Source of the DNA: Ruminococcus flavefaciens AE3010
GTDB taxonomy: Bacteria > Bacillota > Clostridia > Oscillospirales > Ruminococcaceae
DNA: 64,000 nucleotides
Reading direction: 5' to 3'
Assembly: GCF_000526795.1 (NCBI RefSeq)
Contig: NZ_JAGT01000001.1
Location: forward strand, 891,001 to 955,000
The position numbers and the translations under genes are program-made. Positions 1 to 64,000 of this stretch are shown here, piece by piece; the stretch's first letter is position 1; every line of letters begins with the position of its first letter. The notes under the pieces were generated by a model, which searched no databases, was not told where the DNA came from, and saw nothing but the letters and a program-made list of their open reading frames with translations.

Positions 1-2286
1 TATATAGGACATGAACATTCCCACAGGCACCGCGAAAAATAGGGCTGCTCCCGCTGAGATCATATTCTCGATAAGGAACATTTTTGAAAGCTTCTTTCGC
101 GGCATAGCAACTGAGGTCATTACTGCGCACTCACGCTTTCTTCCCTCAAGTCCGATAAGCTGGTTGCTCACTACGCCGATGAAGGTAAGTCCAACGCCTA
201 TTATTATGAGCACATTGAGTATCAATGATATTGACGCTCTTGCGAGAGCCATATTAAGGTCGTATTCACTCTTGGTGTACGCTACCTGAACAAAATCAGC
301 AGAATGATCCTGTATGGTCTTTTTGAGAGCCTTGGGGTCATCGCCCTTTACAAGCATAAATCCCGGGAAATCATTGTATAATTCCTTGTACACTTCCTCG
401 CTTACGATAACGGAATTGCCTGTTGCTGCCATATAGTCTATCTTGACTTTTGCCTTTATGGTGAACTCTCTCTCTATGGGGAGATAGCCCTTTACGGAAA
501 AGGTTATCTTTATCCTGTCGCCCTCGTTGAAGCCGTACTTCCTCATTAGCATCCTGTCTATGCAGACCTCGTCCTTTTCAAGGTGGTCAACGTCCACATC
601 GTATGCCGAGAGAAGCTCTGCTTCATCGTTAAAGCCGTATACATAGCAGTCAACTTCCTCGTCGTTCAGCTTCAGGTTATCAAGGGTGTAGTAGAAGAAC
701 TCTACCTTTTCAGCGCCGTCAAGCTGCTCAACGTAGGATACCATGTCCGATTTGCAGCCGCCAAGCGCACATATAACATCACACTTGAAAGCTGCATGGT
801 CGTACATGGAAGCAAGTGAATTCGAGAAAATGTAGATTACGATAGCAAGTGCAGCAGCTGTTACACAGAGTACCGAGCTTCCTACGGTGCTCTTTTTGTT
901 GCCCGCTTCTACTGCTGCAAGGTGGGCAATGGGGAAACCAAGCTTTTCAAACAGTCCTGCAAGAAGCTTGGCAATGAAACGCTCCACATAGTTGAAAAGC
1001 ATGGCAACGCCTGCAATGAAGCATACAAAGCAGGTCATATTGAGTACAAAGCTGTCCTTGAAGAAGAAAGAGACAACTGCAACTGCAAGGAGTATAACGC
1101 CCAGTACTGTAAATATCTTGCTTGGACGGTATTCCGTTTCCTTTGTGTTGAATATGATATCACGGATAGGAGTCTTTATAGCCTTTATAGCTTCCTTTAT
1201 GGGGCACAGACACTCAATAAGCATCGCGCCGATGATAACTGCTGCGACAATGTAAGCCTTTGGCATCTCAACAGGGGGCTTGATAGCGTCTGCGTCGCCT
1301 ATAACAAATGCATTGTCAAAGAAAGGCTTCTTGATAAGGCAGTATATGAGTACGCCGATGATACTTCCCAGCAGACCGTACATCGCGTTCTCGAACATGA
1401 GTGCAAAGGTGGTCTTTTTGGAAGAGATACCGAGGCTTCGGAATGTTCCTACCACTGACATCTTATCCACGATCATACGCTCCGATACGGAGATAGTAAC
1501 GAATATTACAAGAAGCATACATACCGCAAAGAGAACCAAGAATAATCTCGTTACGCTCTTGATAGCGTCCTTGACCTCCTTGCTCTCAAGGAAATTGGTC
1601 ACTTCTGCTGTAGGATACTTCTCCTTGAAGAACTTCTCGGCGTCGTCGACCTTGCTGTCGTCCTTGACATCGATGAGGACGTCTGTTATTTCAAGCTCGC
1701 CGCTGAGGGTGAGCTCCTTCATATCCTCAAGGCTGATAACAGCAAGCTCGCCGTTATTGAAGATACCCTGCTTCTTCTCGATGCTTCCTACTGTAAATTC
1801 CACAGGCTTGTCCTGCTCGCCGTGGAATACTATCTTGTCGCCCACCTTGTATCCGAATTCCTCTGCAAAGCTTTCTGCAATAGCAGCCTTCTTATCACCA
1901 AGCTTGGTATCACCAAGGAGAAGATTCATCTTCTTGGCTGTTTCGGGATCAAGTCCGAATACAGTAAGCTGTGAACGGTTTACATATGAGCTGTCGAAGT
2001 CTATGTGTCTGTCAAAAGCGCTTGCCATTACAGACATTTTCAGCACATTGCAGTCGGGAGCGCCGTCTGCAAAGCTGTCGTCTACAGGTGATTTGGTCTC
2101 TACCTCAATATCAGCCGTTCCCAGTGTATTGGAAACTACGCTCTTTATCATTCCGTTGAGGGAGCCGCTTATATCAAAGCTTATCATAGCAGTAAAGCTG
2201 CATATAGCAATGATGAGTATGAGCAGGAACGTTCTGAGCTTATGCGCCCATATATTCTTGAATAAATGCTTGAATATCAGTCTCAT
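1..2286 (-). CDS. ABC transporter permease, FtsX/MacB type (3' end outside window)
   Basis: The minus-strand frame is open from an ATG at 2286 to the window edge, 762 codons without a stop. The N-terminus (MRLIFKHLFKNIWAHKLRTF) runs straight into a hydrophobic segment, followed by an extracytoplasmic domain of about 230 residues, a cluster of three or four membrane segments, a second large outer domain, and a further membrane segment near the edge. This duplicated layout (TM, outer domain, TMs, outer domain, TMs) is that of FtsX-like permeases of about 800 residues. These work with a MacB/LolD-type ATPase in mechanotransmission or export of lipoproteins or peptides. It starts 3 bases after the M13 peptidase stop, so the two are co-transcribed. 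The ATPase partner is not visible and may lie beyond the window. Confidence 0.8.
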   Translation of the reverse strand, partial: MRLIFKHLFKNIWAHKLRTFLLILIIAICSFTAMISFDISGSLNGMIKSVVSNTLGTADIEVETKSPVDDSFADGAPDCNVLKMSVMASAFDRHIDFDSSYVNRSQLTVFGLDPETAKKMNLLLGDTKLGDKKAAIAESFAEEFGYKVGDKIVFHGEQDKPVEFTVGSIEKKQGIFNNGELAVISLEDMKELTLSGELEITDVLIDVKDDSKVDDAEKFFKEKYPTAEVTNFLESKEVKDAIKSVTRLFLVLFAVCMLLVIFVTISVSERMIVDKMSVVGTFRSLGISSKKTTFALMFENAMYGLLGSIIGVLIYCLIKKPFFDNAFVIGDADAIKPPVEMPKAYIVAAVIIGAMLIECLCPIKEAIKAIKTPIRDIIFNTKETEYRPSKIFTVLGVILLAVAVVSFFFKDSFVLNMTCFVCFIAGVAMLFNYVERFIAKLLAGLFEKLGFPIAHLAAVEAGNKKSTVGSSVLCVTAAALAIVIYIFSNSLASMYDHAAFKCDVICALGGCKSDMVSYVEQLDGAEKVEFFYYTLDNLKLNDEEVDCYVYGFNDEAELLSAYDVDVDHLEKDEVCIDRMLMRKYGFNEGDRIKITFSVKGYLPIEREFTIKAKVKIDYMAATGNSVIVSEEVYKELYNDFPGFMLVKGDDPKALKKTIQDHSADFVQVAYTKSEYDLNMALARASISLILNVLIIIGVGLTFIGVVSNQLIGLEGRKRECAVMTSVAMPRKKLSKMFLIENMISAGAALFFAVPVGMFMSYI

Positions 2287-2289
2287 CGC

Positions 2290-4332
2290 TTACCACCTGC
2301 TTACCCTTTCCTCGGGAGCAACATACATTCCGTCGCCCTCTTTCAGATCGTACACCTCATTGAACTTCTTGTTTGAGGCAAGTACAGCATTTACTCTGGT
2401 CTTGGCAGGACTGTGGGGATCAAGCTTCAGCATGGAGATAGCATCGGTATCAACTTCCAGTGTACACCATGACTCAGCATAGCTCTTGAAGAGCTTTTTC
2501 AGCTCCTCCTCGTCATCGATGAGATTTGTAACACATTCGATACCGCTGAGGTCGGCATAGTTCTCGCCGTTGGTAAGCTCGCCGTCTACGTGGTAGACCT
2601 CCATAATGGTATAGTTGCTGTAATACTTTGAAAGTGCATCTGCACGCTCCTTCAGCACCTGTTTATCGGCCTCGTTTATCCAGCTCGGGTCGTACTTTCC
2701 GTCGGGATCGTAGTTTATGCAGGTAGAGTCAAAAGCATGACCTATCTCATGTCCAACTATGCTTCCGAGAGCACCGAGATTCTCGGCATTGTCACCGTTT
2801 GGATCAAACATGGGCTTCTGCATGATAGCAACTGTGATATTTATGCAGTTGGTGGGCAGGTACTGTGCATTGAAATCAGCCGCAGACATATCCACCTCGT
2901 CAAGGCTTACCTTTTCGGGAAGCTTGGCGATCTTGTCAGCAGTTTTCTTTTTCATTATATTGATAGTAGTTTCATAAAGATCAGCTCCTATGAGTTTTGC
3001 GTCCTTTGGATCCTGCTTATGTGGAGTAGGTGTGGTAAGAAGTCTTATACCGTGAAGCTTCTTCAAAAGATGCTTTCTTGTATCGGCAGTAAGCCAGTCA
3101 GCCTTGTTGATAAGGTCGTCGTAGCTGTCTATGATCTCATCGAAAAGGTCATGTATCCCCTTGTCAAGCTCGGGAGTATAATAACGCTCTGCATAGAGCT
3201 CGCTGACAGCAGTGCCGAGATTCATTTGCACTATCATTGCTGCAAGCTTATCTTCAGCTTCCTTGCTCTCGGGATTATAGTCCCTGAGAATATCGTTGCT
3301 CTCGGGGATATATGCGCCCATTTCCTTTAAATAGGACGCGAAGATATATGACCGCCATTTTTCAAGGTTTTCATCGGTTATAAGATCGTTGATAGCCTTG
3401 AGCTGGTCGGGATCGTATATGTATACACCGTCAGTCTTGTTTATTACGTCGCCGATGAACATCTCCACAACAGAGCCGTCAACATTGCTCATTATGCTGT
3501 CAAGATCAGCAAAGGAGGTCTTTTCTGTTGCGATCATCTTTTCAAGAGTCATGCTGTTCTCGGTATCTGTGGCGTTGGCAATATCTATAGCAAGATATAC
3601 CATCTGCTTGCCCTTTTCGTCGGCAGTCTCATAGTCATCGCCCATTACTCTGTGCATATCCCTTGCAATATTGTTTGCGGCAGTACAGTTCTTTGAAAGC
3701 TCCTTGATCTTCTTCATAGAGGTGCCAAGGAAAGTATCAAGGCTGTAAAGCTCGATACAGTAGCGTGTTCCGTCATGGTAGTCTCTTGCAATATTGAAAT
3801 TGAACACAGACTGAGCACCGTAGTTGCGGACAAGGTCGCCCCATATCACAAAGAGCTCCTGAATATCCTTGGCGGCAAGTATCCTGTCGCAGTTGCCCAT
3901 TATCTCGTTTACAACGGCATCGCATTCCTTGTAGTCAATAGCCTGCCTGTAAAGGTCATGGATAAGCTGTTCGTTGGAACCGTCAGGAAATTTCTCATTG
4001 GAATTTCCTATTTCCTTTATCATGTCCTCAATGACATCGTTGACACTTTCACCTGCAAAACGTGATGCAGCCGATTCACCGTATGGTATCTCCATGTTCA
4101 TCAGCGCATCATAGTTGATGTAGTCGTAAAAGTCGTCCTGAGGGCGTCTTTCCGTATCCTTGCTGTCCGACTTTTCCCCGTCGGATTTTTCGTCTTTTGC
4201 TCCGTCAGAATCCCCTGCTTCTGTTTTACTGCTGCCTGACGAATCATCATTAGCCTGCATAGTGCAGCCGCAGACATTCACTGACAGCATTCCCGCAAGC
4301 AAGAGCGAGAGCAGCTTGTGTTTTTTCTGCAT
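2290..4332 (-). CDS. M13 family zinc metallopeptidase, predicted lipoprotein
   Basis: A 680-residue neprilysin/PepO-type endopeptidase. Near residue 528 stands the zinc site HEIGH, and about 60 residues later ENYADLSG supplies the third ligand (the ExxxD motif of gluzincins). The C-terminal DPHSPAKTRVN matches the conserved M13 tail. The N-terminus is a short basic stretch, a hydrophobic core and a Cys in a lipobox-like context (VCGC), then an acidic Ser/Asp/Lys-rich spacer, so it is probably lipid-anchored outside the cell. An open frame extends 16 codons further up, but GGAGG at 4339-4343 lies 6 bases before the ATG at 4332, which decides the start. A consensus promoter precedes it, and an FtsX-type permease follows after 3 bases. 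Confidence 0.9.
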   Translation of the reverse strand: MQKKHKLLSLLLAGMLSVNVCGCTMQANDDSSGSSKTEAGDSDGAKDEKSDGEKSDSKDTERRPQDDFYDYINYDALMNMEIPYGESAASRFAGESVNDVIEDMIKEIGNSNEKFPDGSNEQLIHDLYRQAIDYKECDAVVNEIMGNCDRILAAKDIQELFVIWGDLVRNYGAQSVFNFNIARDYHDGTRYCIELYSLDTFLGTSMKKIKELSKNCTAANNIARDMHRVMGDDYETADEKGKQMVYLAIDIANATDTENSMTLEKMIATEKTSFADLDSIMSNVDGSVVEMFIGDVINKTDGVYIYDPDQLKAINDLITDENLEKWRSYIFASYLKEMGAYIPESNDILRDYNPESKEAEDKLAAMIVQMNLGTAVSELYAERYYTPELDKGIHDLFDEIIDSYDDLINKADWLTADTRKHLLKKLHGIRLLTTPTPHKQDPKDAKLIGADLYETTINIMKKKTADKIAKLPEKVSLDEVDMSAADFNAQYLPTNCINITVAIMQKPMFDPNGDNAENLGALGSIVGHEIGHAFDSTCINYDPDGKYDPSWINEADKQVLKERADALSKYYSNYTIMEVYHVDGELTNGENYADLSGIECVTNLIDDEEELKKLFKSYAESWCTLEVDTDAISMLKLDPHSPAKTRVNAVLASNKKFNEVYDLKEGDGMYVAPEERVSRW

Positions 4333-4454
4333 TTTCATCCTCCAATAATTATTGCCACATATAAATATCATATACAGCAATACTAATTATACATCATACC
4401 GCGGCAAATGTCAATTATTACACACCATTTTTTGCCACGCGAATGTATATATAC

Positions 4455-4483
4455 ATTATACACATTAACAACATATTTGTCAA
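4455..4483 (-). promoter_or_regulatory. sigma-A promoter for the M13 peptidase operon
   Basis: On the minus strand TTGACA (4478-4483) and TATAAT (4455-4460) are separated by 17 bases, a full consensus match. The start of transcription would fall near 4448, giving a leader of about 115 nt. Confidence 0.8.
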
Positions 4484-4493
4484 GCCTTTAACA

Positions 4494-4535
4494 AAAAAAA
4501 AATCAAAAAAACGGGAAACCCTTTGAGTTTCCCGT
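4494..4535 (-). terminator. intrinsic terminator after the transporter gene
   Basis: The arms ACGGGAAAC (4511-4519) and GTTTCCCGT (4527-4535) form a 9-bp stem with a 7-base loop. Read on the minus strand, it is followed by a T-rich run (A-run 4494-4510 on the plus strand). It separates the transporter gene from the M13 promoter. Confidence 0.85.
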
Positions 4536-4544
4536 CAGATACTG

Positions 4545-5657
4545 TTAAATATGAGCTATCAGGAGCTGCGTTCCAAGCAGGATCACCAGAAGCGTAATGT
4601 TGACCAGTGTAAATACCTTCATATAACGTCCCGTGTGAGCCCTCTCCGAGCCGCGGTATATCTGGAATGCGATGAGGCTTGCCATGGACGCTATGATAGT
4701 TCCGAAGCCGCCTATGTCCACACCGAGAAGAAGCTGTGTGCCGTTATCCGTAAACTCTGCAAGCATCACAGCCGCAGGCACGTTGCTAATGAGCTGTGAC
4801 AGCAGCGCAGAGACTATAAGCTCCCTGCCTGTGAGTATATTGGAAAAGAAGTCGCTGACAGCTCCCACACGGGCGATATTTCCCACAAAGACAAAGAAGC
4901 ACACAAAGGTGGCAAGAAGTATGTAATCCACTTTAAGAAGCAGCTTCACGTCGCAAATCAGCGCAGCCGCTATTGCGGCTATAAGACAAACCCAGTCGGG
5001 TACGAGCCTGAATACAGCTGCTATGCACAGTAAAAATACTCCGAAATATACGGCAGTCTTTATGACAGGTATCTTCTTGTCCGTGCGCTTGGGAGCTTCG
5101 CATTTATCCTTAGGCAGAAACAGCGTCATAAGCAGCACAAGCGCAAGTCCCAGTGCTCCTACAGGAAGCATGGTCCTGATGAAGGTCATAGCTGTAAGTC
5201 CGTATTTATCATAGAGGAAAAGATTCTGAGGATTGCCTACGGGCGTCATCATGCTGCCCAGATTGGCTGCCGCTGATTCAAGAACTATTGTCAGTATAAG
5301 GCTCCTGTCGTCGTCTATCCCGCTGTAGATAAGCATGGTCAGGGGTACGAACGTAATGAGCGCCACATCGTTGGTGACCAGCATGGCACTGAAAAAGCAT
5401 ATGAGTATCATTACTGCTCCAAGCTTGCGTATGTTACCCGTTTTTTGCAGTATGAACCGCGTTGCCGCATCAAATATGCCTATACTCCGCAGCCCTGCTA
5501 CAGCTGCCATAAGCGCGAAAAGCTCAATAAGCACTGTCCTGTTGCAGTAGCCCATGTACTCCTTGTCGGGTGGCACGATAAACATTGTAGCCACTGCCAG
5601 TATGAATGCGATGACCAGTACGGGCTGCGCCTTTATAAACTTCCAGACCTTCTCCAT
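4545..5657 (-). CDS. SLC13/ArsB-like anion transporter family protein
   Basis: A 370-residue polytopic membrane protein with about ten hydrophobic segments. The central motif AANLGSMMTPVGNPQN and the earlier VTNDVALITFVPL are typical of the ion-transporter superfamily (ArsB/NhaD, CitMHS, SLC13). These move anions such as dicarboxylates, citrate or arsenite, or exchange Na+ and H+. The substrate cannot be told from sequence. A longer frame starts at 5681, but only the ATG at 5657 has a ribosome site (GGAAGGA about 8 bases upstream). Single-gene unit: terminators lie on both sides. Confidence 0.8.
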   Translation of the reverse strand: MEKVWKFIKAQPVLVIAFILAVATMFIVPPDKEYMGYCNRTVLIELFALMAAVAGLRSIGIFDAATRFILQKTGNIRKLGAVMILICFFSAMLVTNDVALITFVPLTMLIYSGIDDDRSLILTIVLESAAANLGSMMTPVGNPQNLFLYDKYGLTAMTFIRTMLPVGALGLALVLLMTLFLPKDKCEAPKRTDKKIPVIKTAVYFGVFLLCIAAVFRLVPDWVCLIAAIAAALICDVKLLLKVDYILLATFVCFFVFVGNIARVGAVSDFFSNILTGRELIVSALLSQLISNVPAAVMLAEFTDNGTQLLLGVDIGGFGTIIASMASLIAFQIYRGSERAHTGRYMKVFTLVNITLLVILLGTQLLIAHI

Positions 5658-5728
5658 AAAACCGTCCTTCCAAATTTTCATGCCTACTGATTATACCACT
5701 TTTTTCGACGGACGTCAACAATTTATTA

Positions 5729-5753
5729 AGCCTTTAGCCGTTAGCCCTTAGCT
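5729..5753. repeat. short TTAGCC-type intergenic repeat
   Basis: A run built from AGCCTTTAGCC / GTTAGCCCTTAGCT units. A very similar but rearranged run occurs at 23352-23383. Both sit next to hairpins in intergenic DNA. Function unknown. Confidence 0.5.
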
Positions 5754-5797
5754 GTAGGGGCTGCCTTTGGCAGTCCGTGTCTTATAAAGAAGCAAAA

Positions 5798-5826
5798 TGC
5801 AGGGACGGATTTTATCCGTCCCTGCA
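5798..5826. terminator. hairpin between the beta-helix and transporter genes, likely terminator
   Basis: A perfect 13-bp inverted repeat TGCAGGGACGGAT / ATCCGTCCCTGCA with a 3-base loop, just after the stop of the beta-helix gene. On the minus strand no strong T-run follows directly, so the efficiency is uncertain. Confidence 0.6.
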
Positions 5827-5838
5827 ATACAGTTTTTA

Positions 5839-8688
5839 TTAGAATGACTTTATCTCACCCATTATAAACTTTTTCAGCAGTATGAGATCCTCTTCGTCGA
5901 TAACGTCGTCAGCATTGATATCAGCCGCCTCGAAGCGTTCTGCGTCGCCGTCCACTGCCGCTTTTCTCATACGGCACATATCGAAGCTGTCAACAGCTCC
6001 GTCGCCGTTGAGGTCGCCAAGAATGTATTCCTCGGCAGGAGTATTTGGCTTCCACCAGTTCAGATTGAATAGGTAGCTCTCTCCGCCTGTGAATACCAGA
6101 TATACATCATGCTTGCCTGTTGCAGGCTCTATGGTGCAGGTCTTGGTTGTCCAGTCCTGCCAGCCGCCTGTGCTTGCAACCTCTGCCTTGCCTATGAGCT
6201 TTCCGTCAGCGCTGTCAAGTCTTATCTCGATAGCACCGCCTGAGCCGTTTGAAGCTACTCTGAAATCAGCGTCGTTTGCACCTGTAAGGTCTACGTTCTT
6301 GAAGCCGATGTAGTCACCGTTTTCAATGAAGCCGACGTCAAGTCCGCCCTCTGAGCAGTTCTCTGTTTCAATGCCTGACTTATAATTGCAGTCCTCAGCC
6401 TCGATAACGCCCTCAACCTCTGCGCTGCCTGTGCCTTTAAGACGGAGCAGATGCTCTGACTTGCTCAGCACCTTGCTGCTTGCGTCAAGAACATATATCT
6501 TGTACTCGCCCTCCTTGGACGGTGTCTTGATAGAGCCTGCTGTGCCCTTAGCCTTGGTCATGTCAGCTCCTGCGGTAAAGTTCGTTGTTCCGTCGGGAGC
6601 TATCCATACTGTACCGTCAACCTTTCTGATGGGGAGCTTGCTGCCGCAGGTAGTTGCGCAGCTTGCAGGGAAAGCATAGTCCGCAGCCGATTTCAGCCAT
6701 GTCGGCATCATCTTGCGGTAGTCGTCGCCGATACCCGAGTTAAGGCAAATCTTATACTGTGCAAATGGCCATACGTTATCGGAAACAACGATAGGAGTAT
6801 CAATATCACTTGTGGGAGGATTCTTACCCATTTTATTGACCGTTGCATATGTTCGCTTGATAGTGAGGTCATGCTTCTGACCATAGTCCTCACAGTTGAT
6901 GGTATAGGTAACGTTAGGGCTTATTTCAAGGACGTTGTCAAGCTCCTTGATGTAAGCTGTGCCCTCGTCATTGTGCAGACCGTATGTAGGCCAGCCGGGA
7001 CCGCCTGCAGGGATACCCTGTACGTAGTTCTCGTTGATGATAGTTCCCGGCATCTGACCGATAGTGTAGATACCTCCGCTGTCGTGGAGACGGTTAAGGG
7101 AGTTAATAACTCTGTTGCAGCATATCTGGTTATCGCGGCAGGTGGTGCTGTCCTTGAAGTTGCACCAGCCCCAGCCAAGGTGGATACCGTTGTATGCTGT
7201 CTTTTCGATAGTGTTGTTGAGTATCTTCACAGAGTCAACGAAGTAGGCTGTAATGGCTGCACAGCCGCCGAAGCCGTGTACAACGCTTATATCATAGAGA
7301 AGATTCTCGCTGATAGTATCATTTTTGCACAGTCCCTCAACGCCCTTTGGGAACTTCTCGCGGTTGTTGGGAGCTGCATCGTCGATGTAGATATGCTGGG
7401 GGTGACCCACTGTGATACCGCTGGAGGTGATATCGGTAACGAAATTGCCGCGCACCTCTGAGTTTATAACATCGTTTGTCATGGAGATACCGTCAGCACC
7501 TGTGTGCTTTACCACATTGCCTGTGAGCTTTATATTATCACTGCTTGTGATATGTATAGCCGCAGGAAGCGTATCTACCATTTCGTACTTCTTGGAATGC
7601 CAGTTGGAATCGGCAAAAGCCATATATGACTGAGCTGCCTGACAGGTGGTCTTTCCGTGAGAGCCTGCCACCTCGGTGAGCTGATAATCAGTATTGGCAA
7701 AGGTTATGCCGCTGAAGCTGATGTTCTCCACACGCTCAGATGTGGACTTGCCTGCTATCTTTATAAGTCCGTCAGCAACGGGAGCTTCAACGACCGCTGT
7801 AGTCATATCCTCGCCGCTGCGCGGATAGTAGTACAGCACCTTGTCAGTCTTGTCGAAGAAGAATTCGCCCTCGCTGTCAACGAATGAGAATGCATTGTAT
7901 ATGGTATGGGTGCCGCCCGTAGTGAAGCCTGCGCCCCAGCCCGGAGTCTGAGCAATAGCGCCGTAGGGCTGCTGCATAAGTAGTATCATGCTTCCGCCGT
8001 CGTACTTGATATCACGGGAGCAGACGATATTTTCGTTCCATGTAGTGCCGTTTACAACTTCAAGGTCATCGAAGTTGGAGGTTATCCTCGGCATAGAGCC
8101 TGCGTCGTACTTGATACCGTCGCTCTTCTTGCCCGAATCCCAAGCCCAGTCAGCCTGTCCTGCTGTTATGTAGTAATCACCGTAGCCGCCCTTAGCCTGC
8201 ACCTGTACACTGCCCATATTGGCACGGCGATCGTTTACATAAAGGTTGCGGAGCTTTTCGTCACGGTCGAGCGGTGCTGCCCAAAGCTTGTCGTTGTACT
8301 TTTTCCAGCCTGTTACCTTGACAGCGCCGTTGATAACGGGAGTTTCGCCCTTATAAGCCTCATATCTTACAGTGTACTCTCCCTTGCCCGAGTCCCTTGT
8401 GTCGAACTCCACAGGCTTGGTGATACGGTAGTCGCCGCCGCGAAGATAAACAACGATGTCGCCTGTCATGGAGCCGTTTATCTTGCGCACCTCGTCACGC
8501 GCCTTTTCAAGTGTTGCAAAAGGCGAACCGATAGAGCCGTCGCCGCTGTCGCTTCCGTCTGGAGCAACATAGAATACAGCCTGCGCATCAGCCGCTGTGA
8601 CCGTACTCTGCGGTACGCTGATGTTGACCGCCGACATTACTGACGCCATGCTTATGGCGAGAGCTGCTGCTCGTTTGATCATGTTCAT
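5839..8688 (-). CDS. secreted parallel beta-helix carbohydrate-active protein with CBM6 and C-terminal dockerin
   Basis: 949 residues. A signal peptide (about 1-35) is followed by FYVAPDGSDSGDGSIGSPF, the usual opening of right-handed beta-helix enzymes, and by a long region of repeated Asn-rich turns (residues about 45-650). Glycoside hydrolase families of this fold (for example GH141 or GH120) are possible, but the activity is not certain. Residues about 755-880 (VIEAEDCNYKSGIETE to the Trp-rich end) match a CBM6-type module. The last 65 residues form a dockerin with two calcium loops (DLNGDGAVDSFD and DINADDVIDEED). This dockerin differs from the LANPNKY type seen in the other enzymes. Start chosen at 8688: GGAGG lies 7 bases upstream, while the longer frame begins with a TTG without a site. 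Confidence 0.85.
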   Translation of the reverse strand: MNMIKRAAALAISMASVMSAVNISVPQSTVTAADAQAVFYVAPDGSDSGDGSIGSPFATLEKARDEVRKINGSMTGDIVVYLRGGDYRITKPVEFDTRDSGKGEYTVRYEAYKGETPVINGAVKVTGWKKYNDKLWAAPLDRDEKLRNLYVNDRRANMGSVQVQAKGGYGDYYITAGQADWAWDSGKKSDGIKYDAGSMPRITSNFDDLEVVNGTTWNENIVCSRDIKYDGGSMILLMQQPYGAIAQTPGWGAGFTTGGTHTIYNAFSFVDSEGEFFFDKTDKVLYYYPRSGEDMTTAVVEAPVADGLIKIAGKSTSERVENISFSGITFANTDYQLTEVAGSHGKTTCQAAQSYMAFADSNWHSKKYEMVDTLPAAIHITSSDNIKLTGNVVKHTGADGISMTNDVINSEVRGNFVTDITSSGITVGHPQHIYIDDAAPNNREKFPKGVEGLCKNDTISENLLYDISVVHGFGGCAAITAYFVDSVKILNNTIEKTAYNGIHLGWGWCNFKDSTTCRDNQICCNRVINSLNRLHDSGGIYTIGQMPGTIINENYVQGIPAGGPGWPTYGLHNDEGTAYIKELDNVLEISPNVTYTINCEDYGQKHDLTIKRTYATVNKMGKNPPTSDIDTPIVVSDNVWPFAQYKICLNSGIGDDYRKMMPTWLKSAADYAFPASCATTCGSKLPIRKVDGTVWIAPDGTTNFTAGADMTKAKGTAGSIKTPSKEGEYKIYVLDASSKVLSKSEHLLRLKGTGSAEVEGVIEAEDCNYKSGIETENCSEGGLDVGFIENGDYIGFKNVDLTGANDADFRVASNGSGGAIEIRLDSADGKLIGKAEVASTGGWQDWTTKTCTIEPATGKHDVYLVFTGGESYLFNLNWWKPNTPAEEYILGDLNGDGAVDSFDMCRMRKAAVDGDAERFEAADINADDVIDEEDLILLKKFIMGEIKSF

Positions 8689-8920
8689 AAGTATTCCTCC
8701 TTTTCGGCTCAACAAACTCAGCCTTTGCCTGAAAGACTGTTTTTTACTGTTAAGGCTGAATCCGAAAAGCCAATTTTAATTCCCCTGCTATCATTCACCT
8801 CATTTGTGCATGATAGACTATTTTTATATACTTTCATTATATTATATCGTCATAATTAATAATACAAGAATTATGATCTTTATGGTAATATACTACCATT
8901 TCATCTAAGTCATATTAAAT

Positions 8921-8945
8921 AACAGCCCCTTTGTGAGGGGCTGTT
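8921..8945. terminator. terminator hairpin after the GH43 gene
   Basis: The arms AACAGCCCC and GGGGCTGTT with a 7-base loop lie 15 bases past the GH43 stop. On the minus strand the T-run is short (TTATTT); on the plus strand TTTTT follows. The rest of 8689-8959 is AT-rich upstream DNA of the beta-helix gene with no convincing ORF. Confidence 0.6.
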
Positions 8946-8959
8946 TTTAGTCTTATAGC

Positions 8960-11900
8960 TTACTGACCCTCATGGAAGAAATACGGAAGTGCATCGTAGA
9001 TGTACCATCTTACATAACCCCACCAATGGGTCTTTTCGATACCGTCGTTGCTGCTTGCAACGAGGAAGTAGAAGTTGCCCTTTGAGAAGTCAGAGCTGTA
9101 TGTGAAGTGCTTTGTATCCTGCTTTAACGGATTGATAAGTCCCAGCATATTGTTGTATGCAAGATCCTTGTCGCCTGTAGCTGCAAGTACGAAATACTCT
9201 CTCTGGCTGAGACCTGACTTGTCGATAGCTTTCTGAATGCCCTCTACACCGCCCCAGCAGTGACCTGACAGCGGCATATAGTATGCGCAGATGTCAAGGT
9301 TATTTATAAGCATGTTCCATGTAGAACCGCCGCCCATTGAGAATCCGCCGTATGCACGGTGATATCTTGAAGCCTTCAGGCTGTCAAGTGAAGTATCCTT
9401 TCCTGCATATGTGGAGTACTTGCCCTCAACGAATGGGATAATGCTCTGGCGCATCTCGTTCCATACTGTGCCTGCGCCCATATTTCCGTCAGGAGCGGGA
9501 CAGCCGTTGAATGTAGGCGTTACAACGATCATTGGCTCCAGCTCGCCGTTCTTGATCATATTGTCAAGGATATTCTGCATCTTGACATCGTTGCTGAATA
9601 TTGTATTCTCGTTCTCTCCGCCGCCGTGCATGAGGTAGAAGATGTTATACTGCTTGTTTGCGTCGTAGCCGTATGGGAGATAAACATTCAGCGACTTGTT
9701 GCCGTTGATGCCGTTGTAGCTCTCCTTGACTATCTTACCGGCCTGTGAGCACTGATTAAGATACTGATCGTTAGCGCGGTAGGAAAGGTTTGCGTTGTAA
9801 TTGAAGTTTGACTTAGGCGCAGTTGTTGTAGTTGTAGTAGTGGTCGTTGTTGTCGATGTAGTTGTAGCCTTGGTAGTCATTGCCTCTGTGGTAACTGTCT
9901 TGATATTGTCAGAGTAGCTCTCGGGAAGTTTATCAAGTGTACCTAAGAGATACTTCTGGATAGCAAGAGCGTCATTTGCAGTGATACCGCCGCCTGCTTC
10001 GCTTACATCAGCATTGAAGATACCGGGCTCGGTAAGAGTATACTTGTTAGGATTTGCAAGTGACTGCATGATGATTACTACGTCAGCCATATCTACGCCG
10101 CCGTCGCCGTTAGCGTCGCCCCACTTGGAGACCTTGGAATTGAGTACATCCTTAAGATCCTGTACAGGCGCTGTTGTTGTGGTTGTTGTAACAACAGGAG
10201 GTGCTGTAGTAGTTGTAGTCACAGCTGCCTTTGGTCCGTCTATCTTTGTGCCTGCAACAGCACCGATAGCCTCGTCAACATAGAAGCTGTACTTGTCGGT
10301 ATCTGTCTCAACGTACATCTGCAAGCTTGAAGCTCCCTCGGGTATCTTGTAGTTGGTATTTGCAAGCTGTACCCACTCGCCCTTTGGCAGCTCGTCAATT
10401 GTAGCGATCTTGTCGTACTGGACTTCGCCGTCAGCCTCATACTGTAGAGTGAGGTAGAACTTCTGTGTTGCAGGTCCCTCGTCGTACTTTACGACTGTGC
10501 TGAAGCTGTACTCCTCGCCTGCCTTGAATACGCTTGAAGAAAGCGACTTGGAAGCGCCGTTCCAGCTTGCTTCTCTGCCTGTGCAGGCAATCGAGCCTGA
10601 ACCGTCATAAGCCTCTGTCTTATTTGAGGTAACGCTTGCAGAGCCTCTGCCTGTCCATGAATCTGTGCCGCTCTCGAATGTATTATGGAAGTAATAGCCG
10701 TTCTCATCGGGCTCTATAATAACAGGAGTGCCGCTGAGGACCTTGCTTCCGTTACAGCCGTTCCATGTGGTACGGTCATACTCAAAGAAGTCGATATCAG
10801 CATATCCGCCTGTTGACTTTGTAGGATAGCTGTAGATACCGCTGCGGTAGCCTGTGAACAGCTTGAGGTCGTAAGTCATTGAGAGCTCCTGACCAAGCTT
10901 TGACCAGTTCTGACCGTCAAATGAATAGTAGAAGTTAGCCTTGTCTATGTTGTTTGAGGAGCTTCCGTCAGAGTTTACGTTAGCAAACTTGAAGTCCACC
11001 TTGAGGTAAACCTCATCGCCGCTCATATTCTGCTCGGCAACTATCTTGTTGGAGGAGGTTCCTACATCGTTTCCGCCGTTAACGGACATGTATACCTTTT
11101 TCTGACCGCTGTCTGTAACATAGACACCGATACAGCCGTATTTGAGCTGGAATGCTGAAAGACCTGCATAGTCGCCTGCCTTCATGTTGGAAGCATCAAG
11201 CTTTATGTAGCTGCTGCACGCAGGACCCTCTGTACGCATTGTAAGAGTATTTCTTGCGTTGAGCAGATGTGAAGCCATGTTCTTGTTCTTCAGACGGAGC
11301 CAGCCGGGACGCTCTGTAACAGACCATGCCGAATTGTCGGGGTTGTGGTTCCATGACCACTCCAGAGCAAGGTCGTTTGTTGTATAGTCGAAGCTGTCAT
11401 CGCCTGCTACGTCTGTACCCTGAGTTGCGCCAAGATCCAGTGTGATAGGAGCCTTGCCGTTTACCCCCATCATTGGCCAGTCGTTCTGCCAGTTAACGGG
11501 AACAAGTACAGGGATACGGCCTACAGCACCGTGATCCTGGAACATGAGTCCGTACCATTTGCCGTCGGGAGTATCAACGATACCGCCCTGTGCGCAGCCG
11601 CTGCCGTATGAACCAAGACCTGAATCGAGAAGAGTCTTGTTCTCCCAGTTGCCGTTAAGGCTCTTTGAACGGTAGCAGAATTCAAGTCTGCCGTGGCCTG
11701 ACGGCCATGCAATACCGAGTATATAGTAATAGCCGTTTATCTTATGGATATGCCAGCCCTCGCCTGCGAGGTTGTCAAAATTGGTCTTGAAAAGACGTCT
11801 TTCGGTAGCTCCTGCTGCCCAGCCTGTCATATCGGAGTTGAACTCCTTGATGTTACAGGTACCGCCTGCACCGTAAACAAGGTAGTTTCTTCCGTCGTCG

Positions 11901-12415
11901 TCAAAGAGCATGGAAGCGTCGTGGTACATACCGTTGAGCTCAACCCGTGACCACTCGCCGTGCTCTATATCGTCAGTTGAGCAGATATAGGACTTGTTAG
12001 AGCCGTAGCTTCCGAAGAAAGCATAGTACTTGCCCTTCTTCTCATTGTAGCGAAGGCTTGTAGCCCACTGTCCGTGAGAGTAGTCGTGCTTGCCGTTCTT
12101 CAGGTTCTGCACATCGCCGTTAGCGTAAGTGTCGAAGACGTAGTTGCATATCTCCCAGTTAGCCAGATCCTTTGACTTCATAATGGGAGCACCCGGGCTG
12201 AAGAACATGGTCGTGCTGACCATATAGTAGGTATCTCCTACTCTGATGATGTCATCATCGGGAACGTCCGCCCAGATGATAGGATTGTTGACAGTTGACG
12301 CAGCCGCTGCCGGTGTGCTTACGAGAGGGGTTACGGAAGCAGTCAGCGAAGGCAGCGCAACTGCCGCAGCTACAAGAATTGAAGCCGCAGCTCTCCTTGG
12401 GTTGAATTTTTTCAT
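8960..12415 (-). CDS. multimodular xylan enzyme: GH43 - CBM22-like - internal dockerin - CE1 esterase
   Basis: 1151 residues. After a signal peptide, residues about 40-330 are a GH43 five-bladed propeller (NPIIWADVPDDD with the base Asp; MYHDASMLF with the second Asp; LAGEGWHIHK with the acid Glu). Next comes a beta-sandwich C-domain to about 580, a CBM22-like module at about 600-740, and a Thr-rich linker. A dockerin of the LANPNKY type follows at about 780-850, then a second Thr run and a CE1-type esterase at about 875-1151 (nucleophile in GFSMGGG). It should remove arabinose or xylose side groups and feruloyl or acetyl esters from xylan while docked in the cellulosome. The start at 12415 has GGAGG 6 bases upstream; a 26-codon longer frame lacks one. 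Confidence 0.9.
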   Translation of the reverse strand: MKKFNPRRAAASILVAAAVALPSLTASVTPLVSTPAAAASTVNNPIIWADVPDDDIIRVGDTYYMVSTTMFFSPGAPIMKSKDLANWEICNYVFDTYANGDVQNLKNGKHDYSHGQWATSLRYNEKKGKYYAFFGSYGSNKSYICSTDDIEHGEWSRVELNGMYHDASMLFDDDGRNYLVYGAGGTCNIKEFNSDMTGWAAGATERRLFKTNFDNLAGEGWHIHKINGYYYILGIAWPSGHGRLEFCYRSKSLNGNWENKTLLDSGLGSYGSGCAQGGIVDTPDGKWYGLMFQDHGAVGRIPVLVPVNWQNDWPMMGVNGKAPITLDLGATQGTDVAGDDSFDYTTNDLALEWSWNHNPDNSAWSVTERPGWLRLKNKNMASHLLNARNTLTMRTEGPACSSYIKLDASNMKAGDYAGLSAFQLKYGCIGVYVTDSGQKKVYMSVNGGNDVGTSSNKIVAEQNMSGDEVYLKVDFKFANVNSDGSSSNNIDKANFYYSFDGQNWSKLGQELSMTYDLKLFTGYRSGIYSYPTKSTGGYADIDFFEYDRTTWNGCNGSKVLSGTPVIIEPDENGYYFHNTFESGTDSWTGRGSASVTSNKTEAYDGSGSIACTGREASWNGASKSLSSSVFKAGEEYSFSTVVKYDEGPATQKFYLTLQYEADGEVQYDKIATIDELPKGEWVQLANTNYKIPEGASSLQMYVETDTDKYSFYVDEAIGAVAGTKIDGPKAAVTTTTTAPPVVTTTTTTAPVQDLKDVLNSKVSKWGDANGDGGVDMADVVIIMQSLANPNKYTLTEPGIFNADVSEAGGGITANDALAIQKYLLGTLDKLPESYSDNIKTVTTEAMTTKATTTSTTTTTTTTTTTAPKSNFNYNANLSYRANDQYLNQCSQAGKIVKESYNGINGNKSLNVYLPYGYDANKQYNIFYLMHGGGENENTIFSNDVKMQNILDNMIKNGELEPMIVVTPTFNGCPAPDGNMGAGTVWNEMRQSIIPFVEGKYSTYAGKDTSLDSLKASRYHRAYGGFSMGGGSTWNMLINNLDICAYYMPLSGHCWGGVEGIQKAIDKSGLSQREYFVLAATGDKDLAYNNMLGLINPLKQDTKHFTYSSDFSKGNFYFLVASSNDGIEKTHWWGYVRWYIYDALPYFFHEGQ

Positions 12416-12534
12416 AAAAATTCCTCCTTCAATTTTAATATCCCACTTTTTCAATACGATTTTGTACACATTTACAAAAAAGTTTTTTCTCAATACGTCA
12501 TAATTAACGTATTCTACTACTCCAATTTTAATTT

Positions 12535-12563
12535 ATTGTATCATTTTGCGCAAAAATCTTCAA
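12535..12563 (-). promoter_or_regulatory. promoter and 5' leader of the GH43 gene
   Basis: TTGAAG (12558-12563), a 17-base gap and TACAAT (12535-12540) on the minus strand. The leader to the ATG is about 115 nt. The gene-free stretch 12416-12734 is AT-rich, with a second TATAAT at 12598-12603 lacking a good -35 box; nothing else was seen. Confidence 0.6.
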
Positions 12564-12734
12564 CCGAAAATATGTAGATTAGGTGGACAAAACAAACATT
12601 ATAGCGCAAAAATAATGATTCATAGCATTATTTTTTTATTTTTCTTGAATTTACGGCATCATTTTACATATAAACAATAATTTAAAAAATAATGCTCCAT
12701 TCCGCGAAAAAGAGCTGTACAAATTAATAAAAAA

Positions 12735-12758
12735 AGGCTGCGGTCAATTCCGCAGCCT
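12735..12758 (-). terminator. intrinsic terminator after the acidic zinc-ribbon gene
   Basis: AGGCTGCGG / CCGCAGCCT with a 6-base loop. On the minus strand seven T residues follow. It lies 15 bases past the stop codon of the gene ending at 12773. Confidence 0.9.
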
Positions 12759-12772
12759 CTGCTTTTTAACTA

Positions 12773-13258
12773 TTACTTCTTTTCAGGCTCTTCTTCTGCC
12801 TTGTCCTCGAAGTCCTCGATAGTAAGATCGTCGTAATCAAACTCAAGGAGCTCATCACAGTTAGGGCAGTTCATGGAACCCTCTTCGATCATGCCCTCGT
12901 CAAGGAGAATGGTATCTCCGCAGGTAGGACATGTGATCTCATAAAGCTCATCGTCATCATCGTCGAAGTCGAACTCATCGTCCTCGTCGTCCCAATCATC
13001 ATCGTCACACTCATCACAGTCGTCGCAGTCATAGTCCTCGTCATAGAAGTCGTCCTCAACTGCTCCCAGATCCTCGTCAAGTATATCGCAAAGCTCTGTG
13101 AGCTCGTCCACCTGTGACTGGAGGTCCTCAACGTAGAGCACCAGCTCTGACATTACCTCTGACATCTGGATAAGAGCCTTTCCCTCCTTAGTGGAAGAAT
13201 CGATCTCAAGACCGTCGATAAGTCCCTGTAAATATGACATTTTCTCGGTAAGCTTCAT
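12773..13258 (-). CDS. acidic zinc-ribbon protein, CD1247 N-terminal domain family
   Basis: 161 residues. The N-terminal 60 residues (MKLTEKMSYLQGLIDGLEID) form a helical, probably coiled-coil domain that resembles the Clostridia family named after C. difficile CD1247. The middle is a long Asp/Glu tract with scattered Cys. The C-terminal third holds a zinc-ribbon, CPTCGD...CPNCDE. Role unknown in the family. It follows efp with 48 bases between, so it is probably transcribed with it, and it ends in a strong terminator. Confidence 0.75.
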   Translation of the reverse strand: MKLTEKMSYLQGLIDGLEIDSSTKEGKALIQMSEVMSELVLYVEDLQSQVDELTELCDILDEDLGAVEDDFYDEDYDCDDCDECDDDDWDDEDDEFDFDDDDDELYEITCPTCGDTILLDEGMIEEGSMNCPNCDELLEFDYDDLTIEDFEDKAEEEPEKK

Positions 13259-13306
13259 AGCAAGCTCCTCCTCTCGATATATAAGTATTGGCTTGATAGT
13301 CCGAGC

Positions 13307-13864
13307 TTATGCTCTTGACATATACTCGCCTGTTCTTGTGTCGACCTGGATAACCTCGCCCTCGTCGATGAAGAGAGGAACCTTGATCTCTGCACCTGTC
13401 TCAAGTGTAGCAGGCTTTGTAGCGTTTGTAGCTGTATCGCCCTTGAAGCCGGGGTCTGTCTGTGTGACCTTCAGCTCAACGAAGTTAGGCGGCTCAACGC
13501 CGAATACGTTGCCCTTGTATGAAAGGATCTTACAGATCATTTCTTCCTTAACGAACTTGAAGCTGTCGCCGAGGATAGAAGCGCTTATCGGAACCTGCTC
13601 ATATGTCTCAAGGTCCATGAAGTAATAAAGGTCACCGTCGTTGTAGCTGTACTGCATATCCTTTCTCTCAACGTAAGCTGTAGGGAACTTAGCTGTTGGG
13701 TTGAAAGAAGTTTCAACAACTGAACCTGTGATAACATTCTTATATTTTGTTCTTACAAAAGCAGCTCCCTTACCTGGCTTAACGTGCTGGAATTCAATAA
13801 CCTGAACTACCTGTCCGTCAAGCTCAAAGGTAACGCCGTTTCTGAAATCTCCTGCTGAAATCAT
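13307..13864 (-). CDS. efp: elongation factor P
   Basis: 185 residues, the normal EF-P length, with three beta-barrel domains. It rescues ribosomes stalled at polyproline stretches by binding between the P and E sites. The loop that reaches the peptidyl-transferase centre is PGKGAA with Lys32 at the tip. No EpmA/B or DHS-type modification gene is in this window. The start has GGAGG 8 bases upstream. It lies downstream of an M24 peptidase gene but has its own promoter. Confidence 0.97.
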
Positions 13865-13905
13865 TATAAATACCTCCGTATTTTCTCAATTTAATATGAT
13901 ACTTT

Positions 13906-13934
13906 ATTTTATCACATTTACGTGATTTTTGCAA
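13906..13934 (-). promoter_or_regulatory. promoter for efp
   Basis: TTGCAA (13929-13934), 17 bases, TAAAAT (13906-13911) on the minus strand, about 40 bases before the efp start. Confidence 0.6.
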
Positions 13935-13951
13935 TACCTAATGTGATTTTA

Positions 13952-15016
13952 TTATAAAGATATGAGATTTTTTGCAGTTTTTGTCAAGTTTTTACAGCCG
14001 TTTTCAGTTAAAATGACAAAATCTTCTATTCTCACACCAAACTTGCCTGCAATGTAGATACCCGGCTCAACTGTAACGACAGCTCCCTCATTGAGAGGCA
14101 GCTTGTAATTGGGCGATGCATTGGGTTTTTCGTGTATCTCCATGCCGACGCCGTGACCGAGAGAGTGTCCGAAGCAGCTGCCGTAGCCTGCCTGCTCAAT
14201 GATATCGCGGGACACCTTGTCAAGGTCATTTCCCATAACACCTGCCTTAGCTGCTTCAATGCCTGCCAGCTGAGCCTGCAATACGATATCGTAGACCTGC
14301 TTCATCTCGTCAGTGGGCTCACCCACGCAGACCGTTCTGGTCATATCGCTGTGGTAGCCGTTATATACCGCGCCGAAGTCCATGAGTACGAACTCGCCGC
14401 TCTCCACCTTTTTTTCCGAGGGCACACCGTGAGGCATGGACGTATTAGCTCCTGCAAGAACTATAGTGTCAAATGACAAGTCCTCCGCACCGTAGGCATA
14501 CAGCAGACGGTTCAGCTCAAGAGCTATCTCACGCTCGGTGACGCCCACCTTGATAAAACCAAGAAGCTCATCAAAGGCTTTCTCTGCAATCGCCTGAGCC
14601 TTGCTGATGTACTCTATCTCCTCAGCGTCCTTGGTCATTCTCAGTGTCGCAATAGCGTTGCTGAGAGAATCGTTATGTATGAACTCATGCTGAGTGAAGA
14701 AATGCTCGTAAGCGTGGAGCTCCTTGACTGTCATGGTCTCGGACTCAATGGCGATAGTCTTTGCGCCGTGCTTATTCAGCAGCTCCATTATCTGAGGATA
14801 GAGCTTCTTCATCTCGATCACCTCAGCGTCCTTGACTGTAGCCCTCGCCTTTTCGATATAGCGGAAGTCTATAAGCAGATATGCCTTTTCAGGAAAGGCA
14901 AGGACTACTCCCGCCGAGGACTTCATGCCCGTGAAATATCTGCGGTTTATGTCAGATGTTATGAGGACGCAGTCCGCCCCGTCAAACACCTCAAAAAGCT
15001 TTTCTAATCTGGTCAT
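13952..15016 (-). CDS. M24B aminopeptidase (Xaa-Pro type)
   Basis: 354 residues. The N-terminal creatinase-like domain (to about 125) precedes a pita-bread catalytic domain. The metal ligands are visible in order: Asp in LMDFGAVYNGYHSDMTRT (two Asp), His in GHSLGHGVGMEIHE, Glu in VTVEPGIYI and Glu in VRIEDFVIL. It is expected to remove N-terminal residues before proline in the cytoplasm. Placement just before efp is common in Firmicutes, linked by the shared proline theme. The ATG at 15016 has AGAGGT 6 bases upstream and starts 11 bases after the aroQ stop; the longer frame would overlap aroQ. Confidence 0.92.
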   Translation of the reverse strand: MTRLEKLFEVFDGADCVLITSDINRRYFTGMKSSAGVVLAFPEKAYLLIDFRYIEKARATVKDAEVIEMKKLYPQIMELLNKHGAKTIAIESETMTVKELHAYEHFFTQHEFIHNDSLSNAIATLRMTKDAEEIEYISKAQAIAEKAFDELLGFIKVGVTEREIALELNRLLYAYGAEDLSFDTIVLAGANTSMPHGVPSEKKVESGEFVLMDFGAVYNGYHSDMTRTVCVGEPTDEMKQVYDIVLQAQLAGIEAAKAGVMGNDLDKVSRDIIEQAGYGSCFGHSLGHGVGMEIHEKPNASPNYKLPLNEGAVVTVEPGIYIAGKFGVRIEDFVILTENGCKNLTKTAKNLISL

Positions 15017-15026
15017 TGCGCACCTC

Positions 15027-15458
15027 TCACAGCTCTGCAAGAGCCTGAACTGCAAGATAGTAGCTTCCGAAGCCAAAGCCGCTTATACTTCCCTTGCATA
15101 CGGGAGCGATAACGGAGTTGGAGCGGAATTCGTCGCGTGCGAAAACGTTGCTGATATGTACTTCTATAACGGGTATCTTGATAGCTGCGATAGCGTCGCG
15201 GATAGCGTAGCTGTAGTGTGTGTAAGCTCCTGCGTTGATGATAACGCCGTCAAATGTCTTTCTTGCTGCGTGGAGCTTGTCAATGATAGCTCCCTCATGG
15301 TTGGACTGGAATATCTCGCACTCCAGCCCCTCTGCCTTTGCGCGGTCGATGATATTGCTGTTGAGAGTATCAATGTTAGCGTCGCCGTATATACCGGGCT
15401 CGCGCTCTCCCAGCAGATTAAGGTTCGGACCGTGTATTACAAGTATTTTCTTTATCAT
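15027..15458 (-). CDS. aroQ: 3-dehydroquinate dehydratase, type II
   Basis: 143 residues, typical length. It catalyses the third shikimate-pathway step, dehydroquinate to dehydroshikimate. Seen: HGPNLNLLGEREPGIYG with the flexible lid and catalytic Tyr, NAGAYTHYSYAIRDA, and EVHISNVFARDEFR. It forms a dodecamer in known relatives. It overlaps the yqeG stop by 4 bases (ATGA), so it is translationally coupled to it. Confidence 0.96.
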   Translation of the reverse strand: MIKKILVIHGPNLNLLGEREPGIYGDANIDTLNSNIIDRAKAEGLECEIFQSNHEGAIIDKLHAARKTFDGVIINAGAYTHYSYAIRDAIAAIKIPVIEVHISNVFARDEFRSNSVIAPVCKGSISGFGFGSYYLAVQALAEL

Positions 15459-16000
15459 AATTTCTCCTTTGTATCGTCGACAAATTTTTTCGGAAGAAAG
15501 GGCTTTTCAAGCACTCTCTTGAAGCGTATGAACCGCTTGCTCTTCGGCTCGGGCTCCATAGGCTCAACGTAGAGCATCTTCACTCCTGCGAAGTTGGCTC
15601 CCCACACATCCGTAAAGAGCTGGTCGCCCACTGCGGCTGTCTCCGCGGAGGAAAGCCCCATTTTCTTCATGGCTGCCTTGTATCCCCTTTTCAGCGGCTT
15701 GCCGCTGTCGCTTACGAAGTCCAGTCCCAGCGGGGCCGCAAAGGGCTTTACTCGCTCAGCGTTGTTATTCGATACTATTATAAGCTTTATGCCGTTTTTC
15801 TTCATTTTGTCCAGCCACTCCCTTATGCCCTTTGCAGGCACAGGGTGGTCGTGAGTTGTGAGCGTATTGTCAACATCGAGTATGAGTCCCTTTATGCCCT
15901 GCTTTTTCAGAAATTCAGGAGAGATATTCACTGTTTTCCTGAACGCAAAATCCACGTCGGTCTTTGTAATTTTGTGTCTGATTCCCAAGCTTTTTGTCAA
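15455..16000 (-). CDS. YqeG-family HAD IIIA phosphatase
   Basis: 181 residues. HAD motif I is LDVDNTLTTHD, motif II IVSNNN, motif III Lys in KPLKRG, and motif IV GDQLFTDVWGAN. Relatives are phosphatases including phosphatidylglycerophosphate phosphatases of the YqeG/GEP4 group, so a role in lipid synthesis is possible. There is no ATG near the start: TTG codons at 16000 and 15988 are the options, with GGAG directly before the first and 12 bases before the second. Either is atypical; the exact start is uncertain. Confidence 0.85.
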   Translation of the reverse strand: MTKSLGIRHKITKTDVDFAFRKTVNISPEFLKKQGIKGLILDVDNTLTTHDHPVPAKGIREWLDKMKKNGIKLIIVSNNNAERVKPFAAPLGLDFVSDSGKPLKRGYKAAMKKMGLSSAETAAVGDQLFTDVWGANFAGVKMLYVEPMEPEPKSKRFIRFKRVLEKPFLPKKFVDDTKEKL

Positions 16001-16016
16001 CTCCGTTCAACAAATG

Positions 16017-16041
16017 AAAAAGCGAGCCGCAGCCCGCTTTT
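16017..16041 (-). terminator. intrinsic terminator after rpsU
   Basis: On the minus strand AAAGCGGGC-TGCG-GCTCGCTTT forms a 9-bp stem (one G-U pair), followed by TTTTCATTT. It lies 25 bases past the rpsU stop. Confidence 0.8.
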
Positions 16042-16065
16042 ATCAACAATAATAATTCCGTAAGA

Positions 16066-16239
16066 TCAATACTTACGCTTACGAGCTGCCTCAGACTTCT
16101 TCTTACGCTTTACCGAAGGCTTCTCGTAGTGTTCTCTCTTACGAACCTCAGCAATTACGCCGTCCTTTGCACATGATCTCTTAAATCTTTTAAGAGCTGT
16201 ATCTAAAGACTCGTTTTTGCCAACACGAACTTCTGCCAC
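16066..16239 (-). CDS. rpsU: 30S ribosomal protein S21
   Basis: 57 residues, too short for most ORF lists. The translation begins (M)[19 protein letters not shown] and ends in a basic tail [12 protein letters not shown], matching bS21. S21 binds the 30S platform near the anti-Shine-Dalgarno and helps initiation. The start codon is GTG at 16239 with GGGAGGG 7 bases upstream. It has its own promoter and a long leader. Confidence 0.96.
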
Positions 16240-16404
16240 TAAATTTCCCTCCCTTGTTCAGAGGTTGCTCGGAGCTGTGCCCCAAAGCTCTATACTAAGC
16301 ACCCTAAAGGTGTTAGTCATCATATACCCCACCATATAGCAGATTACTTAAATTAATATAAAAGAATATAGTATAAGTTTACCACATTTTCTGCCCGTTG
16401 TCAA
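16240..16404 (-). promoter_or_regulatory. rpsU promoter and structured 5' leader
   Basis: TTGACA (16399-16404), 17 bases, TAAACT (16376-16381) on the minus strand. The leader of about 130 nt contains two hairpins: ACTAA-CACC-TTTA-GGGTG-(C)-TTAGT and GAGCT...AGCTC. No terminator is present, so if it regulates it would act on translation. It matches no riboswitch I recognise. Confidence 0.6.
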
Positions 16405-16431
16405 GCATTTTTTCTTTTACTTAAAAATTCG

Positions 16432-18864
16432 TTATTTTGCAACAATATTAACAAGTTTATTTGGTACATATATCTGCTTGACTATAGTCTTGCCGTCGAT
16501 AGACTCCTTGACCTTGTCATCGGACATAGCCATTTCCATAACCTTGTCCTTGTCCTCATCGGCAACGATATTGAGCTTTGCCTTTACCTTGCCGTTTACC
16601 TGTACGACGATCTCGATAGTATCCTCCTTGCAGAGCTCCTCGTCGTATACAGGCCAGCTCTCAAATGCAATTGTATCGCTGTGACCCAAGATGCTCCATA
16701 TCTCCTCGCCCATGTGAGGTGTGATGCATGACAGCATCTTGATAAGTCCCTCGGCATACTCTCTCGGGCACTTACCGTTCTTGTATACCTCGTTTACGAA
16801 TATCATCATCTGGCTGATAGCTGTATTGAATGCCAGCTTCTCAAAGTCGTTTGTTACCTTCTTGACTGTCTGGTGGTATACCTTTGTGAGAGCACCGTCG
16901 TTGTCGGCGGTAAGGTTCTCAGCCTCAGTGAAGAAGTTCCATACTCTCTGGATAAATCTCTTTGCACCCTCAACACCGTTCTTGCTCCATGGCTTGCTTA
17001 CCTCGAGAGGTCCCATGAACATCTCGTAAAGACGGAGAGTATCTGCACCGTAATCTCTTACGATATCAGACGGGTTTACAACGAACTCCGGGAAACGCTT
17101 GCCCATTTTGATGCCGTTCTCACCGAGTATCATGCCCTGATGTACAAGCTTCTTGAAAGGCTCCTTTGTAGGTGCCAAGCCCTTATCGTAAAGGTATCTG
17201 TTCCAGATACGTGAGTAGATAAGGTGTCCTACTGCGTGCTCGGGACCGCCGATGTAGAGGTCTACAGGCATCCAGTGCTTCAGGAGCTCCTGATTTGCGA
17301 ACTCCTTGTCGTTGTGCGGATCGATATATCTGAAGTAGTACCAGCTTGAACCTGCGCTTCCGGGCATAGTCGAAGTCTCGCGTGTGCCCTTGATGCCGTT
17401 CTTGTCGTACTTCTTCCACTCTGTAGCATTTTCAAGAGGAGCCTTGCCGTTCTTGCCCTTGTAGTCATCAAGCTCGGGGAGTATCAGCGGGAGCTCGCTG
17501 TCGTCGAGAGCATGTATCTCGCCGTCCTCACCGTGAACTATCGGAACGGGCTCGCCCCAGTAGCGCTGACGTGCGAATATCCACTCACGGAAGTGATAGT
17601 TGACAGTGCGCTTTGCTCTGCCCATTTTTTCAAGCTTCTGTGTGATAGCTTCCTTTGCTTCCTCAACGGTAAGACCTGTGAACTCCTCGGAGTTTACGAG
17701 CTTATAGCCCTTGCCGAGGTACTCGGTCTTTTCCATAGCGGCTTCGGAAACGTCGATGTGACCGTCCTTGCCGTCGATTACCTGTATCATGTCTATGTTA
17801 TGAGCTACGGCATACTCAAAGTCACGCTGGTCGTGGCTTGGAACTGCCATAACTGCACCTGTACCGTAGCTCGCAAGTACGAAGTCTCCGATGAACATGC
17901 GGACTTCCTTGCCGTTTACGGGATTTATACATGTTACGCCCTTGAGCTCGCAGCCTGACTTGGTCTTGTTGAGCTCGGTGCGGTCCATGTCGTTCTTCTT
18001 CTTTGTCTCGGCAATATAAGCCTCAACCTCTTCCCTGTTCTGAACACGGTCGAGAAGGCTCTCTGTGATAGCTCCGTCGGGAGCGAGAACCATGAATGTG
18101 ATACCATAGATAGTCTCGATACATGTAGTGAAGATAGAGAACTTTCCGCCGCCTACAATGTCGAATTCTACCTCAACACCTGTGGACTTGCCTATCCAGT
18201 TGCGCTGTATAGCCTTTGTGGACTCTGGCCAGTCGATCTCGTCAAGTCCCTCAAGGAGCTTCTCGGCAAATGCAGGCTGGTCGATTACCCACTGCTTCAT
18301 GTTCTTTCTTACTACGGGGAAGCCGCCGCGCTCGGACTTGCCGTCGATTACCTCGTCGTTGGAGAGAACTGTTCCCAGCACCTCGCACCAGTTAACGGGC
18401 ATATCGATGTACTTAGCGTAGCCGTCCTTGTAGAGCTGCTTGAATATCCACTGAGTCCACTTGTAGAACTCAGGGTCTGATGTAGCTATCATCTTTGACC
18501 AGTCATAGTCAAAGCCCAGCTCCTTGAGCTGCTTTGAAAAGGTCTTGATATTCTCCTGAGTAAAGCCGTTGGGGTGATTTCCTGTATTTACAGCATACTG
18601 CTCTGCGGGAAGTCCGAATGAGTCGTAGCCCATTGGGTGGAGAACATTATAGCCCTGCATACGCTTCATACGTGAAACTATATCAGTAGCTGTATAGCCC
18701 TCGGGGTGGCCTGCGTGGAGACCTACTCCCGACGGATAAGGGAACATATCCAGCGCATAGAACTTAGGCTTGCTGAAATCCCATACATCGGTCTTGAAGG
18801 TCTCGTGTTCTTCCCAGTATTTCTGCCATTTGGCTTCAACAGATGTGAAATCATATCTGCTCAT
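16432..18864 (-). CDS. leuS: leucyl-tRNA synthetase
   Basis: 810 residues, normal bacterial length. It charges tRNA-Leu. The HIGH box appears as GLHAGHPEG (residues about 46-54), the CP1 editing domain follows, and the anticodon-binding and C-terminal domains complete it (ending in IVKQIYVPNKLVNIVAK). The KMSKS loop reads IKMGKRFPEFVVNP, so the second half of the signature is changed to GKR. Everything else is conserved, so I take it as active. It follows rsfS and a small membrane-protein gene in one operon. No T-box leader is seen ahead of it. Confidence 0.97.
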   Translation of the reverse strand: MSRYDFTSVEAKWQKYWEEHETFKTDVWDFSKPKFYALDMFPYPSGVGLHAGHPEGYTATDIVSRMKRMQGYNVLHPMGYDSFGLPAEQYAVNTGNHPNGFTQENIKTFSKQLKELGFDYDWSKMIATSDPEFYKWTQWIFKQLYKDGYAKYIDMPVNWCEVLGTVLSNDEVIDGKSERGGFPVVRKNMKQWVIDQPAFAEKLLEGLDEIDWPESTKAIQRNWIGKSTGVEVEFDIVGGGKFSIFTTCIETIYGITFMVLAPDGAITESLLDRVQNREEVEAYIAETKKKNDMDRTELNKTKSGCELKGVTCINPVNGKEVRMFIGDFVLASYGTGAVMAVPSHDQRDFEYAVAHNIDMIQVIDGKDGHIDVSEAAMEKTEYLGKGYKLVNSEEFTGLTVEEAKEAITQKLEKMGRAKRTVNYHFREWIFARQRYWGEPVPIVHGEDGEIHALDDSELPLILPELDDYKGKNGKAPLENATEWKKYDKNGIKGTRETSTMPGSAGSSWYYFRYIDPHNDKEFANQELLKHWMPVDLYIGGPEHAVGHLIYSRIWNRYLYDKGLAPTKEPFKKLVHQGMILGENGIKMGKRFPEFVVNPSDIVRDYGADTLRLYEMFMGPLEVSKPWSKNGVEGAKRFIQRVWNFFTEAENLTADNDGALTKVYHQTVKKVTNDFEKLAFNTAISQMMIFVNEVYKNGKCPREYAEGLIKMLSCITPHMGEEIWSILGHSDTIAFESWPVYDEELCKEDTIEIVVQVNGKVKAKLNIVADEDKDKVMEMAMSDDKVKESIDGKTIVKQIYVPNKLVNIVAK

Positions 18865-18885
18865 CGTAATATCATTCCTTTATAA

Positions 18886-19239
18886 TTAATAATTTAGTGA
18901 TCTGTAAAATCTGCTCTTGACATCGCGGTTAAAGCAGAGCAGTGCTGCACAGCCGATGTCAATAACGCCCTCTAAAAGGTAAATCCAGTTAGAACTTATA
19001 TTTACTATGTTCTGGGGCAGGTATGCCACGGCAACAAGTACAATGACTGCGGCAAGCAAGTAGTTGACATACTTGAATTTGACAAACAGCACAGCCGCCT
19101 CAGCAAGCGCCACAAGCAATGTGATAAGTGCGAAATATTTTGCAAGCGCCATGTTCAGCAATGCTTTTAAAATAATGTATACTGCCATGGCTATGCATAT
19201 CTTTTTTCCTCGTTCCTTCTGATCAAACAAACTGTTCAC
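18886..19239 (-). CDS. small four-helix membrane protein of unknown function
   Basis: 117 residues with four hydrophobic segments, a short charged N-terminus (MNSLFDQKERGKK) and a basic end. Not recognised. The ATG overlaps the last 4 bases of rsfS, so it is translated with it, and leuS follows 21 bases later. Start supported by the overlap. Confidence 0.7.
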   Translation of the reverse strand: MNSLFDQKERGKKICIAMAVYIILKALLNMALAKYFALITLLVALAEAAVLFVKFKYVNYLLAAVIVLVAVAYLPQNIVNISSNWIYLLEGVIDIGCAALLCFNRDVKSRFYRSLNY

Positions 19240-19595
19240 TCCTTGGTTATAAGGCTGCTGATGTCAATCTGCTCGCCGTCAGCCCATAAGCCTTCAAGCT
19301 TGTAGAAGTTTCGTGTTTCCTTGTAGAACACATGAACGATTATATCGGCATAATCAAGGATTATCCATGTATTGCCCGTATCAGCCTCACGGCGCTGGGG
19401 CTCTATGCCCTTCTGTGAAAGGACGAACTCCACTTCATCCGCAAGGGTCCTTGCATGGGTATTGCTGGTACCGTTTACTATTACGAAATAATCTGCAAGT
19501 ATGGTAAGGTCGGATATTTTTATTGCCTGAATATCCTCGCCTCTTTTGCTGTCGAGAGTTTTTATGATAAGTTCAAGTTTTTCCTGTTCGGTCAT
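19236..19595 (-). CDS. rsfS: ribosomal silencing factor RsfS
   Basis: 119 residues of the Iojap/RsfS family. It binds L14 on the 50S subunit and blocks subunit joining when nutrients are low. Conserved features: DLTILADYFVIVNGTSNTHARTLADEVE and GNTWIILDYADIIVHVFYKETRNFYKLEGLWAD in the usual order. It begins immediately after the LCP-protein stop. The nadD - LCP - rsfS order is standard in Clostridia. Confidence 0.96.
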   Translation of the reverse strand: MTEQEKLELIIKTLDSKRGEDIQAIKISDLTILADYFVIVNGTSNTHARTLADEVEFVLSQKGIEPQRREADTGNTWIILDYADIIVHVFYKETRNFYKLEGLWADGEQIDISSLITKE

Positions 19596-21083
19596 TTATT
19601 CTTCATACTCCTTCCATGCAGGTCTCATTTCGGGGTCTCTCAGAGGCTCGGTAGCTGTTTCAAGCTCCTCAAAGGTGACTCCCGTATCATCATAGTCTTC
19701 ATACTGATATTCGTATTCGCTTACATATTCAATGATATTGCTCTCCGAGAGGAGCATAGGTCTCTGATAGGGTCTGAAATACTCATTGAGCATATCTATG
19801 GTAGCTCTCTTGTGGATAGAGTATATCCAGTAGAACTCTTCGCTGCTGTAATAATACTTCGCGTCCTCACCCGGAACCATATTTACGATCACATTTTCCT
19901 TAGTGAGGGTGGAGCCGAAGTCGGCAAGCTTGCTGAGGTCCTCGACGCTCATATTGGTAGCTATCCACTTGTTCTTGTATATTGTATTGAGGTAGCTGTA
20001 AAGCTTCATTTTTCCGTCATTCTTGACGATATCCAGTATCTTTTTCATAGCTGCCTGCATAAAGCGGCGCTGGTTCTGTACACGTCCGATGTCGCCCTGG
20101 AGCCATTCGTGACGGAAACGGACGAACCACTCGGACTGCTCTCCTGTAAGAGTAATATCTCCCGCAGGTATTCTCTTGTCAGCCTCGTAGATTATCTCGT
20201 TGTCAAGGTGTATTGGGATACCGCCGATAAGGTCAACGATATCAACGATATCGAAGCAGGCTGTGGTAACATATGCATCTATCGGGATCCCGAAATTATC
20301 CTGCACGCAGTTTACCACACGCTGTATCTTGTTGACCTCGGGATCACCGCACATATAAACGCTGTTTATCTTAGTGGTCTCGTTGCTTGTATAGTTAGGC
20401 ACAGCGCAGTCACGGGGCACCTGTAAGATATGGAGCTGTCCGCCTGCAATATCGAACTGGCATATCCATATAACGTCGGTATTCTCAACGTCCTCGTCAA
20501 ATCCGAGGAAGAGAACTGTGTACTGTCCCTCAACAAGCTGAGGCAGGTCAAGTCCGTCGGTAAAGTCATCGTTCACGATATCGGTATCCAGAGCAAGATC
20601 CATTGTGGGCTTTTCAAGCTCGCCCTCAATATCTGCCGTAGGCTGCCAGCGCTTGAAATATGTCATTATGGACACTCTCTCGTCGGGCTGACCGCTCTTT
20701 TTATACCAAAGTATGGGCATATTAAGGAACAGAGCTATGATAGCCGCTATACTCAGCAGTATGGACGTAAGCTTTATGAGTCCGTCCTTTACGCTCTTTT
20801 TCTTTTTCGGCTCATTATCGAAGTCGTCGTAATCAGCCGATTCTACCAGCTTGTCTCTGCCCTTCTCGTGAAGTCCGTGATACTGCTGCTCTTTTATCTG
20901 AGGTCTCGGGGGCTCTTCGCCCTCGATCCTTATATCTATTGAAGGAGCCTCGTGTAATCCGCGATACTCGGGCTCTTTTGGTCTGTTGTTATCAACTCTT
21001 TTGAGCTTGCGAAGAGGTTTTGCCTGCCTCGGAACTCCGTAATTGCTGTTGTTTAACTCCTCGTTACGTTCTTCTCGGTTCAT
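19596..21083 (-). CDS. LCP (LytR-CpsA-Psr) family cell-wall glycopolymer transferase
   Basis: 495 residues. A cytoplasmic charged region of about 100 residues carries two copies of a Y-x-GLHE motif (YRGLHE, YHGLHE). One membrane segment follows (about 102-123), then an outer LCP domain (about 190-350) with LFLGFD, VPRDCAVP and GRVQNQRRFMQA holding the conserved Arg residues. LCP enzymes transfer lipid-linked polymers to peptidoglycan or proteins. The C-terminal tail is acidic. The repeated GLHE motif in the cytoplasmic part is unusual and may bind a partner. Confidence 0.92.
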   Translation of the reverse strand: MNREERNEELNNSNYGVPRQAKPLRKLKRVDNNRPKEPEYRGLHEAPSIDIRIEGEEPPRPQIKEQQYHGLHEKGRDKLVESADYDDFDNEPKKKKSVKDGLIKLTSILLSIAAIIALFLNMPILWYKKSGQPDERVSIMTYFKRWQPTADIEGELEKPTMDLALDTDIVNDDFTDGLDLPQLVEGQYTVLFLGFDEDVENTDVIWICQFDIAGGQLHILQVPRDCAVPNYTSNETTKINSVYMCGDPEVNKIQRVVNCVQDNFGIPIDAYVTTACFDIVDIVDLIGGIPIHLDNEIIYEADKRIPAGDITLTGEQSEWFVRFRHEWLQGDIGRVQNQRRFMQAAMKKILDIVKNDGKMKLYSYLNTIYKNKWIATNMSVEDLSKLADFGSTLTKENVIVNMVPGEDAKYYYSSEEFYWIYSIHKRATIDMLNEYFRPYQRPMLLSESNIIEYVSEYEYQYEDYDDTGVTFEELETATEPLRDPEMRPAWKEYEE

Positions 21084-21113
21084 TTGAGTCCTCTTTTCAA
21101 ATTCCCAGTATTT

Positions 21114-22304
21114 TTATATTTTTTCTTTTGTCAGCCGTGTGTAAAAATTATATCCCTCGGCGGTACAAATAGGTATTACTCCGCCCTTTTTTATCACCGA
21201 CTTCATGGAGAATGCAAAAGCCTCCAGCATTGCCGCATTGAGGTCGGCATATGCCAGCTTGCGCATTTTATCCACGTCCTTGTAGTCTCTTTCGGCTGAA
21301 ATAAGGTCGCCGATGTAGACTATTTCCTCGAGACGGGACATTCCTGCACGTCCCACTGTATGAAATCTGATGGAATTGAGTATATCTATATCCTCGATCC
21401 CAAACTCTTTTTTTATGAAGTATGCTCCTGCGATACCATGCAGCAGTGAGCGTGTTTCAAGCTCCTCGCGGCATACCGTGTAGCCGCTCTCCTCTACAAG
21501 AGCTCTCTGCTGATCGTCGGGCATTTCCTTGCAGATGTCATGGAGAAGCCCTGCAAAATAAGCCTTTTCGGGGTCCTCGCCGTATTTGTCCGCAAGCTTT
21601 CTGCACTCGTCGGCAACATTCAGAGAATGTGTATACCTTTTTACCGATAAATTTGCTTTAAGGTATTTCTTTTTGTCGTCTGCATCGTAATGCAATTTAC
21701 CTTCACCTCTGACAGAATATAATCCTTTCGATCTAATATATTGTACTACATTTTCGTCAAGATAGCAAGCGAAATCCTTATTTTTTGCAATTTTTTTTCT
21801 GATCTCCGTGCTTGAAATCACTGTGGGAGCCGCCTCGGACACCAGTATTTTGCCGAATTTGCTCAGTTCCTCCGCCTTGGCTCTCAGAGCGGGCAGGTCG
21901 CCGCTCTCACGGGAGACGACACACAAGGTCACCTGCGCAAGTATCTCCTCAAAGCGGTGCCATGTATCAAAGCACAGCAGCATATCGCTGCCCACAAGGA
22001 GAAACAGCTCCGCATCGGGAAATTCCCTGCGGAAATGCTCTACCGTGTATATAGTATAGCTCACGCGGTCGCTTTTTATCTCAAAATCGCTGACACACAG
22101 CTTGTCGTCTTTATTGCAGGCAAGCCGAAGCATTTCCAGTCTGTCCTCGTCAGGAGCGTACTCTGCCATTGAACGGTGGGGAGATTTCTTTGACGGCAGC
22201 ATATACAGCCTGTCAAGAGAAAACTCACGCAGCGCTGTCTGCGCAAGATGTATATGTCCATTATGTACGGGATTGAAGCTTCCGCCGTATATACCTATCC
22301 GCAT
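21114..22304 (-). CDS. nadD: nicotinate-nucleotide adenylyltransferase fused to YqeK HD hydrolase
   Basis: 396 residues. The N-terminal 200 form NadD (GGSFNPVHNGH nucleotide-binding site; SSTEIRKKI near the end), making nicotinate adenine dinucleotide. Residues about 210-390 are a YqeK HD domain (YTHSLNVADECRK, GLLHDICKE, SIRFHTVGRAGMS), a family known to split diadenosine tetraphosphate. In many Firmicutes the two are adjacent separate genes; here they are one frame without a break. It starts the NadD-LCP-RsfS run. Confidence 0.95.
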   Translation of the reverse strand: MRIGIYGGSFNPVHNGHIHLAQTALREFSLDRLYMLPSKKSPHRSMAEYAPDEDRLEMLRLACNKDDKLCVSDFEIKSDRVSYTIYTVEHFRREFPDAELFLLVGSDMLLCFDTWHRFEEILAQVTLCVVSRESGDLPALRAKAEELSKFGKILVSEAAPTVISSTEIRKKIAKNKDFACYLDENVVQYIRSKGLYSVRGEGKLHYDADDKKKYLKANLSVKRYTHSLNVADECRKLADKYGEDPEKAYFAGLLHDICKEMPDDQQRALVEESGYTVCREELETRSLLHGIAGAYFIKKEFGIEDIDILNSIRFHTVGRAGMSRLEEIVYIGDLISAERDYKDVDKMRKLAYADLNAAMLEAFAFSMKSVIKKGGVIPICTAEGYNFYTRLTKEKI

Positions 22305-22317
22305 TATCTCACTCCAT

Positions 22318-23013
22318 TCATTTCCACGGGCGCTTGCTGCCTGTCCAGCCCTTTTCCTTCCAGTAGTCCATATCCGCCTTGTTCCAGCCGTTGCGCTGCA
22401 AAAGGCTCATTATCTTGAAAAATGCCTTTGTTTTAATGCTCACAGGGACATTTTTCTCCCTTTTCAGTATCTTTTTTGCGATACTATCGGCTTTGGCATT
22501 GATACTGTCCTTCTTTTTCTGCTTTACGCTCTGCCAATCGGTTGCAGCAACTGCCGCACCAAGCTTATAGGTCTGAGGTATGCCCCAGAAGAAGCAGCTG
22601 TCAGCCATATCTTTCATAGTTGACTTCATGCCTGCTCCCGCAGCTGTTGCCACTACTACCGCCTGCTTTTTGAACATTCTCTCGTCGGGACGGTGCGCCA
22701 TCCAGCGCCAGCCGTAGTGGTCAAGAAGCGCTTTCATCTGTCCCGTGCAGTGGTAAACGTACACAGGAGAGGTCAGTATCAGTACATCTGCCGCGTCAAT
22801 GAGCTCCGTTATGGGCTTCAGCTTTTCATAGTGGGGACATTTATCCGCCGACTTGCTGAAACAGGTTGTGCAGCCGAGACAGAACTCGTCAAAATCTCGT
22901 GGCAGGAATACCTCGCTGATATTCTCCGCTGAGGTTATCTTCTCAGCAACTATACGCCCGATATTGTAGGTAGAGCCCTTGTGGTTCGTACCGCTGATCA
23001 TCAGTACCTTCAT
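22318..23013 (-). CDS. flavodoxin-fold NAD(P)H-dependent oxidoreductase
   Basis: 231 residues. It opens with a flavodoxin-like FMN loop (MISGTNHKGSTYNI) and has a Cys cluster GCTTCFSKSADKCPHYE like iron-sulfur flavoproteins. TSPVYVYHCTGQMKALLDH is the second FMN-contact loop. The substrate is unknown. The start abuts the yhbY stop (no gap), so it is co-transcribed. Confidence 0.8.
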   Translation of the reverse strand: MKVLMISGTNHKGSTYNIGRIVAEKITSAENISEVFLPRDFDEFCLGCTTCFSKSADKCPHYEKLKPITELIDAADVLILTSPVYVYHCTGQMKALLDHYGWRWMAHRPDERMFKKQAVVVATAAGAGMKSTMKDMADSCFFWGIPQTYKLGAAVAATDWQSVKQKKKDSINAKADSIAKKILKREKNVPVSIKTKAFFKIMSLLQRNGWNKADMDYWKEKGWTGSKRPWK

Positions 23014-23316
23014 TTACTTTGCCTTGGGGATATTCTCGATAACAGGCTCTTTCTCATTGCGCTTGAAAAGCACGAACTTGCTGCCGATGACCTGTACCAC
23101 ATCGGCGCCTGTCTGCTCGGCGATAGCGTCGGCAGCTTCTCTTGCTGTCCATCCCGAATTGTCAAGAACTCTCAGCTTTATGAGCTCTCTCTTTGTTAGA
23201 GCAGCTTCGATATCCTTGCACATAGCTTCGGTAACTCCGCCCTTGCCCACCTGATATATGGTCTCATAGTTTGAAGCGATACCGCGCAGGTACGCTCTCT
23301 GCTTGCTTGTAAGCAT
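23014..23316 (-). CDS. yhbY: ribosome assembly RNA-binding protein YhbY (CRM domain)
   Basis: 100 residues, one CRM domain with the conserved VGKGGVTE loop and basic surface. YhbY associates with pre-50S particles. The rdgB-yhbY-nadD order is conserved in Firmicutes. The gap to rdgB holds the TTAGCC repeat and a hairpin. Confidence 0.93.
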   Translation of the reverse strand: MLTSKQRAYLRGIASNYETIYQVGKGGVTEAMCKDIEAALTKRELIKLRVLDNSGWTAREAADAIAEQTGADVVQVIGSKFVLFKRNEKEPVIENIPKAK

Positions 23317-23351
23317 AATTTACTCCTTTATATTTGCAATATTTACGTTGG

Positions 23352-23408
23352 AGCCTTTAGCCCTTAGCCGTTAGCCTTTAGCTAATATGTCGCCTTCGGC
23401 GACATATT
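23352..23408. repeat. TTAGCC-type repeat plus 11-bp hairpin in the rdgB-yhbY gap
   Basis: A run of AGCCTTTAGCCC / TTAGCCGTTAGCC / TTTAGCT units (23352-23383), directly followed by AATATGTCGCC-TTC-GGCGACATATT (23384-23408). The first part resembles 5729-5753. No clear T-run follows, so it is not obviously a terminator. Confidence 0.5.
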
Positions 23409-23432
23409 TAAACGAACACTATCGCTAATGGC

Positions 23433-24011
23433 TCAAAAGCATTTTTCTTTCAGATACTTGTACAGCTCTCTGAGAGCCGCACCTCTGTGACTAATGGCAT
23501 TCTTTTCATCAGCTGTGAGTTCAGCCATTGTGCGGTCTCCCACCATGAATACGGGGTCGTAGCCGAAGCCGTTTGTGCCCCGCTGTTCATATCCGATAGC
23601 GCCTCTGCACTCACCTGTCATGGTATGGCTGCCGCTTTCATCGATGTAAGCGATAGTGCACTCGAAAGCAGCTCCGCGCTTATCATCGGGAACGTATTTC
23701 ATCTCCTCAAGGAGCTTGGCACAGTGCTGTCCCTCGGGAGCGTATCTCGCAGAGTATACTCCCGGTCTGCCGTCCATAGCGTCCACGCAGAGACCGCTGT
23801 CGTCGGCGATAGTAGGCAGCTTTACGGCTTCGTATACAGCCTTTGCCTTGATAAGAGCGTTCTCGGCAAAGGTAGTACCGTTTTCCTCGGGGGCGCAGTT
23901 TGCTCCCGCTTCACGCTGAGAGAGCACCTCTATTCCGAGAGGTGCAAGTATCTCACGGGCTTCGCGGAGCTTGTTTGCATTGTTTGTAGCCATTACAAGC
24001 TGCTTAATCAT
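23433..24011 (-). CDS. rdgB: XTP/dITP diphosphatase (RdgB/HAM1 family)
   Basis: 192 residues from the ATG at 24011. It hydrolyses non-canonical purine triphosphates. Seen: MATNNANKLREAREIL at the N-terminus, the ADDSGLCVDAMDGRPGVYSARYA core, and GTNGFGYDPVF near the end. It overlaps the ftsY 3' end by 8 bases, with GGAGG 8 bases upstream of the ATG inside ftsY. The frame runs 40 codons further up inside ftsY, but that part is basic nonsense. Confidence 0.95.
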   Translation of the reverse strand: MIKQLVMATNNANKLREAREILAPLGIEVLSQREAGANCAPEENGTTFAENALIKAKAVYEAVKLPTIADDSGLCVDAMDGRPGVYSARYAPEGQHCAKLLEEMKYVPDDKRGAAFECTIAYIDESGSHTMTGECRGAIGYEQRGTNGFGYDPVFMVGDRTMAELTADEKNAISHRGAALRELYKYLKEKCF

Positions 24012-25383
24012 CGTCCTTACCTCCGAACAGTCTGCTGAAGAAGCCGCGCTTTTTCTTCTTTTCGGGCTCGGGAGCAGCTTCTGTTTCTTCCTCTGCTGCC
24101 TCGTCCTCAGCCTCGTCGGAAGCCTCTTCATCGTCTGAGTCCTCCTCGTCGGAGTCGTCTTCGTTTTCTTCCTCGGTCAGCTCACTGTCCTCAGTGTCTG
24201 TATCTTCATCGGAAGTATCCTCTGACTCATCGTCAGTCTCAGCTTCTTCCTCGTATTCTTCGTCGTCGGACTCTTCCTCGTAGTCCTCGTCTTCCTCGTA
24301 CTCGGGCTCTTCTTCCTCTTCATAGGCAACGAATGCGCCGTACTCGTTATAATAGCCCTTAACGCCGTCTACCTCAACAGTATCGTCGTCCTCTTCGTAC
24401 TCGGCATCCTCGGCATATCCCTCGGACTCGTCCTCCTCTGCGTCCTCAGCCTCGGCAAGCTCCTCGATCTGCTCGGGACTTGCAAAGAGAGCGTCAACGA
24501 ACATATTGCTGTCAAATGGCTGGAGGTCGTCTATCTTCTCGCCTACGCCAATGAGCTTGACAGGAATGCCCAGCTCGTTCTTTATTGAGATAACGATACC
24601 GCCCTTTGCCGTACCGTCAAGCTTTGTGAGAACTATACCTGTGATAGGCGCTGTTTCGCTGAAAAGCTTCGCCTGATTTACCGCATTCTGTCCTGTTGTG
24701 GCATCAAGCACAAGGAGTATCTCACGTGAGCACTCTCCTGCCTTGCTGTCGATGATACGGTTTATCTTTTTTAGCTCCTCCATAAGGTTCTTCTTGTTGT
24801 GGAGACGTCCTGCGGTGTCGATAACTACCACGTCGCAGTCTCTTGCCTTTGCGGCTTCAAGAGCGTCATATACTACCGCACCCGGGTCGGAGCCCTCTGC
24901 ATGCTTTACTATCTCTACACCTGCCCTCTGAGTCCATACCTCAAGCTGGTCTATAGCAGCTGCACGGAATGTATCGGCAGCGGCAACAAGGACCTTCTTG
25001 CCCTCCTGCTTGAACTGGTGGCAGAGCTTTCCTATAGTTGTGGTCTTGCCTGCGCCGTTTACACCAATGACCATGATAACTGCGGGAGATACTGTCAGGT
25101 CAAGTCCTGTATCATCGCCCATTATCTCAGAGATCACCTCATGGATAAGTCCCATTATCTCCTTGGGATCGGTGATGCCGCGCTCCTTTATCTTCTTGCG
25201 GAGCCTGTCGCATATCTCCTCGGAGGTCTCAACTCCGATATCGCTCATTATCATCTGCTCCTCGAGTTGGTCGAAGAGGTCTTCATCTATGACGGTAAAC
25301 TGGTTCAGAACTCTCTGGATACCGCCGAAAAGAAAGTCCTTGGTCTTTTTGAGACCGCTGGCAATTTTAGAAAAAAGTCCCAT
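24004..25383 (-). CDS. ftsY: signal recognition particle receptor FtsY with long acidic C-terminal tail
   Basis: 459 residues. The NG GTPase occupies about 1-305: P-loop GVNGAGKTTTIGKL, DTFRAAAIDQL, DTAGR, TKLDGTAKGG. It receives SRP-ribosome complexes at the membrane. The unusual part is the C-terminus: about 135 residues made mostly of Glu, Asp, Ser and Tyr, ending in a basic amphipathic stretch KKKKRGFFSRLFGGKDDD. In Proteobacteria an acidic A-domain precedes the NG domain; here it is behind it. The N-terminus (MGLFSKIASGLKKTKDFLF) looks like the normal membrane-targeting helix. Start fixed by GGAGG before the ATG at 25383. Confidence 0.93.
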   Translation of the reverse strand: MGLFSKIASGLKKTKDFLFGGIQRVLNQFTVIDEDLFDQLEEQMIMSDIGVETSEEICDRLRKKIKERGITDPKEIMGLIHEVISEIMGDDTGLDLTVSPAVIMVIGVNGAGKTTTIGKLCHQFKQEGKKVLVAAADTFRAAAIDQLEVWTQRAGVEIVKHAEGSDPGAVVYDALEAAKARDCDVVVIDTAGRLHNKKNLMEELKKINRIIDSKAGECSREILLVLDATTGQNAVNQAKLFSETAPITGIVLTKLDGTAKGGIVISIKNELGIPVKLIGVGEKIDDLQPFDSNMFVDALFASPEQIEELAEAEDAEEDESEGYAEDAEYEEDDDTVEVDGVKGYYNEYGAFVAYEEEEEPEYEEDEDYEEESDDEEYEEEAETDDESEDTSDEDTDTEDSELTEEENEDDSDEEDSDDEEASDEAEDEAAEEETEAAPEPEKKKKRGFFSRLFGGKDDD

Positions 25384-25443
25384 TATATCCTCCAAACATG
25401 GTCCATATTAATAAACGAAATTAAATGCAAAACTGTGACATAA

Positions 25444-28400
25444 TTACTGGATATCAGCAACGTCCTCCTGGAAATCCACCTGCTCCATTTTGAGAAGCTT
25501 GGAAATACCGTCCTCCTGCATGGTGACGCCGTAGAGCACGTTTGCTTCCTCCATAGCGCTTCGTCTGTGGGTAACAAGCACGAACTGAGTAGTATCCGTG
25601 AATTTTTTCAGGTACTGAGCGTACTTTCTTACGTTGACTTCATCGAGAGCCGCGTCGATCTCATCGAGTATACAAAACGGTGCAGGTCTCAGCTTCAGTA
25701 TTGCGAAGTATATCGCTATAGCTACGAATGACTGCTCGCCGCCTGACAGTGAGATAAGGTTCTTGATGACCTTTCCGGGAGGGGCAACGCTTATCTCGAT
25801 ACCCGATTCCAGAACGTTCTCGGGGTCTGTGAGTATGAGCTCAGCCTTTCCGCCGCCGAAGAGCTCCACGAATATGCTCTTGAAGTTTGAGTTTATTATC
25901 TCAAAGCTCTCTGAGAATATCCTGCACATCTCCGACGTAAGGTCTGTGATTATCTTTTCAAGCTCTGTCTTGGACTTCTGCACGTCGGCTATCTGCTCCG
26001 ACATGAACTCATAGCGCTCGGATACTTCCTTGTACTCCTCGATAGCGTCTACATTTACGCTTCCGAGAGCGCGTATCTTGTTCTTGATTGTTGTGAGCTC
26101 TGCCTGTGCGGCTATCATGTCGTCTATCTTCTCAGCCATTGCAACAGCCTCGGAGCGTGTAAGCTCATAGACCTCCATTAGCTGCCTGATGATATTGTCC
26201 GTATCGCGGGTGACAGTCTCCTTGCGCTCTTCAAGACGTGTTATCTCTGCGGAGAGCTTTTCCTTGGCATCGTTGATAGTCTTCAAGCCGTTCTGCATCT
26301 CGTTTACAAGGCGGTTCTGCTCTGTATGAGTTGCATGACAGCGCTGTATCTCTGCATTGTAGGATGCTGTATTGTCCTTGAATTCGGAGAGCTTCTGCTT
26401 CAGCTCGGCTATCTCGGCTTCTTTCTGAGAAATGAGCTCCTTCTGACGGGATATCTCCTCCTCAAACCGGTGAGCGCCGTGTTTCAGCTCTTCCTCTCTG
26501 CGGTCGATACGCGTGAGTTCAAGCTCCTGAGCCTGTACGTCCTTTGCAAGCTCCATGCTCTTTATTTTCAGCTCGGACAGCTTATCGGACAGCTCCTCGC
26601 GCTGTGCTCTCAGCTTGTCGCGGGTATCCTGTCCCTGTGCAAGCTTTTCCTCTGCTGCCTTTATCTCGGCTTCGGTGTCGGCAAGTGCTTTTTCGGAGTC
26701 AGCTATACTCTGCTTTGCGGCAGCTATGCGCTGCTCGGTCTCCGCAGCAAGCTTCTCGGAGTTCTCGGACTGTGTACGGAACTGCTCCGAAAGGGAAGCA
26801 AGACTGTTGAGCTCTGCTCCTATGCGGACTCTGTCAGCCTCGCACTGCGCCTGCTCATCCTTGGCAGCCTCTGTGTCATAGCGGAGCTTCTCGGCTTCTG
26901 CACGGAGCTTCTCAGCCTTTTCGCGGAGAGTATCACGCTCGGCTTCCAGCTTTACTATCTCGGCGTCAAGAGTGTCTATCTCATTCTTGCGGGTTATGAT
27001 ACCGCCCGAGCGCTGCGCCGAACCGCCCGTGAATGAACCGCCTGCGTTGATTACCTGTCCGTCAAGAGTTACTATCCTGAACTTGTAGCCGTACTTCTTG
27101 GCGATAAGTGTAGCTGTGTCGATGTCCTCGGCTATAACTATACGTCCCAGAAGCGAAGCGATAATGCCGCTGAACTTAGGGTCGTAGGTAACTATCTTGT
27201 TTGCGTTTGCAACAAAGCCCTCGCAGTTTTCAAGTCCCTGCTCGCGGAGCTCATTGCCCTTGACTGATGTAATGGGCAGAAATGTGGCACGTCCGCCCTT
27301 CTGCTCTTTAAGGAATCGGATACAGCGCTTGGCAATGTCCTCGTTTTCAACGATGATATTCTGCATAGCGCCGCCCAGTGCAGTCTCAACTGCAACTGCG
27401 TACTTTGGCTCAACGCCTATATTCTGAGCAACAGTTCCCATAACTCCGCCGATGCGTCCCTGCTTGGAGGCTTTCAGCACCTGCTTTACGCTGCCAGCAA
27501 AGCCCTCCATGTTGTTTTCAAGGTCGGTGAGTATCTTTCGGCGCTGCTGCTTGTCTTTCAGTTCATAGAGAGCTCTCTCGAAGTCTTGCTTTGCCTGCTC
27601 AAAGCCCTCACGGCGTGATTTGTAAAGCCTTTCAAGTCCGCTGAGCTTGTTGCGGAGCTCCTCTGCTCTTGATGCATTCTTCTCGGACTCAGCCTTTATC
27701 TCGGCTTCCTGACTTTCATATTCGCTGAGCTTGCGGCTTATATCGCCGCTGCTCTCACGGAGCTCGGCAAGACGGGCGGTCTGCTCCTCTATGGTCGCCT
27801 TTGAGGACTCGATAGTGAAGCGGTGCTCGCTCTGCCTGATATACATGGCGTTTATCTCGCTGCCAGCCTTGTCAACGGAGTCTCCAAGCTTTGAACTCTC
27901 GCTCTCGGCTTTCTCGAAGCTCTCCTCGGCAGCCTTTATATCGGCTTCCAGAGCCTTTTGCTGAGCTTCAAGCTCTGCCAGTCCGTCAAGAACTGCCTTG
28001 CGCTCCTGCTCCAGTGCTTTCTTTGCTTCCTCGGAGCTGTCGATGTTCTTCTGAGCAGCTTCAACCGCCTCATTGCAGTGCTTTATGTCGTTTTCAAGAA
28101 CGGCGATGCCCGACTTCATCTCAGATGAGGTCTGCTCCTCCTCCAGCATCTTGCGGCGGAGCTCGTCAGCACGCATGGTGCTCTCCTGCATCTTTCTGAT
28201 ACCGTCGGCTATCTTCTGCTCCTCGCGCTGTATGTCGTTCTCTATGTTCTCGTACTCGTTCTTGCTGACGAGTATCTTGCTCTCTATCTCATCGAGCTTT
28301 ACCTTCATCTCGTCAAGCTTTGTCACCCATACGGATATCTCCAGCTTTTTGCGCTCCTCGGCAAGCTTTATGAACTTCTCTGCTTTCTGGGACTGTATGC

Positions 28401-29016
28401 GCAGGGGCTCTACTCTGCTCTCTAATTCTGACAGTATATCCGTCAGACGAAGGAGGTTTTCCTGTGCGGCTGTGAGCTTTCTCTCAGCCTCTAATTTCTT
28501 GTAGCGGAACTTTGAGATTCCTGCCGCTTCCTCAAAGATATCGCGGCGCTCGGAGCTCTTGGCGCCCACTATCTCTGCGATACGTCCCTGTCCGATAATG
28601 GAGTAGCCGTCACGTCCCAATCCTGTGTCCATGAACAGCTCATTGATGTCCTTCAGACGGCATGGCTTGCCGCATATCATGTACTCGCTCTCGCCGCTGC
28701 GGTAGAGCTTACGGGTGATAGCCACCTCGTCATCCATGTCGGGGAGAGTCTTATCCGAATTGTCGATATTCAGCGTTACCTGCGCAAAGCCCATGGGCTT
28801 TCTCGCAACTGTACCCGAGAATATAACGTCCTCCATTTTGTTGCCTCGGAGCGTCTTTGTGGACTGCTCGCCCAGTACCCAGCGCACCGAGTCGCCTATA
28901 TTGCTCTTGCCGCTTCCGTTAGGACCGACAACTGCGGTAAGTCCCTTATCAAAGGTCAGACTTATTCTATCGGGAAAGGACTTAAAGCCCTGTATTTCCA
29001 ATGATTTCAGGTACAT
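25444..29016 (-). CDS. smc: chromosome partition protein SMC
   Basis: 1190 residues, full length. Walker A is GPNGSGKSN (about 32-40). Two long coiled coils flank a hinge (about 500-680; GGVMGTVAQNIGVEPKYAVAVETALGG). The C-terminal head has LSGGEQSFVAIAI and LDEIDAALDEVNV. With ScpA/ScpB it compacts and separates chromosomes. It sits between a radical SAM gene and ftsY, the normal Clostridia order. Confidence 0.98.
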   Translation of the reverse strand: MYLKSLEIQGFKSFPDRISLTFDKGLTAVVGPNGSGKSNIGDSVRWVLGEQSTKTLRGNKMEDVIFSGTVARKPMGFAQVTLNIDNSDKTLPDMDDEVAITRKLYRSGESEYMICGKPCRLKDINELFMDTGLGRDGYSIIGQGRIAEIVGAKSSERRDIFEEAAGISKFRYKKLEAERKLTAAQENLLRLTDILSELESRVEPLRIQSQKAEKFIKLAEERKKLEISVWVTKLDEMKVKLDEIESKILVSKNEYENIENDIQREEQKIADGIRKMQESTMRADELRRKMLEEEQTSSEMKSGIAVLENDIKHCNEAVEAAQKNIDSSEEAKKALEQERKAVLDGLAELEAQQKALEADIKAAEESFEKAESESSKLGDSVDKAGSEINAMYIRQSEHRFTIESSKATIEEQTARLAELRESSGDISRKLSEYESQEAEIKAESEKNASRAEELRNKLSGLERLYKSRREGFEQAKQDFERALYELKDKQQRRKILTDLENNMEGFAGSVKQVLKASKQGRIGGVMGTVAQNIGVEPKYAVAVETALGGAMQNIIVENEDIAKRCIRFLKEQKGGRATFLPITSVKGNELREQGLENCEGFVANANKIVTYDPKFSGIIASLLGRIVIAEDIDTATLIAKKYGYKFRIVTLDGQVINAGGSFTGGSAQRSGGIITRKNEIDTLDAEIVKLEAERDTLREKAEKLRAEAEKLRYDTEAAKDEQAQCEADRVRIGAELNSLASLSEQFRTQSENSEKLAAETEQRIAAAKQSIADSEKALADTEAEIKAAEEKLAQGQDTRDKLRAQREELSDKLSELKIKSMELAKDVQAQELELTRIDRREEELKHGAHRFEEEISRQKELISQKEAEIAELKQKLSEFKDNTASYNAEIQRCHATHTEQNRLVNEMQNGLKTINDAKEKLSAEITRLEERKETVTRDTDNIIRQLMEVYELTRSEAVAMAEKIDDMIAAQAELTTIKNKIRALGSVNVDAIEEYKEVSERYEFMSEQIADVQKSKTELEKIITDLTSEMCRIFSESFEIINSNFKSIFVELFGGGKAELILTDPENVLESGIEISVAPPGKVIKNLISLSGGEQSFVAIAIYFAILKLRPAPFCILDEIDAALDEVNVRKYAQYLKKFTDTTQFVLVTHRRSAMEEANVLYGVTMQEDGISKLLKMEQVDFQEDVADIQ

Positions 29017-29020
29017 TCGC

Positions 29021-30019
29021 TCACCTCCTCAGCATGCATCTGTATTTGGGGACGCTATCGTCCCCGATTATTTTCACATCTGTTCCAAGCTCCTTGAAAT
29101 AGATGATATTTGATCTCTTCTGTCCTGTTGCCTTGCTGATACACGACGGGTGTACCGCAATGACCGCTGTCTGCGGCATTTCGCCCTCGCTTTTCAGCTC
29201 AAATTCCATATTATGGCGATATATCAGTCCCTCGCACAGCTCGCGGAATGCAGGGTGATAAAAGCCGCCTACCATGTCGCGCTCCACGAACTCACTGGCG
29301 TGAAGTCCGCACTTTATGACTCTTATGCCGCTGTCCTCGAACATTGCCATTGCGGAAGCGGCTATCTCCACAGCCTTATCAAAGCTGAAAGGCTTGTATT
29401 CTCCCGACATCAGAAGCTCTCCAAGACGGGTGTTTTTCAGAACCACCACTGGGTATATCCTCACGGTATCGGGGTGCAGAGCTGCCATACGCTCTATGGT
29501 CGCCCATTCCTTTTCGGGAGTGCTGCCGTAAAGCCCTATCATCATCTGCAAGCCAAGCTCAAAGCCGAATGCTCTGATAAGCTCACAGGCGTCCTCAACG
29601 TCCTGTGCGGTGTGTCCCCGCTCGTTGAGTTTCAGCACCTCGTCGTCCAGTGACTGGGCACCAAGCTCTATGGCGGTAACGCCGTATTCTTTCAGGAGCT
29701 GCAATATCTCAAAATCAATGCAGTCGGGACGTGTAGAGCAGCGTATGCCACTGAACTTACCCTCGCCCACGAAGTCATGGGCTGCTTCGAGAAGCTCTGT
29801 CATATAGTCACGGGATATGGCAGTAAAACTTCCGCCAAAAAAAGCTATCTCGGCATTTTCGGGCTCCCTTACCTCTGCAAGCGCCCTCTCGCATATCTCC
29901 CTGACCTCATCGCCTGTGGGAGCGTGCTGCGCTCCGCTGATGGTACGCTGGTCGCAGAAACTGCACATATGAGGGCAGCCGATATGGGGAATGAATATGG
30001 AAATATTACTGTGCTTCAT
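29021..30019 (-). CDS. radical SAM protein, Elp3/YhcC-like
   Basis: 332 residues. The cluster motif is CPHMCSFC (CxxxCxxC), followed by FFGGSFTAI and a TIM-barrel (STRPDCI, ELGAQSLDDEVLKLNERGH, GLQMMIGLYGST). These match the Elp3-like radical SAM group; unlike true Elp3, there is no acetyltransferase domain. This gene between rnc and smc is common in Ruminococcaceae. The ATG at 30019 overlaps the rnc end by 14 bases. The actual reaction is unknown. Confidence 0.85.
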   Translation of the reverse strand: MKHSNISIFIPHIGCPHMCSFCDQRTISGAQHAPTGDEVREICERALAEVREPENAEIAFFGGSFTAISRDYMTELLEAAHDFVGEGKFSGIRCSTRPDCIDFEILQLLKEYGVTAIELGAQSLDDEVLKLNERGHTAQDVEDACELIRAFGFELGLQMMIGLYGSTPEKEWATIERMAALHPDTVRIYPVVVLKNTRLGELLMSGEYKPFSFDKAVEIAASAMAMFEDSGIRVIKCGLHASEFVERDMVGGFYHPAFRELCEGLIYRHNMEFELKSEGEMPQTAVIAVHPSCISKATGQKRSNIIYFKELGTDVKIIGDDSVPKYRCMLRR

Positions 30020-30695
30020 AGCCCATAAGCTCAAGTGCTTCCTTTGCAGCAAGCTGCTCGGCTTCTTTCTTGCTCTTGCCCTTGCCCTTGCCTATGACCT
30101 GATCGTTGAGACAGACCTCAACTACAAAGCTCTTGTTGTGGTCTGGTCCCTCCTCTCCAATGAGGACGTACTCTACCTTTTCCTCAGGATTCTGCTGGAC
30201 TATCTCCTGTAAAACAGTCTTGAAGTCGTTGAAAACAGGCTTCTTTGCATGCTGTATATCCTTGGGCATGAAACGGAGTATATGCTTTGCAGCAGGCTCC
30301 ATACCGCCGTCAAGGTATATGGCTGCGATAACTGCCTCAAAGGCGTCGGCAAGTATGGACGGGCGCTGGCGTCCGCCTGTGTTTTCCTCGCCCTTGCCAA
30401 GGAGAAGGTAATCTCCCAAGCCAATCTGCTGCGCAAATATATGCAGGGATTTCTCGCATACCAGAGAGGCTCTCATCTTGGTGAGCTCCCCCTCTGCCAC
30501 GTTGAGGTTCTTGTATAAAAAGTCCGACACCACTATTGACAGCACGCTGTCTCCCAGAAATTCGAGACGCTCGTTGCTGCCGTTGGGGCGTTTCTTTTCA
30601 TTTGCGTATGACGAGTGAGAGAGTGCTTGTTTCAGCAGTTCTGTGTCCTTGAATTTATAGCCTAATATTTCTTCAAAACTTGAAAGGTCTTTCAT
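30006..30695 (-). CDS. rnc: ribonuclease III
   Basis: 229 residues. The signature ERLEFLGDSVLSIVVSDFLY holds the catalytic Glu/Asp residues; a double-stranded RNA-binding domain follows (about 150-225, GKGKSKKEAEQLAAKEAL). It processes rRNA precursors and other duplex RNA. A GTG at 30704 is in frame, but AAGGAG lies 8 bases before the ATG at 30695, which I prefer. plsX is directly upstream; the acyl carrier protein gene often found between them is absent. Confidence 0.96.
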   Translation of the reverse strand: MKDLSSFEEILGYKFKDTELLKQALSHSSYANEKKRPNGSNERLEFLGDSVLSIVVSDFLYKNLNVAEGELTKMRASLVCEKSLHIFAQQIGLGDYLLLGKGEENTGGRQRPSILADAFEAVIAAIYLDGGMEPAAKHILRFMPKDIQHAKKPVFNDFKTVLQEIVQQNPEEKVEYVLIGEEGPDHNKSFVVEVCLNDQVIGKGKGKSKKEAEQLAAKEALELMGYEAQ

Positions 30696-30700
30696 TGTAA

Positions 30701-31717
30701 TCACTCCTTGTCTGCGGCTGACATACGGGCCACATAGCCCTCTATGACGCCTGCGACATTGCCGTCCACGCAGCGTTTAGCCTGTCTTACGGCATTGAAG
30801 AACGCCGTTCCGTCAGAGCTGCCGTGTGCTTTTATAACGGGCTTTCTCACGCCTAAAAGCGCAGAGCCGCCCACTTCCTTGTAATCCATCTGTTTGCGGA
30901 ATGTGTTTATCTTCTTCATTGCAAAAAGAGCGCCTATCTTGCCTGCTCCCGAGAAGAACCATCTGAGCTTCTTTGAGAAGAAGCTGCCCATGCCCTCGTA
31001 GAGCTTCAGTGCGATATTGCCTGTGAAGCCGTCAGTGACCACTACCTGCACCTCGCCCTTTGGCATATCTCTTGCTTCGATATTGCCAACGAAGTTGAGC
31101 TCCGAGGCTTCAAGGAGCTTATATGCTTCTATTTCAAGCTCTCTGCCCTTTGTCTCCTCAGCGCCGATATTCAGCAGGGCTACCTTTGGACTTTTCACGC
31201 CCATGACTTTTTCCATGTAGGCGCTTCCCATAATTGCAAACTGGAGCAGCATCTCGGAACGGCATTCCGTATTGGCGCCTGCGTCCACAAGCACAAAGCT
31301 GCCCTTGTCAGCAGGCATAACAGGTGACGGAGCTATACGCTTGATACCTTTGATACGCTTGACGATGAAGGAAGCTCCCATAACGAGAGCGCCCGTGCTG
31401 CCTGCGGATACAAAGGCGTCGCCCTTACCCTCAGCCAGCATGGTCAGACCAAGCCCCATGGAAGTATTCTTCCCTGACTTGATTATTTCCTTCGGTTCCT
31501 CATGTATATCAAAAACATCATCGGTATGGACTATCTCCATGCCGTCAAGGCTTATGCCGTTCTTCTCGGCGCAGCTTTTTATCTCAGGCTCTCTGCCTGT
31601 GAGGATTATGCTCACGCCCAGCTCGCTGACTGCTCTTGCACATCCTCTGAGCACCTCCAGAGGAGCATTGTCTCCTCCGAAAGCGTCAACTATAACTTTT
31701 ACAGCCAATTCTATCAA
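30701..31717 (-). CDS. plsX: phosphate acyltransferase PlsX
   Basis: 338 residues. It converts acyl-ACP to acyl-phosphate for phospholipid synthesis. Seen: VIVDAFGGDNAPLEVLRG, SAGSTGALVMGASF, VDAGANTECRSEML and VTDGFTGNIALKLYEG, all family hallmarks. No ATG near the start; the TTG at 31717 has AGGAG 3 bases upstream and another TTG at 31708 has 12. Either makes the gene overlap the trmFO end. Confidence 0.94.
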   Translation of the reverse strand: MIELAVKVIVDAFGGDNAPLEVLRGCARAVSELGVSIILTGREPEIKSCAEKNGISLDGMEIVHTDDVFDIHEEPKEIIKSGKNTSMGLGLTMLAEGKGDAFVSAGSTGALVMGASFIVKRIKGIKRIAPSPVMPADKGSFVLVDAGANTECRSEMLLQFAIMGSAYMEKVMGVKSPKVALLNIGAEETKGRELEIEAYKLLEASELNFVGNIEARDMPKGEVQVVVTDGFTGNIALKLYEGMGSFFSKKLRWFFSGAGKIGALFAMKKINTFRKQMDYKEVGGSALLGVRKPVIKAHGSSDGTAFFNAVRQAKRCVDGNVAGVIEGYVARMSAADKE

Positions 31718-33008
31718 GCTCTCCTCTCAGCGAGTTTACCGCACGCTGCGCATATGCGCCGTAGCGTTCCTTTTTGTCTCTTATCTTAACACCGATGTCG
31801 GGAAGTATTCCCATATTTGCGCCCATTGGCTGAAAGCTTCCGCTGTTGAAGGGGTCGCTTATATAGTGTGAAAGAGCTCCCGTCATGGTATCCAATGGCA
31901 GCTTCATGGGCTCAAGTCCCTTTATTTTTCTTGCAGCAGCAATGCCCGCCATGAGACCGCTTGCCGCTGACTCCATATAGCCCTCAACTCCCGTTATCTG
32001 TCCGGCAAAGTATATCTCGGGACGGCTTCTCATGGAGAAGTCGGAGTTGAGCAGCTCTGGACTGTTGATAAAGGTATTTCTGTGCATTACTCCGTAGCGC
32101 ATGAACTCGGCATTTTCAAGTCCAGTTATCATTGAGAATACACGCTTCTGCTCGCCGAATTTCAGGTTTGTCTGGAAGCCCACAAGGTTGAAAAGCGTAC
32201 CCTCGCGGTTCTCTTTTCTGAGCTGTACAACTGCGTAGGGACGCCTGCCTGTGCGTGGGTTGTCGATACCCACAGGCTTCATAGGTCCGAAGCGCATGGT
32301 GTCCACACCTCGGGAGGCAAGTTCCTCGATAGGCATACAGCCCTCGTATACGCTGAAGGGGTGGGTCTCAAAGTCTTTCAGCTGCACCTTTTCAGCAGCG
32401 ATGAGCGCTTCGTAAAAAGCAAGGTACTCCTCCTTGTTCATGGGACAGTTTACGTAATCTGCGTCCCCTCTGTCATAGCGCGAAGCATAGAAGGCTCTTT
32501 CCATATCTATGCTCTCGGCAGTCACAATAGGCGCAGCTGCATCATAAAAGCTCAGTCCCTCGCCGCATAACTCCTTTATGATATCAGCCATAGCTCCCTG
32601 TGTGAGAGGACCTGTGGCGATTATTGTCGTGCCCTCGGGAAGCTCTGTCACCTCGCCGCCTATGACCTCGATAAGGGGGTGGCTCTTTATCTTTTCCGTA
32701 ACTGCGTCGGAGAACTTCTCGCGGTCAACTGCAAGAGCGCCGCCTGCTTCAACGGAATTTGCCTTTGCGCAGGGCACAGTCAGTGAGCCAAGCATTTCCA
32801 TTTCGTATTTGAGAAGTCCCGCAGCAGATTCAAGTCTTGCAGCTTTCAGCGAATTGGAGCAGACAAGCTCCGCAAATCCGCCGTATTTATGAGCAGGTGA
32901 AAACTTCTCGGGCTTCATCTCAAAAAGCCTTACTTTTATGCCTGCTTCGGCAACAGCCCATGCAGCCTCGCAGCCTGCAAGTCCTGCACCGATAACGTTT
33001 ACTATCAT
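31686..33008 (-). CDS. trmFO: tRNA (uracil-54-C5)-methyltransferase, folate- and FAD-dependent (TrmFO)
   Basis: 440 residues. The N-terminal FAD motif is VIGAGLAGCEAAWAVAE. GGFAELVCSNSLKA, RFGPMKPVGIDNPRTG and QITGVEGYMESAASG are family landmarks. It makes m5U54 in the T-loop using methylenetetrahydrofolate. It overlaps topA by 4 bases, keeping the dprA-topA-trmFO order typical of Gram-positives. Confidence 0.97.
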   Translation of the reverse strand: MIVNVIGAGLAGCEAAWAVAEAGIKVRLFEMKPEKFSPAHKYGGFAELVCSNSLKAARLESAAGLLKYEMEMLGSLTVPCAKANSVEAGGALAVDREKFSDAVTEKIKSHPLIEVIGGEVTELPEGTTIIATGPLTQGAMADIIKELCGEGLSFYDAAAPIVTAESIDMERAFYASRYDRGDADYVNCPMNKEEYLAFYEALIAAEKVQLKDFETHPFSVYEGCMPIEELASRGVDTMRFGPMKPVGIDNPRTGRRPYAVVQLRKENREGTLFNLVGFQTNLKFGEQKRVFSMITGLENAEFMRYGVMHRNTFINSPELLNSDFSMRSRPEIYFAGQITGVEGYMESAASGLMAGIAAARKIKGLEPMKLPLDTMTGALSHYISDPFNSGSFQPMGANMGILPDIGVKIRDKKERYGAYAQRAVNSLRGELDRIGCKSYS

Positions 33009-35086
33009 TTTTTCAGCTCTCTTTCATAGCCGCAGCCCTCGTTCTCGCAGACCAGCTTGCCCGACTTGCCGCCCTTCATGAACAGGCTCTTGCCGCACTG
33101 TGGACAAAGCTCCTTTGTGGGGACGTTCCATGTCATGAAGCTGCACTCGGGGAAGCCCTCGCAGCCGTAGAAGCTCCTGCCCTTCTTGGACTTTTTCAGC
33201 AGCATTTTCCTGCCGCATCTGGGGCAGCTGCCCTCGGTCTCGGTAACTATCTTCTTTGTGTTCTTGCACTCCGGGAAGCCCGGACATGCAAGGAATTTTC
33301 CGTACTTGCTGTACTTTATTACCATATTCCTGCCGCAGAGCTCACAGACCACGTCGGTCTCCTCGTCGGGGACCTTGACGCGCTTGCCGTCCATAGCTTC
33401 CTCTGCCTTTTTGAGCGTCTCGGAGAAATCGTCGTAGAACTCGCGGAGGGTGCTTACCCAGTCCTTTTCACCGTGCTCCACCTCGTCGAGGTTGTTTTCC
33501 ATTTCAGCGGTGAACTTTGCGTCAACTATCTTCTTGAAGTGGTCCTTCATCAGCTCTGTGATGACCTCGCCCAGATTTGTGGGCTTCAAAGCCTTGCCCT
33601 CATGCTCAACGTAACGGCGTGAGGTTATAGTGGTTATAGTAGGAGCATAGGTACTTGGTCTGCCTATGCCGTTTTCTTCAAGAGCCTTTATAAGGGAAGC
33701 TTCCGTATAGCGCGGAGGCGGCTGTGTGAAGTGCTGGTTGCCTGCAATGGATTTCAGCTTCAGCTTATCCTCAGCTTTAAGCTCGGGAAGCATTTTCTTT
33801 GTGCCGTCCTCGGAATCTGTTGACTCAACATAAAGAGCCATGAAGCCGTCGAACTTTACGGAATAGCCCGAAGCTCTGAATGTACAGCCGTTTGCGTCGA
33901 TATCAGCGGAAACGGTATCAAGGAGAGCGTTTGCCATCTGGCTTGCGATGAAGCGCTCCCATATGAGCTTATAGAGCTTATACTGGTCGGCGCTGAGGCT
34001 TGACTTTACTCTCTCGGGAGTGAGCTCGGGAGTTGACGGACGTATAGCTTCGTGAGCGTCCTGAGCGTTGCTCTTGGTCTTGAAGTTTCTTGGCTCAGGG
34101 GGCAGGTAGTCCTTGCCGTAAACTGTTCCGATATAATCAGCGGCAGCTTTTTTCGCTTCGTCGGATATACGCAGGCTGTCTGTTCTCATGTATGTGATAA
34201 GACCTACTGCGCCCACGCCCTGTACGTCAACACCTTCGTAAAGCTCCTGTGCAGCCTTCATGGTGCGCTTTGCACTGAAGCTGAGCTTGCGTGAAGCTTC
34301 CTGCTGCAAGGTGGAGGTAATAAACGGAGGTGCGGGCTGCTTCTTAGTAACGCGCTTCTTTACAGATGTAACTGTATACTCGGCGTTCTCCAGTCTTTTC
34401 AGAAGTCCGTCTGCCTCTGCCTGATTTGCTATTTCAAGCTTTTCGCCGTCAACGGCTACAAGAGCTGCGTCGAAAACCTTTCTTGACGACGGAGCTGTGA
34501 ACTTGGCATCGATAGACCAGTACTCCTTTGGCACGAATGCTCTTATCTCGTTCTCGCGGTCAACTACAAGGCGTACCGCAACGGACTGAACTCTTCCTGC
34601 TGACAGTCCTCTCTTAACCTTTTTCCACAGGAACGGACTGAGCTCGTAACCCACAAGACGGTCAAGGATACGGCGTGCCTGCTGAGCGTTTACAAGATCA
34701 ACGTCGATCTTGTGAGGATTGCTCATACCGTTCTTGACGCCTGTCTTGGTGATCTCATTGAACGCCACGCGGTTATCCTCGTTCATATCAAGCTTCAGCA
34801 TCTGAGCTATATGCCATGATATAGCTTCTCCCTCGCGGTCGGGGTCGGTAGCGAGATATATCTTATCGCACTTCTTGGCGCGCTTTTTCAGTTCTCTGAT
34901 AACGTCCTCCTTGCCTTTCATATCCGTATACTGAGGCTTGAAGTCGTTATCCTTGTCCACGCCCATTTTTGACTTCGGAAGATCGCGGACGTGTCCCATG
35001 GAGGCTATTACCTCATAGCCTGTACCAAGGTATTTCTGAATAGTTTTTGCCTTTGCAGGCGACTCTACTATGACTAAATCTGACAT
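33005..35086 (-). CDS. topA: DNA topoisomerase I
   Basis: 693 residues, type IA. The Toprim domain opens with LVIVESPAKAKTIQKYL; the catalytic Tyr sits in GLITYMRTDSLRIS; GRVQSVAVRLVVDRE is the conserved central helix. The C-terminal third has three four-Cys zinc ribbons (CELCGRNM...CPGFPEC, CPRCGRKM...CEGFPEC, CPQCGKSL...CENEGC). It relaxes negative supercoils. Confidence 0.98.
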   Translation of the reverse strand: MSDLVIVESPAKAKTIQKYLGTGYEVIASMGHVRDLPKSKMGVDKDNDFKPQYTDMKGKEDVIRELKKRAKKCDKIYLATDPDREGEAISWHIAQMLKLDMNEDNRVAFNEITKTGVKNGMSNPHKIDVDLVNAQQARRILDRLVGYELSPFLWKKVKRGLSAGRVQSVAVRLVVDRENEIRAFVPKEYWSIDAKFTAPSSRKVFDAALVAVDGEKLEIANQAEADGLLKRLENAEYTVTSVKKRVTKKQPAPPFITSTLQQEASRKLSFSAKRTMKAAQELYEGVDVQGVGAVGLITYMRTDSLRISDEAKKAAADYIGTVYGKDYLPPEPRNFKTKSNAQDAHEAIRPSTPELTPERVKSSLSADQYKLYKLIWERFIASQMANALLDTVSADIDANGCTFRASGYSVKFDGFMALYVESTDSEDGTKKMLPELKAEDKLKLKSIAGNQHFTQPPPRYTEASLIKALEENGIGRPSTYAPTITTITSRRYVEHEGKALKPTNLGEVITELMKDHFKKIVDAKFTAEMENNLDEVEHGEKDWVSTLREFYDDFSETLKKAEEAMDGKRVKVPDEETDVVCELCGRNMVIKYSKYGKFLACPGFPECKNTKKIVTETEGSCPRCGRKMLLKKSKKGRSFYGCEGFPECSFMTWNVPTKELCPQCGKSLFMKGGKSGKLVCENEGCGYERELKK

Positions 35087-35098
35087 TTAAAGTTCCCC

Positions 35099-36313
35099 TT
35101 ATCTGATAAGTTCATACATTTTTCCCGGAAGTGAACGCACTATACCGAATATCTCAAGCTCGGTCAGTTCCGTCATAAGCTCCGAAGGGTCTATTTCAAG
35201 ATGCTGTGCAAGCTCGTCGGCATGCTTTGCACCGTCCAGAAGAGCTTCCGAAATGCGCATCTGCTGTTCAGAAAGATCATTCGGCAGCTCGTATCCATCA
35301 TTTTGGGCAGGACTTTCCTGCTCATTGTTATCTATGCCGTTAAGCACCATAAAGGCTGACCGTATTTCATCGTCGGAAAGCTTTGGCACCTCGGCAAATA
35401 CATCCTTTCCTCTTTTGACTGCTGTCTCGGGCTGAGCTTTTCTGCCCGTTATACATTCCATAACGTCCGAGGCGTCATACATCGGTATGGCACCGTCACG
35501 CAGCAGCTTGATATTGCCTGCGAACTCGCCGCTGAATATGTCGGCAGGAGGCAGGCAGAGAACATCTCTCCCCTGTCCTGCGGCAAGATTTGCCGTTATG
35601 AGCGAGCCGCTTTTGGCTCCTGCCTGAAAGACTACAGCAGCCTTTCCGAGAGCAGCGAGTATACGGTTCCTCTTGGGGAAATTAGGCGAATTCGGCGGAG
35701 TTGCAGGCGGGAATTCCGAGAGGAACACTCCTCCTGCGGATATGACAGCGTCCCTGTAGATGAAGTTCTGTTTCGGGTAGTCAACGTCAACTCCGCAGCC
35801 CATTACGCAGACCGTAGGACGTCCCATATCAACGGCAGCCATGCTGCACGCAAGGTCAATGCCTACTGCAAAGCCGCTGATTATGACAGCTCCCCGTGCA
35901 GAGAGCTCCGAGCATATCTCCTTTGCGGCTTTCAGGCTGTAGGCTGTGGCTTTTCGCGTTCCCACAGCAGTCACCGTAAGCTCATTCTGCAAGCAGGCGA
36001 TATTGCCCTTGTAATAAAGCACCGACGGCGGATTATATATATGCCGCAGCTGCTCGGGATATTCGGGACTTGTTATGGCAATTACTCCTATACCGCGCTT
36101 TGAGCAGCTGACAAGAAAGCTCTCTGCAGTATGGAGCTGTACCGAATGTACATTTTTGTTTTCGGCTTCGTTAAGGCTCACTACAGAGCTGTCCGAGCTA
36201 AGGGAAAGGTACGCCTTTTCAGCAGTTCTGAAAAAGCTCATTACCTCCCATATGCGATGATTTCCCGTGTCGAATACCATATTCAGCCACACCCAGTATT
36301 TTGTCTCCTCCAT
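35099..36313 (-). CDS. dprA: DNA-processing protein DprA
   Basis: 404 residues. A SAM-like N-terminal region is followed by the Rossmann core: TAVGTRKATAYSLK, ISGFAVGIDLACSMAAV, VMGCGVDVDYPKQN and AGAKSGSLITANLAAGQGR. A C-terminal winged-helix (DML1-like) ends the protein. DprA loads RecA on incoming single strands in natural transformation. The ATG at 36313 has a G-rich site (AAGGGGGG) upstream. It is 12 bases from topA. Confidence 0.96.
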   Translation of the reverse strand: MEETKYWVWLNMVFDTGNHRIWEVMSFFRTAEKAYLSLSSDSSVVSLNEAENKNVHSVQLHTAESFLVSCSKRGIGVIAITSPEYPEQLRHIYNPPSVLYYKGNIACLQNELTVTAVGTRKATAYSLKAAKEICSELSARGAVIISGFAVGIDLACSMAAVDMGRPTVCVMGCGVDVDYPKQNFIYRDAVISAGGVFLSEFPPATPPNSPNFPKRNRILAALGKAAVVFQAGAKSGSLITANLAAGQGRDVLCLPPADIFSGEFAGNIKLLRDGAIPMYDASDVMECITGRKAQPETAVKRGKDVFAEVPKLSDDEIRSAFMVLNGIDNNEQESPAQNDGYELPNDLSEQQMRISEALLDGAKHADELAQHLEIDPSELMTELTELEIFGIVRSLPGKMYELIR

Positions 36314-36349
36314 AGCCAAGCCCCCCTTTAGCCAAAAGTCAATGTTGTT

Positions 36350-37144
36350 TTACTTGCTGAGCTCCCACATAAGTATACCCGCAGCCATTGCCGCGTTGAG
36401 GGAGTTGATATTTCCGTGCATTGGTATTATGACACGGCGAGTGCAGCGCTGTGCGATATCGGCAGGAAGTCCGTTGCCCTCGTTGCCGATGAATACTGCC
36501 TGAGTGCCGTCAAAGCTGCACTCCGTAACAGGCTGTGCGTCCTTGTCTATTACTGCGGCAGATGTAAGCGCTCCTGCTTCGTCAAGCTGTGCAAAGAGCA
36601 CATCTGCGTCGTTTTCAATTGCGATATCCATTCTGAACACCGAGCCCATAGTTGAGCGTATTACCTTTGGACTGTAAAGGTCGCAGCTGCCCGACATTAT
36701 AACTCCGTCAATGCCGAGAGCGTCGGCTGTTCTTATCATCATTCCCACATTGCCGGGGTCCTGAAGTCCGAAAAGCACCAGATACTTTCCGCCGCTTTTC
36801 ATTATACTCCTCACGCTTCGCTGTGCAGGTATCCTGCACATGGCAAATACTCCCTGAGTCGTATCGGTTGAAGCGATTTTGTTGCCAAGCTCATTTGAAA
36901 TGACAATCGTCCTTGTGTTTCTCAAATCAGCCTGCAAAAGCTCCTCCCCGAAGCGCTCCTGCGCTTTCTGGGTAAGTATCAGCTGAGTAATGCCGCTGTC
37001 CTCACTGAGAGCGTCAGTAACTATCCTGAGTCCCTCCAACACGAATAAGCCGTACTGAAGCCTCTCTTTTTTCGAGTTGGAAAGCTTCTGATACAGCTTG
37101 ACAGTTGGATTATCTTTTGAAGTGATGATGTTTTCCAATAGCAC
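36350..37144 (-). CDS. SpoU/TrmH-family RNA 2'-O-methyltransferase
   Basis: 264 residues. A small N-terminal substrate-binding domain (SKDNPTVKLYQKLSNSKKER) precedes the trefoil-knot SPOUT domain with LFGLQDPGNVGMMIRTADA, FIGNEGNGLP and the final IPMHGNINSLNAAMAAGILMWE. It probably methylates a ribose in rRNA or tRNA; the target is not known. It precedes dprA by 36 bases and is cut off from rplT by a terminator. Confidence 0.92.
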   Translation of the reverse strand: MLLENIITSKDNPTVKLYQKLSNSKKERLQYGLFVLEGLRIVTDALSEDSGITQLILTQKAQERFGEELLQADLRNTRTIVISNELGNKIASTDTTQGVFAMCRIPAQRSVRSIMKSGGKYLVLFGLQDPGNVGMMIRTADALGIDGVIMSGSCDLYSPKVIRSTMGSVFRMDIAIENDADVLFAQLDEAGALTSAAVIDKDAQPVTECSFDGTQAVFIGNEGNGLPADIAQRCTRRVIIPMHGNINSLNAAMAAGILMWELSK

Positions 37145-37167
37145 AACACCGCCTGTATATATCCATA

Positions 37168-37220
37168 ATGCGCAATGTAAGGCTGAGCCTATGACTGCGC
37201 ATTACGAATTACGAATTAAC
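37168..37220. repeat. AT-rich intergenic palindromic sequence
   Basis: TAATGCGCA...TGCGCATTA arms enclose AAGGCTGAGCCTAT, followed by ATTACGAATTACGAATTAAC. This type of sequence is scattered between genes in several Firmicutes genomes. Origin and role unknown. Confidence 0.4.
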
Positions 37221-37222
37221 AA

Positions 37223-37255
37223 AAACACGCTCTTAAATTAATAAGAAGCGTGTTT
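37223..37255 (-). terminator. terminator after rplT
   Basis: On the minus strand AAACACGCTTCTTA and TAAGAGCGTGTTT pair with a single bulge, followed by TTTGTTAATT. It lies about 10 bases past the rplT stop. Confidence 0.8.
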
Positions 37256-37265
37256 ATTTTCTTGA

Positions 37266-37619
37266 TTAAAGAGCAGCCTTTGCCTTGTCAGCAATTGCTG
37301 TGAAACCTGCTGCATCGTTGATAGCGATCTCGGAGAGCATCTTTCTGTTGAGAGAGATACCAGCCTTCTTGCAGCCGTTCATGAATGTAGAATAATTCAT
37401 GCCGTTGAGCTTAGCAGCAGCAGAGATTCTTGTGATCCAGAGCTGTCTGAACTGTCTCTTCTTCTGCTTTCTGCCGATGTATGCATAGTTGCCTGACTTC
37501 ATTACGGCCTGCTTAGCCATCTTGAAGTGCTTGCTCTTTGAACCCCAGTAGCCCTTAGCAAGCTTTAAAGTCTTGTTTCTTCTCTTACGAGTCATCATTG
37601 CACCTTTAATACGTGCCAT
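37266..37619 (-). CDS. rplT: 50S ribosomal protein L20
   Basis: 117 residues, normal length. Basic N-terminal tail ([19 protein letters not shown]) and a helical C-terminal domain. L20 is needed early in 50S assembly, and in Bacillus it represses the infC-rpmI-rplT mRNA by binding the leader. The gene is last in that operon here and ends at a terminator. Confidence 0.98.
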
Positions 37620-37686
37620 AGTCTTTTACCTCCAAATATTAAAATTACGGGAATTCGTTCAAAAGCTTTGCGGTGATCCGCTCAGA

Positions 37687-37890
37687 TCACATATAAGGAA
37701 CGAGCTTCTTGATTGTAGGTGCATTTGTGCAGTCAGCCACACCTGCGTTACGAGCGATTCTCTTGCGCTTTGTATCCTTCTGAGTAAGTCTGTGTCTCTT
37801 GTTGGTGTGCTGGTACTTTACCTTACCGCTTCCTGTAATCTTAAAACGCTTCTTAGCGCCAGAGTGAGTTTTAACCTTTACCTTTGCCAT
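37687..37890 (-). CDS. rpmI: 50S ribosomal protein L35
   Basis: 67 residues, starting (M)[19 protein letters not shown] and ending KKLVPYM, a clear bL35. It sits between infC (13-base gap) and rplT. Confidence 0.98.
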
Positions 37891-37903
37891 TATATTATCC
37901 TCC

Positions 37904-38422
37904 TTACTTAGCGGCCTTTGGGGAAACGAACATTACTATGCTGCGTCCCTCCATTTTAGCCGGCTTATCCACAGTGCCTGCCGCAGAAACTGCTTCCTTG
38001 AAACGATCAAGAAGTTCGTTGCCAAGTTCGGGATGTGCAATAGCTCTTTTACGGAATCTTACCGATACCTTGAGCTTGTCGCCGCCCTCTAAAAATTTGA
38101 CAGCCTGATTTACCTTCGTCTCAAAATCGTGAGTGTCGATAGTGGAGAACATTCTGATCTCCTTGATCGAAACGACCTTCTGATTTTTTCTTGCTTCCTT
38201 CTCACGCTTAGCCTGCTCGAAGCAATACTTACCGTAGTCCATGATTCGGCATACGGGCGGTGTTGCCTGCGGAGCGATCTTTACGAGATCCAGATCCTGA
38301 TCGAAAGCTATCTGCTGAGCTTCTTTGGCGGACAATACGCCGAGCTTTTTTCCGTCAGCGTCGATTACGAGTACTTCCTTGTCTCTTATCTCTTCGTTGA
38401 TCTGCAGTTCCTGTTTGCTAAT
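37904..38422 (-). CDS. infC: translation initiation factor IF-3, probable ATT start
   Basis: 172 residues if started at the ATT at 38422. The N-domain begins [16 protein letters not shown] and the C-domain has [16 protein letters not shown]-3 checks the start codon and initiator tRNA on the 30S. No ATG precedes the conserved region except far up in a non-conserved stretch. GGAGGT (38431-38436) is 9 bases from the ATT and only 3 from an in-frame TTG at 38428. infC genes with AUU/AUC/AUA starts are known, and use such a codon for self-control by IF-3. The start is therefore inferred, the gene identity is firm. Confidence 0.95.
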
Positions 38423-38450
38423 AGTCAAGCACCTCCAAGCAATATAATTT

Positions 38451-38486
38451 AAAAACAAAAATGAGTGCAGAAATTATCCGCACTCA
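38451..38486 (-). promoter_or_regulatory. attenuator-like terminator in the infC leader (L20-leader candidate)
   Basis: On the minus strand TGAGTGC...GCACTCA with an 11-base loop is followed by TTTTTGTTTTT, a complete intrinsic terminator 15-30 bases before the infC ribosome site. As it lies between the promoter and the first gene, it must be conditional. Bacillus has an L20-binding attenuator at the same place. Confidence 0.75.
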
Positions 38487-38604
38487 CCAATAGTCTCTGA
38501 AAATACCACACTGCCGCAAGAACAGCACGATAAACCGATACATATTGACCGTTTCAGCATAGCCCGACGGTGAGAACGCATAGTTCTGCTTTGTTTACTC
38601 AAAT

Positions 38605-38633
38605 ATTATATACGATTTTCCTGTAATTGTCAA
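38605..38633 (-). promoter_or_regulatory. sigma-A promoter of infC-rpmI-rplT
   Basis: TTGACA (38628-38633), 17 bases, TATAAT (38605-38610) on the minus strand: full consensus. Its -35 box overlaps the spoIIR stop codon. The leader from about 38598 is about 175 nt and contains several hairpins before the attenuator. Confidence 0.85.
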
Positions 38634-39298
38634 GCCGCCTGAGCATTTTTGTCATTTTGCACATCATCATCGCTGATAACGCTTTTTATTTTGTCCCAAA
38701 TTGCAAATCTCACCTTGTATTTTCTCGGTTTCCGCAGCATATCAAGCTCTTTTGCGTCAAAATGCTCTTCTGCGGACTTATCCTCAGCAACATCTGTACC
38801 CCCGTCAGCTTCGGTATCACATGCAGCAGGCAGACACAGGGGCGGATACATGACGCACCACCAGTTATGGCCCTCGGCGCTTCCTATTTTAATGCGCAGA
38901 GCGCGGTACCTTCCCGAGGGCATAGTGATGTCCCCGTATGTCCTGTCGCCGAAATCCACGTCAGCAAGCTCCGCAGTGACTTTGTCCGCGCAGCCGTTCT
39001 CGCGGAGAACTCCCTCCGCTATATCCGTTATCTTATCCATACTCGCTTCGGCTATTGACTCAGCTTCGGAAAGGCTCTCCGCAGACTTGAATATACCGCT
39101 TTCAAGCAGTCTGTCACGCACTTTCAGCTTCAGCTGCTGGTCGCGGTCGCTGTCGGAGTTTGCAAGGATATGGAGCCGCAGTACACTGCCGCGGAGGTCG
39201 TCAAGCTTACGACCGTCGCTGATGAAGCTGCTCATATTGGATATAAGTATAGTCAGGATAAGACCTGCCGCCATGATAACGCCGTTTGGCTTTCTCAT
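38630..39298 (-). CDS. spoIIR: stage II sporulation protein R
   Basis: 222 residues. One N-terminal membrane/signal segment (GVIMAAGLILTILISNM), then the SpoIIR core with LRLHILANSDSDRDQQLKLK and GHNWWCVMYPPLCLP. In Bacillus and Clostridia it is secreted from the forespore and triggers SpoIIGA to process pro-sigma-E. AGGTG lies 6 bases before the ATG at 39298. Its presence suggests a sporulating ancestor or partial pathway. It follows an FtsH-like gene by 42 bases. Confidence 0.93.
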   Translation of the reverse strand: MRKPNGVIMAAGLILTILISNMSSFISDGRKLDDLRGSVLRLHILANSDSDRDQQLKLKVRDRLLESGIFKSAESLSEAESIAEASMDKITDIAEGVLRENGCADKVTAELADVDFGDRTYGDITMPSGRYRALRIKIGSAEGHNWWCVMYPPLCLPAACDTEADGGTDVAEDKSAEEHFDAKELDMLRKPRKYKVRFAIWDKIKSVISDDDVQNDKNAQAA

Positions 39299-39340
39299 AA
39301 ACATCACCTCAGCAGCTATCATTGGCATATATCGTCTCAA

Positions 39341-40783
39341 TTATACAGCATGTGCAGCTTTTTTGTCAAGTATGGCTCTGAACTCCTCCCCCGTTATGGT
39401 CTCTCTTTCAAGGAGAAAAAACGCCAGCTCATGAAGCTTATCCCTGTTGTCGGACAGTATCTTCAAAGCTTTATCGTGTGCGCTCTTTATTATGCAGCAG
39501 ACTTCCTCGTCCACCCTTGCAGCCGTTTCCGCCGAGCAGATAAGGGACGCATCTCCGCCCAGATACCTGTTGTTCACCGTTTCAAGAGCTGTCATGTCAA
39601 AGCTGCTGCTCATTCCGTAGCGGGTCACCATTGCACGGGCAAGCTTGGTCGCCTTTTCGATGTCGTTTGCAGCTCCCGTAGTGCAGGTGCCGAAAACCAG
39701 CTCCTCTGCGGAGCGTCCCCCTGTAAGGACTGTTATTTTTGCAAGGACTTCTTCCTTTGAGAGCAGGTGCTTCTCGTTCTCGTCTATCTGCATGGTATAG
39801 CCGAGAGCTCCCGACGTGCGGGGCACTATGGTTATCTTATGTATAGGTGCAGAATCAGCCTGTACAGCTGCCACAAGAGCGTGTCCTATCTCGTGGTAGG
39901 CTATGAGCTCCTTTTCTTTCGGCGAAATGACCGCATTCCTGCGCTGATAGCCCGCGATGACTACCTCAACACTCTCCTCTATATCCTTTTGCTCCACGAA
40001 GCTGCGCCCGTCACGGACAGCTATCAGTGCCGCTTCATTTATAATGTTTGCAAGCTCCGCTCCCGACGCCCCCGCCGTAGCCCTTGCAATTGCATTGAAG
40101 TCGATATCGCTGTCCAGCTTTACCTTTTGGGCGTGAACATGAAGTATGGCTTCCCTGCCTGAAAGGTCGGGGAGCTCCACAGGGATGCGCCTGTCGAAAC
40201 GCCCGGGACGAAGCAGCGCAGGGTCAAGAGAGTCGGGACGGTTGGTGGCTGCAAGTATCACAACGCCCTTGTTCCCGTCGAAGCCGTCCATTTCTGTCAG
40301 GAGCTGATTCAGAGTCTGCTCCCGTTCGTCGCTGCTTCCCGTCTGTCCCTCGCGCTTCTTGCCTATGGTGTCTATCTCGTCAATAAAGACTATGCAGGGA
40401 GCCTTTTCCGCAGCCTGTCTGAATAAGTCCCGAACCTTTGCGGCTCCTACTCCTACAAACATCTCCACGAACTCAGAGCCTGATATGGAGAAAAAGGGTA
40501 CATCTGCCTCACCCGCCACAGCCTGTGCAAGGAGAGTTTTTCCCGTCCCGGGCGGTCCCACAAGGAGAGCTCCCTTTGGCAGCTTGGCGCCTATTTCAGC
40601 ATACTTCTCGGGACAGTGCAGAAAGTCCACTATTTCCGCAAGAGCCTCCTTTGCTTCGTCCTGTCCCGCAACGTCGGCAAAGGTCTTGCCCGTAAGCGCC
40701 TTTACGTATACTTTCGCACTGCTTTTCCCGAAAGACATGGCCCTCCCGAAGCCCTTGAACATTCCGAACCTTTTATTGCCCAT
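39341..40783 (-). CDS. FtsH-like AAA metalloprotease lacking membrane segments
   Basis: 480 residues. Walker [14 protein letters not shown], Walker [11 protein letters not shown], second region of homology [20 protein letters not shown], and zinc motif HEIGH ([12 protein letters not shown]) with a distal Asp in GAANDIEKA. That is the complete FtsH ATPase-protease, but the usual two N-terminal membrane helices and periplasmic domain are missing: the protein begins [20 protein letters not shown] and enters the AAA domain at about residue 30. A soluble or peripherally bound enzyme is likely. Substrate unknown. Confidence 0.9.
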
Positions 40784-40864
40784 GAAGTTTCATCTCCTTT
40801 TTCAAGTACGATAAAATTATAACACAGCAAAAATGCGAAAACAACAAGTAAATAATGGCATAAA

Positions 40865-40892
40865 AAAAGCTGCACTTTTCAGTGCAGCTTTT
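40865..40892 (-). terminator. terminator after the GH9 gene
   Basis: AAAAGCTGCACT / AGTGCAGCTTTT with a 4-base loop, followed by T residues on the minus strand. It lies 9 bases past the stop and ends the GH26-GH9 unit. Confidence 0.9.
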
Positions 40893-40900
40893 CATTGTTA

Positions 40901-43633
40901 TTAAAGTGACTTTACCTTGCCGAGAAGGAATTCCTGTATCATAAGTGCGTCGTTTGATGTAACGCCCTTTACCTTTGTATCAACATCTGCATTTGCAGAG
41001 CCCTGCTCGGTAAGCGCCTTCTTATCAGTACCGCCGATGCCGTACTTGTTTGGATTTGCAAGTGACTGCATTATGAGAACAACATCAGACATATCTACCT
41101 GACCGTCGCAGTTAGCGTCGCCTGCCTTTGTGACAGTGTTCGCACTGCCATGTGAGAACGGATCGCCGGTTCCTGTAGCTGTTACTGTAGTCGGACCTGC
41201 TGTAGTAGTTGTAGTTCTCTTGGAAGGATCTACCATTGTTGTCACAGTTGTGGTTTTCTTTGTGGTTGTTGTAACAGGCTTGGTAGTAGTTGTTGTCTTG
41301 TCGTCCTCCTTGGGTTCAGGCTTTGTGCCGTCAGGCTCGATACCGCCTACGAGCACGCCGTCATCGTAGATACAGATGTAATCTGTACGCTGCTCGGGCG
41401 GATCATCAACTGCAAAGAAGTCGTTGCTGTCACCGATCTTGAGATCCTGATAGCTCCAGTCGTTGCTCGGATCCCATACGTCACCGTAGTACATACCGAG
41501 GTCGAACTGATACTTCTTGCCTGAGTTTGCTATTACATAGCCGTCCCATGTGACCTCTACATAGTAGGTATCAGCTGCCTTGTCATACTTGAATGGGCCT
41601 GTGAGAACACCGTCAGCGCCTACAGCGCCGTCCTCTGTGCTTGACTGGTCATAGAGCTCACGAACCTCGCCGAGGCCGTCTATGCCCTTGGACATTTCGC
41701 TTATATTGAAGAAGTAACGTACTGATATCTTCTTTGAAGGCTTGCTCTCGCCTGAGAGTACCTTGAAGGATACCTGTGTAGTACCTGCGCCGTCACCGTT
41801 CTTGTTAGGCTTGTCAACTGCCACAGCCTCGATCCAGTAGCCGCTGCCGCCTTCGCCGCCTGCACCGCTGCCGTAAACTCTCTTCTCGTCAGCAGGCGGG
41901 AAGTCAGGAGTAACAGCCATTTCAGGTGTGCCGTAAAGTGCGTAGAGACCTGCTGCTGCGCCCGGGAGACAAGCGTTATAGTCGATAGTTACCTCGTTCT
42001 CTACCCAGTCGTTTGTGCTGTCGCTGTGGCCGTCGCTTCCGTCAGGACCGCCTGCAAGAGCGCCCCAGAGGATGTGCTTCTGCTCACGGGGATCCTCAGC
42101 CATAAGGAGTCCTGATGCAGCACGGTGATGAGGATTCTTTACAGCGTTATCGTTATAGCCAACGATGAACGCTCTCGGACCGCTTGAGCCGTTTTTGCCT
42201 GCAAGAACGGTCTGCTTGGAGTTTTCCTTATAGGTTATCTCGTTCTTACCGAGAACGTAGTCCATCTGCTTCTTAGCCCATTCACTCCACTCGCTTGGCT
42301 TGCCGTTGTTCTTGTACTTGTCGTAAACAAGGCATATCATCTGCATAGCGGTATTGTAACGGCAGCTGCCCCACTGATTGAGGTATGCAAAGCCGCCCTT
42401 TGTCTCAAGCTGCTGCCATGTTTTAAGGCACTTGCCCACACAGTCATTGTCCCAGAAATCGTCAAATACGTACTGGTTCTTGCCCTGTGCGTCTCTTATC
42501 TTCTGGACAAGGTCGAGATCGGGGTGCTCCTGATTGATAGCAGCCCACATAACGCCTGCGCCGCTCCACATATCGTTCCAGCAGTAGCACCAGCCCGAAG
42601 GAGCATAGTAATCGAATATCTTTACAGCGTAGTCAAAGGACTTCTCGTCGCCTGTTGCAAGATACATCCATGCAGCAGCCCAGCAATAGTCGTCCTCCCA
42701 CTTTGTAGAGCCGTAGAATGCACCCGGACCGTCTGCGTTATCAGAAAGGAGCTCAGTTGAATCGCCGATACGGTCGATAGCGTCGTTTGTGAAGTCCCAG
42801 AGAGCCTTTGCGTATTTCAGTGACTTTGCTGCATATTCCTCATCTGTATCCTTGAAGTTAAGGTAGTTGATAGACAGTGCAGCACAGGCTGAAACAGCGT
42901 AGTCGATCTGCGGCTTGTCAGCAGTAAGGAAGAAAGCGGGACGAGGCATTGTATCTACCTCGGGGCTGTTCCAGATAGCGTGATCTATATTACCGTCACC
43001 GACCTGATAGCAGTGAGCAACTACCTTGCCGCTGTCATCAAGGAAGGTACATTTCATGAGGTAATCGTTGAAGTGACGGAGAATAGTCTCCATATGGTCG
43101 TCCTGTTCCAGCTTCTTGAATACATCGCGGAACTCATAGTAATCCCAGCCGAGGGTAGCTGCCGAGTAGTTCTCGGGCATACCGAACTCAACGTGGTCAC
43201 CTGCGTCGTGGAAGCCGCCTGCAACGTCGATAGTGCCGTCGCCGTCAGGGTCGAGGACATCCTTGTACTTTTCCATGAATGAAGCAGAAAGGTTAGTACC
43301 GCCCTTGCTCTGCTTGTTGGTCTCCTTGTCCCATGGTATCATAGGAACGTGAGCGTCATAGGTATGACAGTTTCCGCGCCATGAGAGACGGCTGTCCCGA
43401 TCAACAGTATCTCCGCACATATTTGCGTCATAGAAATAAAGTGAATACTGAAGTGCACGGGCGTAGTCGATATCAAGACCCGAGTCATTTACGACCTCGC
43501 TTATGGGAGCGCAGAACTGCTGCTCCTCAGTGTCGGCGTCTACCGCCTGTACAGGCGACAGCATCGTACACATTGAAGTTGCCGCAGTGACCATACTCAC
43601 AATCGCTGCGGTCAGTTTTTTGTGATTCATCAT
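40901..43633 (-). CDS. GH9 endoglucanase with CBM3c and dockerin
   Basis: 910 residues. Signal peptide (1-30), then a GH9 (alpha/alpha)6 domain (about 55-580). GGFHDAGDHVEF carries the catalytic base Asp pair, and WVENEVTIDYNA the acid Glu. Residues about 610-760 are a CBM3c (YFFNISE; VWDPSNDWSYQDL), the module that makes such enzymes processive. A Thr-rich linker and a LANPNKY-type dockerin end it (GDANCDGQVDMSD; NADVDTKVKGVTSND). It cuts cellulose as part of a cellulosome. GGAGG lies 4 bases before the ATG at 43633; a second ATG follows at once. Co-transcribed with the GH26 gene 38 bases upstream. Confidence 0.95.
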   Translation of the reverse strand: MMNHKKLTAAIVSMVTAATSMCTMLSPVQAVDADTEEQQFCAPISEVVNDSGLDIDYARALQYSLYFYDANMCGDTVDRDSRLSWRGNCHTYDAHVPMIPWDKETNKQSKGGTNLSASFMEKYKDVLDPDGDGTIDVAGGFHDAGDHVEFGMPENYSAATLGWDYYEFRDVFKKLEQDDHMETILRHFNDYLMKCTFLDDSGKVVAHCYQVGDGNIDHAIWNSPEVDTMPRPAFFLTADKPQIDYAVSACAALSINYLNFKDTDEEYAAKSLKYAKALWDFTNDAIDRIGDSTELLSDNADGPGAFYGSTKWEDDYCWAAAWMYLATGDEKSFDYAVKIFDYYAPSGWCYCWNDMWSGAGVMWAAINQEHPDLDLVQKIRDAQGKNQYVFDDFWDNDCVGKCLKTWQQLETKGGFAYLNQWGSCRYNTAMQMICLVYDKYKNNGKPSEWSEWAKKQMDYVLGKNEITYKENSKQTVLAGKNGSSGPRAFIVGYNDNAVKNPHHRAASGLLMAEDPREQKHILWGALAGGPDGSDGHSDSTNDWVENEVTIDYNACLPGAAAGLYALYGTPEMAVTPDFPPADEKRVYGSGAGGEGGSGYWIEAVAVDKPNKNGDGAGTTQVSFKVLSGESKPSKKISVRYFFNISEMSKGIDGLGEVRELYDQSSTEDGAVGADGVLTGPFKYDKAADTYYVEVTWDGYVIANSGKKYQFDLGMYYGDVWDPSNDWSYQDLKIGDSNDFFAVDDPPEQRTDYICIYDDGVLVGGIEPDGTKPEPKEDDKTTTTTKPVTTTTKKTTTVTTMVDPSKRTTTTTAGPTTVTATGTGDPFSHGSANTVTKAGDANCDGQVDMSDVVLIMQSLANPNKYGIGGTDKKALTEQGSANADVDTKVKGVTSNDALMIQEFLLGKVKSL

Positions 43634-43671
43634 AATTCCTCCCTTTTATAATGTGAATCTTTATATTTTTT

Positions 43672-45681
43672 TTAATCCCACTTTGAAAGACCGAGGAGAT
43701 GCTTCTGTATCTCCAGTGCGTCGTTTGAAGTGAGTCCTTTGCTTGAAGTGTCCACATCTGCGTTTTCCGAGCCCTGTGCAGTGATGTGCTTGGGGTCGGA
43801 ACCGCTTGTGCCGTATTTATTTGGATTTGCAAGAGCCTGCATTATCAGCACCACATCTGCCATATCAACTGAGCCGTCGCAGTTGGCGTCGCCCTTTTTG
43901 TTCTTGCCGTCAGGGGGCTTCACTGTTGTAACGGAAGTCGTAACAGAAGTTGTTGCAGCAGGCTTAGAAGTTGTTGAGGAAGAAGTTGCTGCAGTTGTTG
44001 TACTACTGACAGCAGTTGTAGTTGTTGTCGCAGCCGTCGTTGTTGTAACGGCAGGCTTTGTGGTAGTGCCTGTCACAACTGTCTCACCGCCGCCGTTTAT
44101 GGGGTATGTTTTCAGGTCGGGAAGCTCGTCGAGAGTTATGCAGTAGTCGCTCTGATATATCTCAATAAGGTTGTCCACAGGGTTGTTCTGCTCGCTTGTG
44201 AGGTAGTTCATATACCACGGACAGAAGTAAAGCCATGCAGCCTTGTCATTTACGAGGTTTTCAAGTGAGGGTATGGAGTCGTTCTCGGACATGGTCACCA
44301 TTTTCTGACCGTCGGTTATCTGAACCATGCTGTAGAATGTGGACGCTATGGAGCTTAGATTTGCCACGCCGTCCGCACAGTTGTACTTGTCGCAGCCCAG
44401 TATATCAACAACATCGTCGCCGGGATACCAATCCTTTGCGGCAGGTGAAGTGGAGCTCGTCCACACCCAGATGATATTGTCCAGACCGTACTCGTTGGTC
44501 AGCTTGTCATAGAGCAGACGGTAGAGCTTCTTGCAGGGCTCGGCACCCTCAGCTCCCCACCAGAACCATGCTCCCTCAGCCTCATGGAGAGGTCTGAACA
44601 GAACAGGTACATCGGCGTCCTTGAGCTTTTTGAACTCGCCTGCGATGAGCTCGATATCCTTCATTATGACCTCGTTTTCCCATGTGCCCTCCTCAAGAGC
44701 CTTGGAAATACTGAATGTGGTAAACTTGGGATTTGCCGACTCAACGTAGAACGCAACATCTTCGCTTCCCTTTTCACAGGGCACATTCCAGTGCCATGAT
44801 ACTGTTGCGATACCGTGGTACTTGTTTACCCACTCGATAACGCGCTCGGGAGCGTGGTCTCGCCAGTCCGAGGAAGTGTTGTAGGCAAGGAAGTCGATAC
44901 CGCGGATAGCAGGCTGCTTGCCTGTCTTTTCAAGTATGTACTCGAACTCCGCCTCGTTGTCCTTGATGAACACATCGGGACTGTTCCATAAATTGTAGTT
45001 GTGGTCGCCGCAGTATTCCTGCTGACCTGAGATGACATGCTCTCCGTAGACGTCACAGAGATAGCTGTAAAGCCTCTTTGTGGTCTCGGAAGCCTTTGGA
45101 TTGCAAAGCTCTCTCGTTGGCGAGAGATTGGTGAGCTTCTCGGAAGCAGGCTTCAGAGTAAGGTAATCGAAAAAGGTATAGCCCCAGTAAGCTTTCAGCT
45201 CAATGGTGTTCCTGCCCTTTTTCAGATTCACCACGCCACCCGAGGTCTCCGCGAACTTGTTGGTGTAGGGACAGGTCAGCTCTCCCTGATTGACGCCGTT
45301 GACGTTGAGGTACTGCACCTTCTTGTTGGGGTCGCTGGGCTCACAGTAGCATATGGTCAGCTCATAGAGACCGTCCTGGGGCACATCGACCTCAACGCTG
45401 AGGGTAGTGCCCTTCTGGTCGAGGTAAGCAAAGCCCTTTCCCGAGTATCCGCTGAGGTCGGTATCTTCGGGGAAGTCGCCAAGCTTCACGTCTGAAACTC
45501 CGTTTGCGTGGATCTTTCCTCCACTTGTCTTGCCGTCCTCGAATTCGTATTTGAGGACATTGTCGGCAGCCGATACTCCCGAAAGAGATCTCGGTGCAGC
45601 AGAGGGAAGGCTCATCGCCGCCGCGGCGATGACAGCAGCCGCTACAGTGCTCGCGGACCGCTTTAGTATTTCTTTCTTCAA
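43672..45681 (-). CDS. GH26 beta-mannanase with CBM35-like module and dockerin
   Basis: 669 residues. Signal peptide (1-38), then a CBM35-type sandwich (about 42-165; YEFEDGKTSGGKI to YWGYTFFDYLTLKP). GH26 covers about 190-490, with acid/base Glu in FRPLHEAEGAWFWWG and nucleophile Glu in TMSENDSIPS. A Thr/Ser-rich linker and a LANPNKY-type dockerin follow. It should hydrolyse beta-1,4-mannan. The start codon is TTG at 45681 with GGAGG 7 bases upstream. First gene of a pair with the GH9 cellulase. Confidence 0.93.
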   Translation of the reverse strand: MKKEILKRSASTVAAAVIAAAAMSLPSAAPRSLSGVSAADNVLKYEFEDGKTSGGKIHANGVSDVKLGDFPEDTDLSGYSGKGFAYLDQKGTTLSVEVDVPQDGLYELTICYCEPSDPNKKVQYLNVNGVNQGELTCPYTNKFAETSGGVVNLKKGRNTIELKAYWGYTFFDYLTLKPASEKLTNLSPTRELCNPKASETTKRLYSYLCDVYGEHVISGQQEYCGDHNYNLWNSPDVFIKDNEAEFEYILEKTGKQPAIRGIDFLAYNTSSDWRDHAPERVIEWVNKYHGIATVSWHWNVPCEKGSEDVAFYVESANPKFTTFSISKALEEGTWENEVIMKDIELIAGEFKKLKDADVPVLFRPLHEAEGAWFWWGAEGAEPCKKLYRLLYDKLTNEYGLDNIIWVWTSSTSPAAKDWYPGDDVVDILGCDKYNCADGVANLSSIASTFYSMVQITDGQKMVTMSENDSIPSLENLVNDKAAWLYFCPWYMNYLTSEQNNPVDNLIEIYQSDYCITLDELPDLKTYPINGGGETVVTGTTTKPAVTTTTAATTTTTAVSSTTTAATSSSTTSKPAATTSVTTSVTTVKPPDGKNKKGDANCDGSVDMADVVLIMQALANPNKYGTSGSDPKHITAQGSENADVDTSSKGLTSNDALEIQKHLLGLSKWD

Positions 45682-45774
45682 TTTGATCCCTCCAGATCAT
45701 TGTATAATATTTATTAAACCGATAATTTAAGTGCCTAATCTTAATCATCGGACTTAACGCATACACACATATAT

Positions 45775-45803
45775 ATCATAGCATATTTTTACAGAAAAAG
45801 CAA
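45775..45803 (-). promoter_or_regulatory. promoter for the GH26-GH9 pair
   Basis: TTGCTT (45798-45803), 17 bases, TATGAT (45775-45780) on the minus strand, with a leader of about 85 nt to the TTG start. The match is moderate. Confidence 0.55.
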
Positions 45804-45882
45804 GCTGTTTCTGCAAATATTCCTCAAATTGGTAAGCATTTTACAAAGCGCAATTTATGGTCAGCGTTGAAAACAGTGTTAA

Positions 45883-46746
45883 TTATTTAAGCTTTTGGTC
45901 AGACCAATCAGTCAAAACAATTCTCAGAAGTAACAATGTGAGTATCAGAAATACTGTCAGTCCCAGAAAAGCTGCTTTACTTCCGTTACCGTCCGCAGCG
46001 TTCTCTGACATATAAAATCGCAGACCGTTGTCCGCTGCGTAAAGCTCTGCCGCTGAACCCTTGGTGCCCTTAATGACCATATCCCGCTTACACAGTTCCA
46101 TATTGCCGTCACAGGTATATCCAAGCGCCTGTGTACCTATCGCCGTGCAGGCTGACGGCACATCAAAGCTGTTCAGTCTGTCACACATAAAAAAAGCTCT
46201 GTCTCCCATTGACTCAAGAAGCTCCCCTGTCTCCGCCATTTCAAGGTCTGTGCAGCCTGCAAAGCAGAATGCTCCCATGGTTTTAAGACTGCTCGGCAGC
46301 GTTATCTCTTTCAGCGTTGTACAGGCACGGAAACAGGAATCGGGAAGCTGCTCCAAAGTATCGGGAAGCTCCGCGGCGGCAAGCTCTGAACAGCCGCAGA
46401 AGCTGCCTTCGCCTATCTCGGCAAGTCCCTCGGGAAGAGCTATGTTCTCCAGAGAATCGCAGGCGTAGAAGCTGTGGTGTCCCAGCTTTGCGAGCGTGCT
46501 CGGCAGACTGATGCACTTCAAAGTGCTGCAATTACAGAATGCGTTGTCACGTATCTCAGTAACGGGGTAGCAGCTGATAAATTCGGGGATTTCAAGCTCC
46601 GTCGGCTCACCCGTAAAGCCTGTTATGACCGCTTCGCCGTCGATAATGGAATATTTCAGGTCAGTCTTTTCTGCTCCGAAAGCGCTGAAAGCTGCCGCAA
46701 AAAATAAAAAAACAGCGGCAATAACGCCGCAAACCGCTCTAAACAT
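45883..46746 (-). CDS. BspA-type leucine-rich-repeat membrane protein
   Basis: 287 residues. Signal peptide (MFRAVCGVIAAVFLFFAAAF), then about seven 23-residue BspA/TpLRR repeats (pattern I-x-x-x-x-F-x-x-C-x-x-L-x-x-I-x-L-P). A C-terminal hydrophobic helix (AAFLGLTVFLILTLLLL) and short basic tail anchor it. It likely binds proteins or glycans at the surface. The frame continues 81 codons further up through a structured leader, but AAGGAG 8 bases before the ATG at 46746 and the signal peptide fix the start. Confidence 0.85.
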   Translation of the reverse strand: MFRAVCGVIAAVFLFFAAAFSAFGAEKTDLKYSIIDGEAVITGFTGEPTELEIPEFISCYPVTEIRDNAFCNCSTLKCISLPSTLAKLGHHSFYACDSLENIALPEGLAEIGEGSFCGCSELAAAELPDTLEQLPDSCFRACTTLKEITLPSSLKTMGAFCFAGCTDLEMAETGELLESMGDRAFFMCDRLNSFDVPSACTAIGTQALGYTCDGNMELCKRDMVIKGTKGSAAELYAADNGLRFYMSENAADGNGSKAAFLGLTVFLILTLLLLRIVLTDWSDQKLK

Positions 46747-47040
46747 TGCGTTCACTCCTTTTAAAGCAAGTATATCAGCCCTGAGACCTTGCGCAAAGAG
46801 TTTTTTCTCGACATTTTCCGCTGTTTTTTCTTTTGATTTTTGAGGATTCTCTCTTTCTCGGCAGTCCGAAACAGCTTTTTCTGACGCAAAAAGACGGCTT
46901 CTCCCGAAATATTTCCGAGAAAGCCGTCGTAAACGCACGAAGCTGCCGACATACGCCGACAGCTTCGATATCCTCTTTCGATTCCCCATCTATACTTTTC
47001 ACTCCGATGTTCAGGTATCGGATAAATCAAGTACTTTTCT
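46747..47040 (-). promoter_or_regulatory. long structured leader with internal terminator hairpin, upstream of the LRR gene
   Basis: Between a consensus promoter and the gene lie about 290 nt of RNA with two strong hairpins. The first is CGAAGCTG...CAGCTTCG (46938-46967). The second is GACGGCTTTCTC...GAGAAGCCGTC followed by TTTTTG (46883-46928), a full intrinsic terminator shape. This layout (promoter, folded region, terminator, gene) is that of a riboswitch or attenuator. I do not recognise the ligand class. The frame across it is open, so a translated leader is also possible. Confidence 0.6.
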
Positions 47041-47047
47041 TGTATAC

Positions 47048-47076
47048 ATTATAGCATATTACTCTCAGTAAGTCAA
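47048..47076 (-). promoter_or_regulatory. consensus promoter for the LRR gene leader
   Basis: TTGACT (47071-47076), 17 bases, TATAAT (47048-47053) on the minus strand. The stretch 47077-47319 between it and the recombinase stop shows no gene or clear signal. Confidence 0.85.
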
Positions 47077-47319
47077 GCACAAATCGGAGATTTTTGCATT
47101 ATTCCGCTGTTTCAACTAATTTGTGCTCTGCTTTTTAGATATTATAACGAAACAAAAAATAAGCTTTTATACTTCAAGTAAACCGACTGCTGAGTATTAC
47201 ATTTTGCTATCATGCTTTACCGCATTTTTTATCAAAAGAGGGATTGCAGGCATAGAAGTTCTTGGAGTTAAGCTTTTCCTGTGCTATCCTAAGCGCTTCA
47301 CCACATCATGCAAGATGGC

Positions 47320-48813
47320 TTAAAATCGCCATTTAATGGTTATTTTTTCACTTGTTGCATATATGACTTTTATCAGCGTATCGACCACTCTGCGCTTGTC
47401 ATCAAAACTCAGTTCTTCCCACATAGTAAGGTGATTGTCAATCTCATCAACAGGGATTTCATTCTTGCGGCTGAGTTCCTTGATGCGCTCATTTATCTCG
47501 TCCTTCCTGACATCAAGAGCATTTATCCTCTCATTTATGTACCGAAACAGAGCATTGTCCGAATCTTTCACCTTTTTGAGAAGCTCCGATATCTCCTTAT
47601 CTATCACAGCCAGCTCGTTTTCAAGCTGAGTCTGCTCAATATTCGGGACTTCATTCTCCGAAGGAGACAGGTGACGAAACTGCGCCAGCTTTTCTTTCAT
47701 TTCATTATATACAACGCTTTCGACTTCATTTGTATACAGAGTTCCCGTACCCTTGCAGGTCTTTGAATTGAGCCTGTTAGAACACCTGAGATAACGTCTC
47801 CGCCCGCCGTCAAACTCTTTAGCAGTAACTGCATATCCGCATACTCCGCACTTGATCTTACCGCTGAGCCATGTATGTTTGGCTTTCTGCACAGGTATCA
47901 TCTGCTTCCTGCCCAGACATTTCTCACGGCATCTGAGCCATACAGAAGACTCGATTATTCCTTTGTGAGGTGCAAGCACTATCTGAGTTCCTTCGATCTT
48001 AGAAATGTCTTTCCTTTCAGCTTCACGGCTCTTGTAACTATAGCAGCCATTCTCACCTATGAAGTCCGATGGCGGATTAACAAGTTCAGCATCGTGATCC
48101 TTGAAGAAATTATACACATCAAGGTCAGCCTTAACATATATGGGATTACTGATTATCTCCCTTATTCTTTGCCTTACCCAGACTTTACCGCGCTTCTTTA
48201 TACCGAGTTCATTTATCCTGTCAATGATATCTCCGTAAGATGTCTGCGGCTGAGAATACATCTCATAGATCATACGAACGACATTTGCTTCCTCGGGAAC
48301 AGGCTCGTACATCGAAGTATGTATACCGTCTATAACGGTAGGTACTGTCCGATAGCCATACGGTATACTTCCGCCCATGAAAAAGCTCCTATGACTTCTC
48401 GAGAAGTATGCGTCCGCTACTCGCTTCTGTATAGTCTCACGCTCAAGCTGAGCAAACACTATACAGATGTTGAGCATTGCATTTCCCATAGGCGACGAGG
48501 TGTCAAACTTTTCAGTGGCAGAAATAAACTGCACTTTGCGTTTACTGAACATCTCAATCATGTTTGAAAAATCCAGTATGGAACGGCTTATTCTGTCCAG
48601 CTTGTAAACGATGACCGTATTTATGAAGCCTTCCCTGATGTCGCTCATCATCTGTGTGAACTCAGGACGGTTTGTATTCTTTCCACTGTAGCCTTTGTCG
48701 ATGTAGGTCTTGAAAGGTTCCCCTCTCGTTTCATATTTGCATAATTCTATCTGTTGCTCGATTGAGATACTGTCCGCACGATCAACAGACTGTCTTGCGT
48801 AAATCGCAATCAC
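47320..48813 (-). CDS. large serine recombinase
   Basis: 497 residues. The resolvase domain (1-150) has YARQSVDRADSISIEQQ with the catalytic Ser and YKLDRISRSILDFSNM. A recombinase domain follows (about 165-280), then a zinc-ribbon CGVCGYAV...CSNRLNSKTC and a coiled coil (about 380-470). Such enzymes integrate and excise phages, ICEs or sporulation-interrupting elements. No phage or conjugation genes surround it, so it may be a remnant or a solitary element. The GTG start at 48813 has AAGGAG 8 bases upstream. Confidence 0.9.
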   Translation of the reverse strand: MIAIYARQSVDRADSISIEQQIELCKYETRGEPFKTYIDKGYSGKNTNRPEFTQMMSDIREGFINTVIVYKLDRISRSILDFSNMIEMFSKRKVQFISATEKFDTSSPMGNAMLNICIVFAQLERETIQKRVADAYFSRSHRSFFMGGSIPYGYRTVPTVIDGIHTSMYEPVPEEANVVRMIYEMYSQPQTSYGDIIDRINELGIKKRGKVWVRQRIREIISNPIYVKADLDVYNFFKDHDAELVNPPSDFIGENGCYSYKSREAERKDISKIEGTQIVLAPHKGIIESSVWLRCREKCLGRKQMIPVQKAKHTWLSGKIKCGVCGYAVTAKEFDGGRRRYLRCSNRLNSKTCKGTGTLYTNEVESVVYNEMKEKLAQFRHLSPSENEVPNIEQTQLENELAVIDKEISELLKKVKDSDNALFRYINERINALDVRKDEINERIKELSRKNEIPVDEIDNHLTMWEELSFDDKRRVVDTLIKVIYATSEKITIKWRF

Positions 48814-48885
48814 AATATCAGCTCCTTTCAGAGCTGCCGACGGCAGAGTGCATCACACTCCACCGTAAACAGTATATCATATATT

Positions 48886-49065
48886 TCATTCTTTGTCTAG
48901 ATGTTTTTTGTATTTTGAAAATACATCATACAGCTCCTCTTCAGCAGCTTTTATAACACACTCATCCGTTTTGTCAGGAGAAAGATTTTCAATAATAAAA
49001 TGACTCTTCCCTATCGCAACCGTCTTTTGCGCTGAATGATAACCTGCTTTACTGAACTCATTCAT
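48886..49065 (-). CDS. small protein upstream of the serine recombinase, unknown function
   Basis: 59 residues from the ATG at 49065, which has GGAGGTG about 8 bases upstream; the open frame continues 34 codons further without a site. It begins MNEFSKAGYHSAQKTVAIGK and ends in a Lys-rich tail. Not recognised. It precedes the recombinase by 72 bases on the same strand and may belong to the same element, perhaps as an accessory or immunity gene. Confidence 0.6.
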   Translation of the reverse strand: MNEFSKAGYHSAQKTVAIGKSHFIIENLSPDKTDECVIKAAEEELYDVFSKYKKHLDKE

Positions 49066-49370
49066 GTGCTTCACCTCCAAATATATTCTATCGGTCATTG
49101 CTTGTCTAAATACTGCAAAAGCATTTTCAGTAAGCTTTTGTTCAATTTTATATTTAGAATCCAACAACTAATGATTAGCTTTTCAGCAAAAAGCTTTTCC
49201 TTTAATTACTAATCACTACATATATTAAAGGTTTTCATAAAATAGCCCTAAAAACGAAACCTCTTCTATATTAATTAAGGCAAATTTATTAACTGACACA
49301 TAGAAAAAAATACAGATTTGATCTGCAATAACAGTTGACACATGATAAGAATTATGATATATAAGAACAA

Positions 49371-49660
49371 CAGCTTCCTCACGGGAGCTGTTTATTTTCA
49401 TAGCTTTGTACTACCTATAATTTTCGTGTGATTTTTAACTGTAAATTGGTCACACGCGACTGAGAAATTGCAGTTAAAACTGCTTTCTGTAGGTAACAAA
49501 AAAGCCTGTATCCCGGAATCTTTCTCGAAATACAGGCTTTTTTAAAGAACGATCAGAGAGAAATTCGGATATTTGTTATGCATTGTTTTTGACCGTTTTT
49601 AGCCGTTCCATTTCCATTATTGATATATTAATTGTCTACGCTCCAATTACATAATTAAAT
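49371..49660. repeat. divergent copy (C) of the accessory-region repeat; two terminator hairpins
   Basis: In the 799-base gene-free stretch 49066-49864 lie CAGCTTCC-TCAC-GGGAGCTG (49371-49390) and AAAAAAGCCTGTAT...ATACAGGCTTTTTT (49498-49543). The same two hairpins in the same order, about 110-130 bases apart, recur in the copies at 61110 and 63015. The rest is AT-rich; only the EAL promoter was found in it. Confidence 0.65.
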
Positions 49661-49729
49661 GTTTGGTTTATATAGTAATCCTAAGCTTTGAACTTGACTA
49701 AATCAATTCAAAACTTTACATTTTATCTA

Positions 49730-49758
49730 TTGAATAATTCGAACTTATCTTATATAAT
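49730..49758 (+). promoter_or_regulatory. promoter for the EAL gene
   Basis: TTGAAT (49730-49735), 17 bases, TATAAT (49753-49758). The leader is about 100 nt. Confidence 0.7.
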
Positions 49759-49864
49759 TAAAGTAAATAGGTAGCTGTTCACTCACACATAGATATTCGG
49801 AAAATATTAGTACAAAAAGCTTGTTGTTATGCCGTTTCGCATTTTATCAAAGGGGATGATAAAC

Positions 49865-51787
49865 ATGACGAGCACGATCTATAATAATTCTTACGATATT
49901 GCTGCTGTTATGCTTTGCGTATGCTGTATATTTTACTTCATAATGTCCAAACGTATACGTCACTTGAAGCACATGCTGTATGCAGCCCTCTGTGCTTGTG
50001 TTCTTTCCGGCGGTCTCAGCAATATTTCGGCAGGTTATTTTGCTGAATCAAAAATCAATCTGGCGGCAAACATATCTATCAGTTTATACTTTCTTGTCAA
50101 TGTGCTGACAATGTATGTATTCGGATTGTATGTCCAATGTATAAGCGGACATCTTATAAACCGACGTAAAAAGTTTTATGTGCTGTACAGCATTCCTGCA
50201 GCAATTGCATTTTTCCTGATAGCATCCAACTTTTTCTTACATTTCTTGTTCTATTACGATGCTGACTGCAATTATATCCGAAAAGAATTATTCCTTATTT
50301 TTCATGCTCTTGTAATGATCTATCTCGGATATACGATCTATGTACTTCTCAGGAATGCTGCGTTCATACAAAAGCAAAAGATCCTTTATCTGTTCTCAGG
50401 ATTTGGGTTCGTTATTACAGGCATAGTCATACAGATACTGTTCCGCCAGTTGCAGATACAGCTTTTTACAGAAGCAGTCATGCTCTCATTGATGACGATA
50501 GTATTTGAAAATGCCAGCTTAGAAGTCGATAATGACCTGAATATATATAAACGTAAAGTGTTCCTTGAATTTTATAAAACGGCCTGCGATATGAAGAGTA
50601 AAATGACACTTATCGCAGTTTCACTTGTAAATACAGAACAGCTACTCAGCACTCTTTCTTCCGAAGAAAAGACTGTCGCATTCCGCACTGTCTGCGAAAA
50701 GATTTCAAAAATGGTTGGACAAAACAATGTTTATGCCTATACTACGGAAAAATATGCGATCATGCTGGACAGGAACAAAATAGAAAACTATAATATTGCC
50801 GAAAACGATTACCTTATAGCACTGGAAGCAATGTTTAATCAGAGTTGGACGATTGGGAATAAGAAAATCTATTTAAATGCACTTGTGACTGTGCTCCATC
50901 TCCCTGAAGATACGGAGAATGTTACTCTTGATTCCGCATTTCACAGAGGCAGAGATCTTAACTTTATCGATTCAAATATGATCCTGCGCAATAACAAGGA
51001 TGTAGATATTATCCGCAAGCGCACAAGAATGCTCAACGCTGTACGTCGAGCCTGTGAAAACAGGTCATTCCTTGTGTACTATCAGCCGATATGGTCAGTA
51101 GATTCACAGTCGTTTGTTTCTGCTGAGGCACTTGTCAGAATGGATGATGACGAGCTTGGATTTATCCCTCCAGATGAGTTTATCAGCGCAGCAGAAGAAT
51201 ATGGTCTGATTTCAAATCTTGGCGAGATCGTACTTGAAAAGGTCTGTGAGTTCTATGCAAACCATCACCCCGAACAGTATGGCATCGAGTGGATTGAACT
51301 GAATGTTTCGCCTTATCAGCTCGGAGATGCGAATATTGTACAGAAATTTGCCGGATTACTACATAAATATAATGTCCCTGTCTCTTTCATCAATCTGGAG
51401 CTGACAGAAACAGTGGATGTATTCCGTAATAGCATATTTAATGATACGCTGAAACAGCTGAAAGATTTTGGCTTTACATTTTCCATGGATGATTATGGTA
51501 CTGGTTATTCTAATTTAGCTAACCTTATGTCCAATAACTACAAGACTGTGAAGATAGACAAGTCATTGCTCTGGAAGGCAACTGACAAGGCTGGCATGGA
51601 TTTTCTGATGATCACGGTCAATCAGCTCAAATCCATTAAGCTCCAAGTGCTTCAGGAGGGCGTTGAGACTAAGGAACAACTGGATATTATTACGTCCTTC
51701 GGCGGTAATCTGATACAAGGCTACTACTTCTCAAAGCCGCTCTCTGACATTGAGTTTATTGCCTATTGTAAGAGATTTGTAGGATGA
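49865..51787 (+). CDS. membrane-anchored EAL-domain protein (c-di-GMP phosphodiesterase)
   Basis: 640 residues. Seven hydrophobic segments fill the first 215 residues, a 7TM-like sensor. A degenerate GGDEF-like region (about 230-380) lacks the GG[DE]EF motif. The C-terminal 250 residues are an EAL domain with SAEALVRM, NVSPYQLGD, LELTETVD, MDDYGTGYSN, VKIDKSLL and QEGVET, all catalytic motifs present. It should break down cyclic di-GMP in response to a membrane signal. AAGGGG lies 9 bases before the ATG at 49865, which I prefer to the frame start 12 codons earlier. Confidence 0.93.
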   Translation: MTSTIYNNSYDIAAVMLCVCCIFYFIMSKRIRHLKHMLYAALCACVLSGGLSNISAGYFAESKINLAANISISLYFLVNVLTMYVFGLYVQCISGHLINRRKKFYVLYSIPAAIAFFLIASNFFLHFLFYYDADCNYIRKELFLIFHALVMIYLGYTIYVLLRNAAFIQKQKILYLFSGFGFVITGIVIQILFRQLQIQLFTEAVMLSLMTIVFENASLEVDNDLNIYKRKVFLEFYKTACDMKSKMTLIAVSLVNTEQLLSTLSSEEKTVAFRTVCEKISKMVGQNNVYAYTTEKYAIMLDRNKIENYNIAENDYLIALEAMFNQSWTIGNKKIYLNALVTVLHLPEDTENVTLDSAFHRGRDLNFIDSNMILRNNKDVDIIRKRTRMLNAVRRACENRSFLVYYQPIWSVDSQSFVSAEALVRMDDDELGFIPPDEFISAAEEYGLISNLGEIVLEKVCEFYANHHPEQYGIEWIELNVSPYQLGDANIVQKFAGLLHKYNVPVSFINLELTETVDVFRNSIFNDTLKQLKDFGFTFSMDDYGTGYSNLANLMSNNYKTVKIDKSLLWKATDKAGMDFLMITVNQLKSIKLQVLQEGVETKEQLDIITSFGGNLIQGYYFSKPLSDIEFIAYCKRFVG

Positions 51788-51888
51788 TCATCCAAGGAAT
51801 TCTAATATCATATAATGACTATTCAGTGAAATCAAGCCATTTCAGGAATTTGATTAAACATCTCAATTATACTGAAATCTCGGTGATT

Positions 51889-51935
51889 TCGGATTGTGGT
51901 CCCGAAGACCGTGGGTTCGAATCCCATCTCCCACC
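51889..51935 (+). pseudogene. 3' half of a tRNA-His gene, probable attachment-site scar
   Basis: The sequence carries the His anticodon loop (TTGTGGT), the T-arm GTGGG-TTCGAAT-CCCAT and the acceptor strand CTCCCACC, but no 5' half. It is followed at 51948-51977 by an intrinsic terminator. Integrases often cross over in tRNA 3' ends and leave such pieces. It is separate from, and different in sequence to, the intact tRNA-His at 52542. Confidence 0.75.
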
Positions 51936-51947
51936 CTCATGAAATAG

Positions 51948-51977
51948 GCACTTTCGAGAAATCGGAAGTGCTTTTTT
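51948..51977 (+). terminator. terminator after the tRNA-His fragment
   Basis: GCACTTTCG / CGGAAGTGC with a 6-base loop, followed by six T residues. Just beyond, CCTACACTTTT occurs twice in a row (51988-52010). Confidence 0.85.
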
Positions 51978-52128
51978 CGGTATTTTCCTACACTTTTCCT
52001 ACACTTTTTGACGATACTTGCAAAATCAACTGCATATCAATTTCATATAAAAAGAAATATAAAGTTCTATCTTTCATCGGGCTGATAACTCTACTGCCAC
52101 AAGATTAATGTTAAAACGTAAAACTATA

Positions 52129-52150
52129 AGTCCCCGCACTCGCGGGGACT
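52129..52150 (+). terminator. GC-rich terminator-like hairpin
   Basis: AGTCCCCGC / GCGGGGACT with a 4-base loop followed by TTCTG. No adjacent gene ends here; perhaps left from a lost gene. Confidence 0.55.
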
Positions 52151-52196
52151 TTCTGTATCATTTTCATAAGCTTTGATCTATCACGGAAAGGACGAA

Positions 52197-52216
52197 CAGC
52201 TCCCTTACGGGAGCTG
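52197..52216 (+). repeat. CAGCTCCC-TTAC-GGGAGCTG hairpin (repeat family member)
   Basis: Perfect 8-bp stem with a 4-base loop. Sister copies stand at 49371, 59481 (split by the IS) and 63015. The 51788-52274 stretch has no gene besides these hairpins and the tRNA fragment. Confidence 0.65.
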
Positions 52217-52237
52217 ATTCTTTTCTTATGCAAAAAA

Positions 52238-52266
52238 GCTCCGCCTGACCAATTATCAGACGGAGC
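52238..52266 (-). terminator. terminator of the tRNA array
   Basis: On the minus strand GCTCCGTCTGA / TCAGGCGGAGC (one G-U pair) with a 7-base loop and six T residues. It lies about 9 bases past the 3' end of the last tRNA. Confidence 0.9.
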
Positions 52267-52274
52267 ATTCTTTT

Positions 52275-52369
52275 TGGCGGTCGTACTGAGACTTGAACTC
52301 AGACATCGGAATATTCCGATTACTCACAGTTTAGCAAACTGCTGCCTTACCAGTTAGGCTTATGCGACC
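52275..52369 (-). tRNA. tRNA-Ser (GCU)
   Basis: Class II tRNA with a long variable arm (ATCGGAATATTCCGAT). The anticodon loop reads TTGCTAA (anticodon GCT), reading AGC/AGT. CCA is encoded. The acceptor has one C-A mismatch (GGTCGCA with TACGACC), unusual for a host tRNA. Last of five tRNAs on the minus strand. Confidence 0.9.
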
Positions 52370-52371
52370 AT

Positions 52372-52448
52372 TGGTGACGGATGTGGGATTCGAACCCGAC
52401 ATTTAGAGATTGAGAGCCTCTCGTCCTGACCTGTTAGACGAATCCGCC
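52372..52448 (-). tRNA. tRNA-Glu (CUC)
   Basis: Body 52375-52448 plus encoded CCA. Anticodon loop CTCTCAA gives CTC, reading GAG. Acceptor GGCGGAT / ATCCGTC with one G-U. Almost the same as the UUC isoacceptor at 52617, pointing to duplication. Confidence 0.9.
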
Positions 52449-52452
52449 ATAT

Positions 52453-52538
52453 TGGTGGGCAAGGTAGGAGTCGAACCTACGGTGTATCAAAGTCACGGAT
52501 TTACAGTCCGCTGCAATCGCCACTATGCATACTTGCCC
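52453..52538 (-). tRNA. tRNA-Tyr (GUA)
   Basis: Class II tRNA; anticodon loop CTGTAAA gives GTA. Acceptor GGGCAAG / CTTGCCC is perfect, discriminator A, CCA encoded. Three to four bases separate it from its neighbours. Confidence 0.92.
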
Positions 52539-52541
52539 ATG

Positions 52542-52616
52542 TGGGGTAATCGAAGAGAATCGAACTCTTATTCTCAGAGCCACAATCTGATGTCCTTCCA
52601 TTAGACGACGACTACC
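52542..52616 (-). tRNA. tRNA-His (GUG)
   Basis: The 8-bp acceptor includes the extra G(-1) opposite C73 (GGTAGTCG / CGATTACC), the identity mark of tRNA-His. Anticodon loop TTGTGGC gives GTG. CCA encoded. Its 5' end abuts the CCA of the tRNA-Glu before it with no spacer. Confidence 0.92.
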
Positions 52617-52693
52617 TGGTGACGGATAGGGGGATCGAACCCACTATTTAGAGATTGAAAGCCTCTTGTCCTGACCTATTAGACGAATCCGCC
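52617..52693 (-). tRNA. tRNA-Glu (UUC)
   Basis: Body 52620-52693 plus encoded CCA. Anticodon loop CTTTCAA gives TTC, reading GAA. First tRNA of the array, 12 bases after the HTH gene stop. Confidence 0.92.
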
Positions 52694-52705
52694 ATATTTC
52701 GTCAC

Positions 52706-52930
52706 TCATATTCGAGTGACGATTATTATTTTATCTATCGGAATATCAAACATATCTGCCAGTATTATCAGATTGTCGATAGTAGGCACAGCGTCACCGC
52801 GCATCCACTTGAATATAGCCTGCGGAGTATTGAAACCGCATCTTGCCTGTACATCGGATATCTTGAAGCCTTTGGATTTGATGATATTCTTTATGTTATT
52901 ACCTGTTGCTTTCACATCGATTATAGGCAT
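52706..52930 (-). CDS. small XRE-family helix-turn-helix protein
   Basis: 74 residues forming one HTH_3 domain (IKNIIKSKGFKISDVQARCG; AIFKWMRGDAVPTIDNLIIL). It should bind DNA and could regulate its own operon. AAGGAG lies 9 bases before the ATG at 52930. It stands between an attenuator and the tRNA array with no room for a separate promoter of consensus form, so it is probably co-transcribed with the tRNAs. Confidence 0.8.
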   Translation of the reverse strand: MPIIDVKATGNNIKNIIKSKGFKISDVQARCGFNTPQAIFKWMRGDAVPTIDNLIILADMFDIPIDKIIIVTRI

Positions 52931-52967
52931 CGTGAGCAACTCCTTTCTCTATATTATGATAAAACAA

Positions 52968-52999
52968 AAACACCGCCTGCTTACATACAGACGGTGTTT
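52968..52999 (-). promoter_or_regulatory. attenuator: intrinsic terminator between the leader ORF and the HTH-tRNA operon
   Basis: On the minus strand AAACACCGTCTG / CAGGCGGTGTTT (one G-U pair) with an 8-base loop, then TTGTTTT. The bases GTCTGTATG of the 5' arm and loop (52984-52992) are complementary to CATACAGAT in codons 30-32 of the leader ORF (53061-53069), so an antiterminator of 9 bp can replace it. Confidence 0.8.
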
Positions 53000-53045
53000 A
53001 TCATTTGTATGGATCACAACACAAAGAAAGTGTTCTCCGAAATGA

Positions 53046-53156
53046 CTATCCACTACGTTTATCTGTATGCAGCACAAATAGAGCCTCTTCACTCTCGTGA
53101 TAGAAACTTTCTTCATAGTGTTCGCTATACAGATAGATCATAGTAAACTGTTTCAT
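53046..53156 (-). CDS. 36-residue leader peptide rich in Tyr, Ser, Glu and His
   Basis: The ATG at 53156 has AAGGAG 9 bases upstream and follows a consensus promoter by about 70 nt. Residues 8-24 read YLYSEHYEESFYHESEE. The codons are four TAT, one AGC and two AGT, four GAA and two GAG, and two CAC; only Leu9 and Phe18 are different. Another His (CAT) and Ser (AGT) follow later. These are precisely the codons of the five tRNAs downstream. It has no sign of a folded domain. I infer a regulatory leader peptide, in the style of the trp or his operon leaders, rather than a functional protein. Confidence 0.75.
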   Translation of the reverse strand: MKQFTMIYLYSEHYEESFYHESEEALFVLHTDKRSG

Positions 53157-53230
53157 TTCGGGTAGCTCCTTTCGTAATTATTCTTGTTACAGAGGTCTTT
53201 TTCGACCGTTCCTGTTCTGACTTTATCTGT

Positions 53231-53259
53231 ATTATATCATAGCTTTTTGCAAAAATCAA
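53231..53259 (-). promoter_or_regulatory. sigma-A promoter for the leader peptide-HTH-tRNA operon
   Basis: TTGATT (53254-53259), 17 bases, TATAAT (53231-53236) on the minus strand. Transcription would begin near 53224. A small hairpin GGTC-GAAAAA-GACC lies in the leader before the small ORF. Confidence 0.85.
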
Positions 53260-53329
53260 GTAAACCACAGGTATATTATTTCTGTGCTCAGAAAAATCAC
53301 AATTAAAAATTGTTCATTTTGCAATGTAA

Positions 53330-53518
53330 TTATATTCCCCTGAAGTATTCTTCAAGACAATTTTGTGTCTGACATTTTACCGTATAGGAACTGCCATTTT
53401 CAACGAATTCAAGTTTTGTCTTGCAAATTGGACATGTAACATTTGACGATCCTTTTTTATGCAATTCTTTAAGGAAAAGATCTATCGCTTCTAATTTAGT
53501 TTTTGTCAGATTATCCAT
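53330..53518 (-). CDS. small zinc-ribbon protein, unknown function
   Basis: 62 residues from the ATG at 53518 (AGGAG 8 bases upstream). An N-terminal helix is followed by CPICKTKLEF and a second Cys pair (VKCQTQNC), a likely four-Cys zinc site. Not recognised further. Monocistronic; it ends before the promoter of the tRNA operon. Confidence 0.65.
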   Translation of the reverse strand: MDNLTKTKLEAIDLFLKELHKKGSSNVTCPICKTKLEFVENGSSYTVKCQTQNCLEEYFRGI

Positions 53519-53587
53519 GTTAATCACTCCTTGCGATATTTATAATTTGAGTATATCACACCTTAGCCGCTTTGTCCACTATTCTGA

Positions 53588-53616
53588 TTGAAAAAGCTCT
53601 CCTAATATGGTATAAT
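53588..53616 (+). promoter_or_regulatory. promoter for the kinase-methyltransferase cassette
   Basis: TTGAAA (53588-53593), 17 bases, TATAAT (53611-53616). The transcript would start near 53623, which excludes the in-frame ATG at 53618 as a start. Confidence 0.85.
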
Positions 53617-53650
53617 AATGAAAAACATCGGAAAGGAGCTGCGGCTGTCT

Positions 53651-54163
53651 ATGATAATACTGATAACAGGCGCTTCACACACGGGGAAGACACTTCTCGC
53701 ACAGAAACTGCTCGAAAAATACAAGTACCCTTACCTGTCTATCGACCAACTGAAAATGGGGCTGATAAGAAGCGGTCAAACCGAGCTGACTCCTTATGAT
53801 GACGATAAACTGACAGCATATCTCTGGGACATTCTGAAAGAGATGATAAAGACTGCCATTGAGAACGATCAAAACCTCATTGTCGAGGGCTGTTATATCC
53901 CCTTTGACTGGAAGAACAGCTTTGACGCCGACTACCTGGCGCAGATAAAATACATCTGCCTTATAATGAGTGAAAAGTACATAAACAGCCATTTCAGCGA
54001 TATTGTTAACTTCGGGAACGTTATCGAGAAAAGGCTCTCCAACGCCCCCAATATGGATGAAATAATACAGGACAATCAGGAATATCTCCGCGGCTGTCTC
54101 AGGTACGGACTTGATTATTTCCTGATAGATGATGAGTACGACTTGGAAAGGTACTGCATATGA
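53651..54163 (+). CDS. P-loop nucleotide kinase-like protein
   Basis: 170 residues. The N-terminal [18 protein letters not shown] is a Walker A followed by a kinase-style helix. DQLKMGLIRSG and LIVEGCYIPF resemble the substrate-lid region of small AAA_33/adenylate-kinase-like phosphotransferases. The substrate is unknown; relatives phosphorylate small molecules, including antibiotics. AAGGAG is 12 bases before the ATG, a little far. It overlaps the next gene by 4 bases (ATGA). Confidence 0.75.
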   Translation: MIILITGASHTGKTLLAQKLLEKYKYPYLSIDQLKMGLIRSGQTELTPYDDDKLTAYLWDILKEMIKTAIENDQNLIVEGCYIPFDWKNSFDADYLAQIKYICLIMSEKYINSHFSDIVNFGNVIEKRLSNAPNMDEIIQDNQEYLRGCLRYGLDYFLIDDEYDLERYCI

Positions 54164-54795
54164 GCAACCCATGGGAAGAAATAAGTCTTGACGACTACGA
54201 AAAACACATGAGCCTTGACTCCGTACGGCAGCTTCAGGCGATGAACGCCATAATGAAGGAGCAGTTTGCGGCGTATCCTGTCGATACAGCAACGGTGCTC
54301 GGTATCGCAGGCGGAAATGGTCTTGAACACGTCAGTCCCGATAAGTTCCGCAAGGTCTACGGCGTGGACATAAATGCGGACTATCTTCGTGCAGTTGCTC
54401 AGCGATATACTGAGCTTTCGGGCGTACTGGATTGCCTGCAACTTGACCTTATAAACGAGGCGGAAAAGCTCCCGAAGTCACAGCTCCTGATAGCAAACCT
54501 GCTTATCGAGTACATCGGCTACGGAGCGTTTCAGCGAGCCGTTTTGCAGACCGCTCCCGAATATGTGTCCTGCGTGATACAGATAAACACAGACGCGGAA
54601 CTGTGGGTGTCGGAGTCACCGTATCTCCACGCTTTCGACAGGCTGGACGAGATTCACCACCAAATGGAAGAAGCGGCACTGACGGCTGCCATAAACGAGA
54701 CAGGCTACTCGCTGATTTTGCAGGAGTCCTGTCCACTGCCAAACGGTAAGGCGTTGGTGAGGTTGGATTACAGGAAAACCGAGGTGATACAATGA
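54160..54795 (+). CDS. class I SAM-dependent methyltransferase
   Basis: 211 residues. Motif I reads VLGIAGGNGLEHV, then VYGVDINADYL with the acidic ribose ligand, LQLDLINEAEKLP and LLIANLLIEYIGYG as motif IV. The target is unknown. It is translationally coupled on both sides (ATGA overlaps), which suggests that kinase, methyltransferase and the next protein are made in fixed proportion. Confidence 0.82.
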   Translation: MSNPWEEISLDDYEKHMSLDSVRQLQAMNAIMKEQFAAYPVDTATVLGIAGGNGLEHVSPDKFRKVYGVDINADYLRAVAQRYTELSGVLDCLQLDLINEAEKLPKSQLLIANLLIEYIGYGAFQRAVLQTAPEYVSCVIQINTDAELWVSESPYLHAFDRLDEIHHQMEEAALTAAINETGYSLILQESCPLPNGKALVRLDYRKTEVIQ

Positions 54796-55211
54796 GATAT
54801 GTCAAAGTCACAGATGATAAAGAACGAAAAAGAATCTTAGAACAACTCGGAGCGCAAAGTAACAAAAGAAGATGTAGTCTTTGGGGTATCTTGTACACTG
54901 ATGAACTGACTATATATGTTCTGAATACACCGGGACCACATTGGATGTTTTGTTTGATTGCAGATTATAATGATCACAGATATTGTCTGCGTGGAGGATG
55001 TATCTACTCTCGTATAATATGGAATATAGACATAATAGAAACTGTAATCACCGACTCTGACGAGATCAAGAAAATGATATCTCTTGTTTTAGAGTCAGCA
55101 CGTCATATCAGGATATATGATAATTCAGAATTAGGAATGATAAGCCGTAACTACGAAAAATTGATCATTCAGAATCTAGAAGAAACTATTCATGGGATAC
55201 ATCTGTACTGA
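54792..55211 (+). CDS. 139-residue protein of unknown function
   Basis: Starts inside the methyltransferase stop (ATGA). Contents: a charged N-terminus, a central beta-rich part (SLWGILYTDELTIYVLNTPG; HRYCLRGGCIYSR), and a helical end. No family recognised. Base use is more AT-rich than in the preceding gene. Confidence 0.65.
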   Translation: MRYVKVTDDKERKRILEQLGAQSNKRRCSLWGILYTDELTIYVLNTPGPHWMFCLIADYNDHRYCLRGGCIYSRIIWNIDIIETVITDSDEIKKMISLVLESARHIRIYDNSELGMISRNYEKLIIQNLEETIHGIHLY

Positions 55212-55262
55212 TCATGATGATAAAACATAGTAATAAATGTTTAAGAAAAACGAGGTGCAGCA

Positions 55263-55988
55263 ATGCTTGAACCCAACGAATTATATCTCACAGGACTGAA
55301 AATAAAATGGGACAAGATAGGGCGCGATAGCTATCTCCGAAAAATATCCGCTATCAAATCTCTTGACGAGCTGACCATCAAATCGCCTGTGACCTTTTTT
55401 GTAGGCGAAAACGGCAGCGGAAAGTCCACTCTTTTAGAGGCTATCGCTGTCGCTTATGGCTTCAATCCCGAGGGCGGTACGCTGAATTACAGCTTCTCCA
55501 CCTACGACTCTCATTCCGAGCTTCACGACGCTGTCAGGCTGATAAGGAGCTTCAACAAAGCCAAGTGGGGATATTTTCTCAGAGCGGAGAGCTTTTACAA
55601 TGTGGCGACTGCCGAGGAAGAGTATTCTAAAATACAAGGTATACCTCAGCACTACCATGAAAAGTCCCACGGCGAGAGCTTCCTTTCGGTCATACAAAAG
55701 AACTTCGATCAGAACGGTCTATATATCCTCGATGAGCCCGAAGCTGCTCTGTCTCCACAGAGACAGCTGACACTGCTGCTTGAAATATCCAAATGTGTGA
55801 AGAACGATTCGCAGTTCATCATAGTTACACATTCGCCCATACTGCTCGGCTATCCGAACGCAGATATTCTCAGCTTTGACGATGAAAGAATTCAGTCCAT
55901 AAGCTATGAGGATACGCAGAGCTACCAGATAACAAAGATGTTCATCAATGACCGCAGGCAGATATTGCGGCACTTATTTGAAGAATAA
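55263..55988 (+). CDS. AAA/ABC-type ATPase, COG3910-like
   Basis: 241 residues. Walker A is GENGSGKSTLLEAI, the signature-like loop is SHGESFLSVI, Walker B is GLYILDEPEAALSPQ, and the His switch is FIIVTHSPILLG. It is a short soluble ABC-type ATPase without a membrane partner; such predicted ATPases often sit alone. Role unknown. It stands 50 bases after the 139-residue gene. Confidence 0.85.
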   Translation: MLEPNELYLTGLKIKWDKIGRDSYLRKISAIKSLDELTIKSPVTFFVGENGSGKSTLLEAIAVAYGFNPEGGTLNYSFSTYDSHSELHDAVRLIRSFNKAKWGYFLRAESFYNVATAEEEYSKIQGIPQHYHEKSHGESFLSVIQKNFDQNGLYILDEPEAALSPQRQLTLLLEISKCVKNDSQFIIVTHSPILLGYPNADILSFDDERIQSISYEDTQSYQITKMFINDRRQILRHLFEE

Positions 55989-56046
55989 ACCACCTGACAC
56001 AACAAGCCACCTGTGAGGTCGTATTTTCAAAAGAAAGGATGATTTT

Positions 56047-56505
56047 ATGTACATACCAGAAATACCGAATAATAGCTTATCTGACGAAATCAATGAAATA
56101 GTTTATATTGCAAAGAAAACTGAACATAAAATGTTTTTTGAATTTAATCAGCCTGCAACTGATGACGAACTATTAGATTTAGAAAAATACTTCAACACTA
56201 CTTTTCCGGAATCATACAAAGACTTTATGCGTTTTTCAAATGGCGCAGATATTGCAGATGAATACATTGTTTTCTTTAATATTTCAGAAGTAAAGTCACT
56301 TCAAATTTCTACATTCCCTGATGATTATATTATCATAGGTAAAATAATAGGTGATGGCGAAGTATTATGCATCTCAAAAAAAGATCAACAATTTATTCGA
56401 TTATTTGAAGGTAAAGAACGGCGTTATATCGATTTAAAAGAATTTTTTAAGCGACCTATAAAAAAAATTCGTATTAATACTGAAGAAATAATAGGGGCAT
56501 TTTAA
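56047..56505 (+). CDS. SUKH (SMI1/KNR4) family protein
   Basis: 152 residues with the SUKH core: ATDDELLDLEKYFNTTFPESYKDFMRFSNGAD and later FEGKERRYIDLKEFF. SUKH proteins are usually immunity proteins against polymorphic or contact-dependent toxins. No toxin is next to it, so it is an orphan here. Its codon use is clearly more AT-rich than the flanking ATPase and AraC genes, a sign of separate acquisition. GAAAGGATG lies upstream of the ATG. Confidence 0.85.
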   Translation: MYIPEIPNNSLSDEINEIVYIAKKTEHKMFFEFNQPATDDELLDLEKYFNTTFPESYKDFMRFSNGADIADEYIVFFNISEVKSLQISTFPDDYIIIGKIIGDGEVLCISKKDQQFIRLFEGKERRYIDLKEFFKRPIKKIRINTEEIIGAF

Positions 56506-56631
56506 ATACTAAAATATTAATATATAAACGAGCACAAGAAAAAATCTGACACAAAAAGCCACAAAATATCAGGACACCGTGTCTTTCAAATGCTATAATA
56601 GAATTACACCAAGAAAAGGAAGTGAAAACAA

Positions 56632-57501
56632 ATGAACTTAGCCACAGGTATTCAGAAAGCTATCGACTACATCGAGGAGCACATCACAGACGAGCTCGAT
56701 CTCTCCGAGGTCGCAAGGCAGGCGGCGTGCTCACCGTACTATTTCCAGAAGATATTCGGCATACTTTGCGGTATCACCGTAGGCGAATATATCCGCAGCA
56801 GACGGCTCACACTTGCCGGCAGTGAGCTGATGAAGGCGGACGTCAAGGTCATCGACACGGCTCTGAAATACGGCTACGAGTCGCCCGAGAGCTTCACAAG
56901 AGCGTTTACGCGCTTCCACGGCGTAACCCCTACGGAGGCTAAGCGCGAGGGCGGCAGGCTCCGTTCATTTTCTCGTTTCAAGGTGCAGATCATTTTGAAA
57001 GGCGGTAATTCTATGAATTATAACATCGTTACTAAAGAGGCGTTTACAGTTCTCGAAAAGGTTGAGCAGCACACTGTTGTAGGCGAGCAAAATCTGAATT
57101 CTATCCCCAAATTCTGGGGCAGAGCCCACTCCGACGGCACTATTGACACATTACTCAGATATGCCTCGGACAAGACGTTTATCTACGGTACCTGCTACGG
57201 CAACGGTCACACAAACTCCGAGACATTTGACTATGGTATCGCCGTGGAGTGCGCTCCCGATACGGTGGCTCCAGAGGGCTTCCGTGTGAACACTATCCCT
57301 GCAAGAAAGTGGGTAGTTGCCGAGTGTACAGGCGCAATGCCCGACGCTATACAGCAGCTCTGGCACGAGCTCTGTTCGGAGTTCTTCCCCACCTCGGACT
57401 ATACTCCCACCTACGAAATGGACATCGAGGCTTATCCCGACGGCGATATGACTTCGCCTGACTACAAGAGCCAGATATGGATACCCATTGTGAGTGAGTA
57501 A
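56632..57501 (+). CDS. AraC-family regulator with GyrI-like ligand domain
   Basis: 289 residues. The N-terminal 100 hold two HTH motifs of the AraC/XylS type (LDLSEVARQAACSPYYFQKIF; VIDTALKYGYESPESFTRAF). The C-terminal 160 form a GyrI/SbmC-like domain (EKVEQHTVVGEQ; MDIEAYPDGDM), which binds small lipophilic molecules in the Rob/BmrR groups. It probably senses a drug or metabolite. AAAGGAAG precedes the ATG; TATAAT occurs at about 56593. Confidence 0.93.
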   Translation: MNLATGIQKAIDYIEEHITDELDLSEVARQAACSPYYFQKIFGILCGITVGEYIRSRRLTLAGSELMKADVKVIDTALKYGYESPESFTRAFTRFHGVTPTEAKREGGRLRSFSRFKVQIILKGGNSMNYNIVTKEAFTVLEKVEQHTVVGEQNLNSIPKFWGRAHSDGTIDTLLRYASDKTFIYGTCYGNGHTNSETFDYGIAVECAPDTVAPEGFRVNTIPARKWVVAECTGAMPDAIQQLWHELCSEFFPTSDYTPTYEMDIEAYPDGDMTSPDYKSQIWIPIVSE

Positions 57502-57523
57502 AAAAACATACCCATACGGTTTT

Positions 57524-57555
57524 GCCCCTGAACGTTTCAATAAACGCTCAGGGGC
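57524..57555. terminator. bidirectional terminator between the AraC and GNAT genes
   Basis: GCCCCTGAACGTTT and AAACGCTCAGGGGC pair (one A-C mismatch or G-U on the other strand) with T residues on either side. It separates convergent genes. Confidence 0.8.
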
Positions 57556-57563
57556 ATTGTGTT

Positions 57564-58037
57564 TTATTCTGCTGTTAATATCTGCTTTTCCAGAACGAAC
57601 CGAGCAAGCTCAACATTACCGTCTGTTTCAGTGGATACTATATGAAATCCGCATTTTTCAGTGTAGAACTTAACATTCTCTTTCTTATCCACAGGGGTTA
57701 CTAAAGTTATCTTCTCCCAATCCTCATAAAGAGCCTTTACAAACTGAACTGCTTGTGTACCTATTCCTTTGTCCTGATACTCAGGAACAATGCACAGGCA
57801 AGTGATCTCATACACTCTCTTTTCCTGCATTTTACAAGAAACACATCCAACAGGTTTATTATCGCATAGTATGATATATTTCGGATTATCTCTTATTGAA
57901 GCTTCCATCATTTCTATCGTTTTACCATAACCGGGACACTTGCCAAATCTCCTGTAATCACTGTAAAATGAAGCATTGTAGATATTTATCAGCATTTCTG
58001 CATCTTCTGTTTCAGCTTTTCTGTATTCTATTGTCAC
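57564..58037 (-). CDS. GNAT-family N-acetyltransferase
   Basis: 157 residues. Acetyl-CoA site VPEYQDKGIGTQAVQF, with the preceding strand EITCLCI. The acceptor is unknown. The start is GTG at 58037 with GGAG about 10 bases upstream. The last strand ends in ELARFVLEKQ. Alone on its strand in this area. Confidence 0.88.
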   Translation of the reverse strand: MTIEYRKAETEDAEMLINIYNASFYSDYRRFGKCPGYGKTIEMMEASIRDNPKYIILCDNKPVGCVSCKMQEKRVYEITCLCIVPEYQDKGIGTQAVQFVKALYEDWEKITLVTPVDKKENVKFYTEKCGFHIVSTETDGNVELARFVLEKQILTAE

Positions 58038-58174
58038 AGTTTGTCAGCTCCTCAAACTACGATTGTATTAATAACAATTATAGCATAGCATCACTGCCAT
58101 GTCAATAAAACGCAATTACTTAGACAGCGCAGAATTCCTGAGAGCACAGGTTTATATGAACATCAGGAAATCAC

Positions 58175-58203
58175 TTGCTATTCACTATGAAATGTGCTAT
58201 AAT
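58175..58203 (+). promoter_or_regulatory. promoter for the metallo-hydrolase gene
   Basis: TTGCTA (58175-58180), 17 bases, TATAAT (58198-58203). Confidence 0.7.
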
Positions 58204-58230
58204 TTAAAAAAACGATAGGGAGGTCACACC

Positions 58231-58851
58231 ATGCTTGATTTCATAACCATAAACGAACACAGCAGTATCCGCATTGAAGATGGAAAGATCATATACTCCG
58301 ATCCGTATAACATCAAGAACTCTGCTCACGACGCTGACATTATCCTCATCACACACAGCCACTTCGACCACTACTCCCCTGATGATATACGCAAGGTGAC
58401 GAAGTCAGACACTGTTATCGTCTGTCCGTCCTCCATGATCGAGCCGCAGGAGCTTGGTCTGACCGTGAAGCAGGTCACCGCAGGCGAGAAGCTTGAAGTC
58501 CTCGGTGTGAGATTTGAGGCTGTCCCTGCGTACAACATCGGCAAGCCATTCCACCCTCAGTCCAGCGGCTGGCTGGGCTATATCATCGACAGTCCCGACC
58601 ACGGACGCATTTACATCGCAGGGGATACGGATATTACTCCCGACAACAAGCAGGTGAAGTGCGACATTGCCCTCATTCCCGCGGGCGGCACGTTCACAAC
58701 CGATGCGGTGCAGGCGGCGGAGCTTGCAAATACTATCCGTCCCAAGTACGCTATCCCGATACATTACGGAACAGTCGCAGGCTCACCCGATGACGGAGAG
58801 AAGTTCCGCAAGGCTGTTGACAATGGTATTGAGGTAGTTATAAAACTATGA
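58231..58851 (+). CDS. MBL-fold metal-dependent hydrolase (UlaG-like)
   Basis: 206 residues. Zinc motif THSHFDHYS, later AGDTDITPD and IPIHYGTVAGSPDD, the order of the UlaG/YtnP type of metallo-beta-lactamase fold. Substrates range from lactones to nucleotides; not predictable here. GGGAGG lies 7 bases before the ATG. A PPOX-family gene follows after 52 bases. Confidence 0.88.
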   Translation: MLDFITINEHSSIRIEDGKIIYSDPYNIKNSAHDADIILITHSHFDHYSPDDIRKVTKSDTVIVCPSSMIEPQELGLTVKQVTAGEKLEVLGVRFEAVPAYNIGKPFHPQSSGWLGYIIDSPDHGRIYIAGDTDITPDNKQVKCDIALIPAGGTFTTDAVQAAELANTIRPKYAIPIHYGTVAGSPDDGEKFRKAVDNGIEVVIKL

Positions 58852-58903
58852 TTCAAGCTTATATCCTGAAAGGGATAACATAAATTCAGAAAGGATGATG
58901 AAA

Positions 58904-59323
58904 ATGACAGCCAATGAGATTTTTGACCTTATCAACAAACACCCCGTATTCCACCTTGCTACTATGGACGGCGACCAGCCGCGAGTAAGAGGTATGCTCA
59001 TGTTCCGCGCCGACGAGAACGGTTTTGTGTTCCACACAGCCTCCACGAAGGACGTTTTCAGCCAGATAATGGCTAACCCAAAGGCAGAGATGTGCTTCGC
59101 CTGCGGTGATGTTCAGATCAGAGTTACAGGAACACTTGAACTCAACGAGGATCCTACGCTCCGTGAGGAGATATTCAACCACCCGTCCAGAAAGTTTCTG
59201 CAAGCATGGAAGGACAACGGCATCGACAACCTTCTGAAGGTGTTCGTGATGAAGAACTGCACCGCCGTTACATGGACTATGGCAACTAATTTTGAGCCAA
59301 AGCAACCTATAAAGCTCTGCTAA
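58904..59323 (+). CDS. pyridoxamine 5'-phosphate oxidase family (flavin-binding) protein
   Basis: 139 residues, split-barrel fold: FHLATMDGDQPRVRGMLMF, MCFACGDVQIRVTGTLEL. Small members of this family bind FMN, F420 or heme; many are annotated as general stress proteins. AAAGG lies 9 bases before the ATG at 58904 (two earlier ATGs are too close to the site). It ends at a clear terminator. Confidence 0.85.
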   Translation: MTANEIFDLINKHPVFHLATMDGDQPRVRGMLMFRADENGFVFHTASTKDVFSQIMANPKAEMCFACGDVQIRVTGTLELNEDPTLREEIFNHPSRKFLQAWKDNGIDNLLKVFVMKNCTAVTWTMATNFEPKQPIKLC

Positions 59324-59333
59324 GAATAAAAAT

Positions 59334-59367
59334 ATCGAGAACGGCTTGTGTAGCTGTTCTCGATTTT
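59334..59367 (+). terminator. terminator after the PPOX-family gene
   Basis: ATCGAGAACGGC / GCTGTTCTCGAT (one G-U pair) with a 7-base loop followed by TTTT. Confidence 0.85.
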
Positions 59368-59495
59368 GCTATTTGTAATAATAACGGAAAGGTATCCTAC
59401 GTTTTCTTGTTCTTTATTTGTTCAATTGACCAATACTTTGGGTTCAATATCTGATTATAAGCAATCTTAAAAGAGAACAACAGCTCCCGCGAGGG

Positions 59496-61109
59496 TAATG
59501 TCATTAAGCTAATCAAATACGAAAAAGAACAGGAGTATGTTTGGAATATGACCAGACATACTCCTGCTGTTACATTCGCAAAAAATGCATGACGAAAAGA
59601 CAGATCCGAGATCTGCCTGAAAAAAGATTGACATAATCGAAGAATTATGATAGTCTGTAGTTGAAGGGAATAGCAGAATGATATCGAGTTTTCCTATCAG
59701 CAATACGATCAGGTCTGACAGGGCACTTGTTTCTTGCTATCAGCTCTTCCAAAAGAAAAGGATTTGCGTGTGCAGAGCGAAAGAATTTGATGCAGATATG
59801 TATAGCAAAAGCATAATTGATTTTATAGCGGTAATCATTATGCTTATCGTCATCTATGGTGATATTTTCGGTAATCAGCATAGATAAGTTATACATGATA
59901 AGACTTGCAAAGATTTCCTGTATCACGCAGTCCTTTTTCTTTGAATGGAAAGCAATAAGACCAACCTGGTACTTCAGTTCTCTGAATGAAGTCTCGATCC
60001 CCCAGCGCATTTTGTATATCATCTTTATATCTTCGGCAGAGAACTCATCATCACAGAGATTGGTAACAATGGTTTCATAGTTATCTTCAGATATCTTGAG
60101 CCTTATTATCCTGAATTTAAGAGGATATGTATCTTTCGATTCTTTCGGAAGGAAGTCGAAATTTGAAGAGTGCGGAAGATAACGATAAAGTTCAGGATTA
60201 GCCTTAACTTCATTAGTTTGTCTTCTTGTAATAATAATATTTGCAGCAAAATCAGCTTCCTCATTATGGGGAATGTTGAATTTATGAGCAATTCCACCGC
60301 TTGTCTTGATGCGCATCACATATTTCAAGCCGTTATTTTCAAGATGAGCGATCGTGTTGTAGGATTCATATCCTCTATCCGCAACGATAATGGACTCATG
60401 TCCGATATTTTCAAGCATACTTATGAGAGCAGAATGCTCATTTTCATTGCGACTGTCCTGTAATACAGCATCGATATATCTACGGTTCATAATGTCATAC
60501 AAAGCATTCAGATGCATGAGGTTATAGCCTTTTACATCATTATTTGCACGATAAAAAGTATCCTTATCATCAGGATCAGTAGGAATATGTATATCAGAAC
60601 CGTCCACAGCATAAAGCCTGTAGCCGTGAAAGAAATTGGTTTGAGAAAATGTTTCATTGAATTTATGGAACAGATACTGAAAAGCAGCAGGAAGTATTTT
60701 AGCTCTTCTCTGAACGATAGCAGACACAGATACCATTTTTGAATCATAATCATAGAATTCTACAAGCTCCTTGCCAAGTGTCTGGCTGCCCATTCCGAGA
60801 ATGAATCTCAATGTTTTTGAGAAAGATAGCTCACTTTTACGAACAAAATCTCTCTTAGGATCAACTACGAAATCAGAGTTATTTTTCTCCATGTTGCTGA
60901 TAAGAGTATTAAGCTTGTTTTTGACGATATTACAGTATTTTTGCACGGTAAAACCTCCAATCAGATGTGTATATCTGATTAGCTGCGCCGCACATTTTTG
61001 GCTTTTTGTCAATACCTTTTTGCAAAAATTTACATTATATACATAAAAAATAATCACAGGATCTTTGATTCCTGTGATTATTTTACTTTTCCTTAGCTTA
61101 ATGACATTA
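59496..61109. mobile_element. complete IS4-family insertion sequence with 17-bp ends and 10-bp target duplication
   Basis: The ends are TAATGTCATTAAGCTAA (59496-59512) and its exact reverse complement at 61093-61109. CCCGCGAGGG flanks both sides (59486-59495 and 61110-61119), a 10-base target duplication. Restoring the empty site gives CAGCTCCC-GCGA-GGGAGCTG, a perfect hairpin of the kind seen at 49371 and 52197, so the IS entered a hairpin. Inside, strong hairpins stand near each end (59530-59566; 61049-61082), which may block outside transcription. Confidence 0.92.
59645..60946 (-). CDS. IS4-family DDE transposase
   Basis: 433 residues from GTG at 60946. The signature YKMRWGIETSFRELK fits Y-(2)-R-(3)-E-(6)-K exactly, the IS4 mark; DGSDIHIP and IIVADRGYES carry the two catalytic Asp regions. 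GGAGGT lies 6 bases before the GTG, and a hairpin AATCAGAT...ATCTGATT (60959-60980) ends right at that site, so translation from read-through mRNA would be hindered. No frameshift or stop: apparently functional. Confidence 0.93.
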   Translation of the reverse strand: MQKYCNIVKNKLNTLISNMEKNNSDFVVDPKRDFVRKSELSFSKTLRFILGMGSQTLGKELVEFYDYDSKMVSVSAIVQRRAKILPAAFQYLFHKFNETFSQTNFFHGYRLYAVDGSDIHIPTDPDDKDTFYRANNDVKGYNLMHLNALYDIMNRRYIDAVLQDSRNENEHSALISMLENIGHESIIVADRGYESYNTIAHLENNGLKYVMRIKTSGGIAHKFNIPHNEEADFAANIIITRRQTNEVKANPELYRYLPHSSNFDFLPKESKDTYPLKFRIIRLKISEDNYETIVTNLCDDEFSAEDIKMIYKMRWGIETSFRELKYQVGLIAFHSKKKDCVIQEIFASLIMYNLSMLITENITIDDDKHNDYRYKINYAFAIHICIKFFRSAHANPFLLEELIARNKCPVRPDRIADRKTRYHSAIPFNYRLS

Positions 61110-61440
61110 CCCGCGAGGGAGCTGCTTCTTTCGTATCGTTATACAACCTTTCAGTCGTGTGCATTCCGTGTGCATTTCATGTGCATTTCACCTGTTTTTT
61201 GTGCACACGGAACTGCAATTTTTCATTTGAAACTGTTTTGTGTAGGTAAAAGGAAAAGCCTGTATTTCGATGTTCTTCTCGAAATACAGGCTTCTTTAAA
61301 AGAGCGGACAGAGATGGATTCGAATATTTGTAATGGCCCGCTTTTGTCTATTTATAGCATTTTATATTTTTTGTGTGGAATAAATGAGTGGAATCGAATT
61401 ATTCTTATTCAAAACTCTTTCTGATATATCTATTTCCTTT
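61110..61440. repeat. accessory-region repeat copy A, with 3 x 11-bp iterons and tRNA 3'-end remnant
   Basis: Order: right half of the hairpin GGGAGCTG; three tandem 11-mers (61157-61189, type GTGTGCATTTC); a hairpin GCCTGTATTTCGA...TCGAAATACAGGC (61258-61292); a stretch which on the minus strand reads ATTCGAATCCATCTCTGTCC, like the T-loop to 3' end of a tRNA (about 61304-61325); then AT-rich DNA. Positions 61257-61383 are identical to 63163-63289. The rest of 61441-61639 has no gene; it is the downstream region of the dockerin-like gene. Confidence 0.8.
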
Positions 61441-61639
61441 CAATTATTGAAATATTATTAGCACACATATAAGAAAACCGGCACTGAGGACAGTAGACCG
61501 GTTTACTCATATTAATGGCTTGATATAGCTTTTCTTAAAAAATAAAACGGATTCAAGTTTGAAGTGTATTGTTAATTGATATATTCAATTCTACCCATCA
61601 GGATATTCCAGATAAGCTTGCTTTGTTTTGTCGTTACAC

Positions 61640-62821
61640 TTAACTATGGTTTTTGAAGATACTTTCCCAGTTAAATTCCCAGTCATTAATCTTTTCGTTG
61701 AAGACATATGTTTTGAATTGAATGTCGAAGCTGTTTTTTTGCCATATGATTTTACATAAATCGCTGAAAACATATGTGCTATATTCGCCTTCGCGTATCT
61801 CAGTATATTTTTGTTTGAAAGCATCACCATCAAATGCATATCCGTCATAGTATTCTCCGAGATAAGCATAAGAACCATCATTTTCTATCTCATAGAACAC
61901 ATACTGACAGGTATCGTCCATAAAATGATCTTCCGCTACAGTGATATATAGCTTGTAATTGCCATCGGGAGAATCATATTGATGGGCATAGTAATCAGGT
62001 GTGAATAATTCAAAATCAAATAATAAGCATATATCGTTTGTTGTTTCTCTAACCGTTTTGGGAACAGTTACCTGGAACAGAAGGATATTCTTTTTCTTTT
62101 TATATACCATAGGGTGAGATTTATACTGCTGATAAGTATAAAGACAGTAAATATTAGATTTTCTTATTATCTCCGGATCTATTCCATAATATTCGTTGAT
62201 TTCCTCTCTTTCGACTATATCAAGGAATTTACCTTGCAGATAATCACATACGGGTGGTATGAAATGAACTCCCTCACCGTATTCCTGTTCAAGTGTACCG
62301 AATATAACGTCACTTCCTTTGAAAAAGTTATCATCATAGATATCAGTGTATTTCTGTATCTCATCATTATCTGTGCCGATATTTGCAAGGTAAGCTGTGA
62401 GCTCATCAGTTGAACTTATGAAAGCTGATTCTAATTCAGTCTTATCTGCTGTTTTAAGAATATCAACGCTGCTTACTTGTTTATAGGCTGTATCTGGTGC
62501 TATAACTGCTTTCCTTAACTCTACAAGGTCGAAAATGTCTGCGTTGCCGTCTAAATTGATGTCGAGATAATTTAATTCGTCAGCATAAACTATTGTATCT
62601 TTGTATCCTTCGGAACCGCGAAGAAACAGCATCATGGTTACCAGATCACCAACATTGAGTTCTTCATCGTTGTTTATATCGGCTAAATATCGTGTTTGCG
62701 AGATATTTAATACAGAATCATCTGAAGTATCAGGATAGAGCTTATCTTCGGCAGATACGCTGAAGGAGGAGAAGGAAATAAATGTCAGTAATGAAATGAT
62801 TACGGAAAGGATTTTTTTCAT
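61640..62821 (-). CDS. secreted protein with N-terminal dockerin-like module, unknown C-terminal domain
   Basis: 393 residues. Signal peptide (1-24), then two calcium-loop repeats at about 46-110 (ADINNDEELNVGDLVTMM; LDINLDGNADIFDLVEL), the dockerin pattern, but at the N-terminus. The remaining 280 residues are acidic and Tyr-rich (YYGIDPEIIRKSNIYCLYTY; YAYLGEYYDGYAFDG) with no recognised family. AAGGGGG lies upstream of the ATG. Flanked by two near-identical repeats. A cellulosome-attached protein with a non-hydrolytic or new activity is possible. Confidence 0.75.
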   Translation of the reverse strand: MKKILSVIISLLTFISFSSFSVSAEDKLYPDTSDDSVLNISQTRYLADINNDEELNVGDLVTMMLFLRGSEGYKDTIVYADELNYLDINLDGNADIFDLVELRKAVIAPDTAYKQVSSVDILKTADKTELESAFISSTDELTAYLANIGTDNDEIQKYTDIYDDNFFKGSDVIFGTLEQEYGEGVHFIPPVCDYLQGKFLDIVEREEINEYYGIDPEIIRKSNIYCLYTYQQYKSHPMVYKKKKNILLFQVTVPKTVRETTNDICLLFDFELFTPDYYAHQYDSPDGNYKLYITVAEDHFMDDTCQYVFYEIENDGSYAYLGEYYDGYAFDGDAFKQKYTEIREGEYSTYVFSDLCKIIWQKNSFDIQFKTYVFNEKINDWEFNWESIFKNHS

Positions 62822-62998
62822 ATAAATTCCCCCTTAATATAAATCAGAAGGCGGATATACTTTTCCTTATACAATCATATCATAAAAAAAGCATGAAATC
62901 TATGTTATTATATTGATTTTCAGTGAAAGCTTTTTTAATAAATAAAAACTACTTCTCGAAAATTCGGGAAGTATAAGTTGCGACTCATCAGTTTACGC

Positions 62999-63370
62999 TA
63001 GCTTAATGACATTACCCTCACACGGGAGCTGCTTCTTTCGTATCGTTATACTACCTTTCAATCGTGTGCATTTCATGTGCATTTCGTGTGTATTTCACCT
63101 GTTTTTTCTGCACATGGAACTGCAAAAATGCATTTCAAACTGCTTTCTGTAAGTAACAGAAGAGCCTGTATTTCGATGTTCTTCTCGAAATACAGGCTTC
63201 TTTAAAAGAGCGGACAGAGATGGATTCGAATATTTGTAATGGCCCGCTTTTGTCTATTTATAGCATTTTATATTTTTTGTGTGGAATAATTAAGTGGAAT
63301 ATAATTATTCAGATTAAAAACAATTTCTGCTTTAGCTGTTCTATTTCAATTATTGAAGTATTAATAATCT
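62999..63370. repeat. accessory-region repeat copy B, with solo IS end
   Basis: It begins with TAGCTTAATGACATTA (62999-63014), 16 bases identical to the right IS end, joined to CCCTCACACGGGAGCTG. Then the same elements as copy A: three 11-mers (63064-63096), the GCCTGTATTTCGA hairpin, the tRNA 3'-end-like stretch (about 63210-63231). No left IS end is seen nearby. The stretch 62822-62998 upstream holds the start region of the previous gene only. Confidence 0.8.
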
Positions 63371-63387
63371 CCACATGTTTATTCGCT

Positions 63388-64000
63388 TTAATCAAGACTG
63401 CTTATGATCTTAAGAAGAAATTTCTGTATTTTTAACGCGTCATTTCCTGTAATGCCTGCTGTTGATGTGTCAACATCTGCATTTATAGAACCCTGATCTG
63501 TAAGATGCCTGCTGTCGGTACCATTAATACCGTACTTGTTAGGATTTGCGAGAGCCTGCATGATAAGAACTGCATCTGCCATGTCAACTGCACCGTCGCA
63601 GTTTGCATCACCGTAAGTCAGCGCTGTAACTGGTGCTGTAGTCGTTGTAGTTGTGGCAGCGGGGTGTGTCGTGGATGTTGTTGTGGTTTCCACGGTAGCT
63701 GCTGTCGTCTTAGCGGTTGTCACTTTTGTAGTAGCAGTTGTTGCATTAGCCGTTGTCGTTTTTGTAGTAGCAGTTGTTGCATTAGCCGTTGTCACTTTTG
63801 TAGTAGCAGTTGTTGCATTAGCGGTCGTGACTTTTGTAGTAGCAGTTGTTGAATTAGTGGTCGTCACTTTTGTAGTAGCAGTTGTTGCATTAGTGGTCGT
63901 CACTTTTGTAGTAGCAGTTGTTGAATTAGTGGTCGTCACTTTTGTAGTAGCAGTCGTTGACTTGGTTGTTGTTGCATTGGCAGACAGATTGTCAATCGTC
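63388..64000 (-). CDS. dockerin-bearing secreted protein, C-terminal part (5' end outside window)
   Basis: The frame is open from the window edge. The visible 203 residues consist of a Thr-rich linker in which TTKVTTANATTA-like 12-mers repeat seven times, followed by a LANPNKY-type dockerin (GDANCDGAVDMADAVLIMQ; NADVDTSTAGITGNDALKIQ). The catalytic or binding module must lie beyond 64000. Confidence 0.88.
   Translation of the reverse strand, partial: TIDNLSANATTTKSTTATTKVTTTNSTTATTKVTTTNATTATTKVTTTNSTTATTKVTTANATTATTKVTTANATTATTKTTTANATTATTKVTTAKTTAATVETTTTSTTHPAATTTTTTAPVTALTYGDANCDGAVDMADAVLIMQALANPNKYGINGTDSRHLTDQGSINADVDTSTAGITGNDALKIQKFLLKIISSLD
63716..63967 (-). repeat. 36-bp tandem repeat encoding the Thr-rich linker
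   Basis: Seven 36-bp units at 63721, 63757, 63793, 63829, 63865, 63901 and 63937, differing at a few bases (GTC/GTG, GCA/GAA changes). It keeps the reading frame and encodes 12 residues per unit. Length is likely variable between strains. Confidence 0.85.

Follow-up and report, generated by a model that had tools for sequence, protein, structure and literature searches.

Can the transcription of tRNA genes answer to the supply of the very tRNAs that they encode? tRNA genes are generally thought to be set by growth rate and gene dosage, not by codon-specific feedback. The question arises from an operon in the window, our name for the whole stretch of 64,000 nucleotides that was analyzed from the Ruminococcus flavefaciens AE3010 genome (3.7 Mb, 50 tRNA matches). 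Here, a short ORF rich in Tyr, Ser, Glu, and His codons precedes tRNA genes for the same amino acids. The trp, his, and pheST operons are known for leader-peptide (ribosome-mediated) transcription attenuators, and the window operon shares with them a short translated leader rich in control codons, a terminator, a competing antiterminator, and stalling as the presumed signal. Operons of the present kind differ in that the regulated tRNA genes match the control codons, in that many amino acids are represented per leader, and in that an HTH gene, in some cases joined by one for an RNA ligase, is part of the operon. What is new relative to known attenuators is the target: tRNA genes, not genes that make or charge the sensed amino acid. 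In the open full-text literature, none of the papers listed by our searches describes leader-attenuated tRNA operons. Based on the arrangement of the locus and its relatives, we consider it very likely that in some gut and rumen bacteria, and in a large phage, a ribosome-mediated attenuator senses the loss of charged tRNAs and controls spare tRNA genes that supply replacements.

The window operon and its predicted switch

What looks like one transcription unit spans 53275 to 52238 on the minus strand, with the following features (basis in parentheses):

53261..53275, minus strand: operator-like inverted repeat TATACCTGTGGTTTA, adjoining the −35 box on its upstream side (motif count over loci)
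53231..53259, minus strand: sigma-70-type promoter, TTGATT-17-TATAAT (10/12 match)
53166..53173, minus strand: ribosome binding site GAAAGGAG (sequence)
53046..53156, minus strand: leader peptide ORF, 36 codons / 36 aa, MKQFTMIYLYSEHYEESFYHESEEALFVLHTDKRSG
53085..53135, minus strand: sensor codons 8–24 for Tyr, AGY-Ser, Glu, and His (codon count)
53061..53072, minus strand: antiterminator segment, codons 29–32, CTGCATACAGAT (pairing tests)
52982..52993, minus strand: 5′ arm of the terminator, which pairs with the antiterminator segment (pairing tests)
52968..52999, minus strand: intrinsic terminator (attenuator)
52706..52930, minus strand: XRE-type HTH gene, from ATG (ATG 52930 with a good ribosome site)
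52617..52693, minus strand: tRNA-Glu(UUC), divergent second copy
52542..52615, minus strand: tRNA-His(GUG), divergent second copy
52453..52538, minus strand: tRNA-Tyr(GUA), divergent second copy
52372..52448, minus strand: tRNA-Glu(CUC), divergent second copy
52275..52369, minus strand: tRNA-Ser(GCU), divergent second copy
52238..52266, minus strand: terminator at the operon end

The first-pass annotation of this DNA had described a consensus promoter, a 36-codon ORF preceded by a good ribosome site, an intrinsic terminator followed by an HTH gene, and a five-tRNA array, and all of these are present: the promoter matches at 10 of 12 positions, GAAAGGAG lies upstream of the ORF at 53156..53046, the terminator at 52999..52968 precedes an ORF that matches Pfam HTH_3 (E 1.4e-8), and Glu(ttc), His(gtg), Tyr(gta), Glu(ctc), and Ser(gct) follow at 52693..52275. 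The annotation had also counted 15 of 17 sensor codons as Tyr, AGY-Ser, Glu, or His, and our recount of codons 8–24 (TAT CTG TAT AGC GAA CAC TAT GAA GAA AGT TTC TAT CAC GAG AGT GAA GAG) returned the same number; all Ser codons of the window leader are indeed AGY. For one stretch fixed in advance, this composition has P = 1.1e-10, against a background of 16.0% for that codon set in 15,083 window codons from ORFs of at least 250 aa. The proposed pairing between leader segment and terminator arm extends over 11 bp in the window.

Each array tRNA has a same-anticodon counterpart elsewhere in the window's genome, with 54–66% identity; thus, in this genome, the array tRNAs are divergent second copies. 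T-box riboswitches, which mediate tRNA-dependent antitermination in Bacillota, bind uncharged tRNA directly and have no leader peptide. The window locus differs from them in having a leader peptide, and the T-box covariance model gave no Rfam match at E up to 1 between 51500 and 53700. Known RNAs other than tRNAs were not found above the gathering score at the window locus.

This layout suggests how the switch would operate. RNA polymerase would start upstream of the leader, and a ribosome would translate it. With the cognate charged tRNAs plentiful, the ribosome would pass and the terminator would form before the tRNA genes; with one of them short, the ribosome would stall in the sensor and leave the antiterminator segment free. 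The free segment would then pair with the 5′ arm and disarm the terminator, so that transcription would run on into the HTH gene and the replacement tRNAs and, in one branch, probably into an RNA ligase gene too. A feedback loop on tRNA supply would thereby be closed, with several amino acids sensed at once. If this is true, the availability of individual charged tRNAs feeds back directly on their own transcription, and up to eight amino acids are tested by one leader. The anatomy and evolution of the switch are strongly supported by the comparisons below, and a response to tRNA loss is what we infer as the best reading of them.

Leader codons and tRNA arrays in related loci

Related loci were collected by a search with the HTH protein, of which we took the best 80 of 97; they come from Ruminococcus, other Oscillospiraceae, and some records of Lachnospiraceae and Eubacterium, and with the window they make 81 loci. 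The related operon plan is a promoter, a codon-biased leader ORF, a terminator, usually an XRE-type HTH gene, and a divergent tRNA array. Among the 81 loci (best 80 of 97 plus the window), 72 have a same-strand tRNA near the HTH gene and 75 have a leader. Leaders were picked through HTH homology first and then by a ribosome site and a V-L-x-T-like motif, so the leader set is not blind; seven that the automatic caller missed were added by hand. ARAGORN missed some divergent tRNAs, and arrays may therefore exceed their counted size.

The first-pass annotation had called for a check of whether leader codons co-vary with the array anticodons. Leaders do co-vary with arrays. Taking every leader with a tRNA (67 loci, from the best 80 of 97 plus the window), the sensor holds every array amino acid in 193 of 193 (locus, amino acid) pairs, compared with a mean of 157.7 (sd 4.0, maximum 172) in 5,000 shuffles of the leaders among the loci; loss of the matching codons with the tRNA set kept is seen in none of the 193. 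Leader types share kinship, so permutation counts overstate independence, and with that reservation the observed match score of 17 leader types at 57 loci was reached by 0 of 100,000 permutations and that of 21 leader types, including plasmid and phage units, by 0 of 200,000 (z 6.7). The 57-locus test left out 18 of the 75 leaders by hand as tRNA-less or on short contigs, a few of them (such as L035 and L079) without good reason, and the 21 types are hand-chosen single representatives. Across these 21, an amino acid is commoner in the sensor if its tRNA is in the array for 19 of 20 amino acids, the exception being Met. For six leaders that look unrelated in sequence, the true assignment of leaders to arrays ranks 1 of 720, and this co-variation across unrelated-looking leaders rules out a chance codon run as the explanation. 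The fecal record L149 fits poorly: its own array matches 11 of the 34 residues in its sensor, and three of the other five arrays match more.

Arrays cover 1–8 amino acids. Leader class and array correspond: the arrays are Tyr/Ser/Glu/His for class A (Tyr, Ser, Glu, His), Leu/Tyr/Glu/Ser for class B (Leu, with a sensor lacking His), and Gln/Cys/Phe for class C (Gln, Phe, Cys). Asp or Trp codons show up in leaders where Asp or Trp tRNAs do. The finer match that had been claimed, between codons and individual anticodons, stands at the isoacceptor level for Ser but is loose for Leu. Sensors of the 30 loci with Ser(gct) as the sole array Ser tRNA have 86 AGY and 12 TCN codons, and those of the 43 loci without a Ser tRNA have 86 AGY and 77 TCN; the Leu codons CTC/CTT are present where the array Leu tRNA is Leu(taa) or Leu(cag) only.

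Class A leaders are under purifying selection, with a dN/dS of 0.17 in the main class A group; in three other groups, values of 0.30, 0.47, and 0.79 (the last for class C1) indicate weaker selection. Start and stop are kept within classes, in agreement with the earlier expectation, and the 36-codon length is common to 17 leaders. A 17-aa ORF (MAQFCC...) was considered as the class C leader and rejected, since a 49-aa leader that has the shared start context runs across it in a different frame.

Four of the six leaderless loci lie at contig ends (L032, L042, L050, L056). In L011, the 5′ half of the leader is replaced and the 3′ half continues the upstream reading frame, and L061 has a tRNA array and no leader. 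Nine of the 81 loci (best 80 of 97 plus the window) have no tRNAs; three of their contigs end within about 720 nt, and the other six show none across >4 kb. Five tRNA-less loci with >4 kb checked (L075, L076, L077, L080, L082) keep leader and HTH, with sensor-rich leaders persisting in L076 and L080. This retention would fit a leader that controls the HTH gene alone, the tRNAs having their own promoter and the codon match being historical, and the window does have a 10/12 promoter match at the end of the HTH gene (52749..52722). Such matches are common by chance (13 found versus 7.1 in shuffles), a tRNA lies between leader and HTH in 18 of 75 loci (from the best 80 of 97 plus the window), and two phage leaders described below precede tRNAs with no HTH gene between. 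We therefore regard control of the HTH gene alone as very improbable, and return to a leader that controls the tRNA genes.

The HTH gene turned up in 6 genomes when 118 of the family were searched whole at E 1e-15, and in 4 when 291 of the class were searched at E 1e-12, the window's own included in each. Of the eight others, half have an array preceded by a leader, for Asp in one, Glu/Tyr/Glu in another, Leu/Glu/His in a third, and Leu/Glu/Glu/Tyr/Ser with Gln at a greater distance in the last; in the remaining four, the HTH gene has no tRNA near it. The distribution is thus patchy.

Attenuator pairing, HTH gene, and promoter

A terminator-like hairpin follows 68 of 68 leaders of the first caller, and the leader segment pairs with the terminator arm at −10.9 kcal/mol or better in 67 of them (L080 reaches only −3.5). 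We aligned 46 sequences, the window plus 45 of 62; the Lachnospiraceae-type and phage units, which pair through sequences of their own, are not covered by this alignment. In it, 96.0% of pair cells are paired, compared with 11.8–62.6% when the alignment is slid, and 19 pair cells are changed on both sides versus 6.3 after shuffling, a count that 0 of 500 shuffles reached. The number of pairs with a both-side change is three, which is not unusual (111 of 500 shuffles). When leader tails are shuffled, 26 of 26 units pair below the shuffled mean, 23 of them with z no higher than −2.0; the weak ones are L055 (z −1.0), L139 (z −1.1), and L140 (z −0.9). With shortened arms, several units test weakly, the window among them (z 0.1), and with arm plus loop the window reaches z −2.8; L139 and L140 are weak in both antiterminator shuffle tests. 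Altogether, the antiterminator pairing that had been proposed from the window is kept through compensatory changes. A DNA pattern for the attenuator only found 7 sites in 5 of 60 related genomes, and its reversed control pattern found 0.

The distance from the last cognate codon to the antiterminator segment has a median of 12 nt (3–27, n = 67). The first-pass annotation had further supposed that a ribosome at the stop codon masks this segment. That fits the window, where the stop lies 12 nt past the segment, but does not carry over to 38 of 68 leaders, where it lies at least 24 nt past; termination there must come from re-formed upstream pairing or from kinetics. Upstream re-pairing is partly supported: the 1:2 protector pairing, which would free the terminator to form on an untranslated leader, has a mean z of −1.65 over 24 units, being strong in some and absent in others.

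The HTH protein is highly conserved, with 28 columns unchanged across 17 sequences that were picked to be diverse. In the window, its ORF as called mechanically is 52939..52706, starting at TTG 52939. The inverted repeat motif TAWACCNNNGGTWTA occurs upstream of 47 of 73 leaders and at four other places in the 521,239 bases of the same loci; in inspected examples it sits just upstream of the −35 box. The inverted repeat TATACCTGTGGTTTA is the probable HTH binding site, and the HTH protein probably autoregulates at this operator. The best upstream promoter match is 12/12 in 28 of 73 leaders, compared with at most 10, reached by 3, in 73 shuffled stretches. Whether the tRNAs are transcribed from a start past the terminator only, which the first-pass annotation had named as a refuting case, is judged here from this promoter anatomy.

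Plasmid and phage units, RNA ligase, and the likely trigger

The design is also found on mobile elements. Two units lie on plasmid pRUMAL01 of Ruminococcus albus 7. In the second, leader SYDDYQCFFSFSFDWQDEG accompanies tRNAs for Asp, Gln, Cys, Phe, Gln, Trp, Tyr, and Ser ×4, if every tRNA as far as position 6907 of L145 is assigned to a single array. Three leaders occur in the tRNA cluster of phage records IMGVR_UViG_3300021426_000106 (55 kb) and 3300028591_000074 (253 kb), the latter with a tail-sheath gene a few kb before the array. Leader 1 precedes Ala, Val, Arg, Gly, Arg, Thr, Asp, Pro, and Met tRNAs and leader 2 precedes Phe, Ile, Lys, Lys, Trp, Gln, Cys, Asn, and Arg tRNAs, with no HTH gene between in either case; leader 3 precedes Leu, Leu, a tRNA called Phe(aaa), which we read as Leu(UAA), the HTH gene, and then Glu, His, Ser, Tyr, and Ser. 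Together, the three leaders cover all 20 amino acids. The two records share the core VDPDAIATGRTG of leader 1, with differing starts, and most I, K, N, Q, F, C, and W positions of leader 2. An HTH regulator had been described as part of the operon; it is a usual member, but its absence behind two phage leaders means that it is not essential to the design.

At L150, our script gave seven candidate leader rows (one nested), and three ORFs were accepted as leaders because tRNAs and a terminator follow; a terminator and an antiterminator are present at all three. The remaining rows, which lie in or near tRNA genes, were rejected. The design is present at two of seven IMG/VR loci, L150 and L151; L155 is a separate stretch of the record that holds L151, and no tRNAs were found in L152, L153, L154, or L156. 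Eight phage records have an HTH match, and the three examined vary: L149 has a leader and array, L147 has the HTH gene and tRNAs with no visible leader, and L148 has neither leader nor array. A viral search with one leader motif (80 of 113 matches listed) placed eight matches in short ORFs with a ribosome site, two of them with tRNAs behind, both from already-known phage records. Among plasmid HTH matches, 33 of 34 records are from Ligilactobacillus (38–40% identical among matches listed); the one examined, pMP118, has no tRNAs near the HTH match, and we therefore did not count the Ligilactobacillus plasmids.

Apart from tRNA genes and the HTH gene, the one gene that recurs behind the attenuator encodes an RNA ligase, and does so in a single branch. 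This gene, whose product combines a PHA02142 OB fold with an RNA_ligase domain (PF09414), lies behind the array at 17 of 25 class C loci (truncated in L071 and L079), and seven of the eight class C loci without it have >4 kb of downstream sequence. The ligase is kept in the tRNA-less L075 and L082, and past the array of L142, a locus from a different family, there is a gene 56% identical to it. The window's genome has a Cys and Gln(ttg) tRNA pair, again second copies, with the opening 51 codons of this ligase gene behind it; no leader or HTH gene was seen at this pair. No RNA ligase was found in five phage and plasmid records searched. Judging from its domains, the class C ligase may belong to the DRB0094 family, for which enrichment is reported in phages that carry theta ribozymes and tRNAs (PMC10879173).

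These neighbors bear on what the switch would respond to. An ordinary amino-acid starvation attenuator would have the same architecture as the his, trp, and pheST leaders, and uncharged tRNA would stall the leader as tRNA loss would; the tRNAs would then be carried along or scavenge rare aminoacyl-tRNA. We find starvation distinctly improbable. No biosynthesis, transport, or synthetase gene was recognized among the recurrent neighbors examined (at least 22 ORF clusters, ten proteins scanned), the 1–8 amino acids of the arrays include Ala, Gly, Asp, and Asn in phage, and extra tRNA does not cure an amino-acid shortage. The output is tRNA, with RNA ligase in some cases, not amino-acid synthesis, so the trigger is most likely physical loss of tRNA.

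The same switch would also serve codon-demand homeostasis, in which demand from fast growth or from the codon use of a phage or mobile element outruns supply with no tRNA damage. The second-copy status of the array tRNAs in the window's genome and the shared design of the phage records are consistent with this, but housekeeping copies could be up-regulated instead, and 54–66% identity to those copies looks more like a substitute than a supplement. The RNA ligase points to damage as well, and its linkage is our main reason to prefer tRNA damage as the trigger; codon demand thus seems unlikely to us, if less so than starvation.

For tRNA damage, anticodon nucleases of toxins or of phage defence are a plausible natural trigger. 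Recovery from such nucleases was a purpose that the first-pass annotation had raised, and the RNA ligase behind the array in one branch lends it support. Phage tRNA arrays have been proposed to offset tRNA depletion by anticodon nucleases (PMC10264068); the spare tRNAs are alike here, and conditional codon-matched control is a feature of the present operons that the abstract of that study does not mention. The rsr-yrlBA-rtcBA RNA repair operon is induced by broken tRNAs, with the CARF protein RtcR binding tRNA fragments (PMC7790460). As outlined in that source, it too is an RNA-ligase operon, and it differs from the present one, in which we infer codon-specific stalling and whose ligase has PF09414 and PHA02142 domains where the other has RtcB. 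In mycobacteria, tRNA depletion by VapC toxins stalls ribosomes in small ORFs (whiB7), which is thought to relieve attenuation (PMC10287673); as outlined there, the output is a stress regulon, unlike the depleted tRNAs themselves.

We tentatively suggest, at somewhat less than even odds, that bacteria, plasmids, and phages share a form of tRNA insurance: cleavage-resistant spares, tested codon by codon by the leader of their operon and turned on only when nucleases of host or invader destroy the housekeeping tRNAs. If true, a large phage with three leaders tests all 20 amino acids and replaces whatever the host defence cuts, and the leader is a ready-made reporter of the tRNAs attacked in nature. 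This would also help explain redundant, divergent tRNAs in some bacteria and phages; phage tRNA redundancy is described as a debated question (PMC10264068). Leader composition can also serve to predict which tRNAs an array holds; for L057, it points to Asp and Trp tRNAs past the contig end.

Unusual array tRNAs

The array tRNAs with Leu anticodons depart from the usual bacterial tRNA-Leu, which has a long variable arm. Across the 81 loci (the window plus the best 80 of the 97 matches to the HTH protein), all 50 of the 50 Leu-anticodon tRNAs near HTH genes are 73-81 nt long and lack this arm (e.g., L014 and L037), while the tRNA-Leu of the window's genome measure 84-87 nt. At another of the loci (L046), the array includes a tRNA called as Arg(gcg), which looks like a Ser(gct) array tRNA with an altered anticodon.

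A Tyr-type tRNA at two loci, L010 (4247-4364) and L007, carries an insertion of ~35 nt in the region of the anticodon loop. This tRNA was missed by ARAGORN; its covariance model score is 30.4 bits (L010).

Possible signs of integration

The HTH gene of L281 seems to be interrupted by an integrated prophage-like element, and the window's genome includes a stray 54-nt piece of the HTH gene (L002; 94% identity; G000:C1:235100-235153). Together, these suggest that the HTH gene may be an attachment site.

Within the window, a 48-nt stretch at 51889-51936 (+) exactly matches the 3' portion of the housekeeping tRNA-His in this genome. It lies within a few kb of a 497-aa ORF (47320-48813), which we read as a serine recombinase. 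Based on this identity and the nearby ORF, the 48-nt piece is possibly an integration scar.

Array neighbors and phage inserts

Two features were found close to arrays:

L036 5390-5515, yjdF azaaromatic riboswitch, close to the tRNA array
L034 3697-5883 (-), Schlafen group 3 helicase gene, adjoining a class A array (Tyr/Ser/Glu/His leaders); a single case

In the three-leader tRNA cluster of an IMG/VR phage locus (L150), two long inserts without evident genes (2230-2640 and 2717-3013) lie between tRNA genes; they are possibly ribozymes or introns.
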